A stretch of DNA of 64,000 nt from NCBI GenBank assembly GCA_018401355.1, contig JAGYLD010000002.1, positions 1 through 64,000 of the forward strand, given 5' to 3'. The translations under genes and the position numbers were made by a program. Positions 1 to 64,000 of this stretch are shown here, piece after piece. This stretch comes from Bacteroidales bacterium. Lineage in GTDB: Bacteria > Bacteroidota > Bacteroidia > Bacteroidales > B18-G4. Numbering within the stretch: position 1 is the stretch's first letter; each line of letters opens with the position of its first letter. Under the pieces are notes generated by a model. The model was not told where the DNA came from. It saw only the letters and a program-made list of their open reading frames with translations, and did not search any database.

Positions 1-723
1 ATTAACACGGAAATTTACAGAAAAGACTACAAGAAAGATGGCTGGATGTTTGGCCTCGATGGACTGTTTTCTTACAGCAGCGGAAACACCGAAGAATTGT
101 CGGCCGAAGGAGGACTGAGGGTCGATTTTAATGGTAAAAAGCAGGATTATTTTGCTGTCATTAACTACGAGTTTGAGTCTGCCAATGATGAAAAGATCGA
201 CGATAATGCTTTCATTCATTTACGGACCATCAGGGACATCAATAAATGGCTTTATTGGGAGGTCTTCCTGCAGTCACAATACGATCAATTCATATTGTTA
301 AATCACCGGCACCTTGCAGGAACCGGTGCGCGAATTGATGTTTCAAAAATTGTTTTTCCTGGTAAAGAGAGAAGTTCAAGGAAATTGGATCTTTATTACG
401 GACTTGGTGCCATGTGGGAAACCGAAGATTATGAGCTTGAAACCCGTGATACGATATTCAACCTGGTCAGGGTAACTACATATCTTACACTGAATTACAA
501 GCCAAATGAAATGATGCGGATGTCCCTGGTAAATTATTTCCAGCCCGTTATGGATAAATGGAGTAATTTCAGGAACAAGCTGGTTTTTGAGCTTGAAATC
601 ATAATTACACGACGGCTATCCTTTATTTCTTCAGTGGATTTTTTGCACAGAAGCGTTCCCATTGGCGGAACCAACCGCAATGATATCAAACTCAAGAATG
701 GCCTGCGGGTGAGGTTGCCATAG
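1..723 (+). CDS. DUF481-like outer-membrane protein, 5'-truncated by the window edge
   Basis: Frame is open from base 1 (INTEIYRKDYKKDGW...) into the listed ORF; beta-strand-rich sequence, YdiY/DUF481-like pattern. Confidence 0.6.
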   Translation: MNTEIYRKDYKKDGWMFGLDGLFSYSSGNTEELSAEGGLRVDFNGKKQDYFAVINYEFESANDEKIDDNAFIHLRTIRDINKWLYWEVFLQSQYDQFILLNHRHLAGTGARIDVSKIVFPGKERSSRKLDLYYGLGAMWETEDYELETRDTIFNLVRVTTYLTLNYKPNEMMRMSLVNYFQPVMDKWSNFRNKLVFELEIIITRRLSFISSVDFLHRSVPIGGTNRNDIKLKNGLRVRLP

Positions 724-897
724 CCTGCTATTACAAGGAATATCCAAAGGAAGTAACAATGCCATAATCCTCCTCATTATACTATAAAAAAGGTATAAAA
801 AAGGATTTCATAAGGGATTGGATTTCTTTAAGTTTTATTCGTATATTGTATACGGTAAAATAACCCTTTAACCCAAAGGCAAGTACAAGCATTTTTT

Positions 898-2631
898 GTG
901 AAAAACAAACCAATAGCCATTTTCTTATATAATACAGAAAAATACGCATTTTTTCTGTGCTTGATGTTCCTGTTTATATCTCCCTGGAAGACTTTTTCAC
1001 AGGATCTTGAAAATATCAGCCAAAAGGATGCCATTGAAATAAAGGGTTCCATTAAGGCAGAAACGGTTTTTTATAATGTCAGCGGAAGGGAAGCCAACCG
1101 TAAACCTTTTTCCTGGATGATATCCGGTGATCCCACTCTTTCAATATACGGCATCGACATTCCGTTGAACTTCTTCTTTACCGAGCAGCAAAGGAATTTC
1201 AGACAACCTTTAAACAGGTTCGGCATCAGTCCTAAATACAAATGGGCACAGGTATACCTTGGTTACAATTCCATAAGCTATTCGAAATACACCCTGGCAG
1301 GTCACCGGTTTAATGGCGTGGGAGTGGAGCTGAATCCCGGGAAGGTAAGGTTTGGTTTCATCTATGGAAAGTTTAAAAGAGCAGTAAAGGAAGAAGATAA
1401 AGATGATAATGACCTCCCGGAGTTTCAAAGTATCTCATTTCGCAGGATGGGTTACAGCATGAAGATCGGATATGGTACAAAAGATAATTTTATTGACCTC
1501 GTCCTGCTGAAAGCAAAAGATGATGCGGGTTCATTGGATAGTGTGCCTGTCAGTCAAAATATTACCCCTGCAGAAAACCTTGTCATTGCCATTGTCACAA
1601 AACAAAAGTTTGCTGAATACTGGCATTTTGAGTTGGAAGCGGCACAAAGTATATATACGCCGGATACCAGATTTGGAGAGGCTGATGAACATAACAACGG
1701 CTGGACAAAGACATTTAACTTTCTCGTAAAGGAAAGGTCCAACACTTATTCCAGTTCTGCTTTTGATGCAGCAGTTCAATACAAGCGCAGGAAATGGGGT
1801 ACACGGATACGTTATAATCGGCTTTCTCCGGGTTATCAATCCATGGGGGCTTATTATTTTCTTTCAGATGTCAGGAAGATCACCATAGAACCTTCTGTCA
1901 AGTTTTGGAAGAATAAGATCAACCTTAACATGAGCCTTGGATTTCAACGGGATAACCTTGATGATAAGAAATCGTTACAGACCAACCGGACCATTGGCTC
2001 TCTCAATATTACGGCCATGCCCATAAGCAACTATCAGATCAATGCCTATTATTCCAATTACAGCCTGGGCCAGAAATCCGGTGTTGCCGAACTCGACAGC
2101 CTTGCAGAATCAGAAATTAGGCAAACGACCCACAATGCCGGAGTGAACCAGACATACACCATCATGGGAACAAGCAGGATCCATAATATTATTCTTGGCC
2201 TGAACTATCAGAAGCTCAATGACAGGAATTCATTTACATCAAAGTTTACAGATTATCATTCAATGGTTATCAACGCGAATTATGTGCTTACCTTCATCCC
2301 ATGGACCATGAACATTATGGCAGGGTTCAATTCAAGCACATATGATGTTGGTGACATCAATACCTCTGTCTGGGGTCCCGTGATCAACATAAGCAAAGGT
2401 TTCCTGAAGAACTCTTTAAATGTGAGCCTGACAGAAGCCTTGACACAAACACGGATGGATGGAGAGGCATTTTTGTTGACGAACAGGTTGTCCATCAGGG
2501 CATCATATAAAGTAAAAAAGAAACATCAGTTCTCATTAAGACTTTCGATTCATGGCAACAAAGGCCTCGCACCAGGAGCTGACACATATACAGAAACCAT
2601 AGGAAAAATAGGATATGCGTATAAATTATAG
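898..2631 (+). CDS. Predicted secreted/outer-membrane beta-barrel protein, function unknown
   Basis: GTG start; hydrophobic segment ending FSQ; alternating amphipathic strands; 3' end overlaps the next ORF by 17 bp. Confidence 0.65.
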   Translation: MKNKPIAIFLYNTEKYAFFLCLMFLFISPWKTFSQDLENISQKDAIEIKGSIKAETVFYNVSGREANRKPFSWMISGDPTLSIYGIDIPLNFFFTEQQRNFRQPLNRFGISPKYKWAQVYLGYNSISYSKYTLAGHRFNGVGVELNPGKVRFGFIYGKFKRAVKEEDKDDNDLPEFQSISFRRMGYSMKIGYGTKDNFIDLVLLKAKDDAGSLDSVPVSQNITPAENLVIAIVTKQKFAEYWHFELEAAQSIYTPDTRFGEADEHNNGWTKTFNFLVKERSNTYSSSAFDAAVQYKRRKWGTRIRYNRLSPGYQSMGAYYFLSDVRKITIEPSVKFWKNKINLNMSLGFQRDNLDDKKSLQTNRTIGSLNITAMPISNYQINAYYSNYSLGQKSGVAELDSLAESEIRQTTHNAGVNQTYTIMGTSRIHNIILGLNYQKLNDRNSFTSKFTDYHSMVINANYVLTFIPWTMNIMAGFNSSTYDVGDINTSVWGPVINISKGFLKNSLNVSLTEALTQTRMDGEAFLLTNRLSIRASYKVKKKHQFSLRLSIHGNKGLAPGADTYTETIGKIGYAYKL

Positions 2632-5600
2632 TAGAGAATGGTTCAGAACAGGGATCTTCCTCGTTCTCATGGCATTGATCATGTCATTTAAACCTGCCTA
2701 TTCGCAGGTGACCATCACAACAGTTATAAGTCCTCCTTATGAAAAACCCCTCAACCAACTGCCGGACCAGATTGTCCTTACCCTGCTTGCCATGGATTAT
2801 CTTGGCAATACCTACCTGACCGTGAAAATAGAAGGTGATAATGGCATCCTGATTCAAACCCCGGAGGGAACTCAAACACAGTATTTTGAGATGGAAAACG
2901 CCATTCCATTGAACCTGACGGGTTCCGACCTTGAAGATGTCTTTAGTTCAGGCAAACTTAGTTTTTCAGGAATCACTGAGAATGAGGCTTATACAGAAGG
3001 TCTTCCTGCAGGAAGCTACAGCATTTGTTTCAGGGCCTGGAGTGCATTCGGCAGCCCGGTTTCAAATCCCGAGCCATCAGGATGTGCGTATTTCAGCATT
3101 GTTCCCCCACCAGTCAATGTGACTCTGGCTACCCAGGTTACACCTCCTTATCCTTTCACACTGGATGAATTACCGGATAAAACCATGGTGACCATGCTTT
3201 CTTCTGCCGGTCAGTCTGTTAAATTGTTCATGCAGATCATTGGAGATAATGGCATTACCATTAGGAACAAACCGGGATTTAGTCCAGGTGAATATATAGA
3301 CCTGCAGGCAAATGTGCCTTATATGGCAACAGGATTGGACCTGTCATCCAATTTCGAGGCAGGAAACCTTATTTTTTCAGGAATTCCGGGAAAAGAAGTT
3401 ATGGCAAACGGATTGCCTGAGGGGAGATACAGGGTTTGCTTCCAGGCCTTCACTCCTGATGGTGTAGAGTTGACACCCCAGGAACCTTCCGGTTGTAGTC
3501 AGTTCTTTGAGATCAGGAACCTCGATCCTCCTGTGGTGATAAACCCACAATGCGGGGTAACCATCAAATATGCTGATATTCCGAGCATCTTGTTTTCCTG
3601 GACCCCGTCACCGGGGGCCCCGGTATGGTCCGAGTACATCCTGAAGATCGTTGAGATGCCGGATCCTGATATGAACCCTGCAGAGGCCATGGCAGGCGCA
3701 ACGGAACCTGCATTTTTCGAGGAGGTTGTCAATGCCAATTCGTTTTTCTATGGACCCGGACAGCCTATGCTTGACCAGGGCCAGAGCTATGCTTTTGTTG
3801 TCATTGCCAGGGATGAAGAAACCGGAACAAGGTTTAAGAACAATGGCGCCAGCGAAGTATGTTCCTTCACTTTTGGTGATGAAGACCCCGGATTCGTCCT
3901 TCCGGGAATAAGTCCGGTAGGCGGAACTGTAAGTCTGATTGAGCCCACGGTTTTTCCCGGATTGATGTTTGCCCCTGCAAGAATATCCGGAACAATAAAA
4001 TACCTTTTCCATAATATGATAGGTGCGGCTATTCCTCTCAAGAATACCAATATTACCTTCACGATCCAGTATGTTGTTGAAGAAAATAGCAACAGCCAAA
4101 AGCATATCCTATCGCAGGAAGAGATCAATCAAAGCAATATACCCCAGGAATATTTATCTATGCAACCCGGCAGGGTGCTTTCAACCACCATGACCGACGA
4201 TCAGGGAAGGTTTGAAACAGTGTTTCTGCTTCCCGATTCCCTTGGAGTTGTGGCTGAAGACCTGAATATCAGGATTGGATATGGAGATGTTGGAATCAGG
4301 ACCTACAATGGTAATCTTTCAAGGGTTGTACGGGTGATTGTTGAAAGCCCATATTTTCTTAGTCCGTCGAAAGACCTCATTGTTGATCCGAACGATGCCC
4401 TTGAAAATATAGTCCTGATCACGCATGCGCGTGATTATGGAATAAATGTTTCCCTTGACTACACAGCTCCCTCTCCTGAGATGGAAAAGTTCATACAGGG
4501 TCTGGGTGGTGATCTTTCCGGCATGAATGTTTTCTTGTATAAAAGCCTACCAGAGCCTCCCGGAAAACCGGAAAATGAATGCTTTCCGGACCAGAACCTG
4601 CCGGCACCGGAATTTATGTTTAAGAAGGTGGTTGCAGCTGGGACCACAGACAGTCAGGGGCGATGCAATTTCATGGGATTGGTTAAGGCTAAAGGCAATT
4701 TTCCAGGAAGCTACTACCTGTTTGCACAGTCGGATCCAAATTCAACGGTGTTTTATGAAAGCTTCCTGAAAATCACTGGAATTAAAGAGATACTGTCAGC
4801 CAATAACACCATGTACATTGGAGATAATCAGGTTTGGGACCAGGGTTATGAATACAATGAATATCCTGTTAAGCTTGACATCATGTCAAGGCCGCCACGT
4901 GTTTATGGGAAAGTTGTTAAGGGCGATAAAAACCTTCAGCCAGTGGAAGACGCTGAAGTTAAATTATATAACCTTGCCGTATTGTTTCCAATCCTGGAAC
5001 AGGAAATGCTGACCGACAGCAAAGGAGATTATTCCTTTGATGAACTGAATGTTGCGGTTGATGCCAACGGAAACCTGAAACCAATGCCCCGGGTTGTTAA
5101 GGCAACCATGGAGGGATATGAGGAAGACAAAGAAGATGTATTGAATGGGGCAACCTTAAAACTGGGTCAGCAGGCCAAAATGCGGGATCTTGTCCTGGAG
5201 TTGCCAGGCATTGTTAAAGGCAGCATTGTGAATGAAGATGGCGAAGGGGTTAGCGCACAGGTGTATTTTTTAAACGGGGAGAGCACACAGGCAAACCCTA
5301 TGTTCATCAATATGCAGACGAACCAATGGAATCCGGCACAGTTTAAGTTACATTCTCCTCTGGGTTTTCAGTTCCTTATTGCCGATGGTGGGGAAAACTA
5401 TTTCATGGAAGGAATGGGCATGCAGGTTCAGAAAGGGGAGCAAACAGTAAACCCCAATCCAATAGTCCTGAAAAAGAAACAACACCGGGTGGAGGTGATT
5501 GTCAGGGAAGGTCCGGAACCTGCTCCGGGAATGTTTTTCAATCCCTCCGGACATCCTGTGGTAGCTGGCGCTACTGTGAGGATAAAGAACAGAACAGAGG

Positions 5601-8524
5601 ATAAGCAAACAAACACGCAGGGAATTGCACGCTTTGAGTTTGGAGGGAATCCCTCGAATGACCAGTTCGTTATTGAAGTGGAAAGCCCGGAAGGAAAATA
5701 TTACAAACCCCTTTCCCAGCCAGTGCATAATGCCCAGTTCTCGAAAGAATACAATGCCATAACGGTGTATATCGAAAAAGCTTCCTTTGTTTCAGGATAT
5801 GTGCGTTTTGACAACCAACCTGTTAAGGGAGCATCTGTGAGGCTGGACCAGTCTGGTGGCAAACCACTGTTAACCAAAACGAATAAAAATGGTTTTTATA
5901 AACTTGAAGATGTGCCCATAGGGGATGGATTTGTTTTTGTAGCATCAAAACCGGGATATTTGAGCCATACACGCAACAACATAAATGTTCCTGCATCAGG
6001 GAATAGTTCGCTGGACTTTGTCCTGGGTATGGAACAAACCATGGATATTTCCACATTGTTGGGATTTACTGTGGAAGTGGATACTTTGATAAAGCAGGGT
6101 TCAAATGCCAGGATCAGCGGCAGGGTTGTTGAAGTGCCATCAAACAACCATTTCCGGGTAGCTCAGCCTGGTAATTCATTTCCTTTTTATGATGTCATGA
6201 TAACACCCGACACTGAAAATACAGGATCCTCAGGTAAGCCATTGATGAAACCACTTAATTTGCCCATTGCTCTGCCGGGCAAGTTTGAAATAATTGTTAA
6301 CGGGGAGTTTGCTGCCATCTCCAGAAACTTGACATTGACTGGATCGGGATCACCGGATGCGGGTATTATTTCTGCAAAAGTTGTATTACTCCATGGAGAT
6401 TGTTTCATGGATAATGCCGTATCTTTTGAGCAGGATTCTGTTTATCTCGCCGATGGATCCGGTAAGGCTGGAAAAATTCAGATATTCAGTGCTGATGGCA
6501 GCAATGTTGCCGAAAGTGAAATACCTGTCTGCAATCAGAACGGACTTGATATCAGGTATAAGCTTCATTCTTTCGATGCTGATGGAATGGAAGCCAATTC
6601 CTGGATAAAGGATAAGGATATTTTTATAAGGACAACTTTACATACAAACCTGCAGAATGCTATACCCGGTGACCTGAAAATTGACCTGGGCCAGGTGAAA
6701 ATTGGCAAAGAAAAGGCCTATCCCGTTTATGGAAACAAAAACCTTGAAATTAACCTTGAAAAATGGATACTCAAAACCGGTGAATGGGCCTTGAATTCCA
6801 GTGGTTTTTATTTTAAATCAGGAAATATTGAAACCCATATGGTTACAGTACCTTTTAATTTGCTCAGTATCAAACCAGGATTATACGGGCAAAAGGACAG
6901 GTTCAGTGGGGGCAATTTCTTATTGGAAAAAATTAACATGGAAGGAATAACGGATATCTTCCTGGAGGGAAATACAAACTTTTATTATGAGAATGCCAGT
7001 GGCCACTGGAAACTGATAGCCACCCCATCTTCAGGGGAGAATTATTGCGGATATATTCCGGCATTGCCTATGATGGAAGGGACAGACAGACTTTTGATAG
7101 GAACCATCATCCTTAGCAGTGACGGTTTGGGGGATATAAATTTATTGGAAAATGAGGTCACCTTATCGGGAGCAGTTAAGTTTAAACCCTCCAGCATCCT
7201 GGTTTCAAACAACAAATTGGGGTTTCCTGGTACCATCGATGTCCGGATCCCCAAAATTCCTATTCAAAGCATTACCCTGAACTACTCTTTGATGAATAAC
7301 CTGGTAACACTTAGCAATACTCCTTTCACATTGGGATTTTTTACCAATGGCGTTAACGTCAGCTTGAATTCGGGCAATGACGCTTTCAATCAGGATGGAC
7401 TTAAAGCTTCGGGAACCCTTTCGGAACCAAATAAATACTCCATCAATGTAGAGATGAACCACAATCAATCTAAGACAGAGGTCGTGATGAAAGACAATGA
7501 ATTCAGGATCGATGCGGCAGGGAATACCAGACTGGTAAACGCTTCCGGAGAAATGCATGTGGACGGAAACCAATGGACCAATTTCAAGTTTTCGGGAGAC
7601 CTTGAAGGCACGAATGGACTCACTGGCAGGATAAATCTGGAGATCATTGGTGATATCATTGCCGATAATGAAACGGTGAATGTTAACAACATCCCATCGC
7701 CGTTTGGAAACCTCTCGCTGACTTATGATTTCCAGCATAAGCGCCTCCTGGGTAATCTGACCATCAACAATAAACTTGGGGAATCCACCGACAGGGTTAT
7801 CTCCGAAGGTCTGGCTGAAGTGTTGATAGATGGAGATGGATGGTATTTCGTGTCAGGGGGTAATCTGGATATCTCAGATAGTCCGCTTATTAAAGGAGGC
7901 AAAATGGCAATCCTTTTTGGCTCATATCCGAACATTCATGCTACATCTTCTATATCAACGGTTTTTAACAACTATTCTTTTCATCAGAAAGTACCTTCTT
8001 CAATACAAAATGGCATCGAAGGGTTTTACACAGATGGAAGGATTGCCATAGGTTTACCCATTCCTGATATCAACATAGATATGCTTGTATGCCATGGAAA
8101 GCTGAAAATCAGGGCCTATGCGGGAATGAATATGGGCATAAATCTCACCGGTCCTGCCAACCACTATCACATCGGTTCCAATCTTACATTTGATGCTTCA
8201 GCAAAAGCCGGGGCTTCTGCCTTGTTTGGCTGTGTTGCCGGATCTTTGTATTTGAACAATACTTATTCTGTAGATGGGGACTATTATTCTAATGGAGAAT
8301 GGAGCCTCACAGGAAAGCAAAAATTCACAATGAAAGGCAAGATAAAAGTTGGTGGTGGAGTATGTTGCAAATCAGATTGTTCTTCCTGCAAATGTTGTTG
8401 CGGGGTATGTTCCTGTGGTTCTCATTCGGAATCAGCCAGTGCGGGGTTTAACCTTTCAGTGACCATCAACAGGGCAGGACTGGAAGTGTGTGCGGATACA
8501 CCATTGGGTGATGCATGTTATTAA
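2615..8524 (+). CDS. Giant (1969 aa) secreted protein: two tandem N-terminal repeat domains, several carboxypeptidase-regulatory-like segments, Cys-rich C-terminus
   Basis: Signal peptide MRINYSREWFRTGIFLVLMALIMSFKPAYSQ; two ~130-aa repeats; repeated V.G.V..G.PV.GA.V.L-type segments; terminal VCCKSDCSSCKCCCGVCSC. Confidence 0.75.
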   Translation: MRINYSREWFRTGIFLVLMALIMSFKPAYSQVTITTVISPPYEKPLNQLPDQIVLTLLAMDYLGNTYLTVKIEGDNGILIQTPEGTQTQYFEMENAIPLNLTGSDLEDVFSSGKLSFSGITENEAYTEGLPAGSYSICFRAWSAFGSPVSNPEPSGCAYFSIVPPPVNVTLATQVTPPYPFTLDELPDKTMVTMLSSAGQSVKLFMQIIGDNGITIRNKPGFSPGEYIDLQANVPYMATGLDLSSNFEAGNLIFSGIPGKEVMANGLPEGRYRVCFQAFTPDGVELTPQEPSGCSQFFEIRNLDPPVVINPQCGVTIKYADIPSILFSWTPSPGAPVWSEYILKIVEMPDPDMNPAEAMAGATEPAFFEEVVNANSFFYGPGQPMLDQGQSYAFVVIARDEETGTRFKNNGASEVCSFTFGDEDPGFVLPGISPVGGTVSLIEPTVFPGLMFAPARISGTIKYLFHNMIGAAIPLKNTNITFTIQYVVEENSNSQKHILSQEEINQSNIPQEYLSMQPGRVLSTTMTDDQGRFETVFLLPDSLGVVAEDLNIRIGYGDVGIRTYNGNLSRVVRVIVESPYFLSPSKDLIVDPNDALENIVLITHARDYGINVSLDYTAPSPEMEKFIQGLGGDLSGMNVFLYKSLPEPPGKPENECFPDQNLPAPEFMFKKVVAAGTTDSQGRCNFMGLVKAKGNFPGSYYLFAQSDPNSTVFYESFLKITGIKEILSANNTMYIGDNQVWDQGYEYNEYPVKLDIMSRPPRVYGKVVKGDKNLQPVEDAEVKLYNLAVLFPILEQEMLTDSKGDYSFDELNVAVDANGNLKPMPRVVKATMEGYEEDKEDVLNGATLKLGQQAKMRDLVLELPGIVKGSIVNEDGEGVSAQVYFLNGESTQANPMFINMQTNQWNPAQFKLHSPLGFQFLIADGGENYFMEGMGMQVQKGEQTVNPNPIVLKKKQHRVEVIVREGPEPAPGMFFNPSGHPVVAGATVRIKNRTEDKQTNTQGIARFEFGGNPSNDQFVIEVESPEGKYYKPLSQPVHNAQFSKEYNAITVYIEKASFVSGYVRFDNQPVKGASVRLDQSGGKPLLTKTNKNGFYKLEDVPIGDGFVFVASKPGYLSHTRNNINVPASGNSSLDFVLGMEQTMDISTLLGFTVEVDTLIKQGSNARISGRVVEVPSNNHFRVAQPGNSFPFYDVMITPDTENTGSSGKPLMKPLNLPIALPGKFEIIVNGEFAAISRNLTLTGSGSPDAGIISAKVVLLHGDCFMDNAVSFEQDSVYLADGSGKAGKIQIFSADGSNVAESEIPVCNQNGLDIRYKLHSFDADGMEANSWIKDKDIFIRTTLHTNLQNAIPGDLKIDLGQVKIGKEKAYPVYGNKNLEINLEKWILKTGEWALNSSGFYFKSGNIETHMVTVPFNLLSIKPGLYGQKDRFSGGNFLLEKINMEGITDIFLEGNTNFYYENASGHWKLIATPSSGENYCGYIPALPMMEGTDRLLIGTIILSSDGLGDINLLENEVTLSGAVKFKPSSILVSNNKLGFPGTIDVRIPKIPIQSITLNYSLMNNLVTLSNTPFTLGFFTNGVNVSLNSGNDAFNQDGLKASGTLSEPNKYSINVEMNHNQSKTEVVMKDNEFRIDAAGNTRLVNASGEMHVDGNQWTNFKFSGDLEGTNGLTGRINLEIIGDIIADNETVNVNNIPSPFGNLSLTYDFQHKRLLGNLTINNKLGESTDRVISEGLAEVLIDGDGWYFVSGGNLDISDSPLIKGGKMAILFGSYPNIHATSSISTVFNNYSFHQKVPSSIQNGIEGFYTDGRIAIGLPIPDINIDMLVCHGKLKIRAYAGMNMGINLTGPANHYHIGSNLTFDASAKAGASALFGCVAGSLYLNNTYSVDGDYYSNGEWSLTGKQKFTMKGKIKVGGGVCCKSDCSSCKCCCGVCSCGSHSESASAGFNLSVTINRAGLEVCADTPLGDACY

Positions 8525-8536
8525 TATATTTCAATT

Positions 8537-10564
8537 ATGAAAAAAGTAATAATACAATTGTTGTTTGTGCCTTTGTTTTTATTTGCATTACAGGCCTATG
8601 CACAGTTACCCGGCGAAGACGGTGCTTTTGCAAGCCGGGAAGGTATATTCGTTTACCTTGGACCTGCCATGGTAAATCCGGAGAAAACCTGGAATAATAT
8701 AAAATCATACAGCCTATTTAGAAAAGAAGCCAATGGCAATCAATGGGTTATGCTCAATGAAATAGAGTCACCGGTTACGCAAACAGAATTCGGGAAACGA
8801 TTAAAACAGGCACTGGAAATAATGCCTTATCCTGTTGACCCTGACTTACTGCCTCCGTCGCAAATCTGGAGCGACCTGATGGACGCCGACAGCCTGGCTG
8901 AGGCATGGGAATGGACAACATGGCTGCCTGTTAGGCTGGCAATCGGCATTTACTATTATGATGCTTCTGCAAAAAGAGATACAAAGTATATTTACAGGAT
9001 ACAGTATAATGGCCTCGATAATACCATTGTTGATGAATTTGAATATTCACCATCGTTTTATCCCAGGGAAGCTGATTTTCCTGCTATCATTCCGGAAGAC
9101 CAGTTGTATACAGATAACAGGCTTCAGCTTTCCTGGAAAATGGAAGGCTTTGCAGGCATTGCCTGGGCTGAATTGCAACGAAAAGATAATATTGCCGGAA
9201 CCTTTTCAGAGGTCAAAGCCGACATTTCCTTCTTTGAATCCGAAGAAAATGTTATGATATACACTTATGTTGATGAGGCTGAAAAAGACCGTTTCTTTGC
9301 CTATCGAATCATTCCGGTCGACTATTTTGGCAATAGAGGAAAAGCATCGGAAGAAGTTAAAACAGGCAATTTTGATTATTTTATGGATGTCCGCCTCCCT
9401 GATTCCATAAAGGCGGCTTCTTCCCAGGAACCCCCCGGAATAATGATAAGCTGGGAAAAAATATCAAACCCTCTCGTCAATAGTGTGTCTGTTTTCAGGT
9501 CGGAATCCCTTGATGGAGATTACGAAGAGATCGTTACATTGAACCCGGGTTTTTCCAACTACGTTGATGCTTCTGTAATACCCATGACAAAATATTTTTA
9601 TTACTTGCAACTCAATGGTTATGCTGGTGGATGTTCTCCCCGTTCTTCCAGGTTTTTTGGCATATTTCGCTCAGAGAATGCCATTCCTCCCCCGGTTGTC
9701 TACATTGCTGAGGGTGAAAATGGTAATCCGGAGATAAACATCAGGTCAACAGACATCCGAACAGCCGGATTCAGGGTTTACAGAAGGAGCCGACCGGATC
9801 CGGATTGGAAGCTTGTTTCAGGGTTTATTCCAGCAAATGATTCAGTGGTCGTTTACCTCGATGAAAATATAAATCTGCGGCCAGGAAGGTTTTATGACTA
9901 TGCAGCCGTTTCAGAAAGCCATAGTAATGTTGAAAGCACCCGGTCTGACTACGTTACTTTGAAACACGGAACGGATGTTAACGTTGCCTCACCACTGAAT
10001 TTGTTGATATCCGAAGGAGACGGGATAGTAAGACTTTCCTGGAATCATGTCAGCGATGATAACATGCAGGGATTTCTTGTGTACCGGAAAGAAATACCGG
10101 AAGGATATTCGAAAGACAAAAACCTTGACCGGGAGTTGATAACCGCGGCTCTCCTGCCGGATTATGCTACTTTTTTTATTGACTCTTCCGCTTCTGTGAA
10201 TACCAGATATGAATATTCTGTGGAAGCAGTGGATGTGTTTGGGAACAGGAGCAATGCCGCAAGCATAGTTTATTCAGGATATGCCATTAATAATTTTATT
10301 GCACCGGTGATACAGGCCGTTCGAAAAACGGACGGGATCATGCTTAGCTGGAAACCGTGTTTTCAGGAAGGTATCCTGAACACAATCATCAAAAGGAAAA
10401 CAAGTGAGGGAAAGTATACAACGATGGCCGAAATTTTACACGGTGAGTCCTGTATGTACAATGATAACGAGGTTTTTAAAGGAACCAGATATACTTACTA
10501 TTTACTGCTGGAAACAGACGATGGTCAACAGATTAATAGCAATAAACTGATAGTCAGTTTTTAA
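8537..10564 (+). CDS. Secreted fibronectin type III-like domain protein
   Basis: Signal peptide MKKVIIQLLFVPLFLFALQAYAQ; repeated 'I.LSW....D....Y.VYR' FnIII-like segments; 12 bp downstream of the previous ORF. Confidence 0.7.
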   Translation: MKKVIIQLLFVPLFLFALQAYAQLPGEDGAFASREGIFVYLGPAMVNPEKTWNNIKSYSLFRKEANGNQWVMLNEIESPVTQTEFGKRLKQALEIMPYPVDPDLLPPSQIWSDLMDADSLAEAWEWTTWLPVRLAIGIYYYDASAKRDTKYIYRIQYNGLDNTIVDEFEYSPSFYPREADFPAIIPEDQLYTDNRLQLSWKMEGFAGIAWAELQRKDNIAGTFSEVKADISFFESEENVMIYTYVDEAEKDRFFAYRIIPVDYFGNRGKASEEVKTGNFDYFMDVRLPDSIKAASSQEPPGIMISWEKISNPLVNSVSVFRSESLDGDYEEIVTLNPGFSNYVDASVIPMTKYFYYLQLNGYAGGCSPRSSRFFGIFRSENAIPPPVVYIAEGENGNPEINIRSTDIRTAGFRVYRRSRPDPDWKLVSGFIPANDSVVVYLDENINLRPGRFYDYAAVSESHSNVESTRSDYVTLKHGTDVNVASPLNLLISEGDGIVRLSWNHVSDDNMQGFLVYRKEIPEGYSKDKNLDRELITAALLPDYATFFIDSSASVNTRYEYSVEAVDVFGNRSNAASIVYSGYAINNFIAPVIQAVRKTDGIMLSWKPCFQEGILNTIIKRKTSEGKYTTMAEILHGESCMYNDNEVFKGTRYTYYLLLETDDGQQINSNKLIVSF

Positions 10565-10603
10565 ACATGATATATTTCGAACAATCCGGCACCAAATTTG
10601 TTT

Positions 10604-10635
10604 TTGTTGTTAACACGAAATATTTATTACATTTG
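10604..10635 (+). promoter_or_regulatory. Predicted Bacteroidota-type promoter for the AMP-ligase gene
   Basis: TTG at 10607-10609, 18 bp, then TACATTTG at 10628-10635, matching TAnnTTTG; about 35 bp upstream of the ATG. Confidence 0.5.
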
Positions 10636-10670
10636 TGAGCTGGTTTTTATAAATACATATACGTATCTAA

Positions 10671-12341
10671 ATGACTCCATTAATTATAAGAGATGCGGTA
10701 AAAGAAAGTGCTTTAAAGCATGCCAACAGGCCCGCTCTTTCGTTTGTTGATAAAGAACCTGTACTTTATGGGGATATGCTGCAACGGATTCTGACTCTTT
10801 CTTTATATCTCAGGAAACTGGGAATAAAGAAAAGTGACAAAGTAGCCATCTTCAGCAAGAATAGCCCGAATTGGGGTATTGCTTATCTTTCCGTTGCTTT
10901 TTGTGGCGGTGTTGTTGTGCCAATACTTCCTGATTTCAACAAAAATGAAGTCACAAACATTCTAAAGCATTCAGAATCACAAATAATTTTTGATTCTGAT
11001 GCTCTTTCTTCCAATGTTGATTTTGATAATATAAACAGCCTGGAATATGAAATCAGCATCCATGATTTTGGTATTAGAAACCATAAGCCGGGATGTTCCT
11101 TTCCTTCTTTCTCTGCTTCCGGGAAAGTCAATTCTACCCTGGACATGGAGCTTATTTTCGGTGATGTTCAGGAAGACGATCTTGCTTCTATAATATACAC
11201 TTCCGGAACGACTGGATCCTCCAAAGGAGTGATGCTTTCTCAAAAAAACATTATGTCAAATGTAATTGCTTCAGGCTTTGTTCAGGATATTAATTCTGAT
11301 GACAGGTTTCTGTCGCTGTTACCTCTGTCCCATACATACGAATTTACCATTGGCTTCATGCTGCCTTTGGTTAATGGTGCTGCAGTAAATTATATTGATG
11401 GTCCGCCGGTTGCCTCCGTACTTTTGCCCGCATTGGAAAAAGTGCGGCCAACGATAATACTGAGCGTTCCATTGATTATTGAGAAAATATACCGATCAAA
11501 GATTGAACCTAAATTCTCCAAAGGATTTTTGAGTTATGCGAAAAAGTTTGGCCCGGCAAGAAAACTCTTTTACAGGATGGCCGGAAGAAAACTCATGAAG
11601 ACTTTTGGAGGGAAATTGCATTTTTTTGGTATTGGCGGTGCACTTCTTGAGGCAGAGACCGAAAAGTTCCTTCACGAGGCGCGGTTTCCCTATGCCATAG
11701 GCTATGGATTAACAGAAACAGCTCCTCTCCTGGCAGGGTGCAATCCAAAGGAAACGAAATTCCGTTCAACGGGAAAAGCCCTCAGGGGGCAACAACTTAA
11801 ACTTGATAATATTCATCCGGAAACTGGCATCGGAGAGGTACTGGCCAAGGGCGATAATGTGATGATGGGTTATTATAAAGACCCGGTACTTACCAGGCAA
11901 AGCTTTACTGAAGACGGTTGGTTTAAAACAGGTGACCTTGCTTTTGTTGACAGTAAAGGGTACTTTTATATTAAAGGCAGAAGAAAGAATGTAATCCTTG
12001 GTGCAAGTGGTGAGAATATCTATCCTGAAGATATTGAATCTGTGATCAACAGACACAAGCTTGTAATGGAATCTATTGTTTATGAACTAAAAGGAAAGCT
12101 GGTGGCTAAAATCCATTTGAATTATGAAGAGGTTGAGAAAACATATAGAGACCTTAAAGTTTCGGCCCGGCATATGCATCACGATGCAAAAGTATACGCC
12201 AACGAAGTCCTGGAAGAAATAAAACTTTATGTCAACAGTGAGGTTAACAAATTATCAAAGATTGCTATTGTTATAGAACAACCGGTGCCTTTTGATAAAA
12301 CACCTACCATGAAGATCAAGAAATATTTGTATACGCGTTAG
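10671..12341 (+). CDS. AMP-dependent synthetase/ligase (long-chain acyl-CoA ligase-like)
   Basis: IIYTSGTTGSSKGVMLS, GYGLTETAPL and GWFKTGDLAFVDSKGYFYIKGRRKNVI motifs. Confidence 0.9.
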   Translation: MTPLIIRDAVKESALKHANRPALSFVDKEPVLYGDMLQRILTLSLYLRKLGIKKSDKVAIFSKNSPNWGIAYLSVAFCGGVVVPILPDFNKNEVTNILKHSESQIIFDSDALSSNVDFDNINSLEYEISIHDFGIRNHKPGCSFPSFSASGKVNSTLDMELIFGDVQEDDLASIIYTSGTTGSSKGVMLSQKNIMSNVIASGFVQDINSDDRFLSLLPLSHTYEFTIGFMLPLVNGAAVNYIDGPPVASVLLPALEKVRPTIILSVPLIIEKIYRSKIEPKFSKGFLSYAKKFGPARKLFYRMAGRKLMKTFGGKLHFFGIGGALLEAETEKFLHEARFPYAIGYGLTETAPLLAGCNPKETKFRSTGKALRGQQLKLDNIHPETGIGEVLAKGDNVMMGYYKDPVLTRQSFTEDGWFKTGDLAFVDSKGYFYIKGRRKNVILGASGENIYPEDIESVINRHKLVMESIVYELKGKLVAKIHLNYEEVEKTYRDLKVSARHMHHDAKVYANEVLEEIKLYVNSEVNKLSKIAIVIEQPVPFDKTPTMKIKKYLYTR

Positions 12342-12368
12342 GTAAACTGAATGGCCTGAATTAACGCC

Positions 12369-13553
12369 TCAACCCACCTTTTTCATTCTTTTTACAGGAA
12401 TAGTTCTGTCAAACATATACCGGTATGTATGGTGGACTTTATATATTTTACCACCGATCTGTTCAACATTTTTGATCATGGTCGGGTTGAAATCGCCAAT
12501 CCAGTTCATTTCCAAATCTGTATATGGAAAGCCTGGTTTCTGGACTTCATTTTCAAAGGCCATAATCAGTCCGGCTTCCACCCCTTTTCCATGAAACCTT
12601 GGAATTACCCCGAAAATCCTTCCGATGACCCGGGTGATCTTTTTTCCAAATTTTAACAGGAGTATAAAACGAAGCTTGTTCAACAAGTGGAATTTGCCGT
12701 TGAATTTCTTGAAGATCATTGAAATATCAGGTATCATGATGAAGAAGGCAATGGGTTCTTCTTTGTGGTAGCCAAAGTAAACCAACCTTTGATCGACAAT
12801 GGGTTTTATTTGTTTCATCAGGGCCATTGCCTGTGCCTTTCTCATTTTTGTCACCCCGGGAAAACGTCCCCAGGCCTGGTTATATATTTCCAGGAAGTCG
12901 ATGGCATATTTTTCAGGTTTTCTCTTATCGATCATTTCAAAAGAGTATTCAGGATTGCTGTGCACTCTTTTGCCTTTTTCAATCACGATGTCACTAATTC
13001 CTTTGCGTTCAAGTTTTTTATGGTATGTGAGTTGCCTGAAAAACAGTTCAAAACCGTAGTTTTCAAAAAGATCCTGATAATAAGGGAAATTATATGGCAT
13101 ATTGTATAAAGGCTCGGTAAAGCCTTCAACAAGGCAGCCCCAGAAGCTATCCCGTTCTCCAAAGTTTATGGGTCCATCCATGGCTTCCATACCTTTTGAT
13201 TTTAACCAATCCCTGCTTGCATCAAACAGCATATTGGCAGCATCCTGGTTGTTGATGCAATCAAAGAATCCCATTCCGCCAGTTGGTTGGTCATGTTTTC
13301 CAGACCTGTCATCAAGAAAAGCAGCCACCTTGCCAATGGTATTTCCATGTTTGTCAACCATAATCCAGCGAATGGCTTCTCCCTTTCTAAACTTTCTATT
13401 CTTCTTTGGATCGAAGATGGCTTCAATGTCCTGGTTCAGTGGCCTTGACCAATTTTTATCGTGGCTATAGAGTTTGGTGGGAAAGTCCAGGAATTCCTTT
13501 TTTGATTTCTTGTCTTTTACTTCAATGAGTTTGAAGGGTTTGTTGTAATCCAT
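12369..13553 (-). CDS. GNAT-fold-like conserved protein
   Basis: GPINFGERDSFWGCLVEGF... sequence resembling the Bacteroidota GNAT-like hypothetical family. Confidence 0.55.
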   Translation of the reverse strand: MDYNKPFKLIEVKDKKSKKEFLDFPTKLYSHDKNWSRPLNQDIEAIFDPKKNRKFRKGEAIRWIMVDKHGNTIGKVAAFLDDRSGKHDQPTGGMGFFDCINNQDAANMLFDASRDWLKSKGMEAMDGPINFGERDSFWGCLVEGFTEPLYNMPYNFPYYQDLFENYGFELFFRQLTYHKKLERKGISDIVIEKGKRVHSNPEYSFEMIDKRKPEKYAIDFLEIYNQAWGRFPGVTKMRKAQAMALMKQIKPIVDQRLVYFGYHKEEPIAFFIMIPDISMIFKKFNGKFHLLNKLRFILLLKFGKKITRVIGRIFGVIPRFHGKGVEAGLIMAFENEVQKPGFPYTDLEMNWIGDFNPTMIKNVEQIGGKIYKVHHTYRYMFDRTIPVKRMKKVG

Positions 13554-13724
13554 GAATAAAAGATTTCAGTAAATATATAAAACTCATGGAACATTTATAC
13601 CACAAAAATCAATTTTCAGATTCATGATCATATATAATTATGATATTCATCAGGATACTGTAATTTGTCCGGATTAAAGAGTATTTTTGCCTTTTAGCAG
13701 GGTTTTATTCCTTTTAATTCTAAT

Positions 13725-14378
13725 ATGAGGAGATCAAAAATATATCTGGGGGATCAGGATTTTGAAATGCATCCTTCCAAGACATTATTCTGGAAGAATG
13801 AAAAAACACTTATAATTTCTGATCTAAAAACCGAGGTAAACGGAAAAAACGGTATATGGTCTGATGTAAAGAGAAAAGCCATAGAAAGCAATTTTCAACA
13901 GCTTTATGATCTTGTTCATTTTTATGAACCTGAAAGCATTTATTTCATTGGAAATCTTTTTAAGGTCGAAGATCAATACGAGTGGGTAAGGATGAATATT
14001 CTCATGGAGCGTTTTCGAAATATCGAATATCATCTCATAAACGATGATGAGCCAGGTAAAATGATGATGGGATCTTTTAATAAAATCAGGATCAATGAAT
14101 TGATCGTTAAGGGAAACATTGTCATATCGCATAAACCCTTGACAGAGCTGAATGGCAGTATTAATATCTGTGGTTATATAAATCCGTGTTTTCGTTATAA
14201 AAGGCGAAGGCTCACTTCTGCAAGATGTTCCTGTTTTGTATTTTCCCATAATCATTTTTTCCTTCCTTCTTTCAATAAGTCACCTGCAATGAATTATTTT
14301 GAACCCGGAAATGATCAAAGAATATATTGCATAAAAGGAAATAAAATCAAAAGCATAAAAAACAACCACTCATTTTGA
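13725..14378 (+). CDS. PdeM-like metallophosphoesterase-fold protein with degenerate metal-binding motifs
   Basis: Aligns by eye with PdeM-type proteins (KTLIISDLK, SIYFIGNLF, NDDEP, ISHKPL, NICGYINP, LLPSF-like) but ligand residues are substituted. Confidence 0.6.
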   Translation: MRRSKIYLGDQDFEMHPSKTLFWKNEKTLIISDLKTEVNGKNGIWSDVKRKAIESNFQQLYDLVHFYEPESIYFIGNLFKVEDQYEWVRMNILMERFRNIEYHLINDDEPGKMMMGSFNKIRINELIVKGNIVISHKPLTELNGSINICGYINPCFRYKRRRLTSARCSCFVFSHNHFFLPSFNKSPAMNYFEPGNDQRIYCIKGNKIKSIKNNHSF

Positions 14379-14429
14379 TAATATTTAATTTCTATGTATC
14401 TTTATATGGAAAACCAAAAATAAATTATC

Positions 14430-14642
14430 ATGACAGGTATTGCAAAGCTTGTATCCTGGATTGCCGGAACTGTGGGAGGCATACTGATTTTTGCCGGGAT
14501 CATCGGCTTTTTTATTGATGGGAATTTTCTTGGAGTTGCAAATTACTTTAATTGGTTCTATTTTGCCAATAGTTTTCTATTGCTGGCAATATGCAGCCAG
14601 CTGTTTGTAATGTCTGCAAATCTTAAGAACAGGAATAGTTAA
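14430..14642 (+). CDS. Small membrane protein (70 aa)
   Basis: Two hydrophobic segments; fits between flanking genes. Confidence 0.5.
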   Translation: MTGIAKLVSWIAGTVGGILIFAGIIGFFIDGNFLGVANYFNWFYFANSFLLLAICSQLFVMSANLKNRNS

Positions 14643-14764
14643 TAACATACTTGTTTTCTTGTTTCCTGCTTTGCTTTCTTCTGTTTTTTAGAAGAGACAA
14701 TGATTTCGTATTGGTCAACGTTTTATCTTTTACTTTTGTCATATTATTACTAATTATTTTTCCC

Positions 14765-17485
14765 ATGAAAAAAATTGTACTATTTGCTGGAACCGCAATT
14801 ATTCTTCTAACACTAACTTTATTAATTTATTTTCACAACAATGATCCCAGGGCTGCTTATGAAAAGCATCTGATGAATGAATATTCCAGGGTTCCCGATC
14901 TTTCTGAAGAAGAAATGAAGTCAATAAAAAAGCCGGATCGCCCCGATCTTGCTGCGTTACAAAACTATTTTATGCTTGCTGATCCGGAACTTGGCTACGT
15001 GCCTGTTGAAAGATTGAAAGAAGGCTATTATGCGGCCGGACGGATCAGGAATGAAAGCATACTTCGTTCCAACCGTTCCTCCATCCAGTGGCAGGCAACC
15101 GGGGCCAATATGGGTGGCCGTACACGAGCCATCATGTATGATCCCAATGCTGCTGGTGGAAATAAAGTTTGGGCTGGAAGTGTTACTGGTGGACTGTGGT
15201 ATAATAATGACATTACAAATGATTTATATCCATGGCTTCCGGTCGATGATTTCTGGGATAACCTTGCAATATCCTCTATAACATACGATCCCAATGATCC
15301 CATGACATTTTATGTTGGTACCGGTGAAGCCGAAACAGCAGTCACCATTTACCGAGAATCCTCCGGTGTGGGTATGGGCATCATGAAATCTACCGATGGC
15401 GGGGAGACATGGGAATTATTGCCCTCCACATCTGATTTTAAATATGTTACAGATGTTGTAGTGCGTGATGAAGGAGGAACAAGTGTTATTTATGCAGGTG
15501 TGGTTTCCGGTATTTATAAAGGAATCATTCACCAAAGCGAACCCAATGATGGACTTTACCGGTCTGATGATGGCGGTTTGACCTGGACTCAGGTACTTCC
15601 TGATATGAGCGGTTTTGATTCCCCATATCCGGTTTCCGATGTGGAAATTGCAGCAGATAACCGGCTTTATGTTGGTACTATGCAGAATCCTGATCTTGAG
15701 GGTGGTGGTGTTATTTTGTACTCCGATGAAGGCACTTCCGGTTCCTGGACCGTATATGACAACCAGGCTATTCTGATCCAGCAACAGTCCTATTATAATA
15801 TTCCGGGAAGAGTGGTTCTGGCATCTGCACCTTCAGATGCTTCAAGGGTTTATGCCCTCTTTGCTGTTGGATATACGGATGGCTTCGTTTATTACCGTGG
15901 CCGGTATATATTGAGAACAGATAACGGCGGACAATTTTGGATCAATCTTCCGCTTCCGGATAATGATTTTGCTACACTTGCATGGCATGCTCTTACAGCA
16001 GGTGTTGACCCGAATGATCCGGATCATATTTACGTTGGTGGTTTGGATGTGTGGAAAAGCGATGATGGCGGATTGCATTGGAGCCATTTATCAGACTGGG
16101 CTTTAATGTATTATGGTGGGGGCGATGACTATGTTCATGCTGACCAGCACGTCTCTCTTTTCAAACCGGGCTCTTCCGATGAAATGCTCTATGGATCCGA
16201 TGGTGGTGTGTTTTATACGGATGAAGCCACTTCTGGTAATCCTGCTTTCCAGGAAAAAAACAAAAGCTATAACAGCCTTCAGTTTTATTCCTGTGCTATT
16301 TCTCCGCTTGCCGGTGAAAATCGATTTATTGGGGGTCTACAGGACAATGGTACGCTTTTTTATGATGATGCCCCCCTTGACATCAATGATATGATAGATG
16401 GCGGTGACGGGGCTTATTGCTTCTGGGACAAGGATGAGCCATTGATTTTTATTACTTCGGTTTACTACAACCGGTATTCAATATTCTATAATGGTTCCTA
16501 TATTAACGATGCAGGGGAATACAGTGGCACATTCATTTGTCCTGCGGATTATGACTATAAGGAAAATATCCTATATGCCAATGCCTGCAGCTTCTTTGGG
16601 TGGAGTGCTGACAGGCTGCTGCGTGTTTCAAATATTCCTTCCAGTCCGTCAAATGCTTATATATCATTAAATACAGGGTCTATTGTACCATTCTCACACG
16701 TAAAATATTCACCTTATTCCCCTGAAGGCAAGTCTACCCTGTTTGTGGGCAGCCAGTCAGGAAGGCTCTTCAGGGTTGAGAATGCTGAATCAAATCCTGT
16801 TGCTGAGGATATAACAGGAAGCAATTTCCCGGTAGCAAATATTTCCTGTGTTGCCATTGGTGCTTCGGAAAATGAACTATTGGTAACTTTTTCCAATTAT
16901 GGTGTTACACAAGTGTTTCAGTCTTCTGACGGCGGACAAACATGGGAAGAAAAGCAGGGCAATTTCCCCGATATACCTGTAAGATGGGCTATTTACCATC
17001 CTGAAAACTCTGAACAGGCTTTACTTGCAACAGAAATTGGAGTATGGTCTACCAACTCCCTTCACCTTGAAGAACCTTTCTGGGAGCCGGCAACAGATGG
17101 ACTCGCCAACGTCAGAACAGACATGATCAAGCTGAGGGAAGCTGATAATACAGTTCTTGCTGCTACACATGGAAGAGGCTTCTTTACTGGAGTATTTGAA
17201 CTGGATCCTTATGTAGGTTTGAACGATCTTACGGAAGAAGAAATAAAAATATTTCCTAACCCTTCAAACGGAGTTTTCAGAATGCAGTTTGATATAAAAA
17301 GCAATGAGCAGATAAATATTGAAGTTTCTGATATTTCCGGGAAACTTTTATACAGGGAACAAGTATCAAATGATCAGGGGCAGTATGATAATACCATTGA
17401 TTTGACAGCCTATCCGAAAGGGATGTATGTGCTGAATGTTGGCAATGGTAAAAATGTCATACATAAAAAAATATTGGTTCAATAA
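14765..17485 (+). CDS. Secreted sortilin/BNR (Asp-box) repeat protein with T9SS C-terminal sorting domain
   Basis: Five Asp-box-like repeats (STDGGETW, SDDGGLTW, TDNGGQFW, SDDGGLHW, SSDGGQTW); C-term IKIFPNPSNGVF...YPKGMYVLNV...KKILVQ. ATG at 14765 gives a signal-anchor start; the upstream 38 aa are probably not translated. Confidence 0.85.
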   Translation: MKKIVLFAGTAIILLTLTLLIYFHNNDPRAAYEKHLMNEYSRVPDLSEEEMKSIKKPDRPDLAALQNYFMLADPELGYVPVERLKEGYYAAGRIRNESILRSNRSSIQWQATGANMGGRTRAIMYDPNAAGGNKVWAGSVTGGLWYNNDITNDLYPWLPVDDFWDNLAISSITYDPNDPMTFYVGTGEAETAVTIYRESSGVGMGIMKSTDGGETWELLPSTSDFKYVTDVVVRDEGGTSVIYAGVVSGIYKGIIHQSEPNDGLYRSDDGGLTWTQVLPDMSGFDSPYPVSDVEIAADNRLYVGTMQNPDLEGGGVILYSDEGTSGSWTVYDNQAILIQQQSYYNIPGRVVLASAPSDASRVYALFAVGYTDGFVYYRGRYILRTDNGGQFWINLPLPDNDFATLAWHALTAGVDPNDPDHIYVGGLDVWKSDDGGLHWSHLSDWALMYYGGGDDYVHADQHVSLFKPGSSDEMLYGSDGGVFYTDEATSGNPAFQEKNKSYNSLQFYSCAISPLAGENRFIGGLQDNGTLFYDDAPLDINDMIDGGDGAYCFWDKDEPLIFITSVYYNRYSIFYNGSYINDAGEYSGTFICPADYDYKENILYANACSFFGWSADRLLRVSNIPSSPSNAYISLNTGSIVPFSHVKYSPYSPEGKSTLFVGSQSGRLFRVENAESNPVAEDITGSNFPVANISCVAIGASENELLVTFSNYGVTQVFQSSDGGQTWEEKQGNFPDIPVRWAIYHPENSEQALLATEIGVWSTNSLHLEEPFWEPATDGLANVRTDMIKLREADNTVLAATHGRGFFTGVFELDPYVGLNDLTEEEIKIFPNPSNGVFRMQFDIKSNEQINIEVSDISGKLLYREQVSNDQGQYDNTIDLTAYPKGMYVLNVGNGKNVIHKKILVQ

Positions 17486-17522
17486 TTTTTACATTTGTCC
17501 TTATTTACCTGATCATTCAAAC

Positions 17523-19301
17523 ATGGACCTTATTACTGCAAAAGACCTTTTGTCTGCAAATAGGAATTTGAAATACCTTGGAGGAGAGTCTTTTGCAAGG
17601 TTGGTGATGAGGTTGCTCAAGCTGAATGAGCTCAACAGGAATTATAGTCCCCTTTCGGAATTGGAACCCAGGGAGTTCCTGGAAAAGGTTATCGAAAAAC
17701 TGGGTTTTAATTATGAGATCACACAGGAAGACCTGGATAATATACCTAAGGAAGGAGCATTTATTTCTATTCATAATCACCCTTATGGTGGTTTGGATGG
17801 CCTCCTGCTAATGAAATTTCTTGGAGAAGCAAGGCCTGATTTTAAGGTTCTGGTTAACTTTCTTTTAACAAAAATTGCTCCGGTAAAGGATTATTTCCTT
17901 CCGGTCAATCCTTTTGAAACCCATAAAGATGTCAGATCTTCTTTTTCAGGTTTGAAAGATGCTTTTAATCATCTGTCCATAGGTTCACCATTAGGAATTT
18001 ATCCAGCAGGTGAAGTTTCTTCATATCAATTTGATAAAAAGGATATTACTGACAGGAAGTGGCAGGTTTCAGTAATCAAGTTCATAAAAAAGGCACAGGT
18101 TCCTATCATTCCCATTTACTTTGAAGGCAATAACAGCTGTATGTTTCAGCTGTTGGGCATGATTCACCCTACACTCAGGACTGTAAAGCTGCCCTCGGAA
18201 TTATTCAATAAACAGGGCAAGACTGTTAGGGTTAGAATCGGGGCCCCCATCCCGGTTAAGGATCAGGAAATATTTAGTGATATCAATGATTTTAAGAAGT
18301 TTTTGAGGTCCAGGACCTATTCTCTTGGATTGAAATATGAGATACAGAAACAAAAAAAGGTGATTATCCCTCCTTCCGCTCCTGTTATAGATCCGTCTGA
18401 TGAAAGCATGATCAATGATGAGGTAGAATCCATCAGAGAGGAGTTCCTCCTTTTCAGTTTGCAAAATATGAGTGTTTTCTGTGTTCCATCTGCAAGGATT
18501 CCTAACATCTTAAAGGAAATAGGCCGCTTAAGGGAAATAACATACCGGGATGTTGGGGAAGGAACAAACAAAAACATTGATCTGGATCAATTTGATGAAT
18601 ATTACGAGCAGTTGTTTATCTGGGATGATGAAAATAAAAAGATCGTTGGAGGGTACCGTGCAGGTAAAGGCAAAGAGATCTTACCAAAATATGGTATAAA
18701 AGGTTTTTATGTGAATACATTATTCAGGATGAATCCGCAAATGATCCCTGTTCTGGATGAAACCATTGAACTTGGAAGGTCATTTGTAACTAAAGAGTAC
18801 CAGAAAAAAACCTATTCCCTGTTCATGCTGTGGAAAGGGATTCTGTATCTTTTATTAAAGCATCCTGAATACCGCTATCTGATTGGACCTGTTAGTATCA
18901 GCAATGCTTATTCGGACATATCAAAGTCACTGCTTGTTGAATTCATGAAAGCCAATTACTACAATTTTGAACTGGCCGGGCACATTCGTCCAAAAAGGGT
19001 TTTTCGAAAGAAAATCGATCCTGTTATTGACAGGGCTGTGTTTTTGAAACATACAGAAAATGACATCGGAAAACTGGACCGTTTTATTCAGGATTTTGAG
19101 CCCATTTTCAGGACCCCCGTTTTGTTGAAAAAATACATCAACCTGAATGCAGAGATCATTGGATTCAATGTAGATCCCAAATTCAATTACTGCCTGGACG
19201 GTTTAATGATCCTGGACCTATTGGATGTTCCAATGAGTACCATTGAATCGCTCTCGAAAGAACTGGAGGACAAATCCATCCTGGAGAGGTTTAAGAAATA
19301 A
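17523..19301 (+). CDS. Two-domain acyltransferase: N-terminal PlsC-like, C-terminal OlsB/hemolysin-like (OlsF-type architecture)
   Basis: ISIHNHPYGGLDGLLLM (GlsA/OlsA-like) plus C-terminal EEFLLFSLQNM...LGRSFVTKEYQKKTYSLFMLWKGI. ATG at 17523 chosen over 17436. Confidence 0.75.
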   Translation: MDLITAKDLLSANRNLKYLGGESFARLVMRLLKLNELNRNYSPLSELEPREFLEKVIEKLGFNYEITQEDLDNIPKEGAFISIHNHPYGGLDGLLLMKFLGEARPDFKVLVNFLLTKIAPVKDYFLPVNPFETHKDVRSSFSGLKDAFNHLSIGSPLGIYPAGEVSSYQFDKKDITDRKWQVSVIKFIKKAQVPIIPIYFEGNNSCMFQLLGMIHPTLRTVKLPSELFNKQGKTVRVRIGAPIPVKDQEIFSDINDFKKFLRSRTYSLGLKYEIQKQKKVIIPPSAPVIDPSDESMINDEVESIREEFLLFSLQNMSVFCVPSARIPNILKEIGRLREITYRDVGEGTNKNIDLDQFDEYYEQLFIWDDENKKIVGGYRAGKGKEILPKYGIKGFYVNTLFRMNPQMIPVLDETIELGRSFVTKEYQKKTYSLFMLWKGILYLLLKHPEYRYLIGPVSISNAYSDISKSLLVEFMKANYYNFELAGHIRPKRVFRKKIDPVIDRAVFLKHTENDIGKLDRFIQDFEPIFRTPVLLKKYINLNAEIIGFNVDPKFNYCLDGLMILDLLDVPMSTIESLSKELEDKSILERFKK

Positions 19302-19337
19302 AACGACCGTTTCCTCCAAAGAGGAAACAGCCGTTTT
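19300..19337. terminator. Bidirectional terminator hairpin between convergent genes
   Basis: GTTTCCTC (19309-19316) CAAA GAGGAAAC (19321-19328), extended by AAAACG (19300-19305)/CGTTTT (19332-19337). Confidence 0.75.
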
Positions 19338-19365
19338 AAGTAAAAATTTATACAATTTTGTTGTT

Positions 19366-21627
19366 TTATTGAGCTGTTTCTGGTTCTTCAACCTCTTCGC
19401 TTACTTCCACCATTTCCGCTGCCGGTTTAACCTTTTTATCCACAATGGTTAACTCATCGATAAGGTTTTGGGCGCCGGCGAATTTATCTATGATAAACAG
19501 AACATAACGGATATCCACGCTGATTGTCCGCTGAAGTTCCGGTTCAAAAGCAATGTCACCACTCATGGCTTCCCAGTTACCGTCGAAGGCAATACCGATC
19601 AGTTCACCATTACCATTCATGACCGGGCTGCCGGAATTACCTCCGGTAATGTCATGGGTTGTCAGGAAACAAGTGATCAATCGTTTTTCGCCATTGATTT
19701 TCTCACCGTATTTTCCATAATCTTTTTCCTGGTAGAGTTTTTTCAGCTTTTCATCGACAATAAACTCATCATTGTTGGGATCTTCTTTTTCCATGACCCC
19801 TCGAAGGGTAGTAAAGTAGTTATAATAAACAGCATCGGCCGGATAATAGTCGAGCACCATTCCGTATGACAACCTCATTGTTGAGTTTGCATCGGGATAG
19901 TAAACTTTATCCGGGTTCATCTCACGCAATCCTGCAATGAACAGCCTGTCGTATTTGCTCATATTGCTTTGAGCCTGCTGGTATGCGCCACGGGCTTCCA
20001 TCATTTTTTGCATGAATGATCCGGCCAGAATATATGCCGGGTCTTTTTCAATGGTCTTTGCTTTGGGCTTATCCAGGAACTCATTCACCTTTTCCATGTT
20101 TGAGAAAACTGATTTTTCAAAAACATATTCAGCCAATGCTTTGAAATCGCCTTTATTTTTGTCGAGCATTTCTTTAAATTGTTCAGGGATAAAGTCTTCC
20201 TCAACTTTTTCATAATACAATTTGAACAGTCCTGCCATGACATCCTGGTCGAGTTTTTCGTTGTAATCTTTAAAATGGTTTTTGGCTGCTTCTCTCATTT
20301 CTGCGACAGTTTCTTCAACAATAGCTTCATTGGTCTTTTTTTCCAGGAGGTCGTATAATTGTCCGAAGCCCTGAGCATAGCCAAGAATTTCCGGTCCGTT
20401 CAAACCAGATAGGACAGTATAAAGGAATTTTTCATAGTCGCCACCCATGGCTTTATATGTTTCCTCATAATTATTCAGGACATCACCGTATTTTTCCTTT
20501 GTTTCAGTATTTGAATCCGCCCATTTCCGGAAGCCTTTTTCAATATCCTGTTTCTTGTCGATTACTTTCAGCCTTTTCAGTCCGCGTTCCTGTCCGATCA
20601 TATATTTCCAGGTATTTGAAGCACCGGCATATTTGGAAGCATATTGGATTTTAGTCTTGCGGTCCTTGTCCATATACTTTTTCCAAATTTCCAGCTTTTT
20701 ACCGAAAATGTTTATCAGGCTGGGATAGAGGTAGTTCATGTTGAATTCCACGCCGTAGGAGGTAAGATATCTTTGAGTGCTTCCCGGGTAGCCCCAGATC
20801 ATGGAAAAGTCACCTTTGTCATATCCGGCAATAGAAACCGGGAGATGATGTTTGGGTTTCATCGGTATATTTTCCTCTGAATATTCGGCAGATGATCCAT
20901 CGGGAGCAGTATATACCCTGAAGATGCAGAAATCGCCTGTATGTCTTGGCCACATCCAATTGTCGGTATCACCACCAAATTTTCCTACAGAAGAGGGTGG
21001 GCAACCTACCAGGCGGACATCTGTATACACCTCATAAACAAAAAGGTAGTATTCATTTCCTCCAAAGAAGCCTTTGGTTACGACATGGTATTTACCATCT
21101 TCGCTTGCTCTTTTCTTAAGCCTGCTGGTGATCTCTTTTACTTTGCCCGAACGTTCGGCTTCCGTCATGGTGTCGCTTAGGAAAGGAATAATACTATCCG
21201 TAATGTTGGCCATGCTACGGAAAAATGTTGCAGAGAGGCCTGGGTTGGCAAGTTCTTCTTCTTTGCTCATGGCCCAGAATCCATCAGCCAGGTAGTCATT
21301 TTCTATGGAACTATGTTCCTGGATATAACTAAAACCGCAGTGATGATTTGTAAATAGCAATCCCTCTTCAGATACAACTTCTGCAGTGCAGAAAAACCCT
21401 GAGGGCGTACTACCTCTTGAGAGTCCTACAATAGCGTCTTTAATGCTGGATGAATTAATAGAATAGATCTCTTCAGCGGTAAGCTGTAGCCCCATCTCCT
21501 GCATATCTACATAATTCAAACGCTCAACAAAGATGGGCAACCACATACCCTCATCAGGTGGTGTGGATGCAAAAGAACCCAAACCCAGGGTCAATGCTGC
21601 AAATACAATTAATAGTAACTTTTTCAT
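19366..21627 (-). CDS. S46 family dipeptidyl-peptidase, DPP7-like
   Basis: FTNHHCGFSYIQEHSS, GGNSGSPVMNGNGELIGIAFDGNWEAMSGD and SVDIRYVLFIIDK; Gly in FDGNWE fits DPP7 rather than DPP11 (Arg). Confidence 0.88.
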   Translation of the reverse strand: MKKLLLIVFAALTLGLGSFASTPPDEGMWLPIFVERLNYVDMQEMGLQLTAEEIYSINSSSIKDAIVGLSRGSTPSGFFCTAEVVSEEGLLFTNHHCGFSYIQEHSSIENDYLADGFWAMSKEEELANPGLSATFFRSMANITDSIIPFLSDTMTEAERSGKVKEITSRLKKRASEDGKYHVVTKGFFGGNEYYLFVYEVYTDVRLVGCPPSSVGKFGGDTDNWMWPRHTGDFCIFRVYTAPDGSSAEYSEENIPMKPKHHLPVSIAGYDKGDFSMIWGYPGSTQRYLTSYGVEFNMNYLYPSLINIFGKKLEIWKKYMDKDRKTKIQYASKYAGASNTWKYMIGQERGLKRLKVIDKKQDIEKGFRKWADSNTETKEKYGDVLNNYEETYKAMGGDYEKFLYTVLSGLNGPEILGYAQGFGQLYDLLEKKTNEAIVEETVAEMREAAKNHFKDYNEKLDQDVMAGLFKLYYEKVEEDFIPEQFKEMLDKNKGDFKALAEYVFEKSVFSNMEKVNEFLDKPKAKTIEKDPAYILAGSFMQKMMEARGAYQQAQSNMSKYDRLFIAGLREMNPDKVYYPDANSTMRLSYGMVLDYYPADAVYYNYFTTLRGVMEKEDPNNDEFIVDEKLKKLYQEKDYGKYGEKINGEKRLITCFLTTHDITGGNSGSPVMNGNGELIGIAFDGNWEAMSGDIAFEPELQRTISVDIRYVLFIIDKFAGAQNLIDELTIVDKKVKPAAEMVEVSEEVEEPETAQ

Positions 21628-21655
21628 GGTTATAAAATTAATTTTAGTTTGATGA

Positions 21656-23353
21656 TTACAATCCGATTACGTCTACTCCTTGTTCAAAAACTATATCAAC
21701 AGGAATGTCTGAGGCATTAAGCCTGTCCAGGTCTTCCTGAAGTTGGGTGCTGACCGTTGCCTTGGCCTCAACCCATGCCCTGGCTGCTTCATAATCACCA
21801 TCTCCCTGGATATAGAGGATTTTCTTCATGAGGCTAACCATGGCTTTCTGCATTTTATCAAAATTGATGGTATAAATACCTTCTGCATTTCTTGTGAAGG
21901 CTTCATTTTCCCTGAAGTATTTAAAGCGCATCATATTGGCTTTTCCATGGGCACTTGCCGCACCAAAACGGCTTGACCGGAAAATACCTGCAAAAAATGT
22001 AACGTAGTTGTCCATCACTTCTCCCTCGGTCAATTCCCCCATTTCATACAATTTCGTAACAAGATACAGGCCCATAATATCAGCTTTGCTTTCTTCAATT
22101 GCAGAATATTGTTCTTTAAGTGCTTCCCTTGCTGTTCCCTTGTCGTTGATGGTATTTTTAATGCCCATAGCGTGACCTACTTCATGAAACATGGTATTTT
22201 CAAAGAAAGCATTGAAGGTTATATGCTTGCGTTGGTCTGGATTGATAAGTATATCGGAGATCGGAACAAGGATCTTGTCGAATTTCGCTTTCATAGCATT
22301 CTTAAGCTGCAGTTTCCTGGAACCGATCTTAATGTGAACTTCTTCATCGTTCGGCAGGTTAATGGCGATGGTTTTGCTTGCTGCATTGCAATCGCCTGCG
22401 TAATAAATAACATCATAAGCATTGATGTCGGCATCTGATCCCGGGACATCTTTTTTGTATTCATCTTCTACCGGAAGTCCTGCCTGCAAATCTGGCAACA
22501 TTGCGGAAAATTTGGCCAGTTTCTTGCTCCAGTCAATGTCTTTAAGAAGAATAAACGATTCATAGGCAGTTTTATATCCGAACATTTGATCTTCGTAGTT
22601 TTCTATCGGACCCACTACAAAATCAATATCTGATGATTTCATTTCCATCCATGCGAAGTCACTTGGCTGGAAATCATCAGTAAGGAGCGCATCTGCTCTT
22701 ATTTCCAGATACTTCTTAAAGTAAGGATCTTCGGCCAATGCCGCGGCTTCCTTCATCAGACCGGCAGCTTTTTGCAGATGGCTTTGGTAGGCTTCGTGGT
22801 ACCATACTGTTTTTAGAGATCCGTTTTCATCCCTTCTGATCAAAGTATACAGGCTCGTTTTATCAGGATTGTTGAAGGCTTCAAATTCTTCCGTTGTCAT
22901 ATCAGCCGGATAGAAATTGGCTCCTTTGGGCTTCGGTCCAACTTCCTTAATAAACGGTTTATTATTGTTGAGCCTGTCCCATGGTCCGTAATTGATTTTT
23001 GCAAAATCTTTGGAAGGCACATCTGTGATCCTTTGCAGAAAGCTTTCCTTGTTTCCGATGGCCTGTTTCCAGAACAGTTCATCCATGATGTCGGCCACTT
23101 CAAAGAGCTTTACCAATAATTGTTTTTGTTTGTCTGTAAGATGACTCACATCCGCAGTAAGCTCAAACGGAGCATAAATATTCAGCCGTTGTTCAACTTC
23201 TGCCTGGGATACCGGGTTAAGAGCTGTTCCCTGGGGGACAATGCCGGGATAATTGTTTTCCATTTCTTCAGCAGTTTGCTGCCTGGGTTCGCACCCATTG
23301 ATGATGATCATTCCTGTTATAAAAAGGATGAAAAAAATATTTTTCCTTGCCAT
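21656..23353 (-). CDS. M49-like dipeptidyl-peptidase III family metalloprotease, predicted lipoprotein
   Basis: Lipobox-like MIIINGC; FHEVGHAMG and EESKADIMGLYLV motifs. Confidence 0.75.
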   Translation of the reverse strand: MARKNIFFILFITGMIIINGCEPRQQTAEEMENNYPGIVPQGTALNPVSQAEVEQRLNIYAPFELTADVSHLTDKQKQLLVKLFEVADIMDELFWKQAIGNKESFLQRITDVPSKDFAKINYGPWDRLNNNKPFIKEVGPKPKGANFYPADMTTEEFEAFNNPDKTSLYTLIRRDENGSLKTVWYHEAYQSHLQKAAGLMKEAAALAEDPYFKKYLEIRADALLTDDFQPSDFAWMEMKSSDIDFVVGPIENYEDQMFGYKTAYESFILLKDIDWSKKLAKFSAMLPDLQAGLPVEDEYKKDVPGSDADINAYDVIYYAGDCNAASKTIAINLPNDEEVHIKIGSRKLQLKNAMKAKFDKILVPISDILINPDQRKHITFNAFFENTMFHEVGHAMGIKNTINDKGTAREALKEQYSAIEESKADIMGLYLVTKLYEMGELTEGEVMDNYVTFFAGIFRSSRFGAASAHGKANMMRFKYFRENEAFTRNAEGIYTINFDKMQKAMVSLMKKILYIQGDGDYEAARAWVEAKATVSTQLQEDLDRLNASDIPVDIVFEQGVDVIGL

Positions 23354-23435
23354 GTTGTTGGATTTAATGGTTCTAGGTGCGAAATTAAGAATATTATTTC
23401 AGAATGACTGATTATTTGGTGGTTTTCAGGATGAG

Positions 23436-24524
23436 CTACCATGAACTGTTGGGAACTTTGATCCTTTCTTCTTTTTTTATGCCGGATTTTACTTCAATGA
23501 AGATGCCATCAGACAATCCGAGTTTGACATTACGCTTTTCAAAGATCTGAGGCTGAGTTTCTATTTCAACAAATGCGGTATCATTTTCAAACTGAATGAG
23601 GCTTTCTGAAACCGACAACACACTGTCGATCCTGTCGAGTACAATATCTGCATTGGCACTATAACCTGCCCGTATAAAGAAATCGGTCCGGAGTTTTACA
23701 TCAGCTTTTATTTCAAACTGAATAGCTCCGTTTTCTTCCACTCCTTTTGGAGATATATGTTCGAGGGTGGCGTCGAATTTTGCATCTTCGATGGCCCCGA
23801 TAGACAGTATCAGCGGCATACCTTCTTTAATTTTTCCAACTTCTGTTTCATCTATTTTACCTTCAAACACCATTTCCCCCATATCTGCAACTGTAGCAAT
23901 GGTTGTCCCATCATTAAATGTGTTGCTTTCAATCACGGAGTTTCCTTCTTCTACAGGAACATCCAGGACCATACCATCGATGGTGGATCTGACAAGGGTG
24001 TTGGTGGTTTCTCCCGAGTCTTTGGTTTGCCCTTCTTTGATCAGCTGCAGGTTGTTTTCTGCAGCCGTGAGTTCTTCTTTGGCACTGTTATAGGCTACCT
24101 CGTAGTTTTCAAAATCTGCTCTGGGAATAACACCCTGTTCAAATAGGTCTTTCTGTCGCAGGTAATTTCTTTCGGCATCGCTGAGGTTGATCTCAGCCTG
24201 GTTTACCCTGGTTTCTGCGTTGTTGAGATTTACCATGTTGGGTATAATAGAAATTCTTGCAACAATATTTCCCTTTTCGATTTTATCACCAGGTTCAACA
24301 AATATCTCATCTATGATACCAGAAACTTTAGGTTTGATCTCAATTTCTTTTCGTGGAACCACAGAGCCTGTGGCCACGGTCTTTTTAATGATATTCCTGG
24401 TTTCAGCTGCGGTTGTTTCATAAATCACCGGTTTGTCTTTAGATTTGCCGTACAGATAAAAAATGGTATAACCAAATACGCCCAGGATAAGCAATCCAAT
24501 AAATATTTTCAAAAAGGTTTTCAT
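23436..24524 (-). CDS. HlyD/MacA-like periplasmic adaptor
   Basis: N-terminal TM, ATGSVVPRKEIEIKPKVSGIIDEIFVEPGDKIEKG biotinyl-lipoyl-like segment, coiled-coil hairpin. Confidence 0.88.
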   Translation of the reverse strand: MKTFLKIFIGLLILGVFGYTIFYLYGKSKDKPVIYETTAAETRNIIKKTVATGSVVPRKEIEIKPKVSGIIDEIFVEPGDKIEKGNIVARISIIPNMVNLNNAETRVNQAEINLSDAERNYLRQKDLFEQGVIPRADFENYEVAYNSAKEELTAAENNLQLIKEGQTKDSGETTNTLVRSTIDGMVLDVPVEEGNSVIESNTFNDGTTIATVADMGEMVFEGKIDETEVGKIKEGMPLILSIGAIEDAKFDATLEHISPKGVEENGAIQFEIKADVKLRTDFFIRAGYSANADIVLDRIDSVLSVSESLIQFENDTAFVEIETQPQIFEKRNVKLGLSDGIFIEVKSGIKKEERIKVPNSSW

Positions 24525-24543
24525 GATATCATTCGATTAATTG

Positions 24544-25815
24544 TTATTCATCTCTTAAAGCATCTATGGGTTTTATGCTGACAGCCCTCCTTGCCGGGAT
24601 AAAACCAGCGAATATGCCTGATATTACCAGGATTACCAGGGCCCTCATTGCCATATAAAAATCAACTTCCGGGTTGGTAAACATTTCATTCGCACCATTG
24701 GATCTTTCCAGGAAGAAATCAACAAGTTCTATGACTCCTACACCAAGTACAAGCCCCACATATCCAGCGATGGCAGTCAGAACGACTGATTCAATTATGA
24801 CTTGTGAAATGATGCTGGCCGGAGTGGCTCCTATGGCCCGTTGAATGCCTATTTCTTTTGTTCTTTCTTTCACGATGATAAGCATGATATTGCTGACGCC
24901 AATGATTCCTGCCAGCAAGGTTCCGATTCCCACAATCCAGATCAGGCCATTTATGCCACTGAAGAGCCTTCTCATTTTCATATATTCTTCTTCGACATTA
25001 AAGGAACCGATGGCCCTGTTATCTTCCGGAGCAATATTGTGCCTTGCTTTGAGAATTTCTTTGGCTTTTTGTTCTACCAGGGAAACGGGGTAATCTTCTT
25101 TCGAAGTGATGGAATACCACCCTACGACATCACCATAATTATATGTCTTTTGCAAGGTCGTAAAAGGAATATGAATGACCTGGTTTTCCCATTCTGCCCG
25201 CTGATCCCCTTTTTTGCTTTCAAAGACTCCAACCACCTGGAAATATACACCCTGGATACGAAGGTATTCTCCAATAACCTTTTCTTCGGGTGTAAACATT
25301 TCCTCCCTGATCCTGTTGCCGATGACAGCGACTTTTCTGTTTTCCTGAATGTCGAAATTGTTAATATATCTGCCATCCAGGATATTCACGGGGTCGATGA
25401 GGTTAAAATCCGGGTAGTTGCCTTCGATGGTGAAGGCTCCGGTTCTTTCTCCCCGGACGACGTTGTTGTTCCCCTCACGGCTCCAGCCCCTGATCTTTGG
25501 AGCAATATATTGAATTTCAGGGATGTTATCCAGCAAGGCTTGTGTATCGTTATTTTTAAAATTGTACCGGCGGCCTTGTGGAAAACCTTTGTAGGGTATG
25601 GTTGTCTGTTGTGTCCACATGAACATGCTGTTGGTGGCCATGTCTCCCCAGCCCTGGTTAACGGCATTGTGCAATCCTTTGCCGGAACCAAGCATGATCA
25701 CCAGCATAAATATGCCCCAGAATACTCCAAATGCAGTGAAGAATGTACGGAGTTTATTTTTTTGCAACGCACTGAATATTTCCTGCCACTTATCTATGTC
25801 GAATATTCTGATCAT
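24544..25815 (-). CDS. MacB-like ABC transporter permease
   Basis: N-term LQKNKLRTFFTAFGVFWGIFMLVIMLGSGKG; GVSNIMLIIVKERTKEIGIQRAIGATP; PARRAVSIKPIDALRDE. Confidence 0.9.
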   Translation of the reverse strand: MIRIFDIDKWQEIFSALQKNKLRTFFTAFGVFWGIFMLVIMLGSGKGLHNAVNQGWGDMATNSMFMWTQQTTIPYKGFPQGRRYNFKNNDTQALLDNIPEIQYIAPKIRGWSREGNNNVVRGERTGAFTIEGNYPDFNLIDPVNILDGRYINNFDIQENRKVAVIGNRIREEMFTPEEKVIGEYLRIQGVYFQVVGVFESKKGDQRAEWENQVIHIPFTTLQKTYNYGDVVGWYSITSKEDYPVSLVEQKAKEILKARHNIAPEDNRAIGSFNVEEEYMKMRRLFSGINGLIWIVGIGTLLAGIIGVSNIMLIIVKERTKEIGIQRAIGATPASIISQVIIESVVLTAIAGYVGLVLGVGVIELVDFFLERSNGANEMFTNPEVDFYMAMRALVILVISGIFAGFIPARRAVSIKPIDALRDE

Positions 25816-25823
25816 CCTGAATG

Positions 25824-27053
25824 TTATTCATCTCGTAGTGCAACAATGGGTTTAATGCTCGCTGCTTTACGTGCCGGGACAAAGCCTGCAAGTGCCCCGG
25901 AAACGATCAATATGATGGTGGCAATAATGGCCACCTGAATGTTCACTTCCGGATTGGCGAAATAATCGGCCGGAGGCAATAGGCTGGAAACAAGTTCCAA
26001 CACAGCTACACCAAGGACCAAACCAACATATCCTGCAAAGGCTGTGATGAGTATCGACTCCTGTAGTATCAGGCTGATGATAGACCAGGGCGTCGCTCCC
26101 ATGGATTTCCGAATGCCTATTTCTTTGGTTCTTTCCTTAACAACGATCATCATGATATTGCTGACACCTACAATTCCTGCTATAATGGTGCCAACGCCTA
26201 TTATCCAGATAAAAAGTCGTATTCCGGCGAAAAGGTTCATAAACTGTTGAAAATTCTCTATGGTGTTGAAAATGTTCATAGCTCGACGGTCGTTTACATC
26301 AAACTTGTATTTTGAAGCCAGCTTTTGCTTAACGAACTCCTCCATCTGTTTGCTTTCTTCAGCGGTGGCATCTTCCATGATCAATGTAAAATTCTGGATC
26401 CTGTTGCCCATATTGAAAAGCCTTTGAGCAGTGCTTACCGGGATGTACACCCTTCTCATGTCTCTTTCACCTCCGGGGTCATCAAATGTTCCGACTACTT
26501 TGAAAGGTACCCCGCTTACATTGATATATTTACCCAGTGGGTCTTCATCTTTGAACAGGGCATCCTGAACAATGGTACCAATGACAGCATTTTTTCTGTA
26601 TTTACTTATATCAAAAGGATTAAGGAATCTTCCACCAGTCATGGTCAGACGTTCCAGGTCACTGTAATCCGGGTGAATACCGATAATGTCATAATTGCCA
26701 TATTCAGATTTGTACTGAATGGTGTTGTTTTGCCATATGTTAATCCTGGCGGAGCTTTTATCAATTCCTTCAACGACTTTGAACATCTCATGGTCTTCAT
26801 TGGTAAACCGGATAAACCGCCCGGGTTTCATCCCCTTGTAGGGCATGCTTGTAATTCCTGGGTTGACCCATAAATAGTTGACCGCATCTCCCTCAAATTC
26901 TTTTTTAACGCCATTTTCGAGTCCATAGCCTGAACCAAGCAAAATGATAAGCATAAAAATCCCCCATGCGACAGAAAATCCTGTCAAAAAGGTTCTCATT
27001 TTGTTCTTCTTGATGGTGCTGAAGATCTCCTGCCATTTGTCCAGATCAAACAT
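25824..27053 (-). CDS. MacB-like ABC transporter permease (paralogue of the adjacent permease)
   Basis: KKNKMRTFLTGFSVAWGIFMLIILLGSG; VVKERTKEIGIRKSMGATP; PARKAASIKPIVALRDE. Confidence 0.9.
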   Translation of the reverse strand: MFDLDKWQEIFSTIKKNKMRTFLTGFSVAWGIFMLIILLGSGYGLENGVKKEFEGDAVNYLWVNPGITSMPYKGMKPGRFIRFTNEDHEMFKVVEGIDKSSARINIWQNNTIQYKSEYGNYDIIGIHPDYSDLERLTMTGGRFLNPFDISKYRKNAVIGTIVQDALFKDEDPLGKYINVSGVPFKVVGTFDDPGGERDMRRVYIPVSTAQRLFNMGNRIQNFTLIMEDATAEESKQMEEFVKQKLASKYKFDVNDRRAMNIFNTIENFQQFMNLFAGIRLFIWIIGVGTIIAGIVGVSNIMMIVVKERTKEIGIRKSMGATPWSIISLILQESILITAFAGYVGLVLGVAVLELVSSLLPPADYFANPEVNIQVAIIATIILIVSGALAGFVPARKAASIKPIVALRDE

Positions 27054-27063
27054 GAAGGTGAGA

Positions 27064-27777
27064 TTATGCTGTTACCAATGATTTTTTGTAATTCTTTAGT
27101 TTGCCGTTGCTGATATTTGTTTCAATATCGCCATCTTTTAATCGTATGATTCGCTTCGTCATCAGGGAGATGTCCTGCTCATGGGTGACAATGATGACGG
27201 TAATGCCATCATCATTGATTTCTCTGAAAAGCGACATCATTTCCATTGAAGTAGTCGAGTCCAATGCTCCTGTGGGTTCGTCAGCAAGGATGACTTTAGG
27301 TTTCGAGATCAATGCCCTTGCTATTGCGATACGCTGCTTTTGTCCACCTGACAATTCGTTGGGAAGATGTTCAGCCCATTCGGAAAGTCCCATTTTTTCA
27401 AGGTATTCCATTGCAAGCCTGTTTCTTTTTTTCCTGCTGATTCCTTTATAATAAAGAGGCATGGCAACATTTTCCTTGGCATTTTTAAATGCTATGAGAT
27501 TAAACGACTGAAATACAAAACCGATGGAGTCATTTCTGAGCCTGGCAGCTTTTGTTTCGCTCAGGTTAGCCATCAACTGCCCGTCAAGATAGTATTCTCC
27601 GGTATCGTAATTGTCAAGCAATCCTATAATGTTCAGTAATGTGGATTTACCGGAACCTGATGAGCCCATGATGGAAACAAGATCCCCTTTCTCTATTTCC
27701 AAATTTATTCCTTTCAGGACATGCAATTTATTGCTGCCTGTGATATATGATTTATTAAGATCTTTTAATTTTATCAT
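27064..27777 (-). CDS. ABC transporter ATP-binding protein (MacB/LolD type)
   Basis: Walker A GSSGSGKST, signature LSGGQKQRIAIARAL, Walker B VILADEPTGALD. Confidence 0.95.
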   Translation of the reverse strand: MIKLKDLNKSYITGSNKLHVLKGINLEIEKGDLVSIMGSSGSGKSTLLNIIGLLDNYDTGEYYLDGQLMANLSETKAARLRNDSIGFVFQSFNLIAFKNAKENVAMPLYYKGISRKKRNRLAMEYLEKMGLSEWAEHLPNELSGGQKQRIAIARALISKPKVILADEPTGALDSTTSMEMMSLFREINDDGITVIIVTHEQDISLMTKRIIRLKDGDIETNISNGKLKNYKKSLVTA

Positions 27778-27952
27778 AGTATACCATGTTATTTAGGCGA
27801 AAACTAAAAACATGCCATTTTTTTAATCGGCAGAAATACAATAACATATATAAGTGTTTGTTGGAAAAGAAAAGCTTAAAAGTGTTCAGTTTGCCTCCTC
27901 TGTGTCCAGTAATGAACAGTGGTAAAAGGAATCGCATCACGGTAATTCAAAA

Positions 27953-28087
27953 TTAATAACGAATTAATTGGAGAATTATTGTATTAATCTTCGAAAGTAT
28001 TTTCTTATTAAAAAGCAAGGCTTCTGCATTCAAACCAAATAATGTTATTGTGAGGAGGGTGATAAATATTTGAAAATATCTGTTCAT
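27953..28087 (-). CDS. Possible short secreted peptide (44 aa)
   Basis: MNRYFQIFITLLTITLFGLNAEA reads as a signal peptide; lies just downstream of tandem operator-like dyads; no family match. Confidence 0.25.
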   Translation of the reverse strand: MNRYFQIFITLLTITLFGLNAEALLFNKKILSKINTIILQLIRY

Positions 28088-28136
28088 GAAGTTATTTTCC
28101 AAATGATTAACAGTATTCTCATGAATCAGTTTATAC

Positions 28137-28172
28137 AACTAATCTGCTAGTTTTATAACTAACAGATTAGTT
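28137..28172. promoter_or_regulatory. Tandem 16-bp BlaI-like operators
   Basis: AACTAATCTGCTAGTT (28137-28152) and AACTAACAGATTAGTT (28157-28172), 20-bp register; the same dyad occurs upstream of the BlaI-like gene. Confidence 0.55.
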
Positions 28173-28190
28173 GATTTGGTCAAAAAAAGA

Positions 28191-29525
28191 TTATTTTTCC
28201 TTTTCAGAACCACCATCCAAATTAAATCTTACAGGAAGAGCCATTTCTACCTTAACTGCTTTACCATCATTGTATCCAGGTTTCCAGTCAGGCATCATAT
28301 GAATAACCCTCATGCTTTCTTTAATAAGTGCTTCTTCAGCTTCTTTGTTGTTTTTCGGATTATCGACTTTTGCCTTGACAAGTTTTGCATCTTTAACCTG
28401 GCCTGACTTATTTACGATAAATCCAATAAAAATAGTTCCTGAAACATTTGCTTTATGGGCAATATCCGGGTATTTCATGTTTTCGACAAAGAACTTTTGC
28501 AAACCTTTCATACCACCCGGAAATTCAGGCATTATTTCTGCTTTCTCATAAACTTTTTCATCTTTAGATGTTTTGGGTGGCGGAGGCGGAACTTTTCCAT
28601 CATTAGGATATTCCTTTACAAGGGTTTCCTTGGATGTTTCTTTTTCCACCTGGGCCAGAGAATTCGTGTTCGACATTAACACAAATACCATAGCCAGTGC
28701 CATTGGCAAAATCATGAGCAATTTCAGACGTTCCCATGATCTTGAACGTGATTTAGTCATCATAATAAACCTCCTTTTAATAAGTGAATGATTGAAATTA
28801 TTTGTCAGATTATTGATGTTAACGCCGAAAGTTTGACTTAGCAACAATTCCTGATACATTTTTTTTCTGACCCCCTGTTGTATCACACCTTGATCGGCAA
28901 GGTATTCATGGATGCTTCTGAGTGATCTATGATAAAGCCATATAAACGGGTTAAACCATAGAACGATGCATACAATTTCAGCAAATATGATGTCCAGGGA
29001 ATGTCTTTGCCTTATATGAATGAGTTCGTGTTTCAAAACTTCTGCAATGTCCTTGTCCTTATAATGTTTTTCCTGGATAAAGACCATGTTCAAAAATGAA
29101 AAGGGTGTAATATTTTTCTTTACCAGGATGAGGGTGGCATTCTCCTCCTGAAGCACTTTGCTTCGTGTCCTGATGATAAATATCTGGATCATTTGGAATA
29201 TGAACCTTGCAGTAAACAGGCCAACCCCGGTGAAGTAGATCACCAGTAGGGTCTGATAGGTACTGAGGTTGTTTTGAATGCTGCCATTGATCTCTGATGC
29301 AGTGATGGTTATTGGATCGAGAATAAAAAGATAATTTGCCTGATTTTGATTGATCAGGAAGGAAAAATCAATGAGAGGTATGCCGGTTGAAAGGATAAGT
29401 GACCCGAGTAAATAAAACCTGTTTACCGCAAAAAAGGTATCTTTTCTCAGGAAGAACCAGTAAAGAATATAAAATACAGCCAGAGAAATGGAGGCTTGAA
29501 GCAAATATGACAACATTTCGTCCAT
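28191..29525 (-). CDS. M56 (BlaR1-like) membrane metallopeptidase fused to a TonB C-terminal domain
   Basis: Hydrophobic N-term, LKHELIHIRQRHSLD zinc motif, C-terminal GTIFIGFIVNKSGQVKDAKLVKA...MPDWKPGYNDGKAVKVEMALPVRF. Confidence 0.9.
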   Translation of the reverse strand: MDEMLSYLLQASISLAVFYILYWFFLRKDTFFAVNRFYLLGSLILSTGIPLIDFSFLINQNQANYLFILDPITITASEINGSIQNNLSTYQTLLVIYFTGVGLFTARFIFQMIQIFIIRTRSKVLQEENATLILVKKNITPFSFLNMVFIQEKHYKDKDIAEVLKHELIHIRQRHSLDIIFAEIVCIVLWFNPFIWLYHRSLRSIHEYLADQGVIQQGVRKKMYQELLLSQTFGVNINNLTNNFNHSLIKRRFIMMTKSRSRSWERLKLLMILPMALAMVFVLMSNTNSLAQVEKETSKETLVKEYPNDGKVPPPPPKTSKDEKVYEKAEIMPEFPGGMKGLQKFFVENMKYPDIAHKANVSGTIFIGFIVNKSGQVKDAKLVKAKVDNPKNNKEAEEALIKESMRVIHMMPDWKPGYNDGKAVKVEMALPVRFNLDGGSEKEK

Positions 29526-29527
29526 TC

Positions 29528-29905
29528 TTAACCTTTCTTTTGTTTTTTAATTTCTTCTGACATCAATTTTTTAATTTCTTCCATCTCCTTAATATCAAGG
29601 CTATTATTTTTGGTGAAAAAGGATACGAGTTCTTTGTGGGAATTACTGAAATAATTTTTTAAGAAAGACTTGAAATAATTCCTGGTATATTCTTTCCTGG
29701 AAACCACAGGGTAATATTCATGGGACTTTCCATATGCATTGTGCTCAACAAAGCCTTTCTTTTCCAGGATACGAACGATGGTTGAAACCGTATTGTAAGC
29801 CGGTTTAGGTTCGTTCATCTGATCCAGGATATCATGGACGAATCCTTTTTCAATTTTCCACAGGATATGCATGATCTGTTCTTCAGCCTTTGTGAGTTCT
29901 TTCAT
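29528..29905 (-). CDS. BlaI/MecI/CopY family transcriptional repressor
   Basis: LTKAEEQIMHILWKIEKGFVHDILDQM...PAYNTVSTIVRILEKKGFVEH. Confidence 0.92.
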   Translation of the reverse strand: MKELTKAEEQIMHILWKIEKGFVHDILDQMNEPKPAYNTVSTIVRILEKKGFVEHNAYGKSHEYYPVVSRKEYTRNYFKSFLKNYFSNSHKELVSFFTKNNSLDIKEMEEIKKLMSEEIKKQKKG

Positions 29906-29913
29906 ACTTTTAT

Positions 29914-29970
29914 AACTAATGATTTAGTTTATTATTGTGCAAATATAAACAATCAACTATAAATTTAGTT
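29914..29970 (-). promoter_or_regulatory. Promoter/operator region of the BlaI-like gene
   Basis: Dyads AACTAATGATTTAGTT (29914-29929) and AACTATAAATTTAGTT (29955-29970) flank a minus-strand TATATTTG core (29940-29947). Confidence 0.6.
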
Positions 29971-29982
29971 CAAAAAAACATT

Positions 29983-30011
29983 AAAAAGGTGGTTTTAACA
30001 ACCACCTTTTT
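29983..30011 (-). terminator. Rho-independent terminator of the S9 peptidase gene
   Basis: Perfect 12-bp stem AAAAAGGTGGTT / AACCACCTTTTT with 5-nt loop TTAAC. Confidence 0.85.
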
Positions 30012-30054
30012 ATTAGACTTTACAATTGGTATATATGACTTAACAAATAACCTA

Positions 30055-31968
30055 TTATTCTTCTTTTAAATATCCTGACAGGAATTCTTCCATGGCCCGG
30101 TAAAAGTCGAAGCGGTTTTCTTCATTTCGGAATCCATGGCCTTCGTTATCTTTCACCAGATATTGAACTTCTATTCCCCTTTCCTTTAAGGCTTCTACCA
30201 TCTGGTCTGATTCGGCTTTATTAACCCTTGGGTCATTAGCACCCTGGGCAATAAAAAGTGGAGTCATTATTTTATCAGCGTTCAATGCAGGTGATGTTGC
30301 AGCCAGTTGCAGGCTATCTTCCTTTGGATGTCCAACCATCTCGTACATCATATTCAGCATTGGTTCCCAATATGGAGGAATGGTTTTCATAAATGTAAAG
30401 AGGTTTGATACGCCTACATAATCTACTGCAGCTGCATACAATTCAGGTGTCACGACCAAACCTTGCAATGTTGCATATCCACCGTAGCTACCGCCATAAA
30501 TAGCAATTCTCTCAGGATCTGCAATTCCCTGGTCGATTAGCCAATTGACTCCATCGGTAATGTCGTCCTGCATAGTCAATCCCCATTGCTTGAAAGAAGC
30601 TTCCCAGAATTTCTTTCCATAGCCGGTAGAACCGCGGAAATTCATTTGCAGAATAGCATAGCCACGGTTGGCAAGAAACTGTATTTCGGGGTTAAATCCC
30701 CAATTATCGCGTGCCCATGGACCACCGTGAGGATTAACTACCACCGGCAGGTTTTGTGCTGTTTCCATTGTGTATCCTTTGGGAAGTGTGAGATAACCGG
30801 CAATCTTCAGCCCATCGCGTGCTTCATATTCAATCGGAGTGACATTTGCCATGTCGTTTTCATCAATCCATGGGCTTACATCTGCAATCTTGCTTAGCTG
30901 GTCTGTGGTTTTGTCATAAATATAATAAGCTCCCAGGGAACGGTCACTGTAAGTTCTGACAATGAATTTATCTTCATCTTTTGTGGCATCGGATATCCCA
31001 AGTTCATATTCTCCCAGCTCACTGTTTAAACGGTCAAACAGTTGTTTGGTCTGTTCGTCAAAGAAGTGTCTTTCACGTTTCCAGGATGTATATGAGGCAG
31101 AAGTCAGAACCTTTCTTTTTTCTGAATAAAACACGGAAGAAACATCATAATCTGGATTTTCGTATAAGACTTCTTTTTCTTCGCCATTGGCAATATCAAA
31201 TATTACTACGGCTGTTTTATCCCTGTTCAGGTTAGAAACAGCATAAACGTCTTTGTTGTCGAAAGTAAAGAACATTGGGCTTACGGTTTCTTTGAAGTTT
31301 GTTGTGAGGACTGGTTGAAATTCATCGTTTTCGGTTTCCCTGTAAAGCAGTTGGGTGTTTACACCATCGACTATGGCTGATGCTGCGCGCAATTTACCAT
31401 CATGATCGAATAGCCATCCCATGATATTACCCGGATTTTCATAAAGCATGGTAAGTTCCCCCGTAACAATATTCAGGCGGTAAGGATCAAAAACCTGGGG
31501 ATTTCTTTTGTTCATGCCAATGATAACCTCTTCAGGTATTTCATCAAGTTCATCTATAATTTGCGTCCTGACTCCTTCAAAGTCTGTAAAACAAACCAGG
31601 TTTGAACCATCTATATTTACAGCATAAAGGCGATAGTTTTCATCACCTCCCTGATCTTTTACAAAAAGGATCTGTTCATTATTGGGCCAGAAATATCCTG
31701 CTATATCCCTGTCTGTTTCACTGGTAAGCCTGATGGCAGAATCCTGACCAACGGCCTGTACAAAAATGTTCATCCTGTCCTCGTAAGGTGCCATAAATGA
31801 ATAATATTTACCATCTGGTGAGATTTGATACGCTGTTTTCTCCGGATTTTTGAAAAAATCTTCTAATGGATACTGTTTGGCTTTCATAATTTTTTCGTTG
31901 TTACATCCTGTAAAACAAAAACTAAGGCCAATCACAAGGATCAGCAGGATGAATAATTGCTTTTTCAT
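30055..31968 (-). CDS. S9 family prolyl oligopeptidase/acylaminoacyl-peptidase-like lipoprotein
   Basis: Lipobox FCFTGC; catalytic GGSYGGYATLQG; C-terminal EGHGFRNEENRFDFYRAMEEFL. Confidence 0.92.
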   Translation of the reverse strand: MKKQLFILLILVIGLSFCFTGCNNEKIMKAKQYPLEDFFKNPEKTAYQISPDGKYYSFMAPYEDRMNIFVQAVGQDSAIRLTSETDRDIAGYFWPNNEQILFVKDQGGDENYRLYAVNIDGSNLVCFTDFEGVRTQIIDELDEIPEEVIIGMNKRNPQVFDPYRLNIVTGELTMLYENPGNIMGWLFDHDGKLRAASAIVDGVNTQLLYRETENDEFQPVLTTNFKETVSPMFFTFDNKDVYAVSNLNRDKTAVVIFDIANGEEKEVLYENPDYDVSSVFYSEKRKVLTSASYTSWKRERHFFDEQTKQLFDRLNSELGEYELGISDATKDEDKFIVRTYSDRSLGAYYIYDKTTDQLSKIADVSPWIDENDMANVTPIEYEARDGLKIAGYLTLPKGYTMETAQNLPVVVNPHGGPWARDNWGFNPEIQFLANRGYAILQMNFRGSTGYGKKFWEASFKQWGLTMQDDITDGVNWLIDQGIADPERIAIYGGSYGGYATLQGLVVTPELYAAAVDYVGVSNLFTFMKTIPPYWEPMLNMMYEMVGHPKEDSLQLAATSPALNADKIMTPLFIAQGANDPRVNKAESDQMVEALKERGIEVQYLVKDNEGHGFRNEENRFDFYRAMEEFLSGYLKEE

Positions 31969-32122
31969 ATTTAACTGGGGTTTAAGTTAAAAATTTTCGA
32001 TATGAGAATTTTATGTTACAAAAATAACTAAATATGATTGTTGTTTTGAAATAAACTTGATATTTTTAGATTAAATATTCTTAATATTCAATAACTTCAT
32101 ACACTCAACAACCAATTGAATT

Positions 32123-33019
32123 ATGATTAAATATGAAAAGCTATTAGAAATTATGAAGTTTCCCTCCGATCAAAGCATGGTTTTGAAAGATTTTGATCCT
32201 GGTTACACGAAATTTTTTGAAGGAAAAAAGGAAGGAAAAGCTTATCTTGAGTACAGCGTTGAGCGGTTGGCGGAGCTGCAGGAAGTTTTATATGCTTATA
32301 ACAGGAATTCCATGCTAATAATTTTTCAGGCCATGGACGCTGCCGGTAAAGATGGGACCATCAAACATGTTATGTCGGGAGTCAATCCTCAGGGCTGCAT
32401 GGTTAAGAGTTTTAAGAAGCCTTCAGAGGAGGAATTGGATCACACGTACATGTGGAGATGTTATAAAGCACTCCCGGAGAGAGGTAAAATCGGGATTTTC
32501 AACAGGTCGTATTATGAGGAGGTTCTTGTAACAAGGGTACACCAGGAGGTTTTAAAAAGCCAGAAATTGCCGAAAATGCCAAGTGATCCTGAAAACAATA
32601 ATTCATTCTGGGAAACCAGGTATAATGATATCAATGCATTTGAACAGTATCTTGTCAATAATGGTATGACTGTCTTGAAGTTTTTCCTGAACATCAGTAA
32701 AGAAGAACAGAAACGAAGGTTTCTTAAAAGAATAGAAAATCCTGCAAAGCATTGGAAAATTTCCCTGAGTGATTTTCAGGAAAGACAACATTGGGATGAT
32801 TATATGCAAGCATACGAACAGATGTTATTGCACACATCAACTGATAACGCGCCCTGGTATGTTATACCCGCAGATAATAAATGGTTTATGCGCTCGGCAG
32901 TAAGTGGTATTATCATTTCACAATTGATGTCAATGAATTTACATTATCCTGGCATTTCTGAGGAAAAGAAAAAGGAAATAGAGAAAGCGGAGGAATGGCT
33001 TCTTAAGGAATCCTCATGA
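32123..33019 (+). CDS. PPK2-family polyphosphate kinase / polyP:nucleotide phosphotransferase (class III-like)
   Basis: FQAMDAAGKDGTIKHVMSGVNPQGC, GIFNRSYYEEVLVTRVH, FLNISKEEQKRRFLKRIENPAKHWKIS. Confidence 0.92.
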   Translation: MIKYEKLLEIMKFPSDQSMVLKDFDPGYTKFFEGKKEGKAYLEYSVERLAELQEVLYAYNRNSMLIIFQAMDAAGKDGTIKHVMSGVNPQGCMVKSFKKPSEEELDHTYMWRCYKALPERGKIGIFNRSYYEEVLVTRVHQEVLKSQKLPKMPSDPENNNSFWETRYNDINAFEQYLVNNGMTVLKFFLNISKEEQKRRFLKRIENPAKHWKISLSDFQERQHWDDYMQAYEQMLLHTSTDNAPWYVIPADNKWFMRSAVSGIIISQLMSMNLHYPGISEEKKKEIEKAEEWLLKESS

Positions 33020-33082
33020 CAGGTTGCTACTGGAATAAAAGATGTTTAATTTCGTTTTATTGAAAATCATTATTTTCATTAA

Positions 33083-34621
33083 ATGAACATATATACCAAG
33101 AAGAGACGCTGGAAGCTAATACTATTAATAGTTGCAGTTTTCATTGTGATCACATCCTTGTGGTTTTCCAACATCCTGGTAAATAAAATTGCCAGAGAGG
33201 AGCGGATAAACATTGAGATATGGGCGAATGCCATTCAACGCAAAGCCGACCTTGTGTCCTATACGGAAAAATTTTTCGAGCAAATACAAGCAGAAGAAAG
33301 AAAAAGAGCAGAAATTCTTGCAGATGCTTTTGCCAACATCAAATATGCAGAGGATTCTAAATCCCTGGATTTTTATCTTAAAATAATAACCTACAATACA
33401 ACCATTCCGGTGATCCTTACGGATAAATATGATAGTATTACCAATGCAAGGAATGTTGATGACATTGATTTTGATGGACTTTACAGGCTTAAAGGAAAGC
33501 TGAAAAGGGAATTTTCCCGTTTCGAACCCATCAGGTTGAATTATTACGGAGATGAATACGTAAAGTTGTATTTCAAGGAATCAAGGATATTTACTGAATT
33601 AAGGCAGGTTTTAGATGATCTGATAGAATCGTTTTTTTCAGAGGTAGTAAGAAATGCTGCCTCCGTGCCGGTTATTATCACCGATAGTTCAAAAAGGCAT
33701 ATTCTCGAATATGGCAATATGGATACTATCAATCTTACCGATACGGTTTTTATTAAAAAAGTAATACAGAAAATGGAGGAGGAAAATCCTCCCATTGAGA
33801 TTGATCTTGCCGGTCAGGGAATACAATACATTTTCTATAAGGATTCTCCATTGCTTACCAATTTAAGGTATTACCCATACATCCAGTTCGGAATTGTAGG
33901 TTTGTTTATCATTTTTGCATACCTGATGTTTGATACGGCCAGGAAATCGGAACAAAACCAGGTTTGGGTTGGAATGTCGAAAGAAACGGCTCATCAATTA
34001 GGCACACCTTTATCATCGATGATGGCCTGGCTTGAATTGCTTGACATGAAAGGAATTAGGGATGAAAGTCTTATTGAAATAAGGAAAGACATTGGAAGGT
34101 TGCAAAACATTACAGAGCGTTTCTCAAAAATCGGTTCACCCCCGAAACTTGAACCAGTTAATGTTGTGGGTGTCATTTATGATTCTGTCAATTATATAAA
34201 ATCACGTACATCAAATAAGATCAATTATAAAATCAATCTATCGAATGATAAGGAAGTAATCGTACCCTTGAATGAAAATCTTTTTGAATGGGTGATAGAA
34301 AATCTTTGCAAGAATGCCATTGATGCAATGAATGGGCAAGGCATTTTAAAAATTGATATCCTGGAGGAAGAAAAATATGTCCATATTGATTTAAGCGATA
34401 CAGGAAAGGGAATACCCAAATCACTGTACAAAACTATATTTAATCCCGGATATACAAGCAAGAAGCGGGGATGGGGTCTGGGATTGTCTCTTTCAAAACG
34501 CATCATTCAAAATTATCATAAAGGAAAGATCTTCGTTAAGCAATCAATATATGCACGGCCGGGTAATATTGAACCAGGAACAGGTACGGTTTTCAGAATC
34601 AGCTTGCGCAAGCATGTTTAG
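33083..34621 (+). CDS. Membrane sensor histidine kinase
   Basis: Two TM segments; ETAHQLGTPLSSMMAWLELL; N-box ENLCKNAIDAM; DTGKGIPKSLYKTIFNPGYTSKKRGWGLGLSL. Confidence 0.9.
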   Translation: MNIYTKKRRWKLILLIVAVFIVITSLWFSNILVNKIAREERINIEIWANAIQRKADLVSYTEKFFEQIQAEERKRAEILADAFANIKYAEDSKSLDFYLKIITYNTTIPVILTDKYDSITNARNVDDIDFDGLYRLKGKLKREFSRFEPIRLNYYGDEYVKLYFKESRIFTELRQVLDDLIESFFSEVVRNAASVPVIITDSSKRHILEYGNMDTINLTDTVFIKKVIQKMEEENPPIEIDLAGQGIQYIFYKDSPLLTNLRYYPYIQFGIVGLFIIFAYLMFDTARKSEQNQVWVGMSKETAHQLGTPLSSMMAWLELLDMKGIRDESLIEIRKDIGRLQNITERFSKIGSPPKLEPVNVVGVIYDSVNYIKSRTSNKINYKINLSNDKEVIVPLNENLFEWVIENLCKNAIDAMNGQGILKIDILEEEKYVHIDLSDTGKGIPKSLYKTIFNPGYTSKKRGWGLGLSLSKRIIQNYHKGKIFVKQSIYARPGNIEPGTGTVFRISLRKHV

Positions 34622-36186
34622 AAGGGGAAATCATCCGATGATTCTGCTTTTATTTCTTCTACGACAGGTTTTTCGGCTTTTTCATGCACCGGATTTCCTT
34701 CAACATAAATAGATTTTGGATCAGTTGGGCAGGCATATTCACATGCCCCGCAACCAACACATAATTCCTCTGTTACATGTGGCAATAGCAATCCGTTTTT
34801 GTGAGGGCGCATATCCACAGCTTTGGTGGGACAATGCTCAGAGCATGCACCACAATCAGTGCCGTCTGTTATGACAATACAATTTCTTTGAATAAATTTT
34901 GCTATCCCTATCTGGGTAATTTTTTTCTCCTCTATGCTTAGGGGGAGAATGGCTCCTGTCGGACATACTTCACCACATCGCGTACAATCAAAATTGCAAA
35001 AACTGGTTTTGTAATCCATATGAGGTTGAAGTATGCCATTTAACCCATATGTCAGTAAGCTGGGTTGCAATACCTGGGTGGGGCAAGCGCTTACACAAAG
35101 ATAACATGATGTACACAGGTTGTTAAAGTGATTAATATTTACAGATCCGGGAGGTGCTGTCGGATGCTGCCTGTTGACAGGAACAGGTGGTTTGTTTTGT
35201 CCTTGTCTCCTTCTTCTTTGGGCAAATAATGTATTATCAACCAAAAAGAATGATGACAGCAGGGCTGCAGATATGCCCAGAAACTTTCTTCTGCCATTAC
35301 CGTCGGAATCCGCCCGGGGGAATGTCTTTTGCTTTTTTCTGATGGAATACCTTACACCATTCTGAAGGCAGGAACTGAGGCAATTAAAGCAAACAACGCA
35401 GCGTGTATGATCAACTTTTTTGTTCAGAACATCAATACATCCGGCTTTGCAAACGGCTGAGCACAATCCGCAGTTTGTGCATTGGTTCTTATCCAGGCTG
35501 ATCCTGAACAAAGAGATGGCCGATGGGATACCAAGTAAAGTACCCACAGGACAAATAAGGTTACAATACAACCTGGAAAACTTTAGAGTTAACCAAACAA
35601 GGAATATAAAAAATACCAGGGAAAAAATGAAAGCAGGAATTTTAATTGTCCTGATCTCTACCGGATAAAGCGAATAAATGTCAAATGAAGATAAAATTCT
35701 TGAAAGCAGATTATTACCCAGTGCCAAAACAGGTTTAAAAAGCATTGTATTGATCTTTCCAAACAAACTGTAGGGGTCAAGGAAAGAAAATATGATTGCT
35801 GAACCACCAAACAAGACGACCAGGCTTAAAATCAGGATACCGTAACGAACAATGTTCTCTGGTTTTCTGTATTTGAATGTCTTTTTCCTGGAAAATTTTC
35901 TTTGGAAGAAAATCAGTACATCCTGTAAAATACCAAGCGGACAGAAAAATGAGCAATAAATTCTGCCAAATAAAAATGTAAGGATAAGGATTAGGATGAA
36001 TCCCGCAAAAGCCCAGCCAATGGAGTTAATAAAGCCAATTAATGATGGAACAAATTGAGTATAAGTTACATATCCTATCAGCAGGGTGGATAAATTGCTA
36101 CTGATATCAAGGAAAATGATAAAACTAAGGGCCAGAAATACTATTGCTAATGAGACCCTGAGTGTTTTCAGGATTTTGAACAACAT
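34618..36186 (-). CDS. NapH-like membrane 4Fe-4S polyferredoxin
   Basis: TM helices plus clusters CTNCGLCSAVC, CTSCYLCVSACP, CTRCGEVCP, CGACSEHCP, CVGCGACEYACP. Confidence 0.85.
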   Translation of the reverse strand: MLFKILKTLRVSLAIVFLALSFIIFLDISSNLSTLLIGYVTYTQFVPSLIGFINSIGWAFAGFILILILTFLFGRIYCSFFCPLGILQDVLIFFQRKFSRKKTFKYRKPENIVRYGILILSLVVLFGGSAIIFSFLDPYSLFGKINTMLFKPVLALGNNLLSRILSSFDIYSLYPVEIRTIKIPAFIFSLVFFIFLVWLTLKFSRLYCNLICPVGTLLGIPSAISLFRISLDKNQCTNCGLCSAVCKAGCIDVLNKKVDHTRCVVCFNCLSSCLQNGVRYSIRKKQKTFPRADSDGNGRRKFLGISAALLSSFFLVDNTLFAQRRRRQGQNKPPVPVNRQHPTAPPGSVNINHFNNLCTSCYLCVSACPTQVLQPSLLTYGLNGILQPHMDYKTSFCNFDCTRCGEVCPTGAILPLSIEEKKITQIGIAKFIQRNCIVITDGTDCGACSEHCPTKAVDMRPHKNGLLLPHVTEELCVGCGACEYACPTDPKSIYVEGNPVHEKAEKPVVEEIKAESSDDFPF

Positions 36187-36189
36187 CTC

Positions 36190-37113
36190 TTAAATCTTTA
36201 TCCTTTTGATGTTCAACTCATCAAGATTTTTGTTGCCCAGTTTCATATCGTGTGCAATCTGAATATAAGGAATATCTTCAGGTTCAAGTCCAAAAACCTT
36301 TGTGGCTGCGGCATCGATGGCCACAATATCGGAAGAAATAAGCTGTGTATTAAGTTGTACCACATCTTCATCAGATACGCCACGAGGCCCGTTTCGCTTC
36401 ATAACCCTGTAAGCATCGACAATATTCAGATCAGGTTTTCTATGATACACATAATCTGCGATACATTGATGCAAATCATTGCTGTGCCAGTACCTTCTGT
36501 CCCAGACTACACCCATCAGGTTTTTCATGGCTATGGTTATTTTAGCCGAACTGTGGTGTTTAAGGACAGGAACGTTGATGAAGACATCTGCGTTAAGAAT
36601 TAACTCATGCACCTTGGCTTCTTTGAGGCTTTTTCCCTTAGGTATGCTTACTGGTTTATAGTAACTTTCGTCATTGCCAGGAACAACTTTTGCGCCTGCT
36701 TCCTTTACTGCAGATTCAATGCCACTGTTGATATAGCATTTGTTCCAGTTGTTACAGGTATTGTCAAAAACATATACATCACTTGCTCCAGCTTCAAAAC
36801 AATGTTCCACAATCCGTTTTACGAGATCAGGATTGGTATTCGCTGCTCTTGCCGGTGTAGCATCCCAACCAATATTTGGTTTAACAACAACGGTTTGTCC
36901 TTCTTTAACATAATGGCTCATGCCGCCAAGGGCTTTGATCCCTTCGTCAAACATTTTTACAGGGTCATCACCCTTAATTGCAACAAGGTCATACAGGTCT
37001 TTTTTATCCTGAGGGTTAGAGGCATTTGCTTTGGTCAGATTTCCAAAAAGCAATGATGAACCCGCTATAAATGATGCACCTGCTCCTTTTTTTAAAAAGT
37101 CCCTTCTTTTCAT
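36190..37113 (-). CDS. DUF362 domain protein, predicted Tat substrate
   Basis: MKRRDFLKKGAGASFIAG twin-arginine leader; VVVKPNIGWD...NTNPDLVKRIVEHCFEAGASDVYVFD...PVLKHHSSAKITIAMKNLMGVV. Confidence 0.88.
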   Translation of the reverse strand: MKRRDFLKKGAGASFIAGSSLLFGNLTKANASNPQDKKDLYDLVAIKGDDPVKMFDEGIKALGGMSHYVKEGQTVVVKPNIGWDATPARAANTNPDLVKRIVEHCFEAGASDVYVFDNTCNNWNKCYINSGIESAVKEAGAKVVPGNDESYYKPVSIPKGKSLKEAKVHELILNADVFINVPVLKHHSSAKITIAMKNLMGVVWDRRYWHSNDLHQCIADYVYHRKPDLNIVDAYRVMKRNGPRGVSDEDVVQLNTQLISSDIVAIDAAATKVFGLEPEDIPYIQIAHDMKLGNKNLDELNIKRIKI

Positions 37114-37263
37114 AGTTAAAATTATTTATGAATGATGGGTCAATTATAATGGAATTGCGGAAATTTATTCCTGCTGTAAAAATACGATGAATTTCTGACA
37201 ATATTGTTGATCTTTTTCTCTGACAACTATTTGGAATTGTTATAATTTTGAGACCACAAAAGG

Positions 37264-38385
37264 ATGGGTGGCGTTTATATCCATATACCATTTTGCAGAC
37301 AAAAATGTAATTACTGCAATTTTTTTTCTGTCGCATCAAAAAGGCTCAGGAAAGGATTTTCTCATGCTTTATTGAGAGAAATAAACCAACGTAAAGATTA
37401 TCTTAAAGAAGAGGTGGTCAACAGCATTTATTTTGGTGGTGGAACCCCTTCTGTTTTGAGTATCCAGGAATTGCAAAACATAATGGATGGCATTGCCAGT
37501 TGCTTTCAGATATCGAAAAAGGTTGAAATAACGATTGAATTGAATCCTGAAGATGTTGCAGAAAAATATATCCAGGGTTTGCTGAAGATGAATTTCAACA
37601 GGTTTAGCATAGGTGTACAGTCTTTCCACGATGATGATCTTCAAAGATTGAGCCGGAACCATGATGCAAAAAGGGCTATTGAATCAGTAAGGACAATCAA
37701 AGAATCGGGGTCTGACAATATTTCGCTTGACCTGATTTATGGAATACCAGGGTCTGATGATAACAGGTGGAAAAGAAACATAGATCACTTTTTAGAACTT
37801 GAAATCCCTCATTTGTCTGCATATGCATTAACGGTTGAAGAAAACACTCCATTGCATTGGATGATAAGTAAAAAGAAATTTCCAGTGGTTGCCGAGAGCA
37901 CAGTGGTAAAACAGTATGACATCCTGGTAGATAAAATGGCACGGGAAGGCTATATGCATTATGAGATTTCCAATTTTGCGAAAGTGGGTTTTTATTCAAG
38001 GCATAACAGTATTTACTGGCTGGGGGGAAACTATGCGGGATTTGGTCCGTCTGCCCATTCATATAATGGAATGTCAAGGGAGTGGAATGCAAAAAGCATA
38101 TCTGGATATATTACAGGAAGTAAGGGGAAAATTGTTGAGGAAAGGGAGATCTTAAGTGAGCAGGAAAAATATAATGAATATCTACTTACATCTTTGAGGA
38201 CAATTTGGGGATGTGATGCTGAGCACATTGAAAATGTCTTTGGCAGGCAAAGATCGGATAATATTAGAAACAAGATGGTTAAATATATAGATAATGAGCT
38301 GGTTAAACGAAAACAGAATACCTATTTTCTAACAGAAAAAGGTATGTTGTTATCTGATGGAATTTTGTCCGATCTTTTTGAATAA
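37264..38385 (+). CDS. hemW: Radical SAM heme chaperone HemW
   Basis: GVYIHIPFCRQKCNYCNF; VNSIYFGGGTPSVLS; SIGVQSFHDDDLQRLSRNHD; SLDLIYGIPG. Confidence 0.9.
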   Translation: MGGVYIHIPFCRQKCNYCNFFSVASKRLRKGFSHALLREINQRKDYLKEEVVNSIYFGGGTPSVLSIQELQNIMDGIASCFQISKKVEITIELNPEDVAEKYIQGLLKMNFNRFSIGVQSFHDDDLQRLSRNHDAKRAIESVRTIKESGSDNISLDLIYGIPGSDDNRWKRNIDHFLELEIPHLSAYALTVEENTPLHWMISKKKFPVVAESTVVKQYDILVDKMAREGYMHYEISNFAKVGFYSRHNSIYWLGGNYAGFGPSAHSYNGMSREWNAKSISGYITGSKGKIVEEREILSEQEKYNEYLLTSLRTIWGCDAEHIENVFGRQRSDNIRNKMVKYIDNELVKRKQNTYFLTEKGMLLSDGILSDLFE

Positions 38386-38401
38386 ATCTGTAGTTGGTTA
38401 T

Positions 38402-38614
38402 TTACTTCTTTTTCTTTACAGCACAAGTGTTGATCCCAAGCACTTTGTAGAAACCACAAAACCCTGTGATACTGGTTATTAGAAAAATAATGACTACAAT
38501 GCCAAGGATAATGGCCAAGGTGCCCGAAATGACATTTGTAAAGTAAAGTGCAGCGATTAAGATAACCAACACAATTCTGACCACGCGGTCAGCGACACCC
38601 ATATTTGTTTTCAT
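38402..38614 (-). CDS. DUF2892-like small membrane protein
   Basis: MKTNMGVADRVVRIVLVILIAALYF...GFCGFYKVLGINTC. Confidence 0.75.
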   Translation of the reverse strand: MKTNMGVADRVVRIVLVILIAALYFTNVISGTLAIILGIVVIIFLITSITGFCGFYKVLGINTCAVKKKK

Positions 38615-38802
38615 AGCAAATATTTTTTCTTATAAACAACCGGCACGCGGATTTGTTTTTGATCTCCGGCTGTCTGATGGCCTCTAAATTGGCATATACT
38701 TATATCCTAGCACAATCCATCAATTTAATCAGCAGGTTATATATGCGATATTTCCCTTTGCCAAAAATGTATTAATTTTATCGCAATTTAAACAATCAAA
38801 AT

Positions 38803-40338
38803 ATGGCAATTCTGGGTTCAATAATAAAGAGAGCATATGCTTTACGTAGTATCCCCATTGAAAAGAAGAGGCGTTTTGATGGCTATGCTGCTCAGTTAAA
38901 AGTACTCCGGAAATTGTTGAAGAAAGCTGAATTAAGTGCTTTTGGAGAGAGATATAAGTTCCATGAAATCCTGAAGGAAAAGGATATTGTCAGGGCTTTT
39001 CAGGAACGGGTTCCAACTCATGATTACCAATCAATGTTTCAGCAATGGTGGTATCGTTCTTTAAATGGTGAGGGATTTGTTACGTGGCCAGGTCGGGTAA
39101 AGTATTTTGCCTTGACCTCGGGAACATCCGAATCATCAAGTAAACATATTCCTGTAACAGGCGATATGATCAGGGCTATCAGAAAAGCAAGTATCAGACA
39201 GCTCGTTAGTACTATAAAATATGATTTTCCTCTTGAATTTTATGAAAAGGGAATTTTAATGATCGGAGGGAGTACACACCTCAACTTCAATGGTGCTTAT
39301 TATGAAGGTGATTTATCCGGTATTTCTGCCGGCAACCTGCCATTTTGGTTCCAGCATTTTTACAAGCCGGGAAAGCGAATATCAAGAGAAAGGGAATGGG
39401 AGATCAAGCTTGAGGAGATAGTAAAAAAGGCCAAAAACTGGGATATAGGGATCATTGTTGGTGTTCCTGCCTGGATCCAGATCATTCTTGAGCGCATAAT
39501 AGAGCATTATAATGTAAAAACCATCCACGATATCTGGCCAAATCTTTCAGTTTATGTTCATAGCGGTGTTGCTTTTGAACCCTATGAAAAGAGTTTTTCC
39601 AGGCTTTTTTCAAAGCCGGTGATATACAATGAATCATATCTTGCCTCCGAAGGTTATATTGCTTATCAAAACAGAGTAGACACCAGGGGGATGCAAATGA
39701 TTCTCGATAATGGTTTGTTTTATGAGTTTGTGCCTTTCAACGAGGATAATTTCGATGCAGAAGGCAATTTGTTGCCAAACCATAAAGCGATAACCCTGAG
39801 GGATGTGCAGGAAAACAAAGAGTATGCATTGTTGCTTTCAACATGTTCCGGTGCATGGCGATATCTTATTGGGGATACCATTAAGTTTATTTCAAAGCCC
39901 AGGAATGAAATCCTTATCACAGGCAGGACAAAACATTTTATAAGTATATGTGGTGAGCATTTGTCACAGGATAATATGAACAGGGCCATTAGTAAACTTC
40001 AGAATGAGTTTAATGTAGAGATTCGTGAATGGACGGTAACAGGAATACGTTATGATACTATGTTTGCACATAAATGGTACCTTGGGACTGATGATCCGCT
40101 GGATCCGGAGGCTGCACGTGAAAAGATAGATGAATACCTGAAGATCCTGAATGATGATTACAGGGTAGAGCGAATAGCTGCCATAAAAGACGTTTTTGTT
40201 GAAGTCCTTCCGACAGCAGTTTTCGCCAAATGGATGAAAGATCACGGCAAAGAAGGTGGAGCCAATAAATTTCCAAGGGTATTGAAGAATAAGCAGTTTG
40301 AGGAATGGGAAAAATTTATTAAGGAATTAAATAAATAG
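38803..40338 (+). CDS. GH3 (acyl acid-amido synthetase-like) family protein
   Basis: FALTSGTSESSSKHIPVT; VYNESYLASEGYIAYQN-like; GDTIKFISKPRNEILITGRTKHFISICGEHLS. Confidence 0.88.
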   Translation: MAILGSIIKRAYALRSIPIEKKRRFDGYAAQLKVLRKLLKKAELSAFGERYKFHEILKEKDIVRAFQERVPTHDYQSMFQQWWYRSLNGEGFVTWPGRVKYFALTSGTSESSSKHIPVTGDMIRAIRKASIRQLVSTIKYDFPLEFYEKGILMIGGSTHLNFNGAYYEGDLSGISAGNLPFWFQHFYKPGKRISREREWEIKLEEIVKKAKNWDIGIIVGVPAWIQIILERIIEHYNVKTIHDIWPNLSVYVHSGVAFEPYEKSFSRLFSKPVIYNESYLASEGYIAYQNRVDTRGMQMILDNGLFYEFVPFNEDNFDAEGNLLPNHKAITLRDVQENKEYALLLSTCSGAWRYLIGDTIKFISKPRNEILITGRTKHFISICGEHLSQDNMNRAISKLQNEFNVEIREWTVTGIRYDTMFAHKWYLGTDDPLDPEAAREKIDEYLKILNDDYRVERIAAIKDVFVEVLPTAVFAKWMKDHGKEGGANKFPRVLKNKQFEEWEKFIKELNK

Positions 40339-40348
40339 CAGTTTTTCA

Positions 40349-40972
40349 ATGACACCTGTTTGGGAAGGAGTAATTCTAGGAATCACACTGGCATTTTTTT
40401 TTAGTTTTGGGCCTGCTTTATTTGCCATAATACAGACCAGTATTCACCGAGGATTATGGTCTGGATTTCAACTGGCATTTGGGATTTTCCTCAGTGATGT
40501 GGCTTTTGTGGCTCTTTGTTTCCTTGGAGCAATAAATATTATAAATTCCCAGGAAAGTCTTTTCGGTATCGGTAGTGGGATCATTTTGGTTGTTTTTGGC
40601 TTCGTGACATTTACCAGAAAAGCCCATATGGAAACGGATAAAGATGAAAACAATTCAAGCGCTCCCGGTCCGCTTACATTTATTCTGAAAGGTTTTTTTC
40701 TGAATATAGCCAATCCATTCGTATGGTTTTTCTGGATGGGAGTAGTAGTTACAGTAACTGCCAATTACAAAGGTGATACGCAATCACTGCTTTTGTTTTT
40801 TGCGGGTACCCTCCTGACTGTCCTCGTAACAGATTTGTTAAAATGTTTTGGTTCTTTTCAAATAAAGAAGTATCTTACACCAAAATTTATCCAGTGGATC
40901 AATAAGATTGCTGGAATTGGGCTGGTTTTGTTTGGAATATATCTTATTATTAGAACCATTATAGAATTTTAG
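40349..40972 (+). CDS. LysE-family translocator
   Basis: GPALFAIIQTSIHRGLWSGFQLAFGIFLSDVAFV; FFLNIANPFVWFFWMGVVV. Confidence 0.85.
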   Translation: MTPVWEGVILGITLAFFFSFGPALFAIIQTSIHRGLWSGFQLAFGIFLSDVAFVALCFLGAINIINSQESLFGIGSGIILVVFGFVTFTRKAHMETDKDENNSSAPGPLTFILKGFFLNIANPFVWFFWMGVVVTVTANYKGDTQSLLLFFAGTLLTVLVTDLLKCFGSFQIKKYLTPKFIQWINKIAGIGLVLFGIYLIIRTIIEF

Positions 40973-40974
40973 TT

Positions 40975-41523
40975 ATGTTACAAGAATTCAGCAAAAATTG
41001 GTGGTTAATGACCATTAATGGTATACTTGCCATCATATTGGGTGTCTTTGCAATAATCATACCCAATGAAACCATAGTAGTTATTGCCAGGTACTTCGGA
41101 TTAATTGTAATGATAGGGGGTATAATACTTCTTATCGGAGCTGTTAACAACCTTCAAAAAAAGCGGCCATATGCGGTCTTGTTGACTGAGGCCATAGTCA
41201 GCATTATTATTGGGATCATCATTCTTATTTTTACAAAGCAAACACTTGAATTGTTCGTTATTTTGCTTGGAATTTGGGCCATCATCCTTGGGATATTGCA
41301 ACTTGCATTGCTGGCCAGTATTAAGGATGAGATCACTGGTAAGACAATGCTATTGATAAATGGACTTATTACATTAGTTTTTGGGATACTCATATTTTTT
41401 AATCCATTTACCGCAGTAAAGGCATTTACAATTATAATTGGATTGATTGCTTTGCTTTTTGGCATTGTAATGATTTATTATTCTGTTATACTAAAGAAAT
41501 ATGTTAACCAAAATAATCCATAA
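40975..41523 (+). CDS. HdeD/DUF308 family membrane protein
   Basis: NWWLMTINGILAIILGVFAIIIP...LLGIWAIILGILQL repeats. Confidence 0.85.
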   Translation: MLQEFSKNWWLMTINGILAIILGVFAIIIPNETIVVIARYFGLIVMIGGIILLIGAVNNLQKKRPYAVLLTEAIVSIIIGIIILIFTKQTLELFVILLGIWAIILGILQLALLASIKDEITGKTMLLINGLITLVFGILIFFNPFTAVKAFTIIIGLIALLFGIVMIYYSVILKKYVNQNNP

Positions 41524-41526
41524 GTT

Positions 41527-42057
41527 ATGGCAGGAAAAAAATATAAGAATTGGTGGCTTTTAACGCTTAAAGGTCTATTTGCAATCATCTTTGGAATTTT
41601 TGCATTGTTTGTACCCAATGTTACGCTGACTGTTTTGATGGAATATTTTGGTATTCTGGTATTGTTGAGTGGATTGTTCCTTATCATTGGATCATTCACC
41701 CACATGAAAAGCAACAGGCATTGGACAAGCTGGCTTTTTGAAGGTATCCTGGATATTATTGTTGGTGCTGTGATCATGCTTTATCCCACACTGACAATTG
41801 ATCTTTTTATCATCCTCATGGGTATATGGGCCATTACTGTTGGTTTTACTCAATTGTTTAATACTTTTAATGCGCATAAGGCCGGGCGTGCCAAGTGGTT
41901 AATGCTGCTTAACGCCCTGGTGGTTATTGTTTTTGGCCTGGTATTGTTTATCAATCCAACTGAATCCCAAATGGCCCTTACATATCTTGTTGGAGCGTTT
42001 TCATTGGTTTTCGGGCTTCTGATCACCATTTATTCATTTCAGTTGCAAAAACTGTAA
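41527..42057 (+). CDS. HdeD/DUF308 family membrane protein (tandem paralogue)
   Basis: NWWLLTLKGLFAIIFGIFALFVPNVTL...LMGIWAITVGFTQL; clearly paralogous to the preceding ORF. Confidence 0.85.
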   Translation: MAGKKYKNWWLLTLKGLFAIIFGIFALFVPNVTLTVLMEYFGILVLLSGLFLIIGSFTHMKSNRHWTSWLFEGILDIIVGAVIMLYPTLTIDLFIILMGIWAITVGFTQLFNTFNAHKAGRAKWLMLLNALVVIVFGLVLFINPTESQMALTYLVGAFSLVFGLLITIYSFQLQKL

Positions 42058-42095
42058 TATCTGAAGGGTAGCGGAATTTTTTTAAAAAACCCGAA

Positions 42096-43847
42096 TCAAA
42101 GATCTTCGGGAAAGATTATATCTTTAATATTGAGTTGAAGGTATCTTTTAGCATTCCATTCATTTTCTTCGATGTGGTAACAAATGCTGAATGGCTTACC
42201 GGAAACAATCTTATCAAAATGATATCCCTGTTGAAAGGCGATGGCTGAGTATGGAAAGCCAGAAATATCCGGATGGACAACTTCTAGTTTTAAATGATTT
42301 TTGCCTACCACCCTGGAATTACCGGTATCGATAACCCTGTCGGTTTGAAATACCGGCGGCATATTTCCTGGACCGAAAGGTGCCAATTGTTTTAAGATCC
42401 TGAAAAACTTTGTATTGATTTCTTTCAGGATGATGTTGGCATCTATTTCAATTTCCGGAACAAACATTGACTCTGTGGTGTGTTCTTTAACATACTCTTC
42501 AAATCTATCCTTGAATGTTTGAAGGTTTTCAGGCTTCAGGGAAAGGCCAGCTGCATATTTATGTCCGCCAAAGTGCTCCAGAAGTTCACTGCAAGAGTCG
42601 ATGGCATCATATACATCAAAGTCTTTTATTGACCTGGCAGATCCGGTTACTAATCCATTGGATTGTGTCAGGACAATGGTAGGCCGGTAATAATAATCTG
42701 TTAGCCTGGAAGCAACGATTCCAATAACACCTTTATGCCAATCTTTATTGAATACAACAGTACTTTTGCTGTTTTTAAGAGAGGGTTCTGATTGAATAAA
42801 TTCCAAAGCTGCCTGAGTGGCATTGAGATCCAGGCTTTTTCTCTCAATATTCAGGTCATTGATCTGATCTGCAAGTTCTAATGCTTTAGCAAAATCCGTA
42901 GTGATCAGCAATTCTACCGAGTTTTTTGCATTTTCTATTCGTCCGGCAGCATTGATGCGAGGTCCGACAAGAAAAACAAGGTCACTTATAGAAATTTCCC
43001 TGTTGAACTGAAAGGGCCCTTTGGCACCTGCAATACGTTTGATCCCTGAATATTGGAATATGGCTTCAAATCCTGGCCTAGGTTTTTTATTGATGAGTTT
43101 TAATCCATAATAGGCCAAAATCCGGTTCTCTCCGATGATGGGGACAATATCTGCAGCAATGCTGACTACAACTAAATCGAGGTAGGAATTTAATTTATCA
43201 GCGGAAATGTTATATTTTAAAGAATAAGCCTGTATCAGCTTAAACCCAACACCGCAGCCGGATAATTCTTTAAAGGGATAGTTGCAATCGGGTCTTTTGG
43301 GATCTAAAACTGCACAGGCATCAGGAATTTTGTCACTGGGCCTGTGATGATCACAAATAATAAAATCTACTCCATTTTCCTTTGCATAAGATATTTTTTC
43401 TACGGCCTTAATGCCGCAATCAAGGACTATAATCAAGGAAAAATTATTCTCAATGGAAAAATCTATCCCTTTGTAAGATATGCCATATCCTTCAGCATAC
43501 CTGTCAGGAATATAGAAATCGATGTTCGGGTAAATGGATCTTAAAAAAGTATATACCAGTGCAACAGCTGTGGTGCCATCAACATCATAGTCGCCGTATA
43601 CAAGAATCTTTTCCTCTTTGTCGATGGCTGATTTGATCCTGTCAACGGCCAGGTTCATATCTTTCATCAGAAAAGGGTCGTGTAAATCACTTAAGGAAGG
43701 CCTGAAAAACGATTTTGCCTCCTCGAAGGTTGAAACCCCCCTCTGAACAAGTAAGTTGGCTAATTGACGATCAATGTTCAACGAAAGGGCCAGATTCTCA
43801 ACCGTAGCATTATCGCCTTGTTTCTTTAGGACCCATCGTTTTTTCAT
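42096..43847 (-). CDS. recJ: Single-stranded-DNA-specific exonuclease RecJ
   Basis: ILVYGDYDVDGTTAVALVYTFL; DFIICDHHRPSDKIPDACAVLDPKRPDC; LVGPRINAAGRIENA; GGHKYAAGLSL. Confidence 0.95.
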   Translation of the reverse strand: MKKRWVLKKQGDNATVENLALSLNIDRQLANLLVQRGVSTFEEAKSFFRPSLSDLHDPFLMKDMNLAVDRIKSAIDKEEKILVYGDYDVDGTTAVALVYTFLRSIYPNIDFYIPDRYAEGYGISYKGIDFSIENNFSLIIVLDCGIKAVEKISYAKENGVDFIICDHHRPSDKIPDACAVLDPKRPDCNYPFKELSGCGVGFKLIQAYSLKYNISADKLNSYLDLVVVSIAADIVPIIGENRILAYYGLKLINKKPRPGFEAIFQYSGIKRIAGAKGPFQFNREISISDLVFLVGPRINAAGRIENAKNSVELLITTDFAKALELADQINDLNIERKSLDLNATQAALEFIQSEPSLKNSKSTVVFNKDWHKGVIGIVASRLTDYYYRPTIVLTQSNGLVTGSARSIKDFDVYDAIDSCSELLEHFGGHKYAAGLSLKPENLQTFKDRFEEYVKEHTTESMFVPEIEIDANIILKEINTKFFRILKQLAPFGPGNMPPVFQTDRVIDTGNSRVVGKNHLKLEVVHPDISGFPYSAIAFQQGYHFDKIVSGKPFSICYHIEENEWNAKRYLQLNIKDIIFPEDL

Positions 43848-43921
43848 GATAATCTATTCTGATGTAAAGATAGTGATATTTTGTCATACTGATTTCAATA
43901 TTGCAGGCTGACAGTTATTCT

Positions 43922-45952
43922 TTATATATCTACAAATGCTTTGTAATTAATAATTTCAGCAACTGCTGTTTCCGCATCATAAATTGGTAATCCGCATACC
44001 CGATCACGGCACAAAGTAACATTTGTTTTCTGCTCCGTTTTTGCAAATTCATTTATCCTATGGCCATGCCAGGAGTATATTGCATTTGGCAAATATTTTT
44101 TTTGCATTGTTTTTATTATCTCATCTGAATGAATGCCTGTGATATCTATTTCCACAGGGGAGGAATAGAAATGCAGAAACAGCGTTCCCCAATTTGCAAA
44201 AAATGCCGGGTTTCGTATTGCATCAGGAAAAATTGAATTTGTCATTTCTCTTGCCTTTATTATATAGTCCCTTTTATCCAGAAATATTCCCAAAAAAAAT
44301 AGATTTTTTGCCATAACTGAATTCGAAGAAGGCATCACATTATCAGAAGTTTCTGTATTCCTGGCAATTATGGGAGCAGATTGGTTTGTAGTGAATGATA
44401 ATAAAGTACTGTTTTCTATAGAGAATTCGTTCATCACATGTTCAGCTAATTTGTTGGCCTGGGATAAATATGACTGATTTTGTGAAACCTGGAATAGCTC
44501 TATCAAAGCGCTGATATAATAAGCGTAGTCATCCAGGAAAGCCTTAATGGTTTTTTTACCATCATTGATTCTGTATAATTCCACTTCGCCTGCCAACATA
44601 TTGTCTTTTATGTAGCTGGCATTTTTCCTGGCCAATTTCAAATATTTTTCAACGCCGGATGCTTTGAACAAAGCAATAAAGGCTTTAATAGCCAAAGCAT
44701 TCAACGAAACGATCACTTTATTATCCAGTGAAGGTCTAACACGTGAATTCCGGGCACTGAGCAGGTTTTTTTTCCAGTAACGCAATAATTCCTCCATATA
44801 TCCGGGGCTTATTTCGTATTTGGATATAGTATTTTGGAGGTTTTTCTTTTTGTAAAGAATATTGTTGCCATCCATCCAATTGCCATGCTCTTCAATTTGA
44901 AATACTTCACAAAATATTTCAAAGTCTTTTTTAATCAAATGTTGAAGTTCTTTGTATGACCATACGTAGAATTTTCCTTCAATGCCTTCACTGTCGGCAT
45001 CAAGGGCTGTAAAAAATTCATTATCGGCAGAGAGTAACTCCCTAATGACAAATTCACCTGATTGAATTGCTATATTCAGAAAATGATCTATTTCAAAATG
45101 CTGGTAAGCTTTTGAATAGAGGTCTATCAGCAATGCATTATCGTACAGCATTTTTTCGAAATGTGGCAGGAACCATTTATGATCTGTTGAGTATCTAAAA
45201 AACCCACCTCCCGGGTGGTCGTAGATTCCACCCGAAGCCATATTCAGTAAGGTTGATAACAGTACCTCTTTTACATCTTTACTCTTGGAATGGAAATGAT
45301 AATGAAGGAGATAATCATACACCAGAGGCATCGGAAATTTCGGTGCCCCTCTCATACCTCCGTTAATTTTGTCGGAGGCAGAAATGATTCTATTGGTAAA
45401 ATTGTGAATATTTGACTGGGTAATCTCTGTTTTCGTCTTAGCCGATGGAATCCGTATGATATTCTTCAGACTTTTTACAATATCCTCTGACTGCGAATAA
45501 AGTAAAGATGGGTTATTATTTTTTATACTGATCATATATTCGAGAAACTCCATCCATTTTTCAGGGGGGAAATAGGTTCCTCCGTAAACAGGCTTTTTGT
45601 CTGACAGCACTACTATGTTCAGTGGCCATCCACCACTTCCTGTAAGTGCCTGAACGAAGTTCATATATTCAGCATCTACATCCGGCCTTTCTTCACGGTC
45701 CACTTTGATACAAATAAAATGCTGATTCATAAATTCAGAGATTTTTTCATCTGTGAAGCTTTCCTTTTCCATGACATGGCACCAATGGCATGTTGAATAG
45801 CCTATGCTTACAATTATCAGCTTGTTATCTTTGTAAGCCAGTGAAAAGGCCTCTTCTGACCATGGATACCAGTTTACCGGATTATGGGCATGCTGAAGCA
45901 AATAGGGACTCGTTTCATTAATGAGGGCGTTAGTGGCTTGGTGGTCAGGCAT
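43922..45952 (-). CDS. Thioredoxin-domain protein of the DUF255/YyaL family
   Basis: [57 protein letters not shown]. Confidence 0.95.
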
Positions 45953-46059
45953 AGCACAGCTGTTAAGTATTAAAAAAAGGTTTGATTATTTGTAAGCTAT
46001 CAACAATGATGATTGTGAATTGTTTCAGGAATTTTGCGTAAGGTTTGGATACAATGTTA

Positions 46060-47319
46060 CTATAATAGTTGTGAACGGAAAGAATCAAGGCGCAAAAAGA
46101 TAAACAACAGGATGGTAAAAGCCCATAAGGAGGATCCTCCATAACTAAAAAATGGCAGCGGGATGCCTATGACGGGTATTATTCCGATGGTCATTCCAAT
46201 ATTTACAGTAAAATGAAAGAGAATTAGAGATATAACACCATAACCGTATATCCTGGAAAATCTTGATTTTTGTCTTTCTGCAAGCTGTACCAAACGAAGC
46301 AATAACAACATAAACAAGCCGATGACGGTCAGGCTGCCAACAAATCCAAATTCTTCACCTACTGTGCAGAAGATGAAATCAGTATCTTGTTCAGGTACAA
46401 AATCATATTTGGTTTGCGTTCCACTCAGATATCCTTTACCCCAAAATCCACCACTTCCAATAGCAATTTTTGACTGATGGACATTATAGCCTGCACCACG
46501 GATGTCTATATCTTTTCCAATAAGTACGTTGATCCTCTTTTGCTGGTAGGGAGACAAAAAATGATTGAAAGAGTAATTAATGGCATACACCAGTGATGCG
46601 CTGATTAATAGCAACAAAAAAAGTTTTGAGATATTAGAAAAATTTCTTTTTATGAAGAAGAGGAGTATGAAAAAAACCAAAACCAATCCACCCCAAATGT
46701 AAAACTTATTTAATAATAAAGTAAGTACCAGCAATGTAAGTATTGTTATACCAGCGACAACAAGTTTTGCGGACAAACCCTCCCTGTAAAGGACCAGGAA
46801 GAAAGCAAAATATACCAAAGCTGATCCTGTATCATTTTGTAAAAGGATTAAAAGAGCAGGTAATAAAATGATTATCAAAGTATTAAAAAGCACCTTTAAA
46901 TTTTGAAGGTTAATATTATAAGAGCTTAGATATTTTGCAAGTGCGAGTGCTGTAACAAACTTTGTAAACTCAGATGGTTGGATTCCAAAAGATCCGATAT
47001 GAAACCATGATTTTGATCCGGAAATTTCTTTTCCAAAAAACAGTACCATGATCAAAACGATAATACCGGCTGCATAAAATATGTAGGAGAAGGCATTAAT
47101 AAATTTAACATCCAGGAATAGAATGATAAAAATCAGAAAGACTGATGCTGAGATCCAGATCAACTGTTTCCCGTATCTCTGGGTAACATCAAATATACTT
47201 TGATGTTCTTCATTATAAACGGCAGAATATATGTTTAGCCAGCCCAGGAAAACCAGGGTAAAATAAAGGATAATGGTTATCCAGTCCAGGTTTGCTAATA
47301 TATTACTTCTTCTCCTCAT
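46060..47319 (-). CDS. rodA: Rod shape-determining protein RodA
   Basis: FtsW/RodA/SpoVE signatures: DLGSAL-type NDTGSALVYFAFF, GYNVHQSKIAIGSGGFWGKGYLSGTQTKYDFVPEQDTDFIF, PLPFFSYGGSS. Confidence 0.95.
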   Translation of the reverse strand: MRRRSNILANLDWITIILYFTLVFLGWLNIYSAVYNEEHQSIFDVTQRYGKQLIWISASVFLIFIILFLDVKFINAFSYIFYAAGIIVLIMVLFFGKEISGSKSWFHIGSFGIQPSEFTKFVTALALAKYLSSYNINLQNLKVLFNTLIIILLPALLILLQNDTGSALVYFAFFLVLYREGLSAKLVVAGITILTLLVLTLLLNKFYIWGGLVLVFFILLFFIKRNFSNISKLFLLLLISASLVYAINYSFNHFLSPYQQKRINVLIGKDIDIRGAGYNVHQSKIAIGSGGFWGKGYLSGTQTKYDFVPEQDTDFIFCTVGEEFGFVGSLTVIGLFMLLLLRLVQLAERQKSRFSRIYGYGVISLILFHFTVNIGMTIGIIPVIGIPLPFFSYGGSSLWAFTILLFIFLRLDSFRSQLL

Positions 47320-49132
47320 TCCTGTTCAGTAAATTGGCATTGGCAATGCGGTCTTCCATCCATTTTCGGTTTATTTCTTTTGTGATATATTTTTCGATCA
47401 TGAGGCTGGCAATAGGAGCTGCCCATGTAGAACCATAACCGGCATTTTCAACAACAACAGCAATGGCTATTTGGGGTTCATCTTTGGGGGCAAATGCAAT
47501 GAATGTTGAATGATCTTTACCATGCGGATTTTCAACTGTACCGGTTTTACCACATACTGGAATATCCGGGATCCTTACCCAATAAGCAGTCCCATGAGGC
47601 ATATCCACTACATCGTTCATAGCTTTAACGATCAGAGAAAAGTATTTTTTATTGATGGTGGTTTGTTTTTGTCGGTAGTTATTGTTGCTTTCTTTTTGAT
47701 CTATTATAGATTTAAGCAGATGCGGGGGGTAATAATATCCATAATTGGCTACAATGGCGGTAAAGTTTGCCATTTGCAAAGGTGTAACCAGAATTTCACC
47801 CTGACCTATGGCAAGGGAACGAATTGTCAATGAATTCCACCGGCCTTCACCATATATCCTGTTGTAAAAATCAGATGCAGGAATGTTTCCACGTAATTCA
47901 AAAGGTATATCTGTATGGAATTTTAGTCCAAAACCTAAGCTGTTTGCGTGATTTTTCCAGTTATTATATGCGGCTTCTGTATTTTCAAATGTGGGTTTGT
48001 TTATAATGCTTCGAAATACTTTCCAGAAATATGGATTGCAGGAGTGCATAATGGCACCCTGAAGTTCCAGTGGTGTTGTATGAAAGTGCGTGCATTTGAT
48101 AGGCCTGGAATTAGGACCCTGACAGTCATATTTTGTATCCGGATAAAGTACCTGTTCCTGGAGGCCAATAAGTGCATTCACGATTTTAAATGTTGAGCCT
48201 GGTGAGTATGTACCCATTATAGCTCTGTGCATAAGTGGCTTAAGACTATCTTTTGAAAGAATGGTATAGTTTTTACTTCGAATTCTGCCGACTAAAAGAT
48301 TGGGATCATAGGTAGGACTTGTTACAAAAGCCAGTATTTCTCCGCTAGCAGGTTCAATGGCGACAATACTACCGATTTTATTTTGCATCAGATACTCACC
48401 ATACTTCTGAAGGTCAGCATCAAGCGTTATCTGAATGCTTTTTCCTGCAATTGCTGCTGTATCATATATACCTTCTCTAAAGGCCCCTTTTTCACGGTTG
48501 TAAACATCAACAATTTTTATTGAAAGACCCTTTTCACCCCTCAATGCTTTTTCGTAAAACTTTTCTATTCCACTTTTACCTATGTAATCACCTGATTGAT
48601 AGTATACATCACTTTCAACTTCATTTTTGGTGACCTCCCCTATGTAACCAAGTGTATGCGCAGCGGTATTGTAAGGATATTTCCTTAATGATCTGGCCTG
48701 GACGTAAAATCCTGGATATTTATACAGTTTTTCCGCAAGAAAAGCATGGTCTTCCTGCGATATTTGCTCAAGAAAGATAGATGGCTTATAATTGGAGTAT
48801 TTCTTTGCTTTAGAGAGCTTATCGGAAAAATCTAGAGGATCAATATTTAATAATCCACAAAGCTCTGTTGTATCGAAATCAGATAGTTGTCCGGGAACAA
48901 CCAGTAAATCATATGCCGGCTCATTGTAAACGAGAAGCTTTCCTGTTCTGTCAAATATCAGGCCTCTTGTGGGATATTCGGTAATGTATCTTAAGATGTT
49001 GTTTTCTGCAGAAAGCTTATAGGAATTTTTCGGGACTTGCAGTAAAAACAAACGCGTAAGATAAACCAGGCCAATCAGAACGATTATACCTATTATTCCA
49101 TATTTTCTTGATGAATATGTCTGGCTTATCAT
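47303..49132 (-). CDS. mrdA: Penicillin-binding protein 2
   Basis: RGLIFDRTGKLL; STFK in YSPGSTFKIVNALIG; SxN in MHSCNPYF; KTG in VCGKTGTVENPHGKDHSTFIAFAP; overlaps rodA by 17 bp. Confidence 0.95.
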   Translation of the reverse strand: MISQTYSSRKYGIIGIIVLIGLVYLTRLFLLQVPKNSYKLSAENNILRYITEYPTRGLIFDRTGKLLVYNEPAYDLLVVPGQLSDFDTTELCGLLNIDPLDFSDKLSKAKKYSNYKPSIFLEQISQEDHAFLAEKLYKYPGFYVQARSLRKYPYNTAAHTLGYIGEVTKNEVESDVYYQSGDYIGKSGIEKFYEKALRGEKGLSIKIVDVYNREKGAFREGIYDTAAIAGKSIQITLDADLQKYGEYLMQNKIGSIVAIEPASGEILAFVTSPTYDPNLLVGRIRSKNYTILSKDSLKPLMHRAIMGTYSPGSTFKIVNALIGLQEQVLYPDTKYDCQGPNSRPIKCTHFHTTPLELQGAIMHSCNPYFWKVFRSIINKPTFENTEAAYNNWKNHANSLGFGLKFHTDIPFELRGNIPASDFYNRIYGEGRWNSLTIRSLAIGQGEILVTPLQMANFTAIVANYGYYYPPHLLKSIIDQKESNNNYRQKQTTINKKYFSLIVKAMNDVVDMPHGTAYWVRIPDIPVCGKTGTVENPHGKDHSTFIAFAPKDEPQIAIAVVVENAGYGSTWAAPIASLMIEKYITKEINRKWMEDRIANANLLNRNEEKK

Positions 49133-49189
49133 ACAGAAATTATATAACGAAACGGTAACAAAGATAGTTTGAACAAAATGGTTTTTATA

Positions 49190-49624
49190 TTATTTAATAC
49201 CTGAATGGCCAAACCCGCCTGTGCCACGATTTGTTTCATTGAGCACATTTACCGTTATCCATTTGGCCCGGGCATGTGCTGAAATAACCATTTGAGCAAT
49301 TCGATCTCCATCCTGTATGGTATATGGTTGTGATGCGAGGTTTATCAGGATGATTTTTATTTCACCACGGTAGTCAGCATCAATCGTCCCGGGAGCATTT
49401 ACAAGGCTGATACCATGTTTTATTGCAAGACCGCTTCTTGGTCTGATTTGAGCTTCAAATCCAGGAGGAAGTTCCATGAAAAGTGATGTGGGGATCAATT
49501 TTCTTTCCATTGGTTTTAATTCGATGGGTTCATTGATATCTGCCCTGAGATCCATTCCTGCAGACAATTCAGTCTCATAAGAAGGCAGGGGATGTTTCGA
49601 GTTGTTGACGATCTTAATTTCCAT
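49190..49624 (-). CDS. dut: dUTP diphosphatase
   Basis: [58 protein letters not shown]. Confidence 0.96.
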
Positions 49625-49626
49625 TT

Positions 49627-51120
49627 TCAGGTTATACTTTTAATAATGAATTTTCTTTCAAAAATAAAAACGATTGAAATAAATGTTGCGAAGAGAAAGA
49701 AATTTAATACGAGTTGAGCAATTTGGGTTGATGCAGGAATTATCCTGTTGATGAAAAATACAAGGAGGGCGAGAGAGATGTACAGGAATATCATTTTCAT
49801 GTTATAGGGAATTTTAAAAAACTTCCTGCTTAGATAATAAGAAATTGAAACCATGGTAAGGTTGCAGAAAAAATGCGCCCAGGCTGCACCGGTATACCCG
49901 TATGGAGGCACCAGGATGATATTTAGGGAAATGGTTACAATTCCGCCGGTAATGGCTATGATGGCACCAAATCTTGTTTTATCTGTAAGCTTATACCAGA
50001 CAGACAGATTGAACAAAACACCCAGCAATAGGTTGGAAAATAGGACAACGGGAACAATATGCAGCCCTACACGGTATTCTACATCTATAAAATGCTTGAA
50101 GACATCTATGAATAAGGTAACCATCAGAAAAATTGTCAGACAAAAGACCACAAAATATTTCATGATCATAGCATAAAGTTCTTTGGAGTTTTTGTCTTTG
50201 GCATGTGAGAAAAAGAATGGTTCAGCGGCATATCTGAACATCTGGATAAAAATTGTCATCAAAACAGCAAGTTTATAGTTGGCGCCATAAATTCCCAATT
50301 GATCAAGAATATAAATATGATCATTTTTAATATTTTCTGGAACCGAAACAAGGTATTTAAAAAGTAACTTGTCAGAAACTTCATTGATCATTCCTGCCAG
50401 GCCTACAATAAGTAATGGGAAAGAATAACTGACTATTTTTCCGAGTAAATTGAGATCAATTTTGAGTTTAGCCTTAAAGATTTCCGGAAGCAGCAGAATA
50501 AGAGTTGCAATCGTTGCTATAAGATTTGATAGAAAAGCATAACCCACTCCAAAGTCTTTAAAATAAATATATTGTATGAAAGAGTCAGGATGGGACTCCA
50601 GGAATTTGGGGCAGAATATCAGGAAAAAGAAATTGAAAAGAATGTTGATCGCTATGTTGATGATTTTGATAATGGCAAAACGGAAGGCCTTTCGCTGGAG
50701 GCGTAGATAAGAAAATGGTATGGCAAGAAAAGCATCTATACCAATAATGGATGCCATGATCAGTATATATTCCGGATGTTCTGAATACCTGAGCCACTCA
50801 GATACTGGGGACAAAAATAGAAAGACCAATAAAATAAATAGAGATGATGAAGAAAGCAGCATCGTAATGGATGTGGAATACACCCTGGATTTGTTCTGCT
50901 CATTTTCAGCGAATCTGAAATAGGTTGTTTCCATTCCATATGTTAGCAATACAAAAAGAAATGCTGAATAAGCATATAATTCTGTTATAATTCCATATTC
51001 ACTGGTAATAAATATTCTGGTATAAAATGGAGTCAGGAGAAGGTAGTTTAAAAGCCTGGGAACGATCGTACCAAGACCGTATATCATGGTTTGTTCTACA
51101 AGGCTTTTAAGTGGTTTCAC
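49627..51120 (-). CDS. Polysaccharide flippase/Wzx-like membrane protein
   Basis: Multi-[55 protein letters not shown]. Confidence 0.85.
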
Positions 51121-51166
51121 AGCTTGTTTGTTTGAAACAAAGGTATGTAAATTAAATCAGGGAGAA

Positions 51167-54100
51167 TTACGATTTGTTTAGGGGCAGTTTAATTTTAAAG
51201 GTTGTACCTATGCCTTCCTGAGAATGATATTGTATTGAACCGGAGTATGAATCCACAATATTTTTTACCATGGCCAGTCCCAGGCCCATTCCACCTGATT
51301 TCGTTGTAAAATTTGGTGAGAATATTTTATGTGTTATTTCTTTTGATATTCCCGGGCCATCATCTGAGATAATAATCTCTATAAATTCAGTTGTTTTTAT
51401 AAGAGATACGTGTATATGGCCCTCATCCTTGCATTCAAGGGCCTGAACAGAGTTTTTAATTAAGTTTGAAAATGCCCTGGAAATTAATTTTTTATCTGCT
51501 TTAACCGGATATTCCTGTTGTTTATCATAAGAAAGTTCAAATTTAATATTTGCAGAATGCTTGTAAAGGTCAATTACAGATTTAACAGAATCCAGAACAT
51601 CGAATTCTACGACTTTTGGCAGAGGCATCTTTGCAAAATCTGAAAATTCTGAAGCAATGGCTGAAAGTTCGTCAATTTGATCAACGATTGTTTTGGTAAA
51701 TCGTTTGAGCCGATACGAAAACTCAGGAGAATTGTCATCCCATGATTTTTGAAGCGACTGAACGCTTAATTTCATTGGTGTTAGCGGGTTTTTTATTTCA
51801 TGAGCCACCTGTTTGGCCATTTCTCTCCAGGCGCTTTCTCTTTCAGATTGCGCAAGCAATAAGGCACTGCTTTCAAGTTCTTCAACCATCCTGTTGTATT
51901 CTTCAACCAGCTTTCCGATTTCGTCTTTTGATTTCCAGCTTATCTTTTCGTTGGTTTTTAAAAGCGTCAGTTGTGCTATCTTGGTTTGTAATATTTTCAG
52001 TGGTTGTAAGGTATACTTTGATATTATGAATGAGAGTATGATGGATAGAACAATAAATAAGATGTATATATTGAGGAAAGTGGTTAGGAATGTTGCAATT
52101 TCTTCTCTGAGTTCTGATTGCTTGGAGAAATATGGGAGGTTTAGATAAGCGGATATCTCGTTATCGCTGTTCCTGAAAGGCATGTATGCTGAAAGATAGA
52201 GGTGGCTACCAATTTTTTCTTCATGGATAAAAAGCAGTTGGTTTTCATTATGGAGTTTATCATAAGCCGATGGGTTCATAAGAATGGAAGTCAGACCTTC
52301 ATTGAATATTTCCGGTCGTGATGTTGCAAGAAGCCTGCCAGATAGATCATAGAGGTTTATATCTGAAAAAAATACAAGAGAAAACTTATAGAGCAAATCA
52401 GATAGATATTCCTGGAGGTCTTCGTTAAGGACTTTTTCGTTTGATAGTTTATGTTCAAGTTCTATTAGTACAGAATGTGTTTTTTCTTTCAGGATATCAA
52501 TATTTTTATCCGCATTTATTTGTTTTATATAGTAAATAGATAAAATGCCTTCGAAGATAAATATGAATATGACAATTGAGATTATTATGAGTTGCAATCT
52601 ATTACTGAAATTCAAAGAAGCGCTTTTAAAAAACTGTTTGGAAAAGAAGAACATTAGGATGAGGATGGTTAAAATTGTAAAAGAAATGAAAAGGTAGGAA
52701 AAAGATGCGAGAAAATTGAGGGCACCTTGCACAGGCATACTGATAATCAAGGTGTTAAATTGATTGATTGGGTAGTAGAAATGATTATAACCTGCTTCAT
52801 TAATAAAGTAGGATTTTGTAAGAGCCGAGTCGATTTTCATACAGTAGTCAAAATCGCCATACTTGTAAAAAAGTTTTCCATGGTTATATCGGGAATATGA
52901 GTAAGAAGACAAATCTGGAAATAAGTTTGCATTTTGGTCCACCAATAATTCCGGGTATCCAAGGCCTTCGTCTGGAAGATTTTTATAATAGAATTCTGAG
53001 AAAAGTGTTAAAGGCTTTGAATCAAATTTTTGTGATCCGGGAAGCCTTATTTTAGAGATATAGCTGAAGGCGTCACTAAAATTGTATCTGAATAAATTCG
53101 ATGAAAATGTTGAGTCACAGTAAGTATTTATTTGATTATCAAAATAATCATAACAATTTGTTAAGATGTCATCTGGTTGAATAATTAACAATTGATCATC
53201 AGTACATAAGGTATGGACTTTGGAATAACCCCTGAAAATATCGTCAAAATACTTCTTGTTGAGGTATAGTGATATAGAGTCTAAAAATTCGGGGTTTGAC
53301 ATAGAGTTTGAAGAGAGATGGTTTAAAACAGAATCTTCAGTAATATATTTCACCTTTTGATTAAATAGATATTCTGATAAAGGATCTGCTGAATTAGAGA
53401 TCTTAACAGCGAGCAATTGTCTGTTTTGCTTTTCTTTTAACTGGTTATTGTGAAAGAATTTGTATGCTGATACCATTGAAAAGAAAAATATCAACGAAAT
53501 GAAAGTGAAGTTGTTAAAGAAGTTTTTAAAGTAGAGCTTTTGGAATGTAAGAATAAGTATAAACAGCAGTGGAATAATAGAATTAATGATGTTGTGGTTT
53601 CTCAGGAAAAGAAAAGTTATAGAAACGGAAAAAGCCAGTAAGAGCGAAATATAAAACAACTTTTTTTGATTGATGAGGTAGGGAAATACTGAGTCGAAGA
53701 GCTTAATACCTACGATGACATAAGAAATCAGGATCAGGAAAAGAGAAAGAATTGAGAAATAACTTGGTATACTAAGCGCAAAGATATTTGATAATTCAAG
53801 TGAAAAATTGGAATCAAATATTAGAAATTTAAAAAGGGCATCTATAAGTTTGAAGAATATGAAGAAGTGGAATAATATGGAGAAAACCTTAAAATATCCG
53901 GAAAAGGTGTTTAATGGTTGTTTTGTAGGAGTTTGAAAATGTTTCAGAAATACAAGGCTGATAGCAAAAATTGAAATTGCGTTAAGAAGAAGGTCTCCAA
54001 GAGAATTTAAAAATATTGTTGAAGCGAAATATGTTGGATTAAAGAACGATGTATTCTGAAGATTGTATGGAATATTGAAATAATATATGATCAGCCGTAT

Positions 54101-54826
54101 AATAATTACATCGACAGAAAAGAGAATGATAAACCATAAAAATTTGTTTTTGAAATACGTGAATGATCTGTATAGCTTATACAATGATAATAATATCAAG
54201 GCATAGATGACTACAAAAATGATGAAGAACAATATGGCCGGCTTTTCAGAAACATCATTTGATTGATGATGTGAAATGATTCGGGGGATATCAGATTCAA
54301 TGTCAGGAGTATTAATTTTTATTTCTGCTTTAATACCACCGGGAATTTGATATGCAGGATTAAAACTATTTAACAAGTGTTCATTTGAAATAGGATAATC
54401 ATACTTGATGAGATTCAAACCGATAAGGGTTATTTCATCTTTTGATCTTTGGATAATTTGGTAGATTCCATTGTCAAGTTTTGTGACGAAAAATGTATCA
54501 TGCACAGAAGTGTCAGGGGTCAATAAAACGGTGTTGCTCGACCATGAAATTATTGAATCGTTTATAAATGCCTGAAACGATAAATAGTCGTTGGATATAT
54601 TTTTAAATATGAGTTGTGCATTTGTTTCATCAATTTGATTGTATTGTTTGATGAATTCGTTCTCAAGCAGATCTTTTTGTTTCAGGAATCCGGTTTTAAA
54701 ATTTTCCTGAATTTTTTTATCTGAATATTTTTTTTCATTTAATACTGACAATAGCAAATATGAAACGACCAATAATCCAAGTATCGTGAAAATAATATTA
54801 GTTTTCTTACTAAAACCTGACTTCAT
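51167..54826 (-). CDS. Large membrane sensor histidine kinase (NtrY-like, HAMP-HisKA-HATPase)
   Basis: Many TM segments; REMAKQVAHEIKNPLTPMKLSVQSLQ; NLIKNSVQAL; DDGPGISKEITHKIFSPNFTTKSGGMGLGLAMVKNIV. Confidence 0.9.
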   Translation of the reverse strand: MKSGFSKKTNIIFTILGLLVVSYLLLSVLNEKKYSDKKIQENFKTGFLKQKDLLENEFIKQYNQIDETNAQLIFKNISNDYLSFQAFINDSIISWSSNTVLLTPDTSVHDTFFVTKLDNGIYQIIQRSKDEITLIGLNLIKYDYPISNEHLLNSFNPAYQIPGGIKAEIKINTPDIESDIPRIISHHQSNDVSEKPAILFFIIFVVIYALILLSLYKLYRSFTYFKNKFLWFIILFSVDVIIIRLIIYYFNIPYNLQNTSFFNPTYFASTIFLNSLGDLLLNAISIFAISLVFLKHFQTPTKQPLNTFSGYFKVFSILFHFFIFFKLIDALFKFLIFDSNFSLELSNIFALSIPSYFSILSLFLILISYVIVGIKLFDSVFPYLINQKKLFYISLLLAFSVSITFLFLRNHNIINSIIPLLFILILTFQKLYFKNFFNNFTFISLIFFFSMVSAYKFFHNNQLKEKQNRQLLAVKISNSADPLSEYLFNQKVKYITEDSVLNHLSSNSMSNPEFLDSISLYLNKKYFDDIFRGYSKVHTLCTDDQLLIIQPDDILTNCYDYFDNQINTYCDSTFSSNLFRYNFSDAFSYISKIRLPGSQKFDSKPLTLFSEFYYKNLPDEGLGYPELLVDQNANLFPDLSSYSYSRYNHGKLFYKYGDFDYCMKIDSALTKSYFINEAGYNHFYYPINQFNTLIISMPVQGALNFLASFSYLFISFTILTILILMFFFSKQFFKSASLNFSNRLQLIIISIVIFIFIFEGILSIYYIKQINADKNIDILKEKTHSVLIELEHKLSNEKVLNEDLQEYLSDLLYKFSLVFFSDINLYDLSGRLLATSRPEIFNEGLTSILMNPSAYDKLHNENQLLFIHEEKIGSHLYLSAYMPFRNSDNEISAYLNLPYFSKQSELREEIATFLTTFLNIYILFIVLSIILSFIISKYTLQPLKILQTKIAQLTLLKTNEKISWKSKDEIGKLVEEYNRMVEELESSALLLAQSERESAWREMAKQVAHEIKNPLTPMKLSVQSLQKSWDDNSPEFSYRLKRFTKTIVDQIDELSAIASEFSDFAKMPLPKVVEFDVLDSVKSVIDLYKHSANIKFELSYDKQQEYPVKADKKLISRAFSNLIKNSVQALECKDEGHIHVSLIKTTEFIEIIISDDGPGISKEITHKIFSPNFTTKSGGMGLGLAMVKNIVDSYSGSIQYHSQEGIGTTFKIKLPLNKS

Positions 54827-54953
54827 AACCTAAAACATTGACATACAACAACCTAAAACCATGCCAGAATTATCGCCTTTACTGAACGATCGCAATAAAG
54901 ATAGGGTAAATTATTAAGGAAGGGGTATCGTTAATTGAGGAGGCTTAAAATGA

Positions 54954-55856
54954 TTAATTCTTCATTTTTATCACATATAGGCAAGATGAATATTTATTTC
55001 CCTTGAAAAAACCTAAAATATTAGACAGGAGGCCAATAAATGGAGCTCTTATATATTTGATTTTAGAGTTTAAATAATTTTCACTTAAAAGGCTTATATA
55101 ATATGAATCGAATATCAGTGGTTTTATTTTATCGATTTCAAGATTGTGATGGCTCAGTAGAATTGATAGTGTTGAATTGGTGAAATGGTGAATATGTCTA
55201 GGCAGGTCAAGAGCTGCCCAATGGTTTTTATAAAATTTAGAATCAAAGGATTCAAAATTTGGAACAGCTATAAAGATTCTTCCGTTCTTTTTTAGGAGCC
55301 GTGTAAATTTGTCTAATAGTTGAGAAGGATCATGGATGTGTTCAAGTACGTGCCACATAGTTATGACGTCAAGACTTCGTTCAGGGATTTTATCCAGATG
55401 GGTTTCGTCAAATAAATCGACAGCGAAATTTTCCTTACAATGTTTTCTTGCATTATCTGAGGGTTCAATTCCTGTTGTATTGAATCCTTTTCTATTCATA
55501 AAAGAAATGAAGTGGCCTGAGCCAGCACCAAAATCAAGCAAAGATGTTCCCTTGCCATATTTTTTTATCCAGGAATATTTCCTTTTTAGTGTATGGTTGC
55601 GAATTGTGAGGTAAAGTTTATTAACCAGTCCCTTGTTTGTGCTGGTATGGGAAATATATTCTTCCGACTGGTAGTATTTTTTAATTTCATCTTGATTTGG
55701 CAGCGGATAGGTTCGTTTAAGTCCGCATTCAATACACTGAGCGACCGAAAAATGTTCATGCGTAAGAAAGTGGTCTTCTGATTTAAGAAGGATACTGAAT
55801 TTTTTACTATCGCAAGATACGCATGGTTCCTGGCAAAAAATTTCTGTCTGTTTCAC
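54954..55856 (-). CDS. Class I SAM-dependent methyltransferase
   Basis: Cys pairs CVSCDSKKF...CIECGLKRTYP; SLLDFGAGSGHF; LDVITMWHVLEHIHDP; GTG start lies inside a parS-like site. Confidence 0.85.
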   Translation of the reverse strand: MKQTEIFCQEPCVSCDSKKFSILLKSEDHFLTHEHFSVAQCIECGLKRTYPLPNQDEIKKYYQSEEYISHTSTNKGLVNKLYLTIRNHTLKRKYSWIKKYGKGTSLLDFGAGSGHFISFMNRKGFNTTGIEPSDNARKHCKENFAVDLFDETHLDKIPERSLDVITMWHVLEHIHDPSQLLDKFTRLLKKNGRIFIAVPNFESFDSKFYKNHWAALDLPRHIHHFTNSTLSILLSHHNLEIDKIKPLIFDSYYISLLSENYLNSKIKYIRAPFIGLLSNILGFFKGNKYSSCLYVIKMKN

Positions 55857-55864
55857 GTGGAACG
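55849..55864. promoter_or_regulatory. parS-like site
   Basis: TGTTTCACGTGGAACG; reverse complement CGTTCCACGTGAAACA differs at one base from the B. subtilis-type parS TGTTCCACGTGAAACA. Confidence 0.75.
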
Positions 55865-55867
55865 TTT

Positions 55868-57742
55868 TTATCTGCCCAAATGTACTAACAAAACAGAAAT
55901 ATCAGCAGGAGACACCCCACTTATGCGAGATGCTTGTCCAATCGTTCCAGGTTTAAGTTTAGACAATTTTTCCCTGGCTTCATAAGAAAGGGATTCCAAT
56001 TTATAATAATCAAAATCTGGTTTGAGTTCTATTGCATCAAGTTTAAGTAGTTTATCTGCCATATCCTGCTCTTTTCGGATGTACGTATCATATTTAATCA
56101 GGATTTCTGATTCCTGGATAATGTCATAATTGTCGTTGATTTTTTCGGAGAGGAATTTGTTTAAAGGGGGAGAGTATTTTCTAAGAGTTGAAAATCCTAT
56201 TCCGGGACGTACGAGCATTTGGTTGAGTTTGACTTTTTGTTTTAGAACCGGGTCATTATTATCACTCAGGTATGAATTTATTGATTCCGGGTCGATGCTT
56301 GTTTTTTTGGAAAAATCTATGATATCTTCGATGGCTTCAATTTTATAATTAACCATTTCTTGCCGTTCAGTGGAAGCAAGTCCCAATTTATATGCCAGAG
56401 GGGTTAACCTGATGTCAGCATTATCCTGGCGCAACAATATGCGGTATTCTGCTCGAGAAGTAAACATCCTGTATGGCTCATCGACTCCTTTTGTGATAAG
56501 GTCATCGATGAGGACGCCAATGTATGCATCGGATCTTTTGAGAACAAATGGGTTCTTATTGTTCAATTTGAGGTGGGCATTGATGCCGGCAATCATCCCC
56601 TGGGCTGCAGCCTCTTCATAACCAGTTGTACCATTGATCTGTCCGGAGAAATACAAATTTTCAACCAGTTTGGTTTCGAGGGTATATTTTAATTGTTCAG
56701 GTGGGAAGAAATCATATTCTATTGCATAACCAGGCCTGAAGATCTTTGCATTTTCAAATCCTTCTATTTGTCTGAGGGCTTTTAGTTGAATATGGTCAGG
56801 AAGTGAAGAAGAAAAGCCATTAAGGTAGTATTCGATGGTATTCCATCCCTCTGGTTCAACAAAAAGCTGATGGCTGTCTTTTTGCCAGAAACGGTCTATT
56901 TTGTCTTCGATGGATGGGCAATATCTGGGGCCTATTCCTGATATTCTTCCTGTAAACATTGGAGAATCTTCAAAACCGGTTCTCAGGATATCATGTACCT
57001 TGCTGCTTGTATAAGCCAGGTAGCAGCTGCGTTGTTTTGTAAGATGAGGTGTGTTTATGAAGGAAAATTTTCCAGGATCCTCATCACCAGGTTGTTCTGT
57101 TAATTTTGAAAATTCGATGGTTCTGCCATCAATTCTGACTGGTGTACCGGTCTTCATTCTTGAAACCTGGAATCCCAATTCAATAAGTTGTTCTGTGATT
57201 CCTCCCGAAGGCAATTCTCCTATTCTGCCACCAGAGATTTTTTTTTGCCCTATATGAATGATACCATTCAGGAATGTGCCGTTGGTAAGGATGACTGATT
57301 TTGCAGGAATTTGATGTCCCAGTGATGTATAAACTCCTTTAATATTATTTTTTTCAAGCCAGATCCCTGTAACCATATCCTGATAGAAATCCAATCCGGG
57401 TATTTGCTCAAGTTGGTTTCTCCATTCCATAGAGAACAGCATACGGTCGTTTTGAGCTCTTGGGCTCCACATGGCGGGTCCTTTAGAACGGTTAAGCATT
57501 CGAAACTGTATCATTGTTTTATCAGTAACAATGGCCGACAAACCGCCCAGCGCATCAATTTCCCTGATGATCTGACCTTTGGCAATACCTCCCATGGCAG
57601 GATTACATGACATTTGTGCCATGTTTGCCATGTTCATGGTGATGAGCAAAACCCTGGAACCCAAATTGGCAGCTGATGCTGCCGCTTCACATCCTGCATG
57701 GCCGGCACCAACAACAATAATATCATATTCCTGGAACATCAT
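55868..57742 (-). CDS. mnmG: tRNA uridine-5-carboxymethylaminomethyl modification enzyme MnmG/GidA
   Basis: YDIIVVGAGHAGCEAAASAANLGSRVLLITMN; SCNPAMGGIAKGQIIREIDALGG; FSGQINGTTGYEEAAAQG; MFTSRAEYRILLRQDNAD. Confidence 0.97.
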   Translation of the reverse strand: MMFQEYDIIVVGAGHAGCEAAASAANLGSRVLLITMNMANMAQMSCNPAMGGIAKGQIIREIDALGGLSAIVTDKTMIQFRMLNRSKGPAMWSPRAQNDRMLFSMEWRNQLEQIPGLDFYQDMVTGIWLEKNNIKGVYTSLGHQIPAKSVILTNGTFLNGIIHIGQKKISGGRIGELPSGGITEQLIELGFQVSRMKTGTPVRIDGRTIEFSKLTEQPGDEDPGKFSFINTPHLTKQRSCYLAYTSSKVHDILRTGFEDSPMFTGRISGIGPRYCPSIEDKIDRFWQKDSHQLFVEPEGWNTIEYYLNGFSSSLPDHIQLKALRQIEGFENAKIFRPGYAIEYDFFPPEQLKYTLETKLVENLYFSGQINGTTGYEEAAAQGMIAGINAHLKLNNKNPFVLKRSDAYIGVLIDDLITKGVDEPYRMFTSRAEYRILLRQDNADIRLTPLAYKLGLASTERQEMVNYKIEAIEDIIDFSKKTSIDPESINSYLSDNNDPVLKQKVKLNQMLVRPGIGFSTLRKYSPPLNKFLSEKINDNYDIIQESEILIKYDTYIRKEQDMADKLLKLDAIELKPDFDYYKLESLSYEAREKLSKLKPGTIGQASRISGVSPADISVLLVHLGR

Positions 57743-57748
57743 GGTTGT

Positions 57749-57764
57749 GTTTCACGTGGAACGT
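57749..57764. promoter_or_regulatory. parS-like site
   Basis: TGTTTCACGTGGAACG, identical to the site at 55849-55864; 7 bp upstream of the mnmG start. Confidence 0.75.
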
Positions 57765-57770
57765 TATAAA

Positions 57771-58217
57771 TCATTCGGGGAGCAAAGATAGATAATAATC
57801 CTCTTTGGAAGTCATCAGGGTTTTTTCATCCGCCGATTGATCGTCATATCCGGAAAGATGTAATATACCGTGAACAATCAGCCTGGAAACTTCTTCCTGC
57901 AATTTGGTTTTATATTTAAAGGCATTTTCACGTGCTCTGTCTATGCTAATAAAAACATCACCCGAGATTTTATATTCATCCTCGGACAGGTCAAATGTGA
58001 TGATATCGGTATAGGTATCGTGACCAAGGTATTTTTGGTTCATTTCCAATAAATAATCATCATCACAAAAAATGAAATTGATGTTTCCGGATATTTTGTT
58101 TTCGTTGGTAATACAATCTTTTATCCAGGAACGGATGCCCTTTTTATTATTTAAGCGAAATGAAATGTTTTCAGTAAAAAAAAGAATTGTTGGAGTTGCA
58201 TTACCCATATGGATCAT
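57771..58217 (-). CDS. ybeY: rRNA maturation endonuclease YbeY
   Basis: NINFIFCDDDYLLEMNQKYLGHDTYTDIITFDLS; LIVHGILHLSGYDDQ. Confidence 0.9.
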   Translation of the reverse strand: MIHMGNATPTILFFTENISFRLNNKKGIRSWIKDCITNENKISGNINFIFCDDDYLLEMNQKYLGHDTYTDIITFDLSEDEYKISGDVFISIDRARENAFKYKTKLQEEVSRLIVHGILHLSGYDDQSADEKTLMTSKEDYYLSLLPE

Positions 58218-58231
58218 AGAAAGTACCTTCT

Positions 58232-58693
58232 TCAGGCTTTATGTTTGATCTTATTAAAATATATGTTGAAGTGCTTTTTTCTTTCATCCATAACTTTTTT
58301 GCCAATGCCTTCAATATCGAAGATCATTTCAATGGTTTTTCCCTTATCAATAAAATTTACTTCATCGGTCAGGGTTCGGATAAGATAAATTCCCCGTCCT
58401 TTTTCTTCATTGGTTTCAACCGGACTGGGTATGGCATCAGGATTAAAACCCGATCCTTCATCGGAAATGGTAAACGACAATCCTCTTTGGACTGGATCGA
58501 ATGTTAATGTCACCTTTTTTTCAGGATCATTGTTGTTTCCGTGGACGACTGCATTACGAAAAGCTTCTGTAAGTGATACCAGGATATTACCAAAATGGGT
58601 TTGATCAAGGTTATATTTTTCACTTATTTCCTCTACAAATCCTTCTATGATCGTAATGTTACTGAGATTTGAGTTAATTTTTAATTTTTCCAT
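58232..58693 (-). CDS. RsbW-like (HATPase_c_2) ATP-binding protein
   Basis: VSLTEAFRNAVVHGNNNDPEKKVTLTFD...ISDEGSGFNPDAIP...EKGRGIYLIRTLTDEVNF. Confidence 0.88.
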   Translation of the reverse strand: MEKLKINSNLSNITIIEGFVEEISEKYNLDQTHFGNILVSLTEAFRNAVVHGNNNDPEKKVTLTFDPVQRGLSFTISDEGSGFNPDAIPSPVETNEEKGRGIYLIRTLTDEVNFIDKGKTIEMIFDIEGIGKKVMDERKKHFNIYFNKIKHKA

Positions 58694-58711
58694 ATGGGTA
58701 AAGTGCTAACT

Positions 58712-61700
58712 TCAGTCCATAAATTTATAAAAATATTGGGTCACTTTCAATTTATAATATGGTCTAAGTTTCGGTGGAATCGTTTTTAATAATTCTGCCT
58801 CCTTTAATTTCATCTGATTATACTCAAAAAGCGTGTCCGGGTTACTAATTTTTGCATTTTTTGCTTCAGTAGATTCTCTTCTTTCTTCTTTTTCTCTTTC
58901 CCTTTCGGCTTTGTCATGCTGTAACAGCCTGGTTACAATATCCTTTTGCCTTTTCATGGTCTCGTCCGTGATAATTTTATTCACCAGTTCCATTTCAGTC
59001 CGTTCCATTTCTTCCATGATTTTCTTCAAACCGGCATCTCCCGATCCGGTTTCACTTTTGAGCTGCTCCATGTATTGCTGTAACTGTCTTCTTAATGCTT
59101 CCTGCTGAGCTGCCATACGTGCAAGTTGCTCGCTCATGGATTGCTTCCCCTGGGATTGATTCTGGTTCTTGCCCTGCTTTAGTTGCTGCAAACTTTGATT
59201 TAATTGCTGTTGGAGTTCGCTCATGGACTTGGGGCTTGGTTTTCCCTTCCCCGGCTTCGGTTTCCCGCTGTTTTTACAGCTGGAGGTAGACATAGACATG
59301 TTTTGCTGCATTTGTTGCATAGCCTCAGACAACAACAAAGCAAGGTTATTGATCGATGTCATTACGTATTGCTGCCTTGAAGTGGCCTGAGGTTTCCTTC
59401 TTTCATTCAAAAATGAAATGGCCTCACCAACATTTTTGTTGATGTCATCAATTTCACGTGTCACAAAAGGCTGAATGGACATTTGACGCTTACTTAAAGC
59501 ATATAATGAGTCTTTTACAATTTCAAGATCATCTTTTAACCTATTCTGGTTTTGAATGAGCTCAGGATAACCCGGATCATTCTTGTCTATGCTGGAAACA
59601 CGATTCATGATCTCTTCCTGGTCAAAAGATAATTGAACAAGATTGTCCAGTATCTGCCTGAGTGCTGCAATATCTTCACCAAGGGATTCCTGGGTCATCA
59701 TTTGCTGCATGCTGAATAAAAAATCAGAAAGTTCCTGCATCTGTTGCGATGCATTTCTCTGAGATTGTGAAGCCTTTTTTCGCTGATTTTTGTCAAGAGA
59801 ATTCATACTGTTTTGCATGTCCTCCTGGATGGCTTCCTCAGATTTATCTGTGTTAATTAAAGGATTGGGTTCCTCAAGTGCCTGGTTCTTTTCATGGAGA
59901 TCATCCAGGTCCTTCCTGAGTTGTTCAAACTTCTTATTCAATTCATCTTGTCGGGAAAGCAATGAATCAGATTTTTCGGCCCTGGAATCAGATTTTTTGG
60001 CCAGCTCTTCCTGTTCTTTGGCCAATTCATTTAGTTTTTCAATGGTTTCAGTTAGCTTTTTGTCAAATTCAAGTTGTTTAAACCACTCAAGGCTACGATC
60101 AAGATCCTCTGATAATTGCTCTGCGTTTTTCTCCATTTTTTCAAGCATCTGATTGACCTTGTCTTTGTCCACCTGATCAAGCATTTCCTGGATATCTTCG
60201 ATCAACTCAATGATATCATCAGTTAAAACCTCGTCCATGAGTTCTTCTAACTGTTTCTGTTTTTCAAGTAACTCTTCGTTCATTTCCCTGAATTGCTTTT
60301 CCCTCTGGTTTTTCTCGAGGTTTTCTTCTTTTACTTTATCAATCTTTTCCTGAAGGCTTTTATGCTGATTGAGTAAATCCTGGATCTGTTGCCGGTCTTC
60401 CCAGGTCAAGGTTTCTTCATTGACCAGTTTTTCCTGCATGCGGTTTATCTGCATTTGCAGTTTCATGGCCTCAGAAATTGATTGCTCCAGGTTTTTCCTG
60501 ATCATTTTATCAGCCTCTTCGGTTGCTTCTTCTATCTCTTCCAGAGACGGCACTTTATAGTACATCACATCGGATCGCGTCATTTTACTGCCGTTTATGC
60601 CATCATTGTCCCAGACCTCAAAATAGTATTCTATCTCCTGGCCAGGTTTCAAATCAAGTAAAGACAAATCAAACTGATGAAAAAATTGATACTGAAGGTT
60701 ATTATTGTCAATTGAAATGGGGTTGTAAACGGCCTCTTCTTTACCAACAAAGGCATAAACAAAATTAAGCTTGTTGAAGCCATAGTCATCCTTTATTAAT
60801 CCCCTGAAATAAAGATTTTTAGTAAATACAGTGTCGTTGAATTTTTCGATGTAAATGCTGGGATAAAGGTCAGGCACTGTATTGATAAAATAGCTTAAGC
60901 TGTCGGGATTTATAAAGTGTTCATTAAAGACGGAAATTGAGTAATTCTGTGGCTTAAAGAGTGACCGGGAATGTTCAAGCACATTGGAGCCCGCTGATCC
61001 TAGAGTGTCGGTCATATCAGGAAACCGGATAATGATGCCACTGGCATCGCGTGTATAAAAATTCCATCTGGCTTTTGTTCCTTCAGGGATCGAAAGATCA
61101 CCGTTATTTTTAAAGGTTTTATCTTGTTTTTTAGTGTAATCAGGGTAATCAAGGGACAATTCAAAATTTAGTATGATGGGTTTAGGCAATACCTTTAATG
61201 CATGTTTTTCAGATAAATAGTCAATGGTTGATAAATGAAATTCAATATCATTTTGCAGGTTTATAAACTCATAACTGAAATTGTTTAAATCGCTTCTGCT
61301 TAACCTGTACCTGGCATTCTGAAATTCAATATAAATATCAGTTGGTATCTCGTCTCCATGCACGTTAACATTCAAAGTAAAGTTTTCCTGCTGAATGGCC
61401 TCAAGCTTCTCATTTGTAATCCTGATCTCATATGGCAAAGCTTTTTCAAAATGCTTATTATAATGGATGATCCTGTATGATGGTTCAGTTAGAAGAGCTG
61501 GTGAAATGAGGAGTATGATGATGGCAATAAGAAGCGGTATTATTGCGTACCTTACATACTTCAAATTGGTCTTAAAGCTTATGGCATTTGAAAATGGCAC
61601 TGGAATAAGACCTGCTGTCCTTTGATCAATGCTCGCATTTATTATTTCATTGCTGACATTATCCTTTGCCAGAATTCTAAGTTGCAGTGTATTAAGAAGT

Positions 61701-62023
61701 TTGTCACTAACTTCAGGGAAATGTTTACCAATGATCAGAGAGGCTTCTTCATTGCTTATTGTTTTCCCTATGCGCAATAACCTAAGCATAGGAAAAACAA
61801 CATAATAGATTAAAATGCAAGCATTTAGCAGTAAATATGAGAAAAAAAGCACAGTTCGTGTACTCTGACCGAAATATCCAAAATATTCTATCAGGGCAGA
61901 AAGCATAGTAAAAACCAGAAATAAAGCCAGAAAAAGAATTACTCCTTTCAGCATCTGATTTTTATAATACTTTGTGATAAATCTTGTTAATTTTTTCTTT
62001 AATATATTGTAATTGCCTGTCAT
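58712..62023 (-). CDS. DUF4175-like membrane protein with long coiled-coil and Q-rich C-terminal half
   Basis: N-terminal TM segments; extended E/K/Q-rich heptads; QQLNQSLQQLKQGKNQNQSQGKQSMSEQLARMAAQQEALRRQLQQ near the C-term. Confidence 0.8.
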   Translation of the reverse strand: MTGNYNILKKKLTRFITKYYKNQMLKGVILFLALFLVFTMLSALIEYFGYFGQSTRTVLFFSYLLLNACILIYYVVFPMLRLLRIGKTISNEEASLIIGKHFPEVSDKLLNTLQLRILAKDNVSNEIINASIDQRTAGLIPVPFSNAISFKTNLKYVRYAIIPLLIAIIILLISPALLTEPSYRIIHYNKHFEKALPYEIRITNEKLEAIQQENFTLNVNVHGDEIPTDIYIEFQNARYRLSRSDLNNFSYEFINLQNDIEFHLSTIDYLSEKHALKVLPKPIILNFELSLDYPDYTKKQDKTFKNNGDLSIPEGTKARWNFYTRDASGIIIRFPDMTDTLGSAGSNVLEHSRSLFKPQNYSISVFNEHFINPDSLSYFINTVPDLYPSIYIEKFNDTVFTKNLYFRGLIKDDYGFNKLNFVYAFVGKEEAVYNPISIDNNNLQYQFFHQFDLSLLDLKPGQEIEYYFEVWDNDGINGSKMTRSDVMYYKVPSLEEIEEATEEADKMIRKNLEQSISEAMKLQMQINRMQEKLVNEETLTWEDRQQIQDLLNQHKSLQEKIDKVKEENLEKNQREKQFREMNEELLEKQKQLEELMDEVLTDDIIELIEDIQEMLDQVDKDKVNQMLEKMEKNAEQLSEDLDRSLEWFKQLEFDKKLTETIEKLNELAKEQEELAKKSDSRAEKSDSLLSRQDELNKKFEQLRKDLDDLHEKNQALEEPNPLINTDKSEEAIQEDMQNSMNSLDKNQRKKASQSQRNASQQMQELSDFLFSMQQMMTQESLGEDIAALRQILDNLVQLSFDQEEIMNRVSSIDKNDPGYPELIQNQNRLKDDLEIVKDSLYALSKRQMSIQPFVTREIDDINKNVGEAISFLNERRKPQATSRQQYVMTSINNLALLLSEAMQQMQQNMSMSTSSCKNSGKPKPGKGKPSPKSMSELQQQLNQSLQQLKQGKNQNQSQGKQSMSEQLARMAAQQEALRRQLQQYMEQLKSETGSGDAGLKKIMEEMERTEMELVNKIITDETMKRQKDIVTRLLQHDKAEREREKEERRESTEAKNAKISNPDTLFEYNQMKLKEAELLKTIPPKLRPYYKLKVTQYFYKFMD

Positions 62024-62146
62024 TCAACTAACCAAAATTAAAACTTACACGTTATTAAGAAACTAACGATGGATAAATCTTGTTATTTCTATATAAGTAA
62101 CAAATATACAGGATAATATTCTTTGCACTCATTAATAAACATTCCA

Positions 62147-62276
62147 ATGAAGAACTTTCTTACCCTCGCATTTTCCCTTTTATTTTTTTCATCTGTTTAA
62201 TGCCCAATATGCTGTACATGATCAAGATCATCAATACAGAAGACATTTATCCAAGAAAACTGTGATTAAAAGATAG
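62147..62276 (+). pseudogene. Frameshifted short secreted-protein ORF/remnant
   Basis: MKNFLTLAFSLLFF in one frame; LFNAQYAVHDQDHQYRRHLSKKTVIKR* in another, with the shift at a 7-T run (62183-62189). Confidence 0.4.
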
Positions 62277-62292
62277 GTCAGGATAATCCTTT

Positions 62293-64000
62293 TTATCTGA
62301 CAAGAATTTTCGCCGACTCTGTATAATTACCCTGAGTTGATTTTATCATGTATAATCCCGGTTCATAATTACTCATGTCAACTTCAATGTAATCCTTCTC
62401 AGAACTAAAGGATTGCACTTCTCTTCCGATGTTGTCAATAATACTGATTTGTGCAGTAATATCTTCCAGGGGAAAAAGAGACAATCTGGTAATTCCTTTT
62501 GTGGGATTTGGGTATGCCAGGAGCCTGTTACCATAATTGTTTTCCTCTGTGCTGTTATAGTTAATTGCTCCTATCACTGCGTTGTAAGCACTTATTTTCC
62601 CTGCGCCCCAGTAGTTTGATCCTGATGAAGGAATGGAACCAGTGTACCCGTCTGTTCTGGATGTTGAATTAAATATTGCTTTTACGGAAGATGCTGTAAG
62701 GGTTGGCTTTGCTTGTAGCATCAGCGCAGTCAGGCCTGTGATAAATGGAGTAGCCATAGAAGTTCCCTGCATGGATGCAAAAAACCAGGAATTGTTGCCA
62801 TTGCTCAGTTCGTAAACAACTTCTTCATTATAAGGCCCGTATGCGTCATGGAATGAATTAACAGATGAAACGATGACATTTCCGGGAGCGGTTATTTCAG
62901 GTTTCACACGACCATCTAGTGTAGGGCCATGGCTGGAAAAAGGAGCCAAAGCTCCATTATCGACATAAAATGGGATAATTTGGTTCTGACCATTCATATT
63001 TGTGTAATTGTTTTTGGTAGTATAGGCTCCGACAGTTACAACATAGGGAGATGTGCCTCCAATTTCTCCCACAGTATAATCTGAATTGCCAGCCATCCAA
63101 TCACTGATAATGCCGATGTTGGGAAAGTCGTTGGACAGCGGTGCACCATTTCCGAGGCCATGGTTCCAGATATGAATGGTATTGTTGACACCATAGTCAT
63201 CCTGAAGTTCAATCGTTGGGAAAAGGCCGTTATTGTAGTTTTCGATGTAAACAATGAAATGAGGCCGGTTATTAAAGTAATTTGCTCCTTCACCCTGTAA
63301 TTCAACACCCACTCCACTCAGGTTCAATGTTGTGTTGGGATTGCTGGCAGATTGATAATAATCCGTGAAATCAACATAGTTGCCATAAGAGTCTATAACA
63401 TTAATAGCCAAAGTAATGGAAGTATTTGGTGCACCCCAAATCTCGATAATTCCATTACCTGTATTTGCTTGTGATTCTTCAAAATATACGAGTGTTTCAG
63501 GGTTTTTTTGTGCATTCAGATCCGGAAATGTTTTAGATGCATGCATGGGTGTTCCTCCTTCATTTCCAGCTGCACCAACCAGTATTTTCCCTGGCCCTGA
63601 CAAATTGCTGAATGCCTGATCATTGAGCGATGTTCCGTCATGTGGTCCAATATGTGTACCGAGGCTCATATTAATTACTGCAGGCTTTCCTGCTGCCATA
63701 GCATAGGAAAAGATATAATTGACTGCATTTATGACATCAGATTCTCCTCCACCCATTTGTACAAATACAAGTTCACTGGCAGGGGCAACGCCTGTATAAA
63801 CACCTTGTGTACCATAGCCTGAGCCACCTGCAATCCCTGCAACATGTGTACCGTGTGACCCCTCTGTAGATGAGCAATTGGCATTATAAATGATCTGTGA
63901 ACCATTAAGTTCTGATCCATATGAAAATCCTGAAGGAGGGATTCCTGAATTGTCTGTCATATTCCAGACCCTCGAAATACGAATGTCATCACCTTGTAAG
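62293..64000 (-). CDS. S8 family (subtilisin-like) serine peptidase with T9SS C-terminal sorting domain, 5'-truncated by the window edge
   Basis: GSHGTHVAGIAGG; QGTSMATPFITGLTALML; C-term LLAYPNPTKGITRLSLF...YEPGLYMIKSTQGNYTESAKILVR; frame is open to the window end, catalytic Asp probably lies outside. Confidence 0.93.
   Translation of the reverse strand, partial: LQGDDIRISRVWNMTDNSGIPPSGFSYGSELNGSQIIYNANCSSTEGSHGTHVAGIAGGSGYGTQGVYTGVAPASELVFVQMGGGESDVINAVNYIFSYAMAAGKPAVINMSLGTHIGPHDGTSLNDQAFSNLSGPGKILVGAAGNEGGTPMHASKTFPDLNAQKNPETLVYFEESQANTGNGIIEIWGAPNTSITLAINVIDSYGNYVDFTDYYQSASNPNTTLNLSGVGVELQGEGANYFNNRPHFIVYIENYNNGLFPTIELQDDYGVNNTIHIWNHGLGNGAPLSNDFPNIGIISDWMAGNSDYTVGEIGGTSPYVVTVGAYTTKNNYTNMNGQNQIIPFYVDNGALAPFSSHGPTLDGRVKPEITAPGNVIVSSVNSFHDAYGPYNEEVVYELSNGNNSWFFASMQGTSMATPFITGLTALMLQAKPTLTASSVKAIFNSTSRTDGYTGSIPSSGSNYWGAGKISAYNAVIGAINYNSTEENNYGNRLLAYPNPTKGITRLSLFPLEDITAQISIIDNIGREVQSFSSEKDYIEVDMSNYEPGLYMIKSTQGNYTESAKILVR

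Follow-up and report, generated by a model that had tools for sequence, protein, structure and literature searches.

Introduction

PdeM/MPE cuts single strands as a Mn-dependent endonuclease and belongs to the exo-ligase-Lhr-PdeM repair module. Beyond this family, two phosphoesterase-related cases serve as precedents for the loss of activity. The B-subunits of eukaryotic B-family DNA polymerases, which are related to archaeal PolD DP1, carry a calcineurin-like phosphoesterase fold that has lost all catalytic residues and is kept as a non-catalytic subunit (PMC4996933). Similarly, Bxb1 gp47 is a phosphoesterase-family protein reported to be without phosphoesterase activity that serves in DNA transactions as a recombination directionality factor (stated in PMC12287305). 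For the PdeM family itself, we found no report in open-access papers of a dead phosphoesterase fold kept as a binding subunit.

Here we describe an open reading frame in a 64,000-nucleotide stretch of DNA from a Bacteroidales bacterium (the window; genome G000), for which an initial annotation had proposed a PdeM-like fold with its metal ligands replaced and a selected, non-catalytic role.

Results

A full-length PdeM/MPE homologue scoring below the family cut-off

The frame starts with ATG and is intact over 217 codons, in agreement with the initial annotation (Table 1). Residues 8-208 of its product match positions 3-205 of the 207-position NCBIfam profile TIGR04123 (E 3.8e-23, 82 bits), a full-length match to PdeM/MPE, and the orthologue from the congener G001 matches the same model with an E of 6.4e-25 (87.8 bits), both scores falling short of the curated equivalog cut-off of 150 bits. 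A Pfam search with the window protein returned zero matches, and phmmer against PDB sequences found P. putida MPE (6nvo/6nvp) as the sole near full-length relative (E 0.0013). The product is a true PdeM/MPE homologue, with a similarity well above chance. A 143-aa antisense ORF (13824-14255, minus strand) lies wholly within the gene and is probably a chance frame.

Table 1. Coordinates of the PdeM-like gene, its motifs and the adjacent features in the window.
Feature	Position	Strand	Basis or remark
PdeM/MPE-family protein, probably catalytically degenerate, 217 aa	13725..14378	+	TIGR04123, AF2 model, G001 orthologue
Motif I, D33-L-K35 (canonical D-L/V-H)	13821..13829	+	Asp kept, His to Lys; following loop one residue shorter; same in G001
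Motif II, G76-N77 (canonical G-D)	13950..13955	+	Bridging Asp to Asn; Glu in G001
Motif III, N106-D107-D108 (canonical G-N-H-D)	14040..14048	+	Asn kept, catalytic His to Asp; two residues deleted upstream, also in G001
Motif IV, His136, kept	14130..14132	+	Alignment to intact PdeMs
Motif V, G150-Y-I-N-P154 (canonical G-H-x-H-P)	14172..14186	+	Both His replaced; GYTNP in G001, independently GYVNP in G1034
394-aa gene, divergently transcribed	12369..13553	-	ORF, synteny; beside the PdeM-like gene in G001 too
Divergent intergenic region, 171 bp	13554..13724	.	One TAnnTTTG (Bacteroidota -7-like) 35 nt upstream of the ATG

The PdeM-like fold proposed from the sequence agrees with structure prediction. 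Aligned with three intact PdeMs from public genomes, the window protein yielded an AlphaFold2 model with a pLDDT of 83 and a pTM of 0.85; with the alignment rows withheld, pLDDT fell to 37 and the model was useless, and the fold assignment thus rests on homology together with the aligned model. In a Foldseek search of this model the best PDB matches were P. putida MPE 6nvp (E 9e-14) and 6nvo (E 4e-13), with TM scores of 0.76-0.84, and the next-ranked fold was Mre11 at E 1e-3, ten orders of magnitude weaker, Mre11/SbcD being the nearest folds other than MPE. The predicted fold is therefore that of MPE. W23, L29, G76, G150, P154, C170, F171, L180, P181 and F183, all fold residues, are kept both in the window protein and in G001, and the motifs are spaced as in PdeM, with two loop deletions present.

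Most of the catalytic residues are replaced

High- and low-scoring PdeMs from Bacteroidota genomes were collected and aligned, and 51 intact PdeMs served as the comparison set. Eight positions are invariant in all 51 (D33, H35, D77, N106, H107, H136, H151 and H153 in window numbering), which fall on Asp and His of DxH, Asp of GD, Asn and His of GNHD, a His further along, and the two His of GHxHP. Across the superfamily these residues are the ligands of two metals, with the His of GNHD acting as proton donor. The window protein has replaced five of them (H35K, D77N, H107D at the catalytic His, H151Y and H153N) and retains the motif I Asp (D33), the motif III Asn (N106), whose assignment is alignment-dependent and follows a two-residue deletion, and the motif IV His (H136). 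The initial annotation had read ISDLK, FIGNLF, NDDEP and GYINP correctly; its wording that nearly every ligand is substituted slightly overstates a loss that spares three of eight. The HFR and FTG motifs conserved in intact PdeMs are also both lost, with V38, N39 and G40 now at the HFR positions; the loss of the HFR loop suggests that any contact with nucleic acid may have changed.

Taken residue by residue, the alignment indicates that the two-metal centre has been lost together with the catalytic His, and we infer that the protein is catalytically inactive, while D33, N106 and H136 could together still hold one metal. Inspection at the sequence level gave no sign of ligands supplied from elsewhere. 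With pI values of 9.3 for the window protein and 9.0 for the G001 orthologue, against a median of 7.0 for canonical PdeMs, both proteins are basic, which is compatible with nucleic-acid binding and faintly hints at it.

Among 198 relatives, a homologue of the window protein was found in one other genome, that of G001 (E 4e-40, 33% identity, intact ORF), where the acyl-CoA synthetase-like gene, the 394-aa gene and the PdeM-like gene follow each other in the identical order. The G001 protein has K35, E77, N106, D107, H136, Y151 and N153, four of its replacements being identical to those in the window, and both loop shortenings are common to the two proteins. Given these shared replacements and shortened loops, the loss of the residues most likely predates the split between the two species.

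A rare gene separated from its usual partners

TIGR04123 matches in 2 of the 198 genomes of the order, neither over the cut-off; in a sample of 395 genomes from across the class, 114 exceed that cut-off. With a two-row profile, G000 and G001 were the only matches among 393 sampled genomes of the order (2/393), the other 391 having none. The neighbouring genes are present in a third congener that has no PdeM-like gene, and likewise in a sister genus; the PdeM-like gene is absent from the sister genera. A scan of genome contigs with the single protein found zero relatives, and one with the two-row profile found three intact PdeMs only.

Intact PdeMs in exo-ligase-Lhr-PdeM clusters were seen in Neptunitalea and in G1000. 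Within the window the gene has no ligase, Lhr-type helicase or exonuclease neighbour, and thus none of the cluster characteristic of PdeM/MPE, which bears out the earlier remark that it is not beside a ligase or helicase gene. Genome-wide, no match to TIGR04120/04121/04122 exceeds its cut-off in G000 (an 83% complete bin) or G001 (95%), the helicase and exonuclease models giving only weak, partial matches to generic relatives below cut-off, and the same searches recovered ligase and exonuclease in PdeM-positive controls.

Independent loss of the active site in other lineages

The partnerless state has a counterpart elsewhere in the phylum. In G1000, a full exo-ligase-Lhr-PdeM cluster lies between a 487-aa gene and ahcY (L103:3283-9100), and in G1034, a member of the same genus, which belongs to another class than the window genome, a PdeM-like ORF stands alone between the same flanks (L102:9314-9997), with exo, ligase and Lhr gone and zero ligase over cut-off in the genome. 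The G1034 protein retains D33 and has N35, D77, N106, L107, H136, Y151 and N153, with the motifs ENLD and GYVNP, and in the PdeM tree it groups with its live congener's protein at full support. This grouping and the shared locus led us to reject a common origin for the dead forms as a whole, and PdeM death, as read from tree and locus, appears to have occurred independently at least once more besides the window clade. A remnant in G446 (L079:2226-2930) is changed at all eight positions, with one in-frame TAG and GYQDP for GHxHP, and that genome has no module ligase.

The module ligase is absent from all four genomes with dead forms (G000, G001, G1034 and G446) and is carried by the live relatives G231 and G1000, the G1000 protein being full length at 372 bits, just below the curated 400. 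It seems that PdeM dies when its partners go and that the shell is sometimes kept. Around the window clade the PdeM tree has a weak backbone and long branches, and the gene there may have been either gained horizontally or retained as an old copy. In G574, a second, partial PdeM copy (L080:3592-3906, minus strand) lies ~1 kb from a full intact one.

The window clade and G1034 have lost the same four positions (H35, H107, H151 and H153) and have Y151 and N153 in common; crude chance estimates, post hoc and suggestive only, are 0.07 for the set of lost positions and 0.02 for the two shared residues. A tentative and rather doubtful extension is that PdeM recurrently becomes a pseudoenzyme of defined type once the module is lost, with these four residues gone, D33, N106 and H136 kept and GHxHP converted to GYxNP in at least two independent lineages. 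The altered pocket would then recognize one particular ligand, such as a nucleotide or a DNA end, and the protein would act as a sensor or binding subunit. An altered yet active enzyme, in which D33, N106 and H136 would combine with K35, D107, Y151 and N153 into a one-metal or metal-free site for a new substrate, is unlikely. The three ligands are indeed retained in both lineages, and the Y151/N153 pair arose independently in each, as if a defined pocket were maintained, yet the first-metal side is reduced to D33 and the catalytic His is gone. Moreover, a maintained site should vary less than this one does between the window protein and G001, where the bridging Asp has become Asn in one and Glu in the other and position 108, adjoining the catalytic His site, is D in one and S in the other.

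The gene is under purifying selection

Identity between the window gene and its G001 orthologue is 0.55/0.61/0.33 at the three codon positions, and a codon model rejected omega = 1 for this pair (2dlnL 61 for the gene, 39 for the gap-free codons 1-107). As dS is saturated between the two genes, omega is known only as well below 1, with an upper bound near 0.1-0.2 by profile likelihood. Identity between the two genomes is 33% for the PdeM-like protein against 72%, 72% and 43% for three neighbours, a fast evolution which implies that constraint is modest. The PdeM-like gene in both species is under purifying selection and appears not to be decaying.

A slow pseudogene, that is, a functionless relic whose frame has stayed intact by chance in two genomes, would fit the fast evolution of the protein and the missing gene in the third congener and sister genera, and the independent dead copy in G446 does carry a stop codon. 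This explanation is nevertheless quite improbable: the frames are intact in two species at 33% identity, the codon-position bias is strong, omega = 1 is rejected even with dS saturated, and fold residues were retained while active-site residues were lost. A 217-codon frame also seldom survives 0.2-0.3 neutral events per site, simulation leaving it intact in 9 of 2000 neutral runs with 0.2 events per site and in 3 of 2000 with 0.3. The comparison with an orthologue and the dN/dS estimate that the initial annotation had called for therefore disfavour pseudogenisation, and a selected non-catalytic role rather than decay is the best reading, supported by the replacements shared with G001 and by the rejection of omega = 1.

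Genes neighbouring the PdeM-like frame

Pfam and NCBIfam gave zero matches for the divergent 394-aa neighbour, and its identification by eye as a GNAT acetyltransferase was dropped on that account. The protein is widespread in the order, where a distant second paralogue often accompanies it, and it occurs in relatives without the PdeM-like gene, which argues against an obligate pair. The corresponding intergenic region in G001 measures 92 bp and also has one TAnnTTTG, both promoter-like sites being too weak to use. Downstream, a 70-aa membrane-like ORF (14430-14642, plus strand) without a family match is 51% identical over 49 residues to an ORF at the corresponding place in the sister genus G003.

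Discussion

We consider it probable, at roughly 0.7, that the gene descends from PdeM/MPE as an orphan that has lost catalysis, and that selection has kept the protein shell for a non-cutting, binding role. Its retention in two related species without the usual partners suggests a second, non-cutting job of the protein shell. In the sequence of events that we envisage, the ligase, helicase and exonuclease partners would have been lost, or never acquired together with the PdeM-like gene; DNA cutting by PdeM without them would have been useless or harmful; the metal centre would then have been lost; and the folded shell would have been retained since it still bound something. By analogy with the phosphoesterase fold of the polymerase B-subunits, the likeliest role would be that of a non-cutting binding subunit for a nucleic acid or protein partner. 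That the protein instead antagonizes a different repair nuclease (SbcD/Mre11, for instance) by sitting on DNA ends that it does not cut is highly improbable. Mre11/SbcD are the nearest other folds, and such a role would suit a dead nuclease whose DNA-binding face had been retained, but the HFR loop of intact PdeMs is lost and DNA contact may have changed with it.

An orphan, apparently non-cutting PdeM becomes more noteworthy because the pattern recurs in a second lineage. G1034 and G1000 form a before-and-after pair within one genus, with the module and a live PdeM in one and no module and a dead PdeM in the other, making it testable whether partner loss drives the transition from enzyme to scaffold and also whether a non-cutting function belonged to PdeM from the start.

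Compared with PdeM/MPE (TIGR04123; P. putida MPE, 6nvo and 6nvp), the window protein is alike in length, full-length homology, predicted fold, motif spacing, D33/N106/H136 and fold residues, and differs in the five of eight replaced residues, two loop deletions, the loss of FTG and HFR, a score of 82 bits where the cut-off is 150, and the absence of the partner genes. Bxb1 gp47 provides a precedent as a phosphoesterase-family protein reported to lack the activity, but it is a phage protein from another branch of the superfamily, and its relative A10ZJ24 Gp48 is reported to be an active nuclease. The polymerase B-subunits are not specific homologues of the window protein, and they differ from it by an OB domain and by the polymerase known to be their partner; they nonetheless provide the precedent of an inactive phosphoesterase fold that has been kept.
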